In this document: positions 1 through 35,478 of the stretch, one piece after another
How positions within the stretch are numbered: position 1 is the first letter of the stretch
Layout of the letters: the number at the start of each line of letters is the position of its first letter
NCBI GenBank assembly: GCA_038884455.1
Contig: JAWABU010000017.1
Span: 1-35,478 of the forward strand
Direction of reading: 5' to 3'
From: Candidatus Thermoplasmatota archaeon
Lineage (GTDB): Archaea > Thermoplasmatota > E2 > DHVEG-1
Length of the DNA: 35,478 bases
The notes under the pieces: model-generated
Told to the model about the DNA's origin: nothing
Seen by the model: only the letters and a program-made list of their open reading frames with translations
Database searches by the model: none
Program-made: the position numbers and the translations under genes

Positions 1-1563
1 CTTAATGGCACTGTATCAAATGGAGCGACAACCCGGTTTATTAAAACCAATTTCACCATGTCAAACAATAATTTAACCCTCGCGATCATTGTTCCTGTGA
101 ATATATCAAATAATGGTCGAGTGTGGATAAACATCACTAAAGGTATAACAAACCCAACAACTGTAGGTCTATATAAGCTAATGATTAATACAAGCAAAGA
201 ACTAACATCCATCTATTCTGAAAATTATACTATTGTTCCTGCTGCTCCAACAAGTTTCACTGCTACAACAGTTAGTTCTACTCAGATCAACCTAGCTTGG
301 ACCAAGGGAACTGGTGCGAGCCATACGAGGATTCAACGGAAGACTGGGAGTTATCCGACGAGTATTTCAGATGGAACCAATGTTTACAATGGTACCGGAT
401 CATCCTACTCTGATACAGGTCTATCATCGAGTACTACCTATTATTATAGAGCTTGGAGTTGGGACAACTCAAATCTCCTGTGGTCAATCGAGAGTGCAAG
501 CGCATCTGCCACAACTTCAGCATCATCAGGTGGCGGCGATTCACCTCCACCATCAGGTCCTTCAGAGGTCCGTATCACGGTATCAACGACAGCAATGAAC
601 GAGATCAACACCAGATTTGGTGTCTCGTTAGTACTATCCTTCTACGCTCGAGACACTAATGGTGATGGTCGTGTCGACACCCTGGTTGATCCGAACGGTG
701 TACTAACGGAGGTACAAGACACTATACTAGATGGTCATGTTATAATGCTGGTATCAACCAACAAGGATAACAAACCAGAGTTCTTCTGGGATACCGCTGC
801 AAACACGATCACACCGGTCACCTACCAGCAAGGAACCGCGCAAGAAACCATTGTTGATACAACAAAGGAGACGATTACGGTCATAGTAAATATTGAGAAA
901 ACCGACTGGGTGTACATCGACATCACCGATCAGTACCCACCTGATCAATACCCAGATTATACACTCATCGTGAAAACTGCTGATGGTCGAGTCATTTCTT
1001 CAGATATGATCTGGCGGCAGAACGGCAGAATCTACATCCTTGACGACCCAGATACTACGTACAAGATCATCTACGGGTACAACATTCTCCCTCCAACGTT
1101 TAATCCACCTGCGGGAACCACGTTTGACAGCAGTTTCAACCCACCTGATGGATACGAATTTGACATCCGCAGACCAATGATTACGATTACGTACAGCGAA
1201 GCTGTTACCATCGTAAGTGCAACACTGAACAACCTTGACGTACGACACATGTTCAAGACAGTCGACAATAAGGTTTTTACCTTCGAGCCAACATATGATC
1301 TCAGCAATGGACCGTACACACTCAGTCTCACGGTTCAAGATGCTGATGGACACCGACGTACCGATACAGCAACCTATACCATAAACGCACCAGCAAAACC
1401 ATCTGAGCCTGTGGGATTCCCGCTTTGGCTGATCATTCTGATTGTCGTCATCATCGTGATTCTCCTCATCGTAGTCGTCCTGTTCAAAACTGGTCGGCTG
1501 TACGTTGAAAAGACACCGAAGGAGGGGGCACCGAAAGAAGGAGATAAACCAAAGAAACCATAA
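1..1563 (+). CDS. Surface-anchored protein with fibronectin III domain (5' truncated by window)
   Basis: The reading frame is open from the first base of the window, so the gene begins upstream; 520 codons are visible. A fibronectin type III domain lies at about codons 80-170 (PAAPTSFTATTVSSTQINLAW onset, followed by the tyrosine-rich TTYYYRAW strand). A Gly/Pro/Ser linker follows, then a beta-rich stretch with a calcium-loop-like DTNGDGRVD motif (about codon 216). Near the end is one strong transmembrane helix (onset FPLWLIILIVV) followed by a Lys/Glu/Pro-rich tail ending in DKPKKP. This architecture fits a secreted protein anchored by its C-terminus, with the bulk outside the cell. No enzymatic motif was seen. 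The exact role (S-layer associated, adhesin) is inference. The 3' end of this gene is duplicated about 1.5 kb downstream. Confidence 0.85.
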   Translation, partial: LNGTVSNGATTRFIKTNFTMSNNNLTLAIIVPVNISNNGRVWINITKGITNPTTVGLYKLMINTSKELTSIYSENYTIVPAAPTSFTATTVSSTQINLAWTKGTGASHTRIQRKTGSYPTSISDGTNVYNGTGSSYSDTGLSSSTTYYYRAWSWDNSNLLWSIESASASATTSASSGGGDSPPPSGPSEVRITVSTTAMNEINTRFGVSLVLSFYARDTNGDGRVDTLVDPNGVLTEVQDTILDGHVIMLVSTNKDNKPEFFWDTAANTITPVTYQQGTAQETIVDTTKETITVIVNIEKTDWVYIDITDQYPPDQYPDYTLIVKTADGRVISSDMIWRQNGRIYILDDPDTTYKIIYGYNILPPTFNPPAGTTFDSSFNPPDGYEFDIRRPMITITYSEAVTIVSATLNNLDVRHMFKTVDNKVFTFEPTYDLSNGPYTLSLTVQDADGHRRTDTATYTINAPAKPSEPVGFPLWLIILIVVIIVILLIVVVLFKTGRLYVEKTPKEGAPKEGDKPKKP

Positions 1564-1604
1564 AACTAACAGATAAAAGAGGATGCGGCAACTCCTCTTT
1601 TTTT
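1541..1604 (+). repeat. 64-bp direct repeat, copy 1 (gene tail + terminator)
   Basis: This segment covers the last codons (D-K-P-K-K-P-stop) and the terminator of the surface-protein gene. It matches 3032-3095 at 59 of 64 positions by eye; the five differences are all transitions. The two copies bracket the DUF4143 ATPase gene. Confidence 0.85.
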
Positions 1605-1605
1605 C
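1576..1605 (+). terminator. Hairpin plus T-tract after the surface-protein gene
   Basis: AAAGAGGA (1576-1583) pairs with TCCTCTTT (1593-1600) around a 9-nt loop and runs into a T-tract, 13 nt after the stop codon. T-rich tracts terminate archaeal RNA polymerase; the hairpin may add to this. Confidence 0.55.
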
Positions 1606-1614
1606 TTCATTTTT

Positions 1615-2925
1615 TTATTCTAAGAGCCATTTCCATAAGGGTTTATACCTAATCTTCTTTCCATTGATCTGTTCTTCACCATCGAAATCATCAGTAAGTA
1701 TCAGTCCTTCTTCAAGAGAAAATTCATCCATGGCTTTCAATAGACTTCGTACCTCTCGTTCTTTTGTGTTCATATTCTCGATAGTCGCGGTCACTTGTAT
1801 CAGTTGACGTATTTTCGTTCCTTCTTTTAGAATAAAATCTACTTCTCGTTGTTGATAATCCTTCCAATAAAACACTTCCAATGCACTATTCATTGTTTGT
1901 CGTCGTTTTAACTCCACAGCAACAACATTTTCCATGAGTCTCCCCTGATTTTCTATAAAGCGGAAACCAATTGCATTGGAAAGTCCGCTGTCGATAGCGT
2001 ATACCTTTCGCGGTGCTTTTTCTTGTTCTTTAAAAGAGGGAGAATACCGTTTGATAAAAAAGAGAAGATATGCACTTTCAAGGTAACTGGAGAACCGTTC
2101 AACGGTGGTTAAGGGGAGTGAGAGGAATTGAGCGACCTTGTTGAATGTAACCGAGGATGACATATTCGTGAGGTAGAATTTTGCAAGTGAACGTATTTTC
2201 TCCCGCTCTCGTATGCGGAATCGTTCGATGATGTCACGGGTGATGATCGTGTCAAAATAGCTGAGAAGAATGCGTTTTTTCTCTGTCGAGAGAACAACCT
2301 CTGGGAATCCACCGTTACCAAGGTATTCTGTCAGTAATTTTTTAATGTCACTTCTGCTCGTTACCACATCAAGTTCTGATCGTATTGATATGTTGTTGAA
2401 AAACAGGAACTCCTTAAATGAGAGTGGATACAACGTGAAGATGATATGTCTTCCGGTGAGGAGGGTAGCGAGTTCGGCGCTGAGAAGTTTTGATGAGGAG
2501 CCGGAGACAAGCAGTGACGCTTCTTTTCGTTCGTGCATGCCTCTGACAAAACGTTCCCATTCTGAGACGTTTTGTATTTCGTCTAAGAAGAGAAGAGGTT
2601 TTTTTTCAGTAGGTTGAACTTTTTCCTGGTAGCAGTCGTAAATGTCTCGGAGGGTTTGAAGTGTTCGATCTGTGAATCGTTCATCTTCAAAGTTGACGAT
2701 GAGGGTATTGTTTTTCCCTTTCTGTTCACTGAGTTTGTGTGCAACTTGTTTGATGAGCGTGGATTTTCCGCATCGTCGTACTCCTGTGATGCAGATGATC
2801 TGATCGGTGTTTTCCAGGAGCGACTGGAGTTCGTTTCTATACTGTTCTCGTTGGATGCCGGTGTCGATTTGTTTTGCCCAAAGGTTCCAATCTGAGAGGA
2901 TCTCAAGGATAGTCTCCTTCCGCAT
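1615..2925 (-). CDS. AAA-type ATPase with C-terminal DUF4143 domain
   Basis: 436 residues. The N-terminal AAA domain has a Walker A (TGVRRCGKST, about residues 47-56), a Walker B (LLFLDEIQ) and a sensor-like SGSSSKLL. The C-terminal part has the DUF4143/PD-(D/E)XK-like signature (VELKRR, FYWKDYQQREVDFIL, then QVT). Proteins of this build are common in archaea and bacteria as solitary, patchily distributed genes. Their role is unresolved; suggestions include defence or toxin-like modules. The start is set by an ATG 25-26 nt from a TATA-like element (2942-2957), implying a leaderless transcript. It is transcribed convergently with the surface-protein gene and bracketed by 64-bp direct repeats, which suggests acquisition or local rearrangement. 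Confidence 0.9.
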   Translation of the reverse strand: MRKETILEILSDWNLWAKQIDTGIQREQYRNELQSLLENTDQIICITGVRRCGKSTLIKQVAHKLSEQKGKNNTLIVNFEDERFTDRTLQTLRDIYDCYQEKVQPTEKKPLLFLDEIQNVSEWERFVRGMHERKEASLLVSGSSSKLLSAELATLLTGRHIIFTLYPLSFKEFLFFNNISIRSELDVVTSRSDIKKLLTEYLGNGGFPEVVLSTEKKRILLSYFDTIITRDIIERFRIREREKIRSLAKFYLTNMSSSVTFNKVAQFLSLPLTTVERFSSYLESAYLLFFIKRYSPSFKEQEKAPRKVYAIDSGLSNAIGFRFIENQGRLMENVVAVELKRRQTMNSALEVFYWKDYQQREVDFILKEGTKIRQLIQVTATIENMNTKEREVRSLLKAMDEFSLEEGLILTDDFDGEEQINGKKIRYKPLWKWLLE

Positions 2926-2941
2926 AATAATCCATATGTAG

Positions 2942-2957
2942 TTTAAATATTTAAATT
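2942..2957 (-). promoter_or_regulatory. TATA box of the DUF4143 ATPase gene
   Basis: An AT-only palindrome-like TTTAAATATTTAAA is centred about 26 nt upstream of the ATG at 2925, the distance expected between an archaeal TATA box and the transcription start. This implies a leaderless mRNA. Confidence 0.55.
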
Positions 2958-3031
2958 TTTAGTTCACATGTAAATCAAAATTACATAATGGAGTATCCAA
3001 ACGGTGAAAAAACAGGGGATGCTCATAAAAA

Positions 3032-3095
3032 GAGACAAACCAAAGAAACCATAAAACCAACAGATAAAAGAGAATGTAGCAACTCCTCTTTTTTT
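3032..3095 (+). repeat. 64-bp direct repeat, copy 2 (orphan gene tail + degenerate terminator)
   Basis: Matches 1541-1604 at 59 of 64 positions. It still encodes D-K-P-K-K-P-stop followed by the terminator, but the hairpin arm is AGAGAA instead of AGAGGA, so one pair is lost. No intact gene precedes it, so it is a relic. Confidence 0.85.
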
Positions 3096-3192
3096 TTCTA
3101 ACCTCATTATTGAACCGTAGTTCGATACATCTCCAAAAAATATGATTAGTTCCGGTGATTGTGGTCCGTTTTCACTGATCAGCAACAAAAAG

Positions 3193-3200
3193 TATATAAA
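3193..3200 (+). promoter_or_regulatory. TATA box (TATATAAA) upstream of the 3278 gene
   Basis: TATATAAA is preceded by a purine-rich AAAAAG. Transcription would start near 3223, leaving a leader of about 55 nt that includes the purine-rich Shine-Dalgarno-like stretch at 3262-3273. Confidence 0.5.
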
Positions 3201-3277
3201 TAAGTTCATACACATACTATAGGCGCAAAAATTTTCAAAGTATACTTCACAGAAAAAGAATGGAAGGAATGAGTTCT

Positions 3278-3679
3278 ATGACAATTGTAACGCTTGATGA
3301 TCTATCGAAAGCTATAGCAAACCGCGTCGGCATCGATATTGAAGAAGCACGACGAGATGCAGGTTTTGTAATGGATATCTTTGGGTTTGATGACCGTGTC
3401 ATTGATAACGTCCTCGACCCAGAAGATCGACAGCTCTTCTACATCCTTGAAGAGGAAGGTATGTTGACCACTGAACGTGAAGAAACAACCCTGTATGATG
3501 GCCGCGAATGGCGAACCCATTACTGGCGTCTCAAAAAAGATACGATACTTCGATATTCAAAAGATACCGCACGGAAACCTGATCTCATCATCGATAAAAA
3601 GCAAATCAAAAACGTCTCAGATGAAGACATTTACAATACCTTAACTGAAGATTTGTGGACAACCAGAAAAATAGGGTAA
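3278..3679 (+). CDS. Small archaeal protein, possibly DUF6015-like
   Basis: 133 residues from the chosen ATG. In-frame ATGs at 3260 and 3269 would add six or three residues, but only 3278 has an AAGGAATGAG ribosome-binding-like stretch at proper distance. The protein is soluble, charged and mainly helical at first (TLDDLSKAIANRVGIDIEEA), then has a segment ending in an aromatic HYWRL strand. The layout resembles a winged-helix-like fold. From memory it recalls the archaeal DUF6015 family, but that could not be verified. No catalytic motif was seen. It stands alone between the repeat region and metK, with its own promoter and a T-tract terminator. Confidence 0.75.
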   Translation: MTIVTLDDLSKAIANRVGIDIEEARRDAGFVMDIFGFDDRVIDNVLDPEDRQLFYILEEEGMLTTEREETTLYDGREWRTHYWRLKKDTILRYSKDTARKPDLIIDKKQIKNVSDEDIYNTLTEDLWTTRKIG

Positions 3680-3688
3680 AAACAATAC

Positions 3689-3703
3689 CTTTTCTCTTTT
3701 TTT
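3689..3703 (+). terminator. T-rich terminator
   Basis: A pyrimidine run (TTTTCTCTTTTTTT) begins 10 nt after the stop codon and resembles an archaeal oligo-T terminator. Confidence 0.45.
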
Positions 3704-3775
3704 GTCATAACATTAATAAGTACGCTGTGAATGTCAATCTTCTAACAATCGAGTATTTTTGGGTGAGAACGTTTT

Positions 3776-4945
3776 ATGAAAAAAAGAAAAATCGTCATAA
3801 GCTCAGAATCAGTAACCGAAGGCCATCCAGATAAAATGTGTGATCTTATCTCAGATGCAATCCTTGATGAGGCACTCCGTCAAGATCCACAATCACGGGT
3901 TGCAATTGAAACTGGGACAAAAAACGGTGGAGTCATGGTTTTTGGAGAAATGACCACCAATGCCTATATCGATATCCCCCATGTCGTCCGTGATACCATC
4001 AAAGGAATCGGATACACCAAATCAGAGTATGGTATCGAATGGGAAACCTGCTCAGTTTGGGTACAAATCACAGAGCAAAGCCCAGATATCTCTCAAGGAG
4101 TTACCGAGGGAAAAGGGCTTCATAAAGAACAAGGTGCTGGAGATCAAGGGATGATGTATGGCTACGCATGCACTGACACCAAAGAACTCATGCCGTTGCC
4201 TATCGCGCTTGCTCATAAACTTACCAAAAGATTATCAGATGTACGAAAAAACGGTGGCATTAGTTATCTTCGACCTGACGGAAAATCCCAGGTTTCGATT
4301 CAATATGATGAAAAAGGAAAACCTTTGAGAGCCGATACCATTGTTGTTTCAACCCAGCATGACCCTGGTGTAAAATATGAACGGATCCGAAATGATGTCA
4401 TTGAAAAAATTATAACCCCTGTTTGTAAAGACTGGATTGATAAAGATACTATTTTCCATGTTAATCCAACCGGTGCTTTTATCCGAGGAGGACCGTACGC
4501 TGATGCAGGTGTGACCGGTCGGAAAATCATTGTTGACACCTATGGAGGCGTTGGACGGCATGGTGGCGGTGCTTTTTCAGGAAAAGATCCAACAAAGGTT
4601 GATCGAAGTGCTGCCTATGCTGCCCGCTACATCGCAAAGAATATTGTAGCTTCAGGAATTGCTGAGAAATGTGAATTACAACTCGCATATGCTATTGGTG
4701 TTGCTGAGCCGGTTTCAATCAATATCGATTGTTTTGGAACCAATAAGATACCCCTTGAAAAAATCGAGGAGTTTATTCGAGAATTTTTCCCGATAAAACC
4801 AGCTGATATCATTCAAACGCTTGACCTGCGCCGTCCGATTTACAAAAAAACAGCAGCGTATGGCCATTTCGGACGGGATGATCCTGATTTTAAATGGGAA
4901 AAAACCGATAAAGCACAGCTTCTCCGTCATGAAGCAGGACTCTGA
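3776..4945 (+). CDS. metK: S-adenosylmethionine synthetase, bacterial/eukaryal type
   Basis: 389 residues, the usual length of the bacterial enzyme. It makes S-adenosylmethionine from methionine and ATP in the cytoplasm. Diagnostic motifs: ATP-binding [14 protein letters not shown] near the N-terminus (GHPDK 16-20), [12 protein letters not shown] (120-131) and the phosphate-binding [19 protein letters not shown] around residue 263. Most archaea use a very divergent archaeal-type synthetase instead, so this copy is probably of bacterial origin; the rest of the genome would have to be searched for the archaeal one. A GGGTGAG Shine-Dalgarno-like element lies 9 nt before the ATG. The gene appears monocistronic: it has its own upstream region and is followed by a long T-tract. 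Confidence 0.96.
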
Positions 4946-4953
4946 TTTTAAAT

Positions 4954-4976
4954 TCTTTTTTTGTTTTTCTTTTTTC
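4954..4976 (+). terminator. Multi-T-tract terminator of metK
   Basis: Three consecutive T runs start about 10 nt after the metK stop codon; typical archaeal oligo-T termination signal. Confidence 0.5.
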
Positions 4977-5027
4977 ACTAGCGTTAGGTTAAAGTAGTGA
5001 AACTAAGATTCAATACGTTGTTTTTGT

Positions 5028-5657
5028 ATGGTGTCTGTACGTTCTCAGCACAAATTGTGGTTGATTCTTGTGGTTTTTATCATTTGTATTCTGGCTTGTT
5101 CCGGGTGTTTACAACGTGTACGATCGTATATTCCAAACCAGTTTTTGGTTGATGGATGGTATGAAAATACAGGACTGCAGAATACCGGGCTGCAACTTTT
5201 TGGTTTTGAACAATGGGTGAGTGTTACCTATGAGGTTCACGGTCGTTTTCCAGCACTACTAACCATTACCACCGTAAAAACCCTGCTCTTGGCCAATGAA
5301 GAGCAATTATTTATCAAAACAAAACAAAATCTTGAACAAACATTTACGTGTGCCATAAGGATACTAAATCAAACTGAAGGACAGAGATTCAATGCACAAG
5401 CGCATCATACTTATTTTGTAGTATATACAGGTATTCATCTCAAAACCAACGAATCTGTCAGAATCATCGGTGAAGTATGGAATTGTGGTGTTACTGGATC
5501 ATCAATTATTTGCGTTGGAATCGCTCATCTCACAAATGCAAACTATCCGCAACAGCAGAATCTTGATCAATGGCAGATGCTCGTAGCTGACCCTCAAGGA
5601 ACCATCGATGGTTTTAACGGATCAACAGGTCTTATATATAATGTCTGTTGTCATTAG
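5028..5657 (+). CDS. Predicted secreted lipoprotein, function unknown
   Basis: 209 residues. The N-terminus has a short basic stretch, a hydrophobic core (LWLILVVFIICILA) and then CSGC, which can act as a lipobox (S-G before Cys). The protein is therefore probably exported and lipid-anchored or retained by its signal helix. The mature part is beta-strand rich (VSVTYEVHGRFPALLTITTVK and following strands) and ends in a Cys-Cys-His. No recognisable family was identified. It runs convergently into the G1P dehydrogenase gene with a 22-nt gap. Its function is unknown; an adhesin or substrate-binding role would be a guess. Confidence 0.7.
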   Translation: MVSVRSQHKLWLILVVFIICILACSGCLQRVRSYIPNQFLVDGWYENTGLQNTGLQLFGFEQWVSVTYEVHGRFPALLTITTVKTLLLANEEQLFIKTKQNLEQTFTCAIRILNQTEGQRFNAQAHHTYFVVYTGIHLKTNESVRIIGEVWNCGVTGSSIICVGIAHLTNANYPQQQNLDQWQMLVADPQGTIDGFNGSTGLIYNVCCH

Positions 5658-5679
5658 AGAAAAATCAAACGTTTTTGTA

Positions 5680-6777
5680 TCAGATAACGTTCGTAATTTT
5701 CGCAAGTCGTTTTGCCGCTTCAAGCGTGAGTCCGTGTTCACCAAGAATAGTATATCGTTCTGGTCGTATCTCCTGAGCATGGAGGAGTGCTTCAATGATT
5801 TTTTTCTTCGGAATGCCGAGTTCTTTGGCATTTGTTGGTGCACCAATGATTCTGAGTGCCTCACGTACCTCTTGCCAGTCTTCCCCATGGAGATACATCA
5901 TCATAATGGCACCAACCCCGCATTGTTCTCCATGGAGTGCTTTTCCTGGTGCGATCCGATCAAGCATATGGGAAAACATATGTTCAGCACCTGATGCTGG
6001 TCGTGTATTTCCTGCAACACTCATGGCAACTCCTGAGACAATCATGGATTTTACCGCCTGCCAAACTGCTTCTCCGAGACCTGATCTGATATCTTCGGCT
6101 TTATCAATAAGGAGTTTTGACGCAGTGAGTGATAAGGTTGCTGCAAATGTGCTAAACTCCTCATTTTTTAACCGATGTGCAAGCTCCCAGTCTTTCACTG
6201 CTGAGATATTTGCGATAACGTCAGCGCATCCTGAGGCCAGCATTCGATACGGCGCTCGTGCGATAACCGCGGTATCCGCAAGAACAGCAATCGGTGATAC
6301 AGCATCTTTTGATATTGATCCTTTCCGATCTTTTAATGATGCTCGGGGTGATGCCATCCCATCATGGGCTGCTGATGTCGGCACACTGATATACATCTTG
6401 TTCAGTTCATAGGCAACAAGTTTTGTAACATCAATTACTGATCCCCCTCCAACTCCAAGAAGGAGATCCGGTTCATAGTTTTGTTGTACGCTTCGAAGAA
6501 CATAATTGACTTCTCGTTCACCTGGCCAGGCAATAGGTATGTCTTTTTGAATGATCGGTGAAGGAATCGTAATCATCTGCACCTGGTACTCTGCGTTACT
6601 GAGAATTTTTGCAATCCGATCCCCTGAGATTTTTTTTGTATTTTTATCGACAACGATGGCGATACGTTTTCCGGTGGTTAAGCGTCCACATAATCCTTTA
6701 ATCTGGTCGGTTGTGTTATGCCCAACTATCACTTCTCTTGGAAATATCATGGTCTTAAATTTTGTAAATTTATCCAT
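5680..6777 (-). CDS. egsA: sn-glycerol-1-phosphate dehydrogenase
   Basis: 365 residues. It reduces dihydroxyacetone phosphate to sn-glycerol-1-phosphate with NAD(P)H, the step that sets the stereochemistry of archaeal membrane lipids. Visible motifs: nucleotide-binding GVGGGSVIDVTKL (108-120), the substrate-pocket PTSAAHDGMASP (133-144) and metal ligands in SGCADVIAN (Asp186), ASGAEHMFSH (His266) and LHGEQCG (His282). The length is typical of the family. The start is supported by a TATA-like AATATATT at 6810-6817, giving a very short leader. The gene is divergent from the DUF63 membrane protein and seems to share that promoter element. Confidence 0.96.
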   Translation of the reverse strand: MDKFTKFKTMIFPREVIVGHNTTDQIKGLCGRLTTGKRIAIVVDKNTKKISGDRIAKILSNAEYQVQMITIPSPIIQKDIPIAWPGEREVNYVLRSVQQNYEPDLLLGVGGGSVIDVTKLVAYELNKMYISVPTSAAHDGMASPRASLKDRKGSISKDAVSPIAVLADTAVIARAPYRMLASGCADVIANISAVKDWELAHRLKNEEFSTFAATLSLTASKLLIDKAEDIRSGLGEAVWQAVKSMIVSGVAMSVAGNTRPASGAEHMFSHMLDRIAPGKALHGEQCGVGAIMMMYLHGEDWQEVREALRIIGAPTNAKELGIPKKKIIEALLHAQEIRPERYTILGEHGLTLEAAKRLAKITNVI

Positions 6778-6807
6778 AGGAACCGCACAAGGAAGTAAAC
6801 CGTTGGT

Positions 6808-6818
6808 TTAATATATTC
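6808..6818. promoter_or_regulatory. Shared palindromic TATA box between egsA and the DUF63 gene
   Basis: The perfectly palindromic AATATATT (6810-6817) lies 36 nt from the egsA ATG and 35 nt from the DUF63 ATG. In both directions the predicted start of transcription falls about 8-9 nt before the start codon. No other TATA-like element is seen in this 70-bp gap. Confidence 0.5.
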
Positions 6819-6847
6819 TTTTTGTCTTAAACCCCTCTGCTATTCGT

Positions 6848-8065
6848 ATGGGATTTAAAGAGTATATCAAGAAACATCTTTTAATGATCAGTTTTATCCT
6901 GATTGTACTAAGCGCATTGGTTGTTCTTGGTGGCTGTTTTTTAGCCCCACAGATTTTTTATGACCAGTGGATTTGGAAATATTACTGGGGGCCAGTTGTA
7001 TCTGATGCAGCAGGGTATCCAGTGACCTATCATGGAGTTACCGCTTACGAGGGTTATACGTTGATTTCTGAGATTACCTATGGAATTATTCTGATTGTTG
7101 CCCTCTATGGAATTTATAAACTGTTGAGAAAACTTGACATCCGGATTGATTGGCGTTTTTGTCTTGCGTTGATGCCGTATATACTTTTCGGTCCTGTTAC
7201 TCGAGTTTTAGAGGATGCTGAGTACTTTACTGAACCATTCGTTTTTTGGTTTATCTCCCCGCTCATTTATTTTCAGATTGCGGGCTATGCGTTAAGTTTT
7301 GTTTGTATAGGTTGGTATCTACAGAAAAATGCTGATAACTACCATCATATCAGAAGTATCACTGATGTGATCTTTATCGTGCTGTTTGTCAACATTTTTT
7401 ATAGTGTTCTATGGACGTTGGGTTGTACGTATGGAAAAGTCATTTTACATCCTGGGTTATTTTTGTTTCTTTCACTGAGTGCATTTGTACCTTTGATATA
7501 TCATGTATATAAAAAACGGAAAATCACGGTCAACACCATGGTTTTTTCAGGAGGAATGCTTTTTTTCCTCCCCTCGTTATATCTGGTTGGTCTTTGGATC
7601 ATTGGTGAAAATTGGAGTCATACTGCAGGTGTTCGTTTCGATGTTTTTATTCTTATTTTTGTGTTGGTTGCGAGTGTTACAAGTATTGTATATCTTGTTA
7701 GTGTGTTGTATAAGCAAAAATCATGGTCTGCTCCATATCGACAACCATTGAATCTTGCAATGATCATCGGGCATCTCATTGATGGATGGACTAGTTATAT
7801 CAGTATTTATGATCCTTTAGGGATGGGTTTGCTTGCATATGAAGAAAAACATCCTGCTTCGAATTTTCTCCTTGAGATCTGGCCACCGTTGTTTCCGATT
7901 GTGAAATTCTGTTTGATCGTCGTCGTCATTTATCTTTTTGATATAGCATACAAGGAAGAGTTACGGAATCATCAACATCTTGTACATCTGTTGAAAATAG
8001 GGATTCTTATCCTTGGTTTTTCGCCAGGCATGCGCGATTTACTGAGAGTAACTATGGGTGTTTAA
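6848..8065 (+). CDS. DUF63 family multi-pass membrane protein
   Basis: 405 residues with roughly ten hydrophobic helices spread over the whole length. The N-terminus (IKKHLLMISFILIVLSALVV), the FYDQWIWKYYWGPVVSDA segment and the FGPVTRVLEDAEYF motif match my recollection of the archaeal DUF63 family, which has no established function. A second conserved-looking cluster, IIGHLIDGWTSYISIYDP, lies in the C-terminal half. It shares a promoter region with egsA. A role linked to the membrane or lipids is suggested only by that neighbour. The 3' end overlaps the GTG upstream of the lipoyl synthase gene, so lipA may be translationally coupled. Confidence 0.85.
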   Translation: MGFKEYIKKHLLMISFILIVLSALVVLGGCFLAPQIFYDQWIWKYYWGPVVSDAAGYPVTYHGVTAYEGYTLISEITYGIILIVALYGIYKLLRKLDIRIDWRFCLALMPYILFGPVTRVLEDAEYFTEPFVFWFISPLIYFQIAGYALSFVCIGWYLQKNADNYHHIRSITDVIFIVLFVNIFYSVLWTLGCTYGKVILHPGLFLFLSLSAFVPLIYHVYKKRKITVNTMVFSGGMLFFLPSLYLVGLWIIGENWSHTAGVRFDVFILIFVLVASVTSIVYLVSVLYKQKSWSAPYRQPLNLAMIIGHLIDGWTSYISIYDPLGMGLLAYEEKHPASNFLLEIWPPLFPIVKFCLIVVVIYLFDIAYKEELRNHQHLVHLLKIGILILGFSPGMRDLLRVTMGV

Positions 8066-8069
8066 AGAT

Positions 8070-8921
8070 ATGCGACGGCATCCTGACTGGTTGAAGGTAC
8101 GGCTTGGAAGTGGTGAAAAATATCATTCCATGAAAGCATTGCTTCGACAGGCAAAACTGCATACTATTTGTGAAGAAGCAAAATGTCCAAATATTGCTGA
8201 ATGTTTTGGCTGTGGTACCGCTGTTTTTCTCATCATGGGTGATGTCTGCACTCGACATTGTTTATACTGTCATGTCAAACATGGTAACCCGTTACCGTTA
8301 AATCCTAATGAACCACATGATGTTGCAAATAGTGTTCGAACCTTAGGTTTAAACTACGTGGTTGTAACGTCGGTTACTCGAGATGATTTGTCTGATGGAG
8401 GTGCACAGTTCTTTTCACAAACAATCGGTGAAATAAAAAAACGTAACCCTGCCTGTGCTGTTGAAGTTCTCATTCCTGATTTTCAGGGTAACGATGATGC
8501 GCTTCGAAGTGTAGTTTTGGCACAACCTGATGTAATTAATCATAACATTGAGGTTGTTGAGGCATTGTTTCCAACGATTCGTCCTCAGGGGGATTATCGT
8601 CGAAGTTTAAAAGTATTAGAAATGATAAAAAAGATCAATCCAAACATGAAGACAAAATCAGGATTTATGGTTGGTCTTGGAGAAACGAATAATCAGATAC
8701 ATGCCACGTTACATGATTTACATGCAGTTCAGGTTGATTTTTTAACCATTGGGCAGTATTTACAACCAACAAAAAACCATGCTGCTGTTGTACGATATTA
8801 TACTCCTCATGAATTTGAAAACTTCAAACAAGCTGCTCGGGCACTTGGTTTTCAACATGTTGAATCAGGTCCGTTAGTTCGAAGCTCGTATCACGCGTCA
8901 CAAGCCTTATCTCTGCGTTAG
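8070..8921 (+). CDS. lipA: Lipoyl synthase (radical SAM)
   Basis: 283 residues from the chosen ATG. An in-frame GTG at 8058 would add four residues, but GGGTG (8056-8060) then sits ideally as the ribosome-binding site for 8070. The enzyme inserts two sulfur atoms into protein-bound octanoyl groups to make lipoyl cofactors. The auxiliary cluster motif C-x4-C-x5-C (Cys34, 39, 45 in ICEEAKCPNIAEC) and the radical SAM motif C-x3-C-x2-C (Cys60, 64, 67 in CTRHCLYC) are both present, as is the C-terminal RSSY signature. It overlaps or abuts the DUF63 gene and precedes the two lipoate-ligase subunit genes. Confidence 0.95.
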   Translation: MRRHPDWLKVRLGSGEKYHSMKALLRQAKLHTICEEAKCPNIAECFGCGTAVFLIMGDVCTRHCLYCHVKHGNPLPLNPNEPHDVANSVRTLGLNYVVVTSVTRDDLSDGGAQFFSQTIGEIKKRNPACAVEVLIPDFQGNDDALRSVVLAQPDVINHNIEVVEALFPTIRPQGDYRRSLKVLEMIKKINPNMKTKSGFMVGLGETNNQIHATLHDLHAVQVDFLTIGQYLQPTKNHAAVVRYYTPHEFENFKQAARALGFQHVESGPLVRSSYHASQALSLR

Positions 8922-8933
8922 ATTCAAAAGAAA

Positions 8934-8946
8934 GGTTATAAAATAG
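8934..8946 (+). promoter_or_regulatory. TATA box of the lplB-lplA operon
   Basis: TTATAAAA (8937-8944), centred 27 nt before the ATG at 8968, implies leaderless transcription of the ligase pair independent of lipA. Confidence 0.6.
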
Positions 8947-8967
8947 GTATTCTGTTTCTTTTGTTGC

Positions 8968-9261
8968 ATGAGCGACATACAGATGCATTCCGTGTATAAA
9001 GTACCAAATGGGAAATTACTCAAAATTTTCTTAACATATAATAAAAATGATAATTGCATTGAGAACATTAAAATCACCGGTGATTTTTTCGCGTATCCTG
9101 AAGAAGCAATTGAACTACTCGAACAAGCATTACAGAAAACTTTCTTTACACAGGATCATGTTTTTAACACGATACGATCTGTCGTGCAAAAACATAATAT
9201 TCAATTCATCGGTTTATCCGCTGATGAATTAACCAAAGGAATTTTGATGTGTGCACCATGA
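8968..9261 (+). CDS. lplB: Lipoate-protein ligase accessory subunit (LplB-like)
   Basis: 97 residues. It matches in size and pattern the C-terminal domain of bacterial LplA, which in Thermoplasma is a separate polypeptide, LplB, needed for the adenylation step. Recognisable features are the opening YKVPNGKLLKIFLTY, the IKITGDFFAYPEEAIELLE helix and the closing HNIQFIGLSADEL. The start lies 27 nt from a TATA box, so the mRNA is probably leaderless. The stop codon overlaps the lplA start (ATGA), implying translational coupling and equal production of the two subunits. Confidence 0.85.
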   Translation: MSDIQMHSVYKVPNGKLLKIFLTYNKNDNCIENIKITGDFFAYPEEAIELLEQALQKTFFTQDHVFNTIRSVVQKHNIQFIGLSADELTKGILMCAP

Positions 9262-10022
9262 GGGAACATTGGCGGTTGGTACAAACAGGATATATGCCTG
9301 CAGCGATGAACATGGCTGTTGATCAGGCGATTCTTGTAGCACATAGTAAAGGTTTGGTTCCACCCACAGTTCGTTTCTACGGATGGAAACCACCAGCGAT
9401 ATCAATTGGTTATTTCCAGGGTTTAACTGAAGAAGTTGATCTTGATTCCTGTAGAAGATACGGTGTTGACTATGTCCGCCGGGTTACGGGCGGGGGTGCT
9501 GTATTTCATGATCAGGAATTGACGTACAGTATTGTCATTTCTGAGACGCATCCACAAATGTCAAAAAACATTTTGGAGAGCTATGGACGTATCTGTGGTG
9601 CGATCATTAAAGGATTGAACATGCTTGGCATTACGGCGACGTATGCACCAATTAACGACATCCTTGTCGATGGTAAAAAAATCTCAGGGAATGCACAGAC
9701 GAGAAAATTTGGTGTTGTTTTGCAGCATGGGACAATTCTTCTGGATGTTGATGTTGAAAAAATGTTTTCGTTGTTAAAAGTTCCCAGTGAGAAAATCAAA
9801 GATAAACTGATCAGTGATGTTAAACAACGGGTAACGTCGGTTCATCATGTTCTCGGCAGAATACGTACCTTTGAACAAGTCGCTCAAGCGATGAAACACG
9901 GTTTTGAGACCGAGTTTTCTGTTCTTTTCGAGGAGCAGCATCTTACACCTGAAGAAAAAACGTTAGCAGAGAAATTTAAAAAAGAGTATTTTTCTGACAG
10001 CCAATGGAATTTTAAACGATGA
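9258..10022 (+). CDS. lplA: Lipoate-protein ligase A, catalytic subunit
   Basis: 254 residues from the ATG that overlaps the lplB stop codon as ATGA; an in-frame GTG at 9249 is the less likely alternative. This is the BPL/LplA/LipB fold. RRVTGGGAVFHDQELTYSIV (from residue 74) carries the lipoyl-binding glycine loop, and DGKKISGNAQ (138-147) carries the catalytic lysine. It activates lipoate or octanoate with ATP and, with LplB, transfers it to carrier-protein lysines (2-oxoacid dehydrogenase E2 or glycine cleavage H protein, neither in this window). With lipA next door and no LipB here, the pair may also supply octanoylated substrate to LipA; that is inference. Confidence 0.93.
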   Translation: MREHWRLVQTGYMPAAMNMAVDQAILVAHSKGLVPPTVRFYGWKPPAISIGYFQGLTEEVDLDSCRRYGVDYVRRVTGGGAVFHDQELTYSIVISETHPQMSKNILESYGRICGAIIKGLNMLGITATYAPINDILVDGKKISGNAQTRKFGVVLQHGTILLDVDVEKMFSLLKVPSEKIKDKLISDVKQRVTSVHHVLGRIRTFEQVAQAMKHGFETEFSVLFEEQHLTPEEKTLAEKFKKEYFSDSQWNFKR

Positions 10023-10095
10023 TGCCTTCTATCCTTTGAGTAACATAGGGTTCATGTACTACCTTGTCTATTCAACGTTGTGGTTTGAGGATCCC

Positions 10096-11901
10096 ATGAG
10101 GTATTCTAGAGTTCTGAGAAAAAAATCGTTTCGCTTGCATCGTCTAGTCATATTGAGTATTATGATCAGTATTTTCCCTCCTCTTGCAAATCATCACTAT
10201 TGCTCTGCTGAACCAGTTCTGATTATCTCCGGACCGACGGAGGTTTTTGAACAATCACAGGTTACCTTTACCGTGACGCTTGATGGAACTCCTGTTCAAG
10301 CACGGGTTGTCTTCGGGGATGGTTTACAAATTCGTTATTCCAATAGTACAACTGGCGAGGTTCTTTTTACAACTCCTGCAGTGTCCACAGATTCTTCATG
10401 GTTTGTCGTTACAGCAAGTGTCGCTGGATCAATCTATGCATACCATTCGATACTTGTTCGAAATCGAACAAACATTCTTGACATTCATCTCTCAACAAAT
10501 TCACCTAATGAGCTTGAATCATTTACAGTTACTATTACCAATCAGGGAACCCCGGTATCAGATGCGTCTGTCTGGTTTCATAATACTGTTCAAACCACAA
10601 ATACCCATGGTCAAGTTGTTTTTACAGCACCTGATGTTCTCGTGACAACCTCGATGGGTTTGTCAGTTAATAAAACAGGTTTTTCATCACGAACACAGAT
10701 GGTCACCATAAAAAATACGAACCAAGGTCTTCAGTTCATGCAGATCATCATTCCTATGATTGTAGAACCAGGGCAGCACAGCATTCCTGTTCATGTTGTT
10801 GGATTAACAGGTGGAATTGATCATGCAGAGGTGAACGTCTCTTATGAAGGAATTCACCTTCAGACAGTATACACCAATCAAGATGGTTATGCTCTGATCA
10901 ATGCCCCGATATTCCATCATACTGATTTTTTTTCTGTTTCTGTTCGAAAACAGGGATACCGAACACTTCAGGGTGTCCAGACCATTAACCTTACTCTTTT
11001 TGAACGTACGTTAGAACATGATCTGATCATGACCCTGTTTCCATCTGAAGTAATCGAAGGTGATACAGTTACTGTTCAAATCACCGATGCGTTTTCTCGA
11101 GGTGTTTCCGGTGTTTCACTTTGGCGTGATGGAAATCTCCTTGAATCTACAACCGATGCACAAGGCATGGCTATCCTTGTAACTCCTTCGGTCTATGCCG
11201 ATCATGAAATCTATATCTATGGTATCATGCAAGGATACAATTTTGTACAAGGAAGTATCACAGTCAGAAATCGAATACAAGCAGAGGATGGACTTCAAAT
11301 ACGGGTTACCTCAACGATTCATGAATCCACAGTTTTTTCAGTCATACTTCTCGATAGCAACAGTCAACCGGTGACAGATGTCCTTGTAACCTTCAATCAG
11401 AAAAAACAAAAATCAGATGCAAATGGAATTGTTTCTTTCATAGCACCTGCTGTTGTACAAAATACGGTGTATACTATCTATGCAGAAAAAGCAGGGTATC
11501 TTCCTGCATCAATTTCTGTTGAAATCATCAACACAACAACGAGTTATGGTGATACTGCGCATGATCTTGTTATCTTAGTCATCCCTGTGGTTCTTGAACA
11601 TGAACAATTTCAAATCATCGTCAAAGATGCAGCAGGTTTGCCAGTCAGTGCTGCCCAAATCCGCTTTCTTGATACTGTTTTTACAACAGATGCATTTGGT
11701 ACGGTTGTTCTCACAGCGCCTGCGGTTGATTCAGATCAGGTAAAAACAATTGTCGCTTTTAAAGCAGGCTATCATTCAACCCAACAAACCATACTCATAA
11801 AAAATTCATCTGAATTTCCATATTGGTTTCTCGTTGTCATTATCATCGGTATTCTGAGCATCGGTATCATTGTTTATCTTCGTTTTAACCGATTGTCTTA
11901 A
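10096..11901 (+). CDS. Secreted, membrane-anchored protein with six Ig-like repeats
   Basis: 601 residues from the ATG at 10096, preceded by a TTTGAGGAT ribosome-binding-like stretch; in-frame starts further up (10054, TTG 10036) place extra residues before the signal peptide. A basic N-terminus and a hydrophobic core (LVILSIMISIF) form the signal. Six tandem beta-sandwich repeats of about 85-95 residues follow, each with the pattern 'PV.DA.V.F......T...G...FTAP......' and ending with a 'K.GY......V.I.N' strand, as in carboxypeptidase-regulatory/Big-type domains. A C-terminal transmembrane helix (FPYWFLVVIIIGILSIGII) and a short basic tail anchor it. The role is presumably at the cell surface (adhesion or envelope). 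It ends convergently, overlapping the radical SAM gene by 4 nt. Confidence 0.85.
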   Translation: MRYSRVLRKKSFRLHRLVILSIMISIFPPLANHHYCSAEPVLIISGPTEVFEQSQVTFTVTLDGTPVQARVVFGDGLQIRYSNSTTGEVLFTTPAVSTDSSWFVVTASVAGSIYAYHSILVRNRTNILDIHLSTNSPNELESFTVTITNQGTPVSDASVWFHNTVQTTNTHGQVVFTAPDVLVTTSMGLSVNKTGFSSRTQMVTIKNTNQGLQFMQIIIPMIVEPGQHSIPVHVVGLTGGIDHAEVNVSYEGIHLQTVYTNQDGYALINAPIFHHTDFFSVSVRKQGYRTLQGVQTINLTLFERTLEHDLIMTLFPSEVIEGDTVTVQITDAFSRGVSGVSLWRDGNLLESTTDAQGMAILVTPSVYADHEIYIYGIMQGYNFVQGSITVRNRIQAEDGLQIRVTSTIHESTVFSVILLDSNSQPVTDVLVTFNQKKQKSDANGIVSFIAPAVVQNTVYTIYAEKAGYLPASISVEIINTTTSYGDTAHDLVILVIPVVLEHEQFQIIVKDAAGLPVSAAQIRFLDTVFTTDAFGTVVLTAPAVDSDQVKTIVAFKAGYHSTQQTILIKNSSEFPYWFLVVIIIGILSIGIIVYLRFNRLS

Positions 11902-12887
11902 TAACAATGAAGACCGAGTTGTTCAGCAAGCAAAGTTACATGAGTGTATTCTTTTGAAGATATCGGTCGTGCGATATCTGGATAGTTTGATGCCTGGTAA
12001 CAGGGGCGATATTGATCCATGATATTGACCATACACTGAGGAATATTGTTTGCAATCCACCGGAGAATCTGCTTTGAACAACACTGAACGTGAGATGGCA
12101 GGATCAGATGGCGGACAATTACCTCACCCTGATGGTAGGCGATTCGATGATTTCGTTTCACCATGCGAAGATACGTTGTACTTTGTGATAATCGCTCTGC
12201 ACACCTATTATTTCCATATTTAAAATCAGTGAGATAGACATCGACAATTCCTTGAAGAAGTTTCATGGTTTCCCGAGAACAATACATGTTTGAATTCCAA
12301 ATCATGGGAATATTTGTTGTCGTATATTTCAGAACCGATAGTATATAGGGAAGATGTGATGTTGGTTCACCTCCGACCCAATTCACATTTTTTGCGTTTT
12401 GGTGATACCGCAATGAGATACGTTCAGCAAGTTTTTGTGGTTCGAGTATAGTACCACAGATCTGCTGGCTGATATCATAGTTTTGGCAAAATACACATCG
12501 AAACGTACAACCTGAGAAAAAAATCGTATATGATGGAATTAAATCTGGCTCTTCTCCGTAATGGAGAAACTCAGATGCAATAGCGGTGTGTCGCACACCA
12601 CAAAATCCTGCTGTTTTTGTACGATCAACCAGACATCGATGCTCGCAAAAGATACATTTCATAAAAATGCGTGATGCGAGTTCGATTTTAAGGTCAAGCA
12701 AGGTCTGCTGATGAGAAAACGTTGTTGGTCTCTGAGTAAAAGCTCTCTCATGCTTTTTCCAAAGGCTTTTTGTTGATTCAGATTTCGAAAAACATACAGG
12801 TATATTTTTCGTCTGGAAAAAATATGCCGGTGTATCGTTTTCCAAAATGTCGTAATACCGTTTCAAAATGAATCGAGCATTCGTCAT
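11898..12887 (-). CDS. Radical SAM protein, PflA/PflX-like (COG1313-type)
   Basis: 329 residues. The radical SAM cluster motif is SGCTFRCVFCQNYDIS (C-x3-C-x2-C), followed by a WVGGEPTSHLPYIL glycine motif and VDVYLTDFKYGN, as in the uncharacterised PflX-like relatives of pyruvate formate-lyase activating enzyme. An additional cysteine set lies upstream (CIFCEHRCLVDRTKTAGFCG), a feature of this subgroup, possibly binding a second cluster. The C-terminal part has MVNIMDQYRPCYQA. The substrate is unknown and no glycyl-radical enzyme is in the window. Its stop overlaps the stop of the facing surface-protein gene by 3-4 nt. It appears monocistronic. Confidence 0.87.
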   Translation of the reverse strand: MTNARFILKRYYDILENDTPAYFFQTKNIPVCFSKSESTKSLWKKHERAFTQRPTTFSHQQTLLDLKIELASRIFMKCIFCEHRCLVDRTKTAGFCGVRHTAIASEFLHYGEEPDLIPSYTIFFSGCTFRCVFCQNYDISQQICGTILEPQKLAERISLRYHQNAKNVNWVGGEPTSHLPYILSVLKYTTTNIPMIWNSNMYCSRETMKLLQGIVDVYLTDFKYGNNRCAERLSQSTTYLRMVKRNHRIAYHQGEVIVRHLILPSHVQCCSKQILRWIANNIPQCMVNIMDQYRPCYQASNYPDIARPISSKEYTHVTLLAEQLGLHCY

Positions 12888-12946
12888 GGATCATACTCGT
12901 TTTATTGTTACTTTGAATATACTCTCAGTTCAAGAATTTTTTTCAG

Positions 12947-13771
12947 TTATTCGTGGATTTGATATGGGCGAAGTAATGGTCGAAGATCAAAATTCAACCA
13001 GGGAAGAACGATCATCAAGCCAAAGATAGGCTTGGGCAAGATGCGTGGCCTGTTCCAATAATTTCGACTCCACGTATTTAATGCGGAGAGGAAGAAAAAT
13101 GAGTTGATTTTATTTCGAATAAAATTATTCTGTGAGATTGTATTTTCATTACACCACATAATAAGTCCCAGACCAAGTTCTGTGTTATACGCAAAGGTGT
13201 TGCCATAAATCGTGTTATATGATCCTGCTGAAAAAATCGTTCCATTACGATTCTTTGTGATGATATTTTCCGATAGAATGTTATGTTCGCAGAAATCTGA
13301 AAAGTTGATTCCAGCACCAGTGTTTTCTGTGATGATATTGTTTGAAATCGTTACATTTGTCATGCGGTTTTTCACAGAAATACCGGTTGTTCCATGAGTG
13401 ATGGTAAAACCAGAGATATTTACTCCTGATGATCGAATAGTGACAACATCACCAGTGTAACTTCCATCTATAACCGTTGTTTGTTTGTTCTCGCCTATAA
13501 GATTAATTCGTATAGGAATAACAACACATTCAAAATACGGCGAGGAATCATCAAAGACAAACACAGTATCGCCGATTGCTGCTGCAACTATCGCGTCGTT
13601 AATACTGCTATAATTTCCAGGACCTGTTCCGCCCACATACAGCGTTGTTGGGTTGACTCTTGGTGGAGTTTGTTCGATTATATGAACGCTTCGTCCCACA
13701 GGGCTTACTGTTGAAAATATAAATGCAATGCACAGAAGTATGATACCTTTTTTTAATAATCGTTTCTCCAT
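12947..13771 (-). CDS. Secreted right-handed beta-helix (NosD-like) protein
   Basis: 274 residues. A signal peptide (KRLLKKGIILLCIAFIFSTV) is followed by LYVGGTGPGNYSSINDAI, the usual start of NosD/pectate-lyase-like beta-helix repeats in archaeal surface proteins. About six rungs follow, with the recurring 'N.I..N..G' pattern (NNIITENTGAGI, ENIITKNRNGTI, GNTFAYNTELGL, QNNFIRNKINSF) and an N-Y-W-N-R cap typical of the NosD family. A GGGAGGAAT ribosome-binding site precedes the ATG, and a TATA-like ATTTATTATATAAAT lies at 13817-13831. It probably acts outside the cell; ligand or carbohydrate binding is possible. No anchor is visible after the repeats. Confidence 0.85.
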   Translation of the reverse strand: MEKRLLKKGIILLCIAFIFSTVSPVGRSVHIIEQTPPRVNPTTLYVGGTGPGNYSSINDAIVAAAIGDTVFVFDDSSPYFECVVIPIRINLIGENKQTTVIDGSYTGDVVTIRSSGVNISGFTITHGTTGISVKNRMTNVTISNNIITENTGAGINFSDFCEHNILSENIITKNRNGTIFSAGSYNTIYGNTFAYNTELGLGLIMWCNENTISQNNFIRNKINSFFFLSALNTWSRNYWNRPRILPKPIFGLMIVLPWLNFDLRPLLRPYQIHE

Positions 13772-13856
13772 AGTATCGTATTCCTCCCTGCAGGTGGCTG
13801 AGAAGAAAGAAACGATATTTATTATATAAATAGTTATGTGTGGTATACTTCAGCTC

Positions 13857-14639
13857 TTAGAACGTATCGTTTTCAAGATATTTTTCAATAGCAAGTTCCA
13901 TGCCATCGCGAGCAGCAATGATAGGTATGTTGAGTTTTTTCGATAAGGTTTCAGCAATCTCCCAGGGTTTTCCCCGGGTGATGCTCATACCGAAATGTGT
14001 CAGGATCCCAAGTTTTGGTTTATTGCGTGTAAGTATTCTCTCAGCATCAGCAAGTGAGAGATGTTGTATTTCTTTTTTGCTCTCAGAAAGCACAACATTG
14101 ACAATCAGGATATCTCCAGGGTAATACGTTTCGAGATCATTGAAATACGCCGTGTCAGTAATCAAGGAAAGTATGCCCTTCTTTGTTTGAAAATTAAATC
14201 CGTATGTTTCAACGCCATGCTGATGGCGAACTGGTGTTTCAAAGGTTACCGTTCCAACACGGTAGATTCCTTTTTCGTGTAAGATTTCAAATCGTTGCAC
14301 TTGATTACGAAAACAGCGAAAAACTACAGGATCGTCATCGACTGCATCTGAAGGGACAAAAACCACTCCTTTCTTAGTATAACCTCCGTTGGTCATCGCT
14401 TCAATCATAATGTTCATATCATTAGAATGGTCTAGATGACGATGAGAAAGTACTATGCCGTCGAGATCCATAGGGTTGAGTTTTGGTTTACTTGTGAGAC
14501 AGTGGACAAGACAACCAGGACCAGGATCAATTAAGATATTTGTGCCATCTACCGACAACCAGAGTCCTCCTGAAGCTCTGAGTTGTTTTGTAACGACGAA
14601 CCGTGCACCTGCAGTTCCAAGAAATTTAATGGTATTCAT
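13857..14639 (-). CDS. Metallo-beta-lactamase-fold hydrolase
   Basis: 260 residues. The N-terminal KFLGTAGARF and ILIDPGPG strands lead to the metal-binding LSHRHLDHSND (HxHxDH). Further ligand histidines are likely in RHQHGVETYGF and LTHFGMS, with the central Asp in LITDTAYF. The layout resembles the RNase Z/PhnP/UlaG-like branch rather than true beta-lactamases. It is a soluble cytoplasmic enzyme. The substrate cannot be assigned from the sequence; a phosphodiester or lactone is plausible. It is divergent from the AGT-EndoV fusion gene with a 72-bp gap, so they could share regulation, but no common function is evident. Confidence 0.87.
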   Translation of the reverse strand: MNTIKFLGTAGARFVVTKQLRASGGLWLSVDGTNILIDPGPGCLVHCLTSKPKLNPMDLDGIVLSHRHLDHSNDMNIMIEAMTNGGYTKKGVVFVPSDAVDDDPVVFRCFRNQVQRFEILHEKGIYRVGTVTFETPVRHQHGVETYGFNFQTKKGILSLITDTAYFNDLETYYPGDILIVNVVLSESKKEIQHLSLADAERILTRNKPKLGILTHFGMSITRGKPWEIAETLSKKLNIPIIAARDGMELAIEKYLENDTF

Positions 14640-14680
14640 ATGATCAACAGTAAGTTTTTTTTGTTTGTACCATGAACACT

Positions 14681-14688
14681 TTTATTAA
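14681..14688 (+). promoter_or_regulatory. TATA box of the AGT-EndoV gene
   Basis: TTTATTAA centred 27-28 nt upstream of the ATG at 14712 predicts a leaderless transcript. Confidence 0.5.
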
Positions 14689-14711
14689 TCTGGCAAAGCT
14701 ATTATTGCTTT

Positions 14712-15650
14712 ATGAATCTTTTTCAGTATACCTATAATTTAGTCAGACAAATTCCCTTTGGGAAATTATCAACGTATGGTGCTATTGCTTGTGCTCTTGG
14801 CGACAGGATTGCATCCCGTGCTGTTGGGTATATGATGCATCAGAATCCTGATCCTGATACGATGCCGTGTTTTAAGATTGTCCATGCAGATGGTCGTCTT
14901 GGTGGTTTTGGCAGGGGGATGCCGGATAAGATTCGTCGACTTACTGCAGAAGGCATCAGTGTGGCCAAAGGGAGAATCGTTGATTTTAACCATGTTTTTT
15001 TTGATGATTTTAAAACCGAGTATCCCCTGCAGCAATGTCAGGCTGCTCAGAGAAAACTTGCACAAAGAGTAGTACTCGATGATGACTTTTCTGAAATATC
15101 CACTGTTGCTGGCATTGATGTAGCGTATCCACAACAGGCATTTGATGTTGCGTGCGGTGCATATGTTCTTATGGAGTATCCAACAGCGGAAATTCTCGAA
15201 ACAGCAACTGTGTTTCAACAAACGTTTTTCCCGTATATTCCATCGTATCTTGCGTATCGTGAGCTTCCGGTAATCGAAGCGTTACTGAAAAAAATAAAGA
15301 CGAAACCATCGGTTTTTCTCTTTGACGGTAACGGTGTTGTCCATCCTAGAGGCTGCGGATTAGCATCCCATGTCGGCGTTCTGTTTAATGTCCCGAGTGT
15401 TGGTGTGGCAAAAAAGCGATATTCTTTTGATATTGAGAAGAATGAGGTGACCTTGGAAAGAAGACCAGCGTGTACAGAACTCGTTCTTTCGGCTCAGGCG
15501 TCAAAACCAGTCATTGTCTCTCCAGGTCATCGGGTCTCATTATCAACGTGTGTTTCTCTGGTGAAACAACTGAGCACGTATAATTATCCTGAACCACTGC
15601 GTCAGGCGCACATTCTTGCGAAAAAAATGTTACTCATGCAGCAGCGGTAA
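14712..15650 (+). CDS. O6-alkylguanine-DNA alkyltransferase-endonuclease V fusion
   Basis: 312 residues, two DNA-repair domains. Residues 1-90 form the DNA-binding/active-site half of O6-alkylguanine alkyltransferase: QIPFGKLSTYGAIA helix-turn-helix, arginine-finger SRAVG and MPCFKIV with acceptor Cys53. The usual PCHR motif is here PCFK, so the activating His is Phe. Residues 110-312 are endonuclease V (cuts next to deaminated bases such as hypoxanthine), with catalytic Asp136 (AGIDVAY), Glu184 (YRELP) and Asp205 (FDGNGVVHPRGCG) intact. A fusion of this order was characterised from Ferroplasma acidarmanus. The start lies 27-28 nt from a TATA box. The 3' end overlaps dtdA by 21 nt tail to tail. 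Confidence 0.94.
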   Translation: MNLFQYTYNLVRQIPFGKLSTYGAIACALGDRIASRAVGYMMHQNPDPDTMPCFKIVHADGRLGGFGRGMPDKIRRLTAEGISVAKGRIVDFNHVFFDDFKTEYPLQQCQAAQRKLAQRVVLDDDFSEISTVAGIDVAYPQQAFDVACGAYVLMEYPTAEILETATVFQQTFFPYIPSYLAYRELPVIEALLKKIKTKPSVFLFDGNGVVHPRGCGLASHVGVLFNVPSVGVAKKRYSFDIEKNEVTLERRPACTELVLSAQASKPVIVSPGHRVSLSTCVSLVKQLSTYNYPEPLRQAHILAKKMLLMQQR

Positions 15651-16508
15651 TTCGTTACTTGAGAAAACCTTGATTCCTTGATCTTCGCACCATTTCTTAT
15701 ATAGTCGGATTTGTGCTTTTTTTAAAGATTTTCTATGAAGATATACACCGCATACATTCGGTGTTGCTTGCAATGCTAAATCAAATAAGAGATAGTCGCT
15801 TTCGTCTCCCTTCAGATGGTAGGATGGGATCATATGGCCAAAGGCAACGTTTTTTTCAAAAATAATCTCAGTGAATCTGGGTGCATAATGTCCTCCGCCT
15901 ATGCCGATGAGAACAGGGATATCTTGTGACATATCTGCTTCAGTATGATACGATGAGAATAGTTCAAGTAGCGATTGTGCAATGATGGCTCCTGGTTCTT
16001 TGTGGTGCCATTCTGTTTCAGTACTTCCAACCTCGGTAAAGAGGGTTGGTGTTTGAAGATAGGGACCATGATGGGTGACTTCATAGCAAACTTGATGAGG
16101 AAGTGTGGTTTGATCTTTATTTTTTTTGATGAGTCGTAACAGCTGGGTCATAAGGCGTGGTGAGGCTGGTACCAGTGTTTGCGGTGTTCCGCCATAATCT
16201 GCTGTTGCGTAGTTTCCGACAGGATGGGTCGTGAGGGTTGGTTCACCGGTTTTTGCTCGATGTCGTGTAATAAAAATAATTTGTGTTGGGGCGACATTCA
16301 GTTTTTCTTTGAGTGTTTGATCGATGTTTTCCTGCCTGATGGTTCTTCCAGATATGGTAACAAGATATATGTCATGCATGTCTGCATGTTGATAAACTGG
16401 CTGATCATTAAAAACAGTGATTGCATTCCATGTAGCTTGCTCCAACAGATTGTTTTTAATATTGAGCCCTGCAGGGTCTTCTGTAGATGCGATGAGAACG
16501 ACAACCAT
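15630..16508 (-). CDS. dtdA: D-aminoacyl-tRNA deacylase, archaeal type (DTD2)
   Basis: 292 residues. It hydrolyses D-amino acids mischarged on tRNA, a translation quality-control step; archaea and plants use this fold, unrelated to bacterial Dtd. Family hallmarks: the N-terminal VVLIASTEDPAGLNI, IIFITRHRAKTGEPTLTTHPVGN, VCYEVTHHGPYLQTPTLFTEVGSTE and IGIGGGHYAPRFTEI with conserved His residues. The length matches the family. Its 3' end overlaps the endonuclease V end by 21 nt. A 46-codon gene lies 46 nt upstream on the same strand with a promoter, so the two probably form a short operon. Confidence 0.94.
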   Translation of the reverse strand: MVVVLIASTEDPAGLNIKNNLLEQATWNAITVFNDQPVYQHADMHDIYLVTISGRTIRQENIDQTLKEKLNVAPTQIIFITRHRAKTGEPTLTTHPVGNYATADYGGTPQTLVPASPRLMTQLLRLIKKNKDQTTLPHQVCYEVTHHGPYLQTPTLFTEVGSTETEWHHKEPGAIIAQSLLELFSSYHTEADMSQDIPVLIGIGGGHYAPRFTEIIFEKNVAFGHMIPSYHLKGDESDYLLFDLALQATPNVCGVYLHRKSLKKAQIRLYKKWCEDQGIKVFSSNELPLLHE

Positions 16509-16554
16509 TGCACGTCGGAAACAAGTGCAGGGTTTTGTAGTTTACGACGGTTTT

Positions 16555-16695
16555 TTATTCTTGGTTTTTGACAGCTTGTTTTAGCCGGTCGTATTTGACG
16601 AGAAAACGGATTCGGTCGTTCACGGTGCAGACTTTTGCGATGAATTGAAGTTCGTTTGCTTCTTCTTCTGTTGAAAGGAGTCCAATAACTATCAT
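16555..16695 (-). CDS. Small 46-residue protein upstream of dtdA
   Basis: A short reading frame beginning MIVIGLLSTEEEANELQFIA, 46 residues, with a charged helical middle and a basic end (KYDRLKQAVKNQE). It has a hydrophobic N-terminal strand and one cysteine. Support: its ATG lies 28-29 nt from a clear TATA box (TTTATAAG on this strand, 16720-16727), matching the leaderless pattern of other genes here, and it would be the first gene of an operon with dtdA, whose start lies 46 nt downstream. No family is recognised. It could alternatively be an untranslated leader, but the composition looks coding. Confidence 0.55.
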   Translation of the reverse strand: MIVIGLLSTEEEANELQFIAKVCTVNDRIRFLVKYDRLKQAVKNQE

Positions 16696-16718
16696 ACAAT
16701 ATATGCTGTCAGTTTTAT

Positions 16719-16728
16719 GCTTATAAAG
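16719..16728 (-). promoter_or_regulatory. TATA box of the small gene-dtdA operon
   Basis: On the minus strand TTTATAAG is centred about 28 nt before the ATG at 16695, predicting a leaderless mRNA. Confidence 0.55.
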
Positions 16729-16815
16729 TCTTGTTGTACAACAATTACCATATTTATATAAAAATTAAAAAATTTTTATATTGCTTTGTAACTCTCTCGA
16801 AAGCGTATAGTGTAC

Positions 16816-17043
16816 CTAGAGATGCTTGTATTCCTCTTTTGCTGATTCGTCAAATACACTGTCGTCATTCAACGTTCGATCATATTCTTTATGGGTAAAA
16901 TAGCTTAGATAACTAGCTGCAATTCTATGGAGATAATATCCAAGTATTTCAATTTCCCGAGGTGAGTATCCTTCTTCAAATAATGCGCAGTTCACACTAT
17001 GTGCTTTTTTCCGTATTTCTTCTAAGGTATGCTCAGGTGCCAT
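16816..17043 (-). CDS. Small hypothetical helical protein
   Basis: 75 residues, predicted mostly helical and acidic: TLEEIRKKAHSVNCALFEEG, then YSPREIEILGYYLHRIAASY, then an acidic end with DDSVFDESAKEEYKHL. No membrane segment, signal or metal motif. A TATA-like TTTTAAAT at about 17075-17082 would start transcription 9 nt before the ATG, supporting it as a genuine gene. It lies between the dtdA operon and the tRNA-Met gene. The family is not recognised; the function is unknown. Confidence 0.65.
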   Translation of the reverse strand: MAPEHTLEEIRKKAHSVNCALFEEGYSPREIEILGYYLHRIAASYLSYFTHKEYDRTLNDDSVFDESAKEEYKHL

Positions 17044-17114
17044 ACTCCCATCACAAACAGGATATAAACTGCTGATTTAAAAGATTATGGTTTATAAAAA
17101 ATGTCAGGGAAAAA

Positions 17115-17237
17115 TGTCGGGGGCGGGAGTTGAACCCGCGACCTCCAGATGTCTTAGCGCACTCAAAATTGTTTGTTCGAACCTTTTGAGCTTGTGCTTA
17201 TGAGTCAGGCGCTCTGACCAGGCTGAGCCACCCCGAC
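17115..17237 (-). tRNA. tRNA-Met (CAU), elongator, with 48-nt intron at 37/38
   Basis: The acceptor stem GTCGGGG/CCCCGAC, D-arm GCTC...GAGC, anticodon loop CTCATAA after splicing and T-arm GCGGG-TTCAACT-CCCGC fold into a standard cloverleaf with discriminator A. Exon 1 is 17237-17199 and exon 2 is 17150-17115. The GGCTCAGCCTGGT D-arm and G1-C72 pair fit the archaeal elongator Met rather than the initiator; tRNA-Ile2 with a modified CAU cannot be fully excluded. The anticodon stem has one U-U opposition in the middle (29-41). CCA is not encoded. A TATA-like element at 17264-17276 lies at the right distance upstream. Confidence 0.88.
17151..17198 (-). other. tRNA-Met intron (48 nt)
   Basis: The insertion lies one base 3' of the anticodon (position 37/38), the canonical archaeal site. 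It folds on itself through CTCAAAA/TTTTGAG, helped by a GCA/TGC pairing outside, which would present a bulge-helix-bulge for the archaeal splicing endonuclease. Exact boundaries are inferred from the mature cloverleaf. Confidence 0.75.
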
Positions 17238-17297
17238 AGTATTTGGGAAGCTGAATCAAAACAGGTTTATAATAACTTTTGTAACGTATATCTTTTT

Positions 17298-17666
17298 TTA
17301 GGTCATTGCTAGTTTTTTGCGTCCTCGGAGAAATATCACAGGAATCTTACATGCGGTAAGTCGTTTTCGAAGTTCAGTATCATTGGTCAGAACCACGCTA
17401 TTTTCTGTATGTTGAGCTATTTTTAATACTGCTTCATCAGCAGCCATCGTGTCAACAATGATTTTCTCGTATTTTTCAATAAGTTTCAATGCTGCACATA
17501 CTCTTTGTTTTTGCATTCCTTCTTTGCATTCTCTGAGGTTTTCAAGCTCATAGAGTACTGCTGCAGGCACAACGATGCTATATGCACCAAGCAATCGATC
17601 GAGTTCTTTTTCCCAGGCTAGCGAAAACTCAAAAAACATCAGTATTGCACTGCTGTCAAGAATCAC
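17298..17666 (-). CDS. PIN-domain protein, Fcf1/Utp24-like (COG1412 type)
   Basis: 122 residues from the GTG that overlaps the aIF2 gamma stop codon as GTGA; an ATG at 17708 would add 14 residues wholly inside the aIF2 gamma gene and is less likely. PIN-domain acidic residues: Asp in [10 protein letters not shown], Glu in [11 protein letters not shown], Asp in MAADEAV and Asp in [11 protein letters not shown], an intact nuclease-type set. The C-terminal [14 protein letters not shown] resembles archaeal Fcf1-like proteins, thought to act in rRNA processing. Its position directly after aIF2 gamma is conserved in many euryarchaea. RNA cleavage activity is inferred from the family. Confidence 0.87.
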
Positions 17667-18907
17667 GATTTTGCGTATGTTATCTCCCCGTATCCAATAA
17701 GATGCCATTTTCCATCAATGCGTCTGCTGATGGCAATTCGTTGGTTTTGCTGTGCGCAGACTGCTAATTTGAGTTTGACTCGTATTTTTGTTTCTCGAAG
17801 TTCTTGGATGATACCGACGGTTGTTGCAGTTCCGACCGTAAGCATGAGCGGCTCGTTTGTTTTTAATGGTTCGACATTTTTTTCATCGATGGTTCCGACA
17901 ACGCGTTTTAATAGATGGATCGTAATATCAAATGTATCGACTACTGGTGGGAGTTGTCCTATTTTTCCAACGATTTTTCCGGCAAATGAATCTGATTTAA
18001 CCTGCGCCGGGTCAAGTTCAGTTCCAATAGCAAGAAGTCCTCCAGGATTTGCTGTATCAACGATTTTTCCTCCAGTCATAAGTGATACTACTTTTGTCGT
18101 AATGGGTTCAATAATCGCACGTCCTTCAGATTCTGTTCGTCGTCCTGGAGCTATTTGGATTTCATCACCTTTGTGCAAGACGCCTTGCATGAGTGATCCT
18201 CCAATGACACCTCCTTTGAGTTCCTGTGGTCGTGTTCCAGGTTTATTAATATCAAAACTTCGAGCAATATACATCAGTGGTGGTTTTGTGCTGTCTCTTT
18301 CAGGTGTTGGGATTTTTTCTTCAAGTAATTTTAATAAGACATCAATATTGATATCATGATGTGCACTTACCGGTACTATCGGTGCATCTTCTGCGATGGT
18401 TCCTTTGATAAATTTTTTGATTTGTTCGTAATGTTTCAGCGCAGTTTCATTTGAGACTAAATCAATTTTATTTTGGACGATAACAATTTTTTTGATTCCT
18501 GCGATTTCAAGTGCGGTGAGATGTTCTCGGGTTTGTGGTTGGGGGCAGTCCTCATTTGCAGCGATAACAAGAATTGCTCCATCCATGATTGCAGCACCAG
18601 AAAGCATCGTTGCCATGAGAGTTTCATGACCAGGTGCATCGACAAATGAGACAACTCTGAGCAGCTCGCATGGTGATTTGCAATGGTCACAGGTTTTTTT
18701 TACGGTGTAACATTGTGGTTCTTCACAGGTTGGACATTTATAAAATGCAGCATCTGCATATCCCAGTCGAATTGAGATTCCTCGTTTGATTTCTTCAGAA
18801 TGTTCATCAGTCCATTTTCCGGTAAGTCGCTGGGTGAGTGTGGTTTTTCCATGATCTACATGACCGATCATGCCGATATTGATTTCTGGTGCTTTCGGAA
18901 AACTCAT
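17663..18907 (-). CDS. eif2g: Translation initiation factor aIF2 subunit gamma
   Basis: 414 residues, the family's normal length. The GTPase core of the heterotrimer that delivers initiator Met-tRNA to the small ribosomal subunit. G1 GHVDHGKTT (16-24), a switch region with [11 protein letters not shown], zinc knuckle CPTC...CDHC (about 58-79), G3 DAPGHE, G4 NKID and G5 VSAHH. Two beta-barrel domains follow (FDINKPGT onward), ending in the [12 protein letters not shown] strand. The start codon overlaps the end of the eS6 gene by 4 nt (ATGA), so it is co-transcribed and coupled with eS6, and the PIN gene follows with a similar overlap. Confidence 0.97.
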
Positions 18908-19323
18908 TTAGCCTCCTCTTTTTTTGTCCCTTCGTCTTTGTTTTCTCCTTTAATCAATTCTTCGATTGGTTTTGCACTGGCTTTAATTACTTTCATATTG
19001 ATTTGAACAACATCTTGGTTAATGGTGTTTCCACGGACTGATTTTTTTTGTCGTTTTCCTCGTTCTTTTGGTTTGTATCCTGTGCTTCTACTGAGAAGTA
19101 TGCGTCGTCTGATGGTTCCTGGTAGATCAGCTCGCATGGGGAACCCGGTTTTGTCGGTGCCACCAGTTATTTGGAGTTTATATCCTGGCAAGGATACAAA
19201 GATACCATCGACTTCATCATTGATTTTTTTTCCAAGTAATGAATTTGCATGGTGACCACTAACCGGAATGGTGTATGATTTTCCATGTTCTGGATCATTT
19301 ACAACAACTTTAAATTCAACCAT
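18904..19323 (-). CDS. rps6e: Small-subunit ribosomal protein eS6
   Basis: 139 residues. The N-terminal [21 protein letters not shown] and the core [20 protein letters not shown], then [19 protein letters not shown] and [18 protein letters not shown], are characteristic of archaeal eS6. The C-terminus is Lys/Glu rich. A GGAGA Shine-Dalgarno element lies about 8 nt before the ATG. It is the first gene of an eS6-aIF2 gamma-PIN operon. A TATA-like TTTATAAAAC on this strand at about 19405-19415 is the probable promoter and leaves a leader of some 60 nt. Confidence 0.96.
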
Positions 19324-19590
19324 GATTCTTTCTCCTTATTTTGATACACGTTAGTATTTTTTATTCAGTGTTGATATCTGTATGTACAACAAGTGGAATA
19401 GCGAATGTTTTATAAACCTTCTCCCTTGAGGTATCATGAACACGCAGAGGGCAGTATCTATGGTGCCAAAATACCATTTCTTCTTTGGAAAAGATGATTC
19501 CAGGGGATTTGTATGATATTCAAAAAGCATTTAAGTGATAAGTCTATTCCAAGTCGAACTTTACCCGAGAATTAAAAGAGTGATTAGAGT
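19324..19590. promoter_or_regulatory. Divergent promoter region between eS6 and rpo7 operons
   Basis: 267 bp without a gene. It contains the eS6 ribosome-binding site and TATA-like element (minus strand) and, for rpo7, a weaker TATA-like CATTTAAGTG (about 19528-19537) with a GAGTGATTAG stretch just before the ATG. No RNA gene was recognised. Confidence 0.45.
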
Positions 19591-20223
19591 ATGTATAGTT
19601 TAGTTCGATTAGAAGACACTGTTCGAGTTCCTCCTGAACGTTTTGGGGAAGATCTCGACGAAGTAATCAAAGAAATTGTGAGAAAAACCTTCGAAGGTTC
19701 GGTTCGTCGAGACTGTGGTCTCATTGTTGTTGTTGATAACATCGATATTATCGGAGATGGCATTGTCATCCATGGTGATGGAGGGATGTTTCAAAAAATC
19801 TCATTTGAAGCATTAACCTTTAACCCGATGCTGCATGAAATTGTTGATGGTATTGTCTGCGAAATCGTGGAATTTGGAGCATTTTGTCACATTGGTCCAC
19901 TCGATGCCTTAATTCATATGAGTCAAATCATGAATGATTATGTTGATGTTGATACCGAGAGCGGACGGATAAGCGGCAAAGAGCATAAACGTGTGTTAAA
20001 ACTTGGAGACCCAATCCGTGCACGTATCGTTGCATTAAGCTTGAATGAACTCTCTGCTCGTGAAAGTAAGATCGGTTTAACCATGCGTCAACCAGCTCTT
20101 GGTGCTCACGAATGGTTGTATGAGCCTGATGATAAAAAAAAGGATACACAAAAAGACGGTAAAAAACGACGGACTGACGAAAAAAAACAAGATGAAAAAA
20201 AGCCTGAACAAAAGAAGGAATAA
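19591..20223 (+). CDS. rpo7: RNA polymerase subunit Rpo7 (RpoE1)
   Basis: 210 residues. The stalk subunit of archaeal RNA polymerase, pairing with Rpo4 to bind emerging RNA. N-terminal RNP-like half (YSLVRLEDTVRVPPERFGED through GDGIVIHGDGGMFQKISFEAL) and C-terminal S1/OB domain from about residue 82 (VDGIVCEIVEFGAFCHIGPLDALIHMSQI) with the KIGLTMRQPALG end. It is followed by an unusually long, highly charged Lys/Asp/Glu tail of about 30 residues that looks disordered. First gene of a plus-strand operon; Spt4 begins 3 nt after its stop. Confidence 0.96.
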   Translation: MYSLVRLEDTVRVPPERFGEDLDEVIKEIVRKTFEGSVRRDCGLIVVVDNIDIIGDGIVIHGDGGMFQKISFEALTFNPMLHEIVDGIVCEIVEFGAFCHIGPLDALIHMSQIMNDYVDVDTESGRISGKEHKRVLKLGDPIRARIVALSLNELSARESKIGLTMRQPALGAHEWLYEPDDKKKDTQKDGKKRRTDEKKQDEKKPEQKKE

Positions 20224-20226
20224 GCT

Positions 20227-20412
20227 ATGAAAACGATGAATGCCTGTAAAAGTTGTCATTTACTGACGGAAAAAGAACGTTGTCCAAACTGTGCAGATAC
20301 CACAGTTAATCGATGGACCGGGTATGTTATTATTCGTGATCCTGAACATTCTCAGATTGCGAAAAAGATGAATATTAGTAAACCTGGGAAATACGCGCTT
20401 AAGGTTCGGTAA
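20227..20412 (+). CDS. spt4: Transcription elongation factor Spt4 (RpoE2)
   Basis: 61 residues, the usual size. Zinc-binding cysteines CKSC (7-10) and CPNC (19-22), then the TVNRWTGYVIIRDPEHSQIAKKM core and KPGKYALKVR end match archaeal Spt4, which partners Spt5 to keep RNA polymerase processive. An internal ATG at codon 4 (MNACKSC) could also be the start. It is tightly packed between rpo7 (3-nt gap) and the dephospho-CoA kinase gene (2-nt gap). Confidence 0.95.
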   Translation: MKTMNACKSCHLLTEKERCPNCADTTVNRWTGYVIIRDPEHSQIAKKMNISKPGKYALKVR

Positions 20413-20414
20413 AA

Positions 20415-20957
20415 ATGTATTTTTTACCTGATGCTCTCCGAGACAAACTCAAAGAACCCATCGGCTGTCTTGTTGATGAACCAACCTTAATTTCACGAGT
20501 CAAAAACACGCCATATCTTGTTTCAATTGGTGATAAAGTAACCTATACCGTATTATCATACGATATTCAGCCGTGTCTTGCGATTGTCGATTTTATCCTT
20601 GAACGACAACCATATCCTGCAGCGATGAAAATGAAGATTCAAACCTTTACAAACAATCATATCAAAGTTAAAAATCCAGCAGGAATGATCACCGAAGAAC
20701 TCTGGAATGCTATTGATTCTTTTTATCTCACTATGAAAACAGGTAAACCCCTCCTGATTGAAGTTGATGGGGAAGAGGATCTTGCGTCGCTTGCAGCAAT
20801 CTACCTTGCCCCTCGAGACGTAACTATAATATATGGATTGCCGAATAAGGGGGTTCTAATAGTAACACCATCAAAGATAAATAAAAAGAAAGTAGAAGAC
20901 GTGTTAAAGATAATGCGTGATGCCTATGGAAATCGAGATTCAATCAAAAAATGTTAA
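20415..20957 (+). CDS. GTP-dependent dephospho-CoA kinase (DUF359)
   Basis: 180 residues. The archaeal DUF359 family was shown (Thermococcus) to phosphorylate dephospho-CoA with GTP, the last step of CoA synthesis. Family signatures: PIGCLVDEP, YLVSIGDKVTYTVL, LAIVDFILERQPYP, KNPAGMITEELWNAI, LIEVDGEEDLASLAAIYLAP and IIYGLPNKGVLIV. The conserved acidic residues expected for metal/GTP handling (in GDKV, DGEEDL) are present. It lies between Spt4 and eS24, a conserved archaeal order; the 3' end overlaps the eS24 gene by 32 nt. Confidence 0.94.
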   Translation: MYFLPDALRDKLKEPIGCLVDEPTLISRVKNTPYLVSIGDKVTYTVLSYDIQPCLAIVDFILERQPYPAAMKMKIQTFTNNHIKVKNPAGMITEELWNAIDSFYLTMKTGKPLLIEVDGEEDLASLAAIYLAPRDVTIIYGLPNKGVLIVTPSKINKKKVEDVLKIMRDAYGNRDSIKKC

Positions 20958-21294
20958 TCCGCTTATGAATCGAACTGAAGTGGTTTTCGTAATTTCTCAC
21001 AAAGGAGAAGCAACACCAAAACGTGACCTTATCCGAGGAGAACTGGCTGAAAAACTCAGTGTCAAAAAAGAACAAGTAGTTATTGATCACATGGATTCAG
21101 ATTTTGGCATACAGCGGACAAAAGGTTATGCTAAGATTTATCAAACCGTCGATGAGATAAAAGCTGCTGAATCAGATTATATCCTCAAGAGAAATGCACT
21201 ACCTGGTAAAAAGAAACGAAAGAAAGAAGTTAAAACAGAAGGTAGTGAAGGAAAGCCTGCTGAAAAAAAACCTGCAGCAGAAAAACCACAATAA
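20926..21294 (+). CDS. rps24e: Small-subunit ribosomal protein eS24
   Basis: 122 residues from the ATG at 20926, chosen because eS24 proteins typically open with M-E-I-E-I; a GTG (20917) and ATG (20920) slightly upstream are in frame. The signatures NPLMNRTEVVFVISHKGEAT, PKRDLIRGELAEKLSV and DFGIQRTKGYAKIY are diagnostic. A basic then Lys/Glu/Pro/Ala-rich tail extends the C-terminus, like the tail of Rpo7 in the same operon. The start lies inside the dephospho-CoA kinase gene, suggesting translational coupling. Confidence 0.95.
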   Translation: MEIEIQSKNVNPLMNRTEVVFVISHKGEATPKRDLIRGELAEKLSVKKEQVVIDHMDSDFGIQRTKGYAKIYQTVDEIKAAESDYILKRNALPGKKKRKKEVKTEGSEGKPAEKKPAAEKPQ

Positions 21295-21310
21295 GAAAAC
21301 GTGATGCGAC

Positions 21311-21466
21311 ATGATGAAACGAGAGATATACAAAGTTGAAGGCGATAAAATCGTCCGTCAGCGGAAAAACTGCCCTAAGTGTGGTGACGGTGTTTTCCTC
21401 GCTGAACATAAAGATCGAACGAGCTGTGGGAAATGTGGTTATACTGAGTTTAAAAGTAAAAAATAA
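21311..21466 (+). CDS. rps27ae: Small-subunit ribosomal protein eS27A/eS31 (zinc ribbon)
   Basis: 51 residues. [20 protein letters not shown] begins it, and the four zinc cysteines are CPKC (21-24) and CGKC (39-42), ending GYTEFKSKK. This is the archaeal ubiquitin-free form of eS27A. It starts with tandem ATGs (21311, 21314), either of which could be used. It directly follows eS24, as in most euryarchaea, and is the last gene of the rpo7 operon; the Kae1/Bud32 gene that often follows elsewhere is absent here. Confidence 0.94.
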
Positions 21467-21549
21467 TACCTAGAACAACAACCCACATCGCACTTCTTTT
21501 CATTTTTTCCAGTAGCTTTTTTAGGGCCTTGTTCATTTTCGTCTGCGTT

Positions 21550-21623
21550 GGACCTGTAGTGTAGCTTGGATATCACAGAGGCCTCCGGAGCCTCTGACTC
21601 GGGTTCGAATCCCGACAGGTCCG
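21550..21623 (+). tRNA. tRNA-Arg (CCG)
   Basis: 74 nt. Acceptor GGACCTG/CAGGTCC, anticodon stem GAGGC/GCCTC around loop CTCCGGA (anticodon CCG), T-arm TCGGG-TTCGAAT-CCCGA, discriminator G. The D-stem has three clean pairs. CCA is not encoded and no intron is present. Confidence 0.93.
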
Positions 21624-21665
21624 TAGCTTTTCTTGTACAAAGTTTCAAACGTTTGGTTTGTAATG

Positions 21666-21675
21666 AATTATATAT
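21666..21675 (+). promoter_or_regulatory. TATA box of the GNAT gene
   Basis: TTATATAT (21668-21675) predicts a start near 21698, 28 nt before the chosen ATG at 21726, which has its own GGGAGAG ribosome-binding element. Confidence 0.5.
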
Positions 21676-21725
21676 ACATCTCTTTTGATTCATATTTGGG
21701 ATTTATGGTTACGGATGGGAGAGCT

Positions 21726-22766
21726 ATGGAGCAAGATGAGGTCATTATCCGAAACGGTGAAGAAAAAGATTTAGAAGATTTTTTTGAACTGTACTGGATT
21801 TCATCTCTTGAGCATATTGCGTATAATGAAACTCTTGATGCTTTAAAATCTAAAGAAAAATGTAGAGAGGTCATACTCGCTGATCAACGAAAGGCACTGA
21901 AAGATGAGAATCACTTCTTCTTAGTCGCAGAGAAAAAAGGCAAAGTTATTGGGATGATCACCAGTCATGTCGGCGAACGGGATGATGATCAGATATACGC
22001 TGTTGAAAAAATGGGTTTTATTGATCAGTTTTGTGTTCATCCAAATTATCGGCATCTTGGAATCGGACGGCGTTTATTAACAAAACTTCTCCAAGAAATG
22101 GATAACCGAGATATTCTTTTTGTCGGTGTTGGGGTTGCCTATAAAAACCCGGTTATTGAATTTTATCAAGCTCATGGTTTCTCTGCTGAGGGTTTGTGGA
22201 TGGTTCGAGGGAAAGGAGATAATAAACCAAAAAAGGACGGCAGATTTCACCGATATGATCCCTATGGACGGGGAAAAGCAACGATTCCTTTTACGGTGAA
22301 GGTAAAATCAAAGCAGATTATGGGTGAGTATATCGCGCTGCATGGTTTAGTCCCTCAAAATGAACTGCCAGAGCATCTTCGTTATCAGATACCAGTGCAT
22401 GAGATTTGGATTCGCGAAGATGTCTATGTTGATGAGAAACGTCGTGAAGAAATCCTTGAACATGAAAAATATGAATTAGCATTGATGGAGACCAGGGGAT
22501 GTACCTACAAAGAGGCGCATGCTCGTGCTGAAATTCATGAAAAAATATATCGACTTCAAGAGGAGCTTGAAAAAGCTGAGAAAAGTTTGAATGCAGAGCC
22601 GTTTGAACCGATTAAACTCGTTGATCCTACACCACAGTCAAAAATTAAAGATATCAAGGAACAAATCAAAAAGTCTGGCGAATCTTCAACCTCTACCGAT
22701 ACTACGAGCGCATCGTCGCAGGAGAAAAAAGAAGAACCAAAAAAACAGGAAGGAATCACCAAATAA
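21726..22766 (+). CDS. GNAT acetyltransferase with C-terminal HExxE-containing domain
   Basis: 346 residues from the ATG with a GGGAGAG element 6 nt upstream; ATG 21705 is an in-frame alternative. Residues 1-160 are a GNAT domain: IRNGEEKDLEDFFELYW, FLVAEKKGKVIGMITS, then acetyl-CoA motif A QFCVHPNYRHLGIGRRLL (102-118) and NPVIEFYQAHGF. Residues 185-275 form a second domain with EIWIREDVYVDEKRREEI, HEKYE (246-250) and GCTYKEAHARAE (258-269), a HExxE...AH arrangement. A coiled coil and an acidic/basic low-complexity tail rich in Ser/Thr/Lys follow. The GNAT part should N-acetylate an amine; the target is unknown. The second domain is not assigned. It is monocistronic, just downstream of tRNA-Arg. 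Confidence 0.88.
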   Translation: MEQDEVIIRNGEEKDLEDFFELYWISSLEHIAYNETLDALKSKEKCREVILADQRKALKDENHFFLVAEKKGKVIGMITSHVGERDDDQIYAVEKMGFIDQFCVHPNYRHLGIGRRLLTKLLQEMDNRDILFVGVGVAYKNPVIEFYQAHGFSAEGLWMVRGKGDNKPKKDGRFHRYDPYGRGKATIPFTVKVKSKQIMGEYIALHGLVPQNELPEHLRYQIPVHEIWIREDVYVDEKRREEILEHEKYELALMETRGCTYKEAHARAEIHEKIYRLQEELEKAEKSLNAEPFEPIKLVDPTPQSKIKDIKEQIKKSGESSTSTDTTSASSQEKKEEPKKQEGITK

Positions 22767-22809
22767 AAATTCTCTCAATATCGAGGCATGGTATTTTGTT
22801 TCGTATCTG

Positions 22810-22847
22810 TTCGAAAATCTTCCAAATATTCGAAAATCCTCCAATAA
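22810..22847 (+). repeat. Tandem 19-bp repeat, two copies
   Basis: TTCGAAAATC(T/C)TCCAA followed by ATA or TAA occurs at 22810-22828 and 22829-22847. It lies in the gap between the GNAT and CoA-transferase genes, about 185 nt before the latter's start. It could be an operator or chance. Confidence 0.5.
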
Positions 22848-23031
22848 TCTATTAATACAGAGCATTGGCATAAATATACTTGAAAATAAGACGAACGAAT
22901 CATTTTTGTTCATCTTATTTTCCCCCTATCTTGTGAGTTTTTTTTATAGAAGCTTTTTTGTAGCGTAATCTGATTCATACTTATGTGTTATATCAATCAT
23001 GATACTGATGTTGTTAGGGGATGAGTACTGT

Positions 23032-24849
23032 ATGCAGATTGAACCACCTCAGGATATACCATGTTCAAAAAAAGGATCTGGAATGCTCGTTGGTTGGCAT
23101 GATCCTGACGAAAATAGGGCGTGGATACTCCAACATAAATCACGGGTGATGTCTGATAAAACAATGACTGCACGAGAAGCAGTACAAAAATTTGTTTCAG
23201 ACGGTTGCTTGATTGCATCAGGTGGTTTTGGTCATGTTCGAGTTTCAATGAGTATTGTTTATGAGATTATTCGGCAAAGAAAGCAGAACTTGGTAATGGC
23301 CGGTAAAACTGCAGTTCACGATCTCGATATTCTTGTTGGAGCTGGCTGTGTGAACCATGTTGAAGTAGCATACGCGTTTGGGCATGAGCTTCGGGGTCTT
23401 TCACCGGCATCGAGACGATCGGTTGAATCTGGGAGATGTACTGTTGTTGGTGAAATTAGCAATGCAGCGTATCAATGGCGTTTTCTTGCAGCGATGATGG
23501 GAGTTCCTTTTATGCCAACACGGGTGATGTTGGGAACAGATACATTCAATACAAGCTCATCCCAGATCATGCATGACCCCTGGAGTGGGAAACCTATTTG
23601 CCTTGTTCCAGCATGTTATCCTGACGTATGTTTCATCCATGTACCACGATGTGATATCTATGGGAATGCACAGATCGATGGTATTTCAGTTGAAGATTAT
23701 GAGCTTGCGCGTGCATCACGACGATTGATTATTACCACGGAACAACTAGTTGATACAAAGAAAATACGGCAGAAACCATGGCAGACCGTCATTCCGTTCT
23801 ATCTGGTTGACGCGGTGGTACAGGAACCGTTTGGTGCTCATCCATGTCAGATGCCGTATCAGTATTTCTTTGATGAGGCACATATCGGTGAATGGTTACA
23901 CTGTTCAAAAACTGATGATGGTGTTCAACGCTACCTCGAACAGTATGTTTTCGGTGTTGATACGTTTCAGGAGTATCTGAAAAAAGTTGGCGGGAGAGAA
24001 AGACTAGCATTGTTGCAACGTATTGAACAGATGAAAGAACCGATGCAGGCACCATGGTTGAAAGCAAAAAATGAAAAAGCAGCCGCTGAAAACTATTCTG
24101 CGACCGAGCTACTTGCCTGTGTCGCTGCTCGACTACTTGAGGATAACAAATCAGTGTTTGTCGGAACAGGACTTCCTATGGTTGCAGCTATGCTTGCTCA
24201 GAAAATGCACGCCCCTCATCTCTTGTTATTTTTTGAAGCAGGAGGTATCGGCCCACAGATACCTGTGCTCCCGATCTCTGTAGGTGATTCACGAACGTTT
24301 TATCATGCGGTAGCAGCATCCAGCATGCATGATGCTATGGCGATGGCGCAAGCAGGATACATTGATTATGGTTTTCTTGGAGGAGCACAGATTGATCAAT
24401 ACGGAAACCTGAATACAACGGTTATTGGACCGTATGATCATCCGACGGCTCGTCTGCCCGGAAGTGGTGGTGCTAATGATGTTGGATCGTTATGTCACAA
24501 AACTATTATTATCATGCGACAAGATAGACATCGATTCGTTCGACAGCTTGATTTTCTCACAACACCAGGGTATTTAACCGGTGGTACTGCTCGTGAAGAC
24601 AACGGTCTGCCGCAGGGGAGTGGGCCGTATCGAGTGATCACGCAACTGGGAGTGTATGGGTTTGATTCTGATTCGAAAAAAATGATGTTGCTTGCGGTGC
24701 ATCCTGGCAGTAGTGTTGAGCTGATTCAGCAGAACAGTAGTTTTGATATTTTGATTCCTGGGAACGTTGGAGTTACTAAGCCGCCATCATCTCGAGAACT
24801 CAGGTTGTTAAGAAAAATTGATCCTTTAGGTATTGTGTTCGGGAAATAG
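23032..24849 (+). CDS. Fused two-domain CoA-transferase (class I, Gct/SCOT-like)
   Basis: 605 residues from the ATG preceded by AGGGGATGAG; ATG 22999 would add 11 residues. The N-terminal half is an alpha-subunit-like domain (TAREAVQKFVSDGCLIASGGFG, NLVMAGKTAVHDLDILVGAG). The C-terminal half is beta-like (SATELLACVAARLLEDNKSV, FVGTGLPMVAAMLAQ, FFEAGGIGP, SGGANDVGSLCHKTIIIM). The Glu in FFEAGG (about residue 402) aligns with the catalytic Glu that forms the acyl-glutamyl-CoA intermediate. It moves CoA between carboxylates; the closest known types are glutaconate and 3-oxoacid CoA-transferases, normally two subunits. The substrate is not determinable here, and the gene stands alone. Confidence 0.88.
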   Translation: MQIEPPQDIPCSKKGSGMLVGWHDPDENRAWILQHKSRVMSDKTMTAREAVQKFVSDGCLIASGGFGHVRVSMSIVYEIIRQRKQNLVMAGKTAVHDLDILVGAGCVNHVEVAYAFGHELRGLSPASRRSVESGRCTVVGEISNAAYQWRFLAAMMGVPFMPTRVMLGTDTFNTSSSQIMHDPWSGKPICLVPACYPDVCFIHVPRCDIYGNAQIDGISVEDYELARASRRLIITTEQLVDTKKIRQKPWQTVIPFYLVDAVVQEPFGAHPCQMPYQYFFDEAHIGEWLHCSKTDDGVQRYLEQYVFGVDTFQEYLKKVGGRERLALLQRIEQMKEPMQAPWLKAKNEKAAAENYSATELLACVAARLLEDNKSVFVGTGLPMVAAMLAQKMHAPHLLLFFEAGGIGPQIPVLPISVGDSRTFYHAVAASSMHDAMAMAQAGYIDYGFLGGAQIDQYGNLNTTVIGPYDHPTARLPGSGGANDVGSLCHKTIIIMRQDRHRFVRQLDFLTTPGYLTGGTAREDNGLPQGSGPYRVITQLGVYGFDSDSKKMMLLAVHPGSSVELIQQNSSFDILIPGNVGVTKPPSSRELRLLRKIDPLGIVFGK

Positions 24850-25128
24850 GTCAGTAGAACAAGTGTATGGTTTTGGTGTTGAGTTATCTTTCCGCTGAGT
24901 TGCCTGTTTGTTGCGCGTTTGCTGCAATTTATTTTTTTGTGTTTTTGTATTGTAGTTTAGATGATGGTTCTTGGTGAAGCTTGTGAGGTTATTTTCAGTT
25001 AAAATTTGCTGGTTTGAATATCTACAAAGTTCATAAAAAATAATTTTATTTAAATATTAATTTTATTTAGAAATAATTTATTTTTATATGTATTATTGTG
25101 GTACGATACAGAAGTATATATAACTATT

Positions 25129-25156
25129 ATGGTATAATTATTTAATAAATTACCAT
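25129..25156. repeat. Imperfect inverted repeat in pilin promoter region
   Basis: The arm ATGGTATAATT and the arm AATTACCAT are mirror-related around an AT loop, about 30 bp upstream of the TATA box. It could bind a dimeric regulator; weak support because the region is so AT-rich. Confidence 0.3.
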
Positions 25157-25185
25157 TATTTATAAATAAAAATTTTAATAAAACG

Positions 25186-25197
25186 AAAAGTATAAAT
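25186..25197 (+). promoter_or_regulatory. TATA box of the first pilin gene
   Basis: AAGTATAAATAC predicts a start near 25220, giving a leader of about 55 nt that contains the strong GGAGGG ribosome-binding site (25261-25266). Confidence 0.55.
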
Positions 25198-25274
25198 ACC
25201 TTTGAAGCTCAATACATACCTCATAAAAAAAATTGGAAAAAAGGACAACCTTCATTGTATGGAGGGTCATAGAT

Positions 25275-25757
25275 ATGAAAGCAAACCAATTTGTAAAAAA
25301 CCAAGAGGCTGATGTTCTCGGACTACCAATGTATCTAATTATCGTCATGATTGTGGCAGTTGCAGTGATCGCTGCAGTTATTTATATGATACCACAAGGA
25401 AAAAAAACGATTATAGCAACTGTTGATCCAAATGATGCTCTTCTTTCTTCAACTGCTTTTACTTGGGATTCTGCAAATAATTATTGGAAAACTACAACGG
25501 CCACAGTAATAGATGTACTTGTTACCACAAATGATGATTCACGCAAACCAATTGCTAATGCTAATGTTATTATGACTGGTGGTGGAACTGTCCAAAATGG
25601 AAGAACCGATTCCACCGGAAAAGCAACACTTACATTCCCTGCTGGTGCCATAATTGTACAAGCTAACGTTCGAGAATCTTATTTAAAATTATCAGTAAAT
25701 GCTCAAGGATTTGAAAACTACGAAGATGCACAAGCTGTGTTATTATATACTGGGTAA
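25275..25757 (+). CDS. Type IV pilin-like protein with Ig-like head
   Basis: 160 residues from the ATG 8 nt after a strong GGAGGG; an upstream in-frame start at 25233 lacks such a site. The N-terminus is pilin-like: a short charged leader (MKANQFVKNQEAD) followed by VLGLPMYLIIVMIVAVAVIA, so a prepilin peptidase cut before the hydrophobic helix is likely. The head has a beta-sandwich with the SRKPIANANVIMTG...GRTDSTGKATLTFPAG pattern of carboxypeptidase-regulatory/SpaA-type domains. Its closest neighbour is the minus-strand pilin at 26623, with the same layout. The base composition is more AT-rich than flanking genes. It has its own promoter, so it may be the major, strongly expressed pilin. 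Confidence 0.82.
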   Translation: MKANQFVKNQEADVLGLPMYLIIVMIVAVAVIAAVIYMIPQGKKTIIATVDPNDALLSSTAFTWDSANNYWKTTTATVIDVLVTTNDDSRKPIANANVIMTGGGTVQNGRTDSTGKATLTFPAGAIIVQANVRESYLKLSVNAQGFENYEDAQAVLLYTG

Positions 25758-25839
25758 AATTGTAAAGTTTGATAACTAAGAGATCCTTCTCTTATTGTTT
25801 CCTATAATGAATTATCAGTAATATTTAAAGAGTTGATTT

Positions 25840-26598
25840 ATGCTTGCTGATCATTTCAAACCAAAAACCAATGCAAAAAAGAAACAAAAAGCTGAGGAAA
25901 ACGAATTTGAAGAAAACCTCGAATCAATGAAAACATGGGTACGAAAAATCGAACAAAGCACCCAAAGTATCAGCTCACGACTCGCAGCAATCGAACGGCG
26001 TATATCAGGACGACCAGCTGATACACAATCAATCCTTTCCAATGATGCAACTCAAGGACCAATTCAGCGTATCTTCGCAGAACTCAAAGACGTAAAAAAG
26101 AAAAAAAATCCAGATGAAATCATCCATGTTTTAGACGTGGAGTTTTCATACATCCAAGAAGAAATCATCAAACACCGAGAAGAACTCGACGTACTCAAAG
26201 AACAACTCAGATCAATCACAGATTCATTATCACAGATCAAAGAGAATCTTGATGCACTTCAGACAACGCACATACAACTTGTTCATGATTTGACCAAGCG
26301 TCTTGAAATCATGGAACGTCGTGCACCACCAGTTATGAAACTTGGCTCAAAAGAGATACCAATTGAAATGACCGGGTTGATCGGTGGTATCCTCATGCTT
26401 GCAATAACGTTGATTGTTGTTGCGGGGCAAAAGGATATTTTAATTTCACCGGTGTTTCTTTTTTCGATTAGTTTAATTCTCTTGGGTTCAACAGCATTAA
26501 AAACTATGAAATTCAGTAACTCAACGATTCACGGTTTCCTATCAAGTAAAACAAAGACCTCTGCTGTCGTAGCGAAAAATAACGATACCTACAAGTAA
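25840..26598 (+). CDS. Coiled-coil protein with C-terminal membrane helices
   Basis: 252 residues. A basic N-terminus is followed by about 170 residues of heptad-type coiled coil (MKTWVRKIEQSTQSISSRLA onward; EEIIKHREELDVLKEQLRSI). After an MKLGSKEIPIEMTG linker come two hydrophobic helices (TGLIGGILMLAITLIVVAG and PVFLFSISLILLGSTAL), so it is a membrane-hairpin protein with a long cytoplasmic or external rod. No family is recognised. It sits between two pilin genes in the same locus, so a scaffold or alignment role in pilus assembly is plausible inference; it is not similar in motif to known ArlC/D/E as far as can be seen. Confidence 0.75.
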   Translation: MLADHFKPKTNAKKKQKAEENEFEENLESMKTWVRKIEQSTQSISSRLAAIERRISGRPADTQSILSNDATQGPIQRIFAELKDVKKKKNPDEIIHVLDVEFSYIQEEIIKHREELDVLKEQLRSITDSLSQIKENLDALQTTHIQLVHDLTKRLEIMERRAPPVMKLGSKEIPIEMTGLIGGILMLAITLIVVAGQKDILISPVFLFSISLILLGSTALKTMKFSNSTIHGFLSSKTKTSAVVAKNNDTYK

Positions 26599-26622
26599 CC
26601 AAGAAAAAAAGGTTTGCTGGTA

Positions 26623-27075
26623 CTATGGCGAGGGGGGTTTTCGAATAATCTTGATCATATCTGATTGGGAGAATGTATCAAAACAGGGGGCTTTAACCTG
26701 AACATCAAGATACCCTTCATAGACTCCAGGTTCAAGCCAAATATTGTCAATCGTCAGCGTGATTTTTCCATTGGTACCAGTTTCACCGTTGATGACGCTA
26801 TGGAGACCTTTGATGATCACCGATGCACCAGTAATCGGACGGCCAGAACTCTCAGTAACGGTAACTGTAAAAAGAAAACTTTCAGGTCCTGCATCAGTCG
26901 TTGTAAATTGAGCAGCCATGGGAGTAACACTAACGACCATCTTCTTTGGGAACAAACACGGATTCAGGATAAAGCCAAGGATCGCAGTAAGCGCTACAGC
27001 ACCGATAATCAGTGCAACGGTCAGCCGCATCGGAAGGTCAAGCACAGCAGTACAGTTCCCTCTGAAACTTCGCAT
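26623..27075 (-). CDS. Type IV pilin-like protein with Ig-like head
   Basis: 150 residues. The leader MRSFRGNCTA is followed by VLDLPMRLTVALIIGAVALTAILGF, a prepilin-type N-terminus. The head contains FTVTVTESSGRPITGASVII and NGETGTNGKITLTIDN, the same carboxypeptidase-regulatory-like pattern as in the pilin at 25275, and a Cys pair (Cys in LNPCLFP and APCFDTF) that might form a disulfide. The ATG lies 25 nt from the TATA element at 27095-27105, so the mRNA is probably leaderless. It is divergent from the pilin at 27138 and convergent with the coiled-coil gene. Confidence 0.82.
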   Translation of the reverse strand: MRSFRGNCTAVLDLPMRLTVALIIGAVALTAILGFILNPCLFPKKMVVSVTPMAAQFTTTDAGPESFLFTVTVTESSGRPITGASVIIKGLHSVINGETGTNGKITLTIDNIWLEPGVYEGYLDVQVKAPCFDTFSQSDMIKIIRKPPSP

Positions 27076-27094
27076 ACTCTGGCATCACGTCAAA

Positions 27095-27105
27095 CCTATA
27101 TAACC
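27095..27105. promoter_or_regulatory. Near-palindromic bidirectional TATA box between two pilin genes
   Basis: CCTATATAACC reads GGTTATATAGG on the other strand. Its centre is 25 nt from the minus-strand pilin ATG (27075) and 38 nt from the plus-strand ATG (27138). No other TATA-like element lies in the 62-bp gap, so it probably serves both genes. Confidence 0.6.
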
Positions 27106-27137
27106 ATTCCCCAAAGACCTACGAAAAGAATCAGCGT

Positions 27138-27639
27138 ATGTTATCGGACTTTTACAGGCGATAGTAACGCTGTTCTCGGTATGCCGATGTATCTCACTGT
27201 TGCGCTTATCGTCGCAGCGGTCATCATCGCAACATTTACGATTGGTATCTATAATATGATTACCACAAGTCAAGCACATGCTATAGAATATGAACTATCA
27301 AAAATCGTTGCAGAAGCAGAACACATGTATCAGTATGCCGATGAAGGAAGCATGGTAACCGTTGATGTGACATTTCCCGCTACTCTGAAATATGCTGTGT
27401 TTGGGAGTACGCCATTGCCCGGAGGCCAAGAACCGACAAACCGTCAATTGAATCCAGCGACGGCAAACAATTACTATTATGTTCTCTCTGATGGAACGGT
27501 GTCTCCATTTCATTCACCGGTATGTTTTTCATCAGAAGATCCGACAAAATTTGCAGTTGTCTATGCGGGGAACTATAGAATGTGTCTTGAATTGAAAAAA
27601 ATCGGAGCGGTGAGTTATGTCAGCATTTATCCGCAATAA
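27138..27639 (+). CDS. Type IV pilin-like protein with apparent frameshift near the start
   Basis: The frame encoding SNAVLGMPMYLTVALIVAAVII (prepilin helix) and a 130-residue head, ending VSYVSIYPQ, has no ATG, GTG or TTG before the helix. The ATG at 27138, at the right distance from the TATA box, opens M-L-S-D-F in another frame. Removing one T from the TTTT run at 27150-27153 joins them as MLSDFTGDSNAVLGMPMYL, which lines up with the neighbouring pilin (MRSFRGNCTAVLDLPMRL). Either the run holds a sequencing error, or the gene is truly shifted (phase-variable or dead), or an unusual start is used. The head is beta-rich with two cysteines. It overlaps the next gene by 23 nt. Confidence 0.7.
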
Positions 27640-28693
27640 TCATGGTGTCATGGATTTAACCCTCACGACAATTGGTCTGATGATTGCAGTTGCAATTTTG
27701 CTGACCGCTGTGGTAACGTTTCTTTCTCATAATGATACCCAGCGGCGGATGGAATTAGAAAATGTTGCATCTCACATTGTAACTCTTGTGCAGGCAATGG
27801 ATGCAAAATTTCTGGAAAATACCACGATCTATGTATTACCGGATCTTGGATATGAGTACACAGTGTCGATTTCTACTGAATACGTAACCGTATCTGCTAA
27901 AGGATTTTACAACAACGAACTTTCGGTTAAAGAACGGTTCATCGTTAAACCTTGGGTGCAGGATTCATCTGAATCAACTCTCTGGATTGGAAATACCATC
28001 CATGCTTTTTTAGAAGCTAATCCAACGTATGCCCATGCTGCAACTAGGGATGATCCGATTCAGCGGCAAAACATCTGGACTGCATTACGTACCGATCTTC
28101 AAAATCAACAAATGAACAATCGACAGCGACGGGCAGAACAACCATTACTTCTGACACCAGGTACGCCAGTGATTATCGATAAAACGATTTTACATTTTAA
28201 TCAACCCGAAGAATATCAGGTATGTAGGTTTGGAAAGGAATATACTAATTTTTCAGGAGAGGTTGAAATAATCGATGGAACAATTGTTCGGTTAAGCAGT
28301 TTTATAGGGGATGGTAAAGTTACCTATTCATTTAGCATACCGTATTCTTGTAGTGATATACAACAAGTAGCTGTGAGTATTTTATATAAGGCAGATGGCC
28401 TGATGGATCCCGGCCCGAAACTTACCATTAAAAATTGGATTCAACCATCAAATTTTATTGTCGATGGTCTTGGTTTCAGTGCAGAGTATATTTGGTTTAA
28501 TAGAACACTTACAGAACCTGAGAAATATGTACATCATACGTCAGGTGAAATGAGAATTTCATTAGAAATTACAGGTTTATTCGGAGGAATAATTTCTGAT
28601 GTAAAAATACAGCGCGTATGCGTAAAAGCAACACCAACAGTTACCAGCTGTTCAGATACACAGGAATTTGTTTTTCTCTATCAACACCCTTGA
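27617..28693 (+). CDS. Large pilin-like protein of the pilus locus
   Basis: 358 residues. MSAFIRNNHG then VMDLTLTTIGLMIAVAILLTAVVTFL is a prepilin-type N-terminus, followed by a charged helix (HNDTQRRMELENVASHIVTL) continuous with it, as in pilins, and a long beta-rich extracellular part without a known domain. It contains paired cysteines in its second half. The size suggests a minor or tip pilin rather than the major subunit; inference. The start overlaps the previous pilin gene by 23 nt, indicating co-transcription. Confidence 0.78.
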   Translation: MSAFIRNNHGVMDLTLTTIGLMIAVAILLTAVVTFLSHNDTQRRMELENVASHIVTLVQAMDAKFLENTTIYVLPDLGYEYTVSISTEYVTVSAKGFYNNELSVKERFIVKPWVQDSSESTLWIGNTIHAFLEANPTYAHAATRDDPIQRQNIWTALRTDLQNQQMNNRQRRAEQPLLLTPGTPVIIDKTILHFNQPEEYQVCRFGKEYTNFSGEVEIIDGTIVRLSSFIGDGKVTYSFSIPYSCSDIQQVAVSILYKADGLMDPGPKLTIKNWIQPSNFIVDGLGFSAEYIWFNRTLTEPEKYVHHTSGEMRISLEITGLFGGIISDVKIQRVCVKATPTVTSCSDTQEFVFLYQHP

Positions 28694-28710
28694 AAAAGTA
28701 TGCTTTTTCC
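28691..28710. terminator. Hairpin at the end of the pilin-like gene
   Basis: GAAAAAG (28692-28698) pairs with CTTTTTC (28703-28709) around a 4-nt loop, beginning inside the stop codon. It lies between convergent genes and could stop plus-strand transcription. Confidence 0.45.
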
Positions 28711-28831
28711 CTTTGTGATCGATCATATGAAACTTTGAAAACGTACGGAGGTCTCAGAGAGGATTTCTGATCGTACTCTACGACGAGAACAAAATCCTTC
28801 TTCAATTAATTTTTTTGAACTCAGGTTTGGA

Positions 28832-30826
28832 TTAAGCTACTGGTCGGACAATCGATGAGAACAACATCTGACCGATAATCACCGTCATTGTTAGAACGAT
28901 CACGGCAGTCGGCATCGTCTGGCCCAGGGAATACATAAAAGCGGGTTTATCGTCACCTTCATCAATTCCGTTGGTAAAACGAGTTAGCAGAAATACAAGT
29001 TCAATAATATAAATTCCAACGACGAGAACGAAAAATTCAGGGCGCACATTCTCCAAGGTAAACGACTCAGAAACCGTTGACAACACTGATCCACCGGTAT
29101 CAAACGTATCTGAGGGTATTTTTCCCGCCATTGATGCGATAATATTCGTAATAAGTTTGGTAATCGCAAGAGTAACTCCGGCAATTAACGGGGCAAACAA
29201 TGCAGCAGTACTCCGCAACGTCGACGTCAATGCATACAGCGATTCTCGGATTTTCTTTTCAACTTCTTGGAGTTCTTTTAAATGATCAGCAATTTTAATT
29301 AATGAGATACTGACAGCACGTTGACTTTTCTGAATTCCTTCAACAAATAAGCGCATTATTGCTTTCACTCGATCTGAATATACGTGTTTCAACGAGCCGT
29401 ACTCAGGACTAAATAATGCATCACGGACATTCGTATGCATCGCTGTGAGATTATATCCGGTTTGACTGAACACTTGAGCTATCTTTGCTCCACTCATTGT
29501 ATGCGCAGTATAGACAAAGCTTTCTTCAGGGCTTTTCTCTTCAGCAATTCGCTTTCCAAGGATGTACAATGCATCACCAAATTCACGTTCAATCTGTTTG
29601 ATATCATCTCGAACTTTTTTATAGGGTCGATAAACACTCAAACAATAGGATGTGACGAATGCCGCGATCCCCCAGATGAAAAATAAGGTTACCGGAAAAA
29701 TCGTATTGAGTCCGTCTGGGCTGACAATATATGAAAGGAGTGGAGGTAATGACCCGGTGTCAGTAAAAAACACAGGAAGAAGAATAAAAATAACCCCGGG
29801 AATAGAAACACCGCAACCAATCCCAAGTGAGAGAAGCAAACGTCGTTTCTTATTAATAAAAATCAGCTCAGGATGATAGGATGGTATCTGTGGTGGATTA
29901 AATGTTGCAGGGCGAGATAGAAGCACTTTTCGTGTATAAAAGAAGATAATCAACGGAAGGAGTATATCATACATGATAAAAACTTGGAAAATCGTAATTT
30001 TTAAACCGATGAGGCCAGCTGCCGGGAGCATAGCAACTAATGACAACGGTATCATAATACCAATTGAGTAAATAACCATGGTTGGTTGATGGAGTTTACT
30101 TGCAAACTGATTCATCATATCACGCGTGCCATCAAGTGCAACATCAAGTGATCGATTCAACGTAATAACTCGAGAGGTTTCATCCCGTTCCTGAATAGAA
30201 CTCCGAATTAGATGTAAGGATCGTTTGAAATATTCACTCCAACGACCCCAGAGACTTGCAAAATTTGTCAAAGCATCATCAATTCCATGATACACTCGTA
30301 TCTCCATATCCCAAAGCATCTTGCGTAAATCCTGCGCAAGTGATGTTGATGATTCAGATGCGGCAAACTTAACACTATTTTCAAGATTTGGCACAAGTTT
30401 CAAATACATAACAAGATAACTTAAAATCTCAGGGATGTCTCCCAGTGAATGAATCTTCATGTACTGTGCATAGGTTTTTGGATACGAAGCAATCATATTC
30501 ATCAGAACGACTGGTAAAAAAATCGTAACCACTCCCAATAATAAAAGGGTTATAGGATCAATCATAGTGATATCAAAACCATAGGAGATCACTACAGCAA
30601 AATCAAGAAAAAACATCCCAATAAAACTCAGCAACGCCACCATATATGCAAGGCTCAGCACACTCCGAGGTTCCACCTGCAGACCCGTGAAACTAAGCGT
30701 CTCCATATATTCCTGGGAAAAATATTTTTTTATCTTCTTTTGTGTAGCCTTCGTATCAGGGGCAAGAAACGAACAATATTTCTGGGCAAAGAAACATGCT
30801 CGAACAAACCAATGCTCCTCAGTCAT
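28832..30826 (-). CDS. Pilus assembly platform protein with two GspF/TadC domains
   Basis: 664 residues. Two tandem type II secretion F-type modules: the first has LGDIPEILSYLVMYLKLVPNL, the ENSVKF helix and two following membrane helices (TMVIYSIGIMIPLSLVAMLP and a helix before FFYTRKVLL); the second begins REFGDALYILGKRIAEEKSP with KIAQVFSQTGYNL and ends in a helix cluster (APLIAGVTLAITKLI, a YIIELVFLL helix and the C-terminal helix). About ten membrane helices in all. It is the inner-membrane platform that works with the ATPase next door (10-bp gap, ATPase first in the operon) to push pilins into a filament. The Tad/archaeal FlaJ family is the closest relative. Bacterial Tad systems have this as two proteins (TadB, TadC). 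Confidence 0.87.
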   Translation of the reverse strand: MTEEHWFVRACFFAQKYCSFLAPDTKATQKKIKKYFSQEYMETLSFTGLQVEPRSVLSLAYMVALLSFIGMFFLDFAVVISYGFDITMIDPITLLLLGVVTIFLPVVLMNMIASYPKTYAQYMKIHSLGDIPEILSYLVMYLKLVPNLENSVKFAASESSTSLAQDLRKMLWDMEIRVYHGIDDALTNFASLWGRWSEYFKRSLHLIRSSIQERDETSRVITLNRSLDVALDGTRDMMNQFASKLHQPTMVIYSIGIMIPLSLVAMLPAAGLIGLKITIFQVFIMYDILLPLIIFFYTRKVLLSRPATFNPPQIPSYHPELIFINKKRRLLLSLGIGCGVSIPGVIFILLPVFFTDTGSLPPLLSYIVSPDGLNTIFPVTLFFIWGIAAFVTSYCLSVYRPYKKVRDDIKQIEREFGDALYILGKRIAEEKSPEESFVYTAHTMSGAKIAQVFSQTGYNLTAMHTNVRDALFSPEYGSLKHVYSDRVKAIMRLFVEGIQKSQRAVSISLIKIADHLKELQEVEKKIRESLYALTSTLRSTAALFAPLIAGVTLAITKLITNIIASMAGKIPSDTFDTGGSVLSTVSESFTLENVRPEFFVLVVGIYIIELVFLLTRFTNGIDEGDDKPAFMYSLGQTMPTAVIVLTMTVIIGQMLFSSIVRPVA

Positions 30827-30835
30827 ACGTATCGA

Positions 30836-33052
30836 TCAACCAATATATCGTTGAAACCAGGTATTCCATTTTTTATGAACTTCAGCATAATCAACCGAAC
30901 TGTTTTTTTGTTTTCCTTCTTCGATAAACATCCAGAACGCATTGTTTGCATCACGAACCGATGCTGCTTCTAAAAGATCAAGTCGATTACGGGAAACTGC
31001 AGTATCAACCAATGTTTTCTTGATATCAGTTCGAAGTTTAATATTCTGTAATGCTTTTTCAACACTGATGCCCCATTTCTTTGCAATTCCTCCGAGTAAC
31101 TCAGATTGACCCATATCAAGGATATCGGTTGCACCAAGTCGATCAGTCGCAGTATTGTACACCATGAGATCTCGGAACACCTTATCTGGATCAGGATTTG
31201 TCGTCCATCCGGTTTTCTGTATCTCAGAGATTTGGATCACCCGACGTTTCCGTTCGATACCACCTTCTGCTCGAATCGGAGCAGCAATGATAACTCCATC
31301 AACTGCTTTAAATGAAGTTGCTGGTACTCCAATATCATAGACAACACGTTCATAGACATCACGGGTGGTTGATCCATGAATCGTCCCCATAATTAGGTTC
31401 CCAGCAGCACCGACTCGCATTGCTTCAAATAATACTTTTGCTTCAACGCCACGGACCTCGCCAAGGATGAGAACCGATTCGCCGAGACGGAGTGCTGTTC
31501 GTAACGCATCGGTTGGATCAACTTCACTGGATGCAGAACCAGAGCTAATCGACCGAGTGATCAGTGACTGGATTTTATAGCCACATTGCTGTAACTGTTC
31601 AACGGGAATTTCTGCGGTATCTTCAATGGTTAAAATCCGGAAACGCTGAGGAATTTCAAGCATCATTGCTCCAAGTAATGATGTTTTTCCTGATCCTCGG
31701 CTCCCAGCAACAAGCAATGATGCTTGGCCATCAACAAGAAAACTGAGAAGTCCTGCTGTCTCAGGAGAAATCATATGGTTTGCAATGAAATGAGCAAGCG
31801 TCCATGGTTTCTGTCGATGCCTGCGTAAAGCAAATGCAATTCCTTTCGGCGTGAGTGGGTTTGATATTGCAGCGACCCGAGTGTGATATTTACTCAGATC
31901 CATATCAAGAACAGGTGCTGCCTCTGAAAATGCTCGGCCACTTAACGTTCGAAATCGAGATGCTAATGCATCGATATCAGCATCTGAAAGAAAAATATTC
32001 GATGTGTACTCTTCGCCATCAACCACAATATGTAACGCATTATTTGATACCGGTGCATTCACATAGATATCTTGAATGCGAACATCTGACAGCAGATCTT
32101 CTAAGATACCAAATCCTGCGGTGTATCGTGCAAAAATATCTGCGAGATAATCAATACGTTCTGCAGTAAGGTTCAACGGTGAGGTTTTTGCGAATTGACT
32201 AATGACCTGTCGGCCGAAATGTTGAAAATATTCACGAGCACTTTCTGCATCCATAAACGATGCATCTTTCGGACGATGTCGTGATAAATGCTCTCTAACG
32301 CGTTCAAGCATTAATAGCTCTTCCCGTTGGAGGTCATACTCAGAGGGGACAACAAAATAGAGTTTCTCAGGTCGAGAGCGAAGGAGATATAAGGTGACAT
32401 TGATCGGCCGTCCTTCATGTCGTCGAACTTCATAAGATTCAAGGAACACCGCATCAGCAGGAGGTTCAAGTTGTATATACGAGTCAATAAACCCTGGCCT
32501 GACATACGGCCGGATATACGTCGTGTAAAAAGCATCACTTTTCACAGATAAATTCGTAAGAATCGTCGAAAAATCAGCTTTCTTAATAATTTCCTGAATG
32601 ATTTTTTTAAATTCATCTTCACAGTGGGAACATTCAGGGGCCGTTTGCGATGGTTGAAGGTGAAGTTCGAAAAGTTTCATATACGCAAGGACTGGATCAG
32701 ATTGAGCTAACTCATAAAGAGAATGAATCATCGTACGTCGTTTCTCAATGCATTTTGGACAATTTTGGAGATTTTTCTGAGGATACGCAACATGTTCATA
32801 AGATTCAAGACTGGTAATGAATTTTGATAACTGCTGGATCAACTTCAAATCATTGTTACTGAAAACTTTTACAAATGCATGGTTGAGAATTATTTGATTG
32901 GTACCATGTTCTTGTTGGAGGAGTTTTAATATATTATATCGGCAATTTTTATCTGAAAACGTGGAATTGCCGATGGTGCAATTTCGACAGTTGATGATGA
33001 TAGTTTTACTGTCTGCTTTCCGATGTGTTGTATATTGACATCTTTTGTCCAT
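30836..33052 (-). CDS. Tad/type IV pilus secretion ATPase with cysteine-rich N-terminal extension
   Basis: 738 residues from the ATG at 33052, which lies about 27 nt from a TATA box; ATG 33061 would add three residues. The C-terminal half is a TadA/VirB11-type ATPase: VVDGEEYTS region, Walker A VAGSRGSGKTS (about 452-461), ILTIEDTAEIP Asp box, VLILGEVRGVEAKVLFEAMRVG Walker B and MGTIHGST His box. The N-terminal ~150 residues carry cysteines in CRNC (22-25), Cys37, CPKC (98-101) and CSHC (141-144), likely a zinc or iron-sulfur site. It powers pilin polymerisation on the platform protein encoded downstream; divergent from the HerA-like gene. Confidence 0.9.
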   Translation of the reverse strand: MDKRCQYTTHRKADSKTIIINCRNCTIGNSTFSDKNCRYNILKLLQQEHGTNQIILNHAFVKVFSNNDLKLIQQLSKFITSLESYEHVAYPQKNLQNCPKCIEKRRTMIHSLYELAQSDPVLAYMKLFELHLQPSQTAPECSHCEDEFKKIIQEIIKKADFSTILTNLSVKSDAFYTTYIRPYVRPGFIDSYIQLEPPADAVFLESYEVRRHEGRPINVTLYLLRSRPEKLYFVVPSEYDLQREELLMLERVREHLSRHRPKDASFMDAESAREYFQHFGRQVISQFAKTSPLNLTAERIDYLADIFARYTAGFGILEDLLSDVRIQDIYVNAPVSNNALHIVVDGEEYTSNIFLSDADIDALASRFRTLSGRAFSEAAPVLDMDLSKYHTRVAAISNPLTPKGIAFALRRHRQKPWTLAHFIANHMISPETAGLLSFLVDGQASLLVAGSRGSGKTSLLGAMMLEIPQRFRILTIEDTAEIPVEQLQQCGYKIQSLITRSISSGSASSEVDPTDALRTALRLGESVLILGEVRGVEAKVLFEAMRVGAAGNLIMGTIHGSTTRDVYERVVYDIGVPATSFKAVDGVIIAAPIRAEGGIERKRRVIQISEIQKTGWTTNPDPDKVFRDLMVYNTATDRLGATDILDMGQSELLGGIAKKWGISVEKALQNIKLRTDIKKTLVDTAVSRNRLDLLEAASVRDANNAFWMFIEEGKQKNSSVDYAEVHKKWNTWFQRYIG

Positions 33053-33074
33053 AGAGCACATGCCTTGTGGAACA

Positions 33075-33085
33075 AAATATAAAAA
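33075..33085 (-). promoter_or_regulatory. TATA box of the secretion ATPase operon
   Basis: On the minus strand TTTATATT is centred about 27 nt from the ATG at 33052, so the transcript would be leaderless and start at that codon. Confidence 0.5.
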
Positions 33086-33151
33086 CGTAGCTTGCGATAT
33101 TATTTAATGTTTTCTAAAAAATAAACAAAGAGAGGATTTCGTGATGAAACC

Positions 33152-34459
33152 ATGAGTGACGATCAGCTTTTTTCAGAGAAAACCATTTCTGAAAAACAAT
33201 ATGTACTCGGAAGAAAAGAAAAAACGACTAAAGGTGTACTCAACATTGGGCGATATTATGCACTGGATGGATCATTAGGTGCAAACGTCTATATTGATGT
33301 TCTCCGACCGCATGTTATTTTAATCTGTGGAAAGCGGGGTTATGGAAAATCGTACACAATTGGTGTTTTTCTTGAAGAACTCGAACGACTTGATACCGAG
33401 GTAAAAGAAAATCTCGGTATCGTTGTATTTGATACTCTGGGGATCTTTTGGTCCTCGCGGTATAAAAATCGAGAAGAACTCGAACAGCTTAAAAAATGGA
33501 ATATTCAACCGAGCGCTATTGATATCAGATTGTTAGTGCCGATCAAATTTCTTGAACATTATGAAAAACAAAATATTGAAGCGACAGGTTTTTCAATTCC
33601 TGTTGTGGATCTATCACCATATCATTGGTGTCAACTGTTCAATATCAAACCAACTGATCCTTTAGGAATAGTGGTGACCCGTGCCATCCTGCAATTGCAA
33701 AATCGCCAAACGCCGTTTTCAATTCCAGATATTATCCAGTTTATTCAACGAGATGATAAAAGTGAGGCATCAATGAAAATCGCTGCTGAAAATTTCTTCA
33801 CTATGGCTGATGGCTGGGGAATTTTTGCAAAACAAGGAACTCCGATTTCAGAAATTGTTCAGCGAGGTATGCTATCGATTATCGATTTTAGTCATCTCCC
33901 AAATCAACAGTTGAAAAGTATTACCGCTGCGTTGATCGGTGAACAAATTTTTGAAGCACGGGTGCGTGAACGAAAGATTCACGAGCAGAAAAAAATCGGT
34001 TTCGATGTTGAAGAAAAAGGAATGCCCATGGTACTTCTTGCAATTGATGAAGCACAACTCTTTATCCCAAGTGATGAAAATCTTCTGAGTAAAGAGATCT
34101 TTATCAATGAATGGATGCGACAAGGTCGTCAACCAGGGTTATCATTGATTATGGCAACCCAACGACCAAGTGCACTTGCACCTGAGGTATTATCTCATAG
34201 TGATATTATCTTATGTCATCGTCTCACTGCCCAAGAAGATATCGATGCTTTAAGTCGTATCCGTCCGACGTATATGGCTGGTGATATCAAGGAATCTATT
34301 AAAAAGATTGGAGATGAAAAAGGGGTAGCTCTCATTATCGATGATACTTCTGAATCTTCACACATTCTTAAGATTCGCCCGAGGATAAGCTGGCATGGAG
34401 GTTCTGAATCTCGGGTTGTCGAATCAAATTTAAAAAAAGATCCTGTCGAGAAACTATGA
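33152..34459 (+). CDS. HerA-like hexameric ATPase (COG0433/DUF87 type)
   Basis: 435 residues. Walker A CGKRGYGKSYTIG (59-71), Walker B MVLLAIDEAQLF (about 292-303), MATQRPSALAPEVLSHSDI and CHRLTAQEDIDALSRIRP mark the HerA/FtsK-like superfamily. Only about 50 residues precede the Walker A strand, so the N-terminal HAS barrel of classical HerA is shortened or missing. No NurA nuclease gene lies nearby; the next gene is a pilin-like one overlapping by 4 nt, and a secretion ATPase operon lies upstream, divergent. The role may therefore be in the pilus rather than DNA end resection; this is inference. The ATG is supported by a TATA-like TATTTAAT near 33101. Confidence 0.88.
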   Translation: MSDDQLFSEKTISEKQYVLGRKEKTTKGVLNIGRYYALDGSLGANVYIDVLRPHVILICGKRGYGKSYTIGVFLEELERLDTEVKENLGIVVFDTLGIFWSSRYKNREELEQLKKWNIQPSAIDIRLLVPIKFLEHYEKQNIEATGFSIPVVDLSPYHWCQLFNIKPTDPLGIVVTRAILQLQNRQTPFSIPDIIQFIQRDDKSEASMKIAAENFFTMADGWGIFAKQGTPISEIVQRGMLSIIDFSHLPNQQLKSITAALIGEQIFEARVRERKIHEQKKIGFDVEEKGMPMVLLAIDEAQLFIPSDENLLSKEIFINEWMRQGRQPGLSLIMATQRPSALAPEVLSHSDIILCHRLTAQEDIDALSRIRPTYMAGDIKESIKKIGDEKGVALIIDDTSESSHILKIRPRISWHGGSESRVVESNLKKDPVEKL

Positions 34460-35052
34460 TGCTGCGGAAACACTTTTTCAAAAATGATACTGCTGTTGAA
34501 ATGATCCCAATTCGGATGCTGATCAGCATCGGTGTCATTGCAGCGATCAGCGTTCTCATCGCTGTCGGTTATCAAAATATAAGTATTAGTATTGCTGAAA
34601 ATCAACTTAAAAACGATTTTAATGCGTTGCAATCACAACTTTATTTAATGGTTACAAGTGGTGTACCACGGGATGTGTATGATACTGGTTTAGGAGAAGG
34701 AACCAAGAGAATTCAGACGTTTATAGTTCCTGATTCAATCCAGTATCTCGGTTTTGGGTGTGATCCTGATCCGGACAATAATGGTGTTGTTGATTCGCCG
34801 TCTCTTCTTGAAGATGGAGCGGTTTTTGTTTTCAAAGTAGCTGGAGGAAGCAAACAGGTACTTTGGCTTCCAAAGGATCAGATTCGATTTCGTGAAGGCA
34901 TCTATAATACGCTTTTTGGAAGATGGGATATCAATACTCCAGATCAGGGATATATGATTACTAGCGGAGGAAAAACCAAGATTGTATGTGAACTCGTGAA
35001 ACGATCTGACGAGATGTTCGTATTAATCCAAGCAACTGATAATTTTTCATAA
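34456..35052 (+). CDS. Pilin-like membrane protein cotranscribed with the HerA-like ATPase
   Basis: 198 residues. MMLRKHFFKNDTA then VEMIPIRMLISIGVIAAISVLIAVGY has the same layout as the other pilins of the locus (basic leader, small residue before Val, then a Pro-containing hydrophobic helix). The helix is followed by an amphipathic segment (IAENQLKNDFNALQSQLYLM) and a beta-rich head with a calcium-loop-like DPDPDNNGVVDSP. The start overlaps the HerA-like gene's stop as ATGA, so translation is coupled; a second ATG at 34459 is possible. Probably a minor pilin or pseudopilin that works with the two ATPases. Confidence 0.8.
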   Translation: MMLRKHFFKNDTAVEMIPIRMLISIGVIAAISVLIAVGYQNISISIAENQLKNDFNALQSQLYLMVTSGVPRDVYDTGLGEGTKRIQTFIVPDSIQYLGFGCDPDPDNNGVVDSPSLLEDGAVFVFKVAGGSKQVLWLPKDQIRFREGIYNTLFGRWDINTPDQGYMITSGGKTKIVCELVKRSDEMFVLIQATDNFS

Positions 35053-35104
35053 CAACAAGGTATGTTTTCAAGAAAAAACCAGTGTTTTATATACAAATAC
35101 TCCC

Positions 35105-35299
35105 TTATTTTGGTTTTCGCACTTTGAGAAGCGCAGCAAATAAACCAAGTGCAAAGGGAAGTATGATAACATAGTAGATAGGGTCGATTGAACGGAAAAA
35201 TATGATGATATTCGAACCGGAGAGATATAAAAAAACCATACTAACGATGATAAATGGAATGCAGATTGCAAGGATGAACGGGAGTGCTTCTCGGTTCAT
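35105..35299 (-). CDS. Small protein with two membrane helices
   Basis: 64 residues from the second ATG, which has GAGGAG about 6 nt upstream; the first ATG (35305) lies too close to that element. The sequence has two hydrophobic helices (PFILAICIPFIIVSMVFLYL and YYVIILPFALGLFAALL) separated by a short loop with SGSNIIIFFRSIDP, and a basic end KVRKPK. No family is recognised. It converges on the pilin gene with a 52-bp gap; a link to the pilus system is possible but unsupported. Confidence 0.6.
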   Translation of the reverse strand: MNREALPFILAICIPFIIVSMVFLYLSGSNIIIFFRSIDPIYYVIILPFALGLFAALLKVRKPK

Positions 35300-35423
35300 A
35301 CACATCTCCTCAACTACGATGCGTATATCAAGTATTTCATTTTTTCTTTATTTGACCATGATTCTGTCACATATTGAAGGCTTCATCCCGAAATAGATAA
35401 TTAAGGAAGAAACATTCATTTTT

Positions 35424-35478
35424 TCATTGGATGGGACGCGCAAAGAAAAGGATTAATCCAACAGTTGCGAACCATGTG
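35424..35478 (-). CDS. C-terminal end of a probable membrane protein (truncated by window)
   Basis: The minus strand reads T-W-F-A-T-V-G-L-I-L-F-F-A-R-P-I-Q-stop from the window edge. The hydrophobic run with a basic end looks like the last membrane helix of a protein whose body lies beyond the window. It is short, so the call is tentative. Confidence 0.35.
   Translation of the reverse strand, partial: TWFATVGLILFFARPIQ

Follow-up and report, generated by a model that had tools for sequence, protein, structure and literature searches.

A short HerA-type ATPase linked to a type IV pilus in Thermoplasmatota and Halobacteriota

A small relative of HerA very probably serves one family of archaeal pilus machines as a conserved and dedicated component. 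The protein, which we call HerAs, is encoded at positions 33152-34459 (+ strand) of the window, that is, the whole stretch of DNA analysed here, a complete contig of 35,478 bp (C17) from a genome of 1.70 Mb (61 contigs, completeness 97.9%) whose relatives are Thermoplasmatota MAGs. Because HerAs has a HerA fold, belongs to a separate clade, co-occurs with the pilus ATPase TadA, and is repeatedly linked to genes for TadA and TadC, prepilin peptidase and pilin-like proteins, we consider it highly likely that it serves as the dedicated second ATPase of a subclade-4F archaeal type IV pilus machine. An ATPase of the DNA-translocase family is here associated with a single kind of pilus across two phyla, and cultured groups, for instance Methanosarcina and haloarchaea, are among the carriers. 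This bears on two questions, the first being which motor carries DNA when archaea are transformed or exchange DNA, the second whether their pili have a second motor, and it stands, besides CdiP, against the single-ATPase rule for archaeal pilus operons (PMC12448462).

HerAs has 435 residues, and its Pfam match, to the DUF87/HerA central domain at 2.4e-13, passes the curated cut-off, in agreement with the preliminary description of this DNA, which had recognized a HerA-like ATPase at this position. It carries a Walker A motif (GKRGYGKS), a Walker B motif (IDEAQ), a GRQPG motif, and a C-terminal RPRxSWHGG signature. Across 60 sequences from Thermoplasmatota and Methanosarcinales, the Walker A (GKRGYGKS) and Walker B (DEA) motifs, an RQGR motif, and most of RPRxSWHGG are invariant or nearly so; judged from these sequences, the catalytic motifs appear intact throughout the family. 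The earlier remark that the protein is too short to accommodate a HAS barrel also held. The Walker A lysine is residue 66, versus residue 176 in a NurA-linked HerA, the only one measured, and in other NurA-linked proteins the HerA core begins at residue 123-147. In the AlphaFold2 model (pLDDT 88.4) the core is preceded by only a short beta stretch at residues 17-49, with strands at 17-19, 29-36, and 42-49, which do not amount to a HAS barrel; HerAs is thus predicted to lack this domain. Foldseek searches with the model returned T. kodakarensis HerA-NurA with double-stranded DNA as the top match (E 1.6e-19, TM 0.67) followed by S. solfataricus HerA, with TM values of 0.61-0.67 across HerA structures, so that the Pfam and structural matches together identify a HerA/DUF87 ATPase core. 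A hydropathy scan found no consistent transmembrane segment in the family.

Phylogenetic analysis recovered all pilus-linked short HerA proteins, haloarchaeal ones included, as one clade (support 100/98), within which the Thermoplasmatota side (100/99) and the Halobacteriota side (80/87) were distinguished; NurA-linked and long HerA proteins were set off by a 100/100 branch. The first tree included the long-branch NurA-linked sequences L203 and L204, and a second tree without them gave the same result. Placement inside NurA-linked HerA, the outcome that the preliminary description had named as contradicting its proposal, was therefore found in neither tree. The search for NurA elsewhere in the genome that it had suggested yielded no match to PF09376; NurA matches among the relatives occurred once in the window's own family (G021) and otherwise in sister families, and at the inspected loci with NurA this gene adjoins a different HerA. 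HerAs shares with canonical HerA, the partner of NurA in Mre11-Rad50 end resection, a RecA-like core, the DUF87 domain, and the overall fold, but differs from it in having no HAS barrel, no NurA partner, a separate phylogenetic position, and a pilus-locus setting. A canonical HerA was accordingly rejected on the grounds of phylogeny, the missing HAS barrel, and the missing NurA, and the NCBIfam HerA equivalog models, with cut-offs of 800 and 970, gave HerAs 39 bits. Other memberships fared no better: NCBIfam scores for CedD (28.3 bits, cut-off 600) and CedB (13 bits, cut-off 700) were far below threshold, by which CedB/CedD or VirB4 membership was rejected, no PilT model was among the NCBIfam matches, which gives no assignment to the PilT/PilU family, and the best score against models of defence HerA (Sir2-HerA, DUF4297-HerA) was 51 against a cut-off of 850.

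Upstream of the HerA-type gene lies a 90-bp divergent intergenic region (33062-33151), beyond which the genes for a TadA/VirB11-type pilus ATPase (30836-33061, - strand, 741 aa) and a TadC-type membrane platform protein (28832-30826, - strand, 664 aa) are transcribed in the opposite direction; the HerA-type gene does face a secretion ATPase operon, as had been noted. TadA bears an N-terminal cysteine-containing extension in which C25, C28, and C40 are invariant, and fits the description of subclade 4F. The TadC-type protein, for which a Pfam search gave no match, was recognized from its location behind TadA, from the transmembrane segments it contains, and from its conservation. On the other side, the HerA-type gene is followed by a gene for a pilin-like protein of 198 residues that we call PilH (34456-35052, + strand). 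Its reading frame begins within that of HerAs at the sequence ATGATG, giving the reported overlap of 4 nt (ATGA, 34456-34459, + strand), or of 1 nt should translation start from the second ATG (34459). The model of PilH (pLDDT 87.5) has a 58-residue N-terminal hydrophobic helix (residues 11-68) and a beta-strand head, a predicted fold that is as expected of a pilin; a fold search of this model against the PDB gave no significant match. PilH appears to be a distant counterpart of haloarchaeal DUF7311, which is matched weakly by 5 of 17 PilH members (best E 0.002) and at 1e-5 by one counterpart from Halobacteriota.

Past TadC, the locus continues with four more pilin-like reading frames and a coiled-coil protein. 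The former comprise a protein of 358 residues with an N-terminal hydrophobic segment (27617-28693, + strand), one with the N-terminus DSNAVLGMPMYLTVALIV (27148-27639, + strand, start codon approximate), and two with Ig-like heads, whose N-termini are TAVLDLPMRLTVALII (26623-27075, - strand) and ADVLGLPMYLIIVMIV (25275-25757, + strand). The coiled-coil protein (25840-26598, + strand) has C-terminal membrane segments and weakly matches FlaC_arch and DUF7310, a coiled-coil family encoded between the HerA-type and pilin-like genes of one haloarchaeal locus; a literature search found no papers on DUF7310 or DUF7311. The genome encodes one prepilin peptidase (Peptidase_A24), on contig C1, which together with the pilin-like proteins of the locus is what a subclade 4F pilus would comprise. 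Elsewhere in the window, a reading frame at 14712-15650 reads, by eye from its translation, as joined methylguanine-methyltransferase-like and endonuclease V-like domains.

The 2016 census of archaeal pili describes subclade 4F as having a TadA with an N-terminal cysteine-rich part, which is joined in Halobacteria by a coiled-coil protein (Makarova et al. 2016, PMC4858521). The window's locus resembles this type in its cysteine-rich TadA extension, TadC, several pilins, and coiled-coil protein, and we assign it to subclade 4F by comparing the TadA extension and TadC with the census description rather than by a TadA tree. Relative to the main text of the census, which names neither a HerA component nor a PilH/DUF7311 protein, these two are additions, although its supplements may list them. 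Reported operons for archaeal pili and archaella contain a single ATPase, with the exception of CdiP from Cuniculiplasma divulgatum (PMC12448462). The CdiP pilus is likewise encoded by a Thermoplasmatota operon with two ATPases, but both of these are of the TadA/AapE type, whereas the second ATPase of the window's locus is of the HerA type.

The arrangement is not confined to this contig, so the other outcome that the preliminary description had named as refuting its proposal did not occur either, and the short HerA clade was found next to pilin or TadA genes in two phyla when, as the preliminary description had proposed, other archaea were searched. A GTDB scan identified relatives on 242 stretches, the best 80 of which came from Thermoplasmatota MAGs and Methanosarcinales (including Methanosarcina, Methanolobus, Methanococcoides, Methanoperedens, and ANME-2); the clade as a whole spans Thermoplasmatota, Methanosarcinales, other Halobacteriota, and some haloarchaea. 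In 60 relatives, orthologues with 44-67% identity make up a set of their own, clearly separate from a longer HerA with an identity of about 27%. The head-to-head order with TadA-TadC was present in 30/30 named Thermoplasmatota loci whose contig reaches far enough, a count that includes L080 and leaves out L068, where the contig begins at the HerA-type gene. Seven Methanoperedens loci have the same order, and the Halobacteriota genomes G420, G430, G440, and G450 have a divergent order with up to a few genes between. The divergent arrangement of HerA and TadA-TadC thus recurs in two phyla.

Downstream of the HerA-type gene, the window's family has PilH, many members of sister families have a FlaK/EppA-like prepilin peptidase, L194 and L195 have the two together, with the prepilin peptidase gene between those for HerA and PilH, and some members have neither. 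The proposed translational coupling to the pilin-like gene stands only in part: adjacency is conserved within one family, but the overlap is absent from most relatives, in which the two genes are separated by gaps of +5 to +45 nt (L065 and L068 may have -4). In the sister families, the HerA and prepilin peptidase genes commonly overlap, by -1 to -8 nt. Four haloarchaeal loci have a HerA-type gene ahead of DUF7311, with TadA and TadC following in three of them; a DUF7310 coiled-coil lies between the HerA-type gene and DUF7311 in L255. Of 19 haloarchaeal DUF7311 loci inspected, the majority have no HerA-type gene nearby, and in Methanosarcinaceae the HerA-type gene stands alone, outside the pilus locus. 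A pilin-like reading frame also lies directly 5' of a more distant HerA-type ATPase of 441 aa in one locus (L187:189-1967, G362), a pair which suggests that the pilus linkage may extend past the main clade.

Linkage to TadA is matched by co-occurrence at the genome level. Among 390 Thermoplasmatota genomes, a TadA orthologue was found in 40, and the short HerA was present in 39 of these 40 and in none of the 350 others. The single exception, G007, is a MAG of 64% completeness; its TadA stops a single base short of the end of the contig, and the neighbouring HerA site is therefore missing. Of 345 Halobacteriota genomes, 44 are strict carriers of the short HerA and 43 of these have TadA; a TadA orthologue was present in 22/22 genomes checked, Methanosarcinaceae among them. 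Genus g13 includes both carriers (G029, G035, and others) and non-carriers (G012, G149), which suggests that HerA and TadA are acquired or lost as a pair. For Thermoplasmatota, strict HerA orthologues scored at least 570 bits or were split (next score 297), and TadA orthologues were full or split (next 592 bits, with the N-terminal part unmatched), these bit-score thresholds having been chosen after the score gaps were seen. The HerA gap in Halobacteriota is narrow (375 versus 338 bits), and the tree rather than the score consequently separates pilus-linked from defence-linked copies. We report co-occurrence as counts, as Fisher p-values ignore shared ancestry and were not used as evidence. 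Chance adjacency was rejected given the co-occurrence and synteny in two phyla. Two individual cases were also recorded: L198 (G484) encodes a full short HerA in a genome in which the TadA orthologue was not found, possibly a natural loss, and in L072 (the same gene as L044, G057) the TadA frame is split, through a possible frameshift or decay, and the whole-genome match to it runs across several stop codons.

What HerAs does at the pilus is a matter of several readings. Characterised HerA relatives translocate DNA, and by extension from them HerAs may drive ATP-dependent translocation of double-stranded DNA handled by the pilus, in uptake or exchange; it would act as a hexamer, as its family suggests, in the cytoplasm at the pilus base, as its genomic context suggests, and would dock there by something other than a HAS barrel. 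Our analysis tentatively favours this full reading, a second hexameric pilus ATPase with DNA as its substrate, because two archaea depend on type IV-like pili for transformation while archaea have no known DNA transporter and lack ComEC homologues (PMC10133366), and because Saccharolobus cannot import DNA without CedB and CedD, two ATPases of the HerA type (PMC11868833). Methanoculleus and Methanococcus maripaludis are archaea with demonstrated transformation by way of pili. Like HerAs, CedB and CedD of Sulfolobales are HerA/VirB4-type ATPases tied to archaeal pilus-dependent DNA exchange (PMC11868833). They differ in that CedD contains a transmembrane segment as well as a VirB4-like domain at its N-terminus, whereas the HerAs family shows no consistent transmembrane segment and no such domain, and in that their partner is the CedA channel rather than a TadA-type type IV pilus. 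Counting against this full reading, the HerA-type gene has left the pilus locus in Methanosarcinaceae, G484 has the gene without TadA, and most sampled haloarchaeal DUF7311-TadA loci have no HerA-type gene nearby. No DNA-specific partner (channel, nuclease, SSB, or DprA) was seen in the loci. A ComEC-type competence partner was rejected, with no match above the cut-off in the window's genome or in 60 relatives. The preliminary description's idea of a second hexameric ATPase that pumps DNA or protein is strongly supported as regards the pilus link, but pumping through or along the filament finds no channel, nuclease, competence gene, or ComEC to accompany it. A broader proposal, in which the short HerA would fill the place of the cytoplasmic DNA motor still missing from pilus-dependent uptake or exchange in these ComEC-less archaea, as a translocase built into a type IV pilus machine and ancestral to Thermoplasmatota and Halobacteriota, is conceivable yet doubtful.

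The main rival to the DNA reading, and a realistic possibility, is that HerAs works as a second motor of the filament or regulates its assembly, as a functional analogue of PilT that acts on pilins, TadC, or TadA, for example in retraction, pilin extraction, or switching. To our knowledge no HerA-clade protein moves pilins; the strict partner of HerAs is nonetheless TadA and not a DNA gene, the genes downstream of it encode prepilin peptidase and pilin-like proteins, and the HAS barrel has been lost. Archaea are described in the census as having no PilT, and TadA/PilB, PilT, and HerA as belonging to one FtsK-HerA superfamily (PMC4858521), which agrees with such a role, whereas the TadA-type motor CpaF powers both extension and retraction (PMC11300603), so that a separate retraction ATPase is not needed.

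It is less likely, and on balance improbable, that HerAs energises the secretion of protein substrates through the pilus machine in the manner of type IV or type VII coupling ATPases. Type IV filament machines do include protein secretion systems (PMC6668835), and NCBIfam shows a weak similarity of HerAs to T7SS EssC and VirB4; the top of the fold search was HerA, however, and not EssC or VirB4, and pilins aside we noticed no shared cargo gene beside the HerA-type gene.

That HerAs is a DNA-repair or defence HerA merely adjoining a pilus locus is very unlikely, for although its nearest outside relatives include short HerA proteins from putative defence clusters and the gene stands alone in Methanosarcinaceae, the near-perfect co-occurrence with one TadA orthologue in two phyla, even when unlinked, the TadA linkage at all 30 testable named Thermoplasmatota loci, and the lack of NurA in the window's genome strongly disfavour it. 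No defence effector gene was found in the window's locus, and PADLOC returned weak HerA matches only. The defence-type relatives (L212-L216, from G436, G535, G660, G685, and G722) are short, HAS-less proteins of 387-410 aa that score 316-338 bits and share with HerAs a compact architecture, a CGKRGxGKS Walker A motif, and a C-terminal HGG or HAG motif, but they fall outside the pilus clade in the trees and have methyltransferase or PglZ-like neighbours rather than pilus genes. A DUF1156 methyltransferase lies near L212 and a weakly PglZ-like protein near L215, while L213 and L214 have a repeated set of a 1317/1325-aa protein, a 369-aa protein, HerA, and a small protein (of the GNAT family in L213); these clusters give weak mad8 matches. 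A related HerA core is also found in large proteins of 814-1218 aa from other Thermoplasmatota families, in four genomes (L217-L220; G064, G077, G106, and G124).
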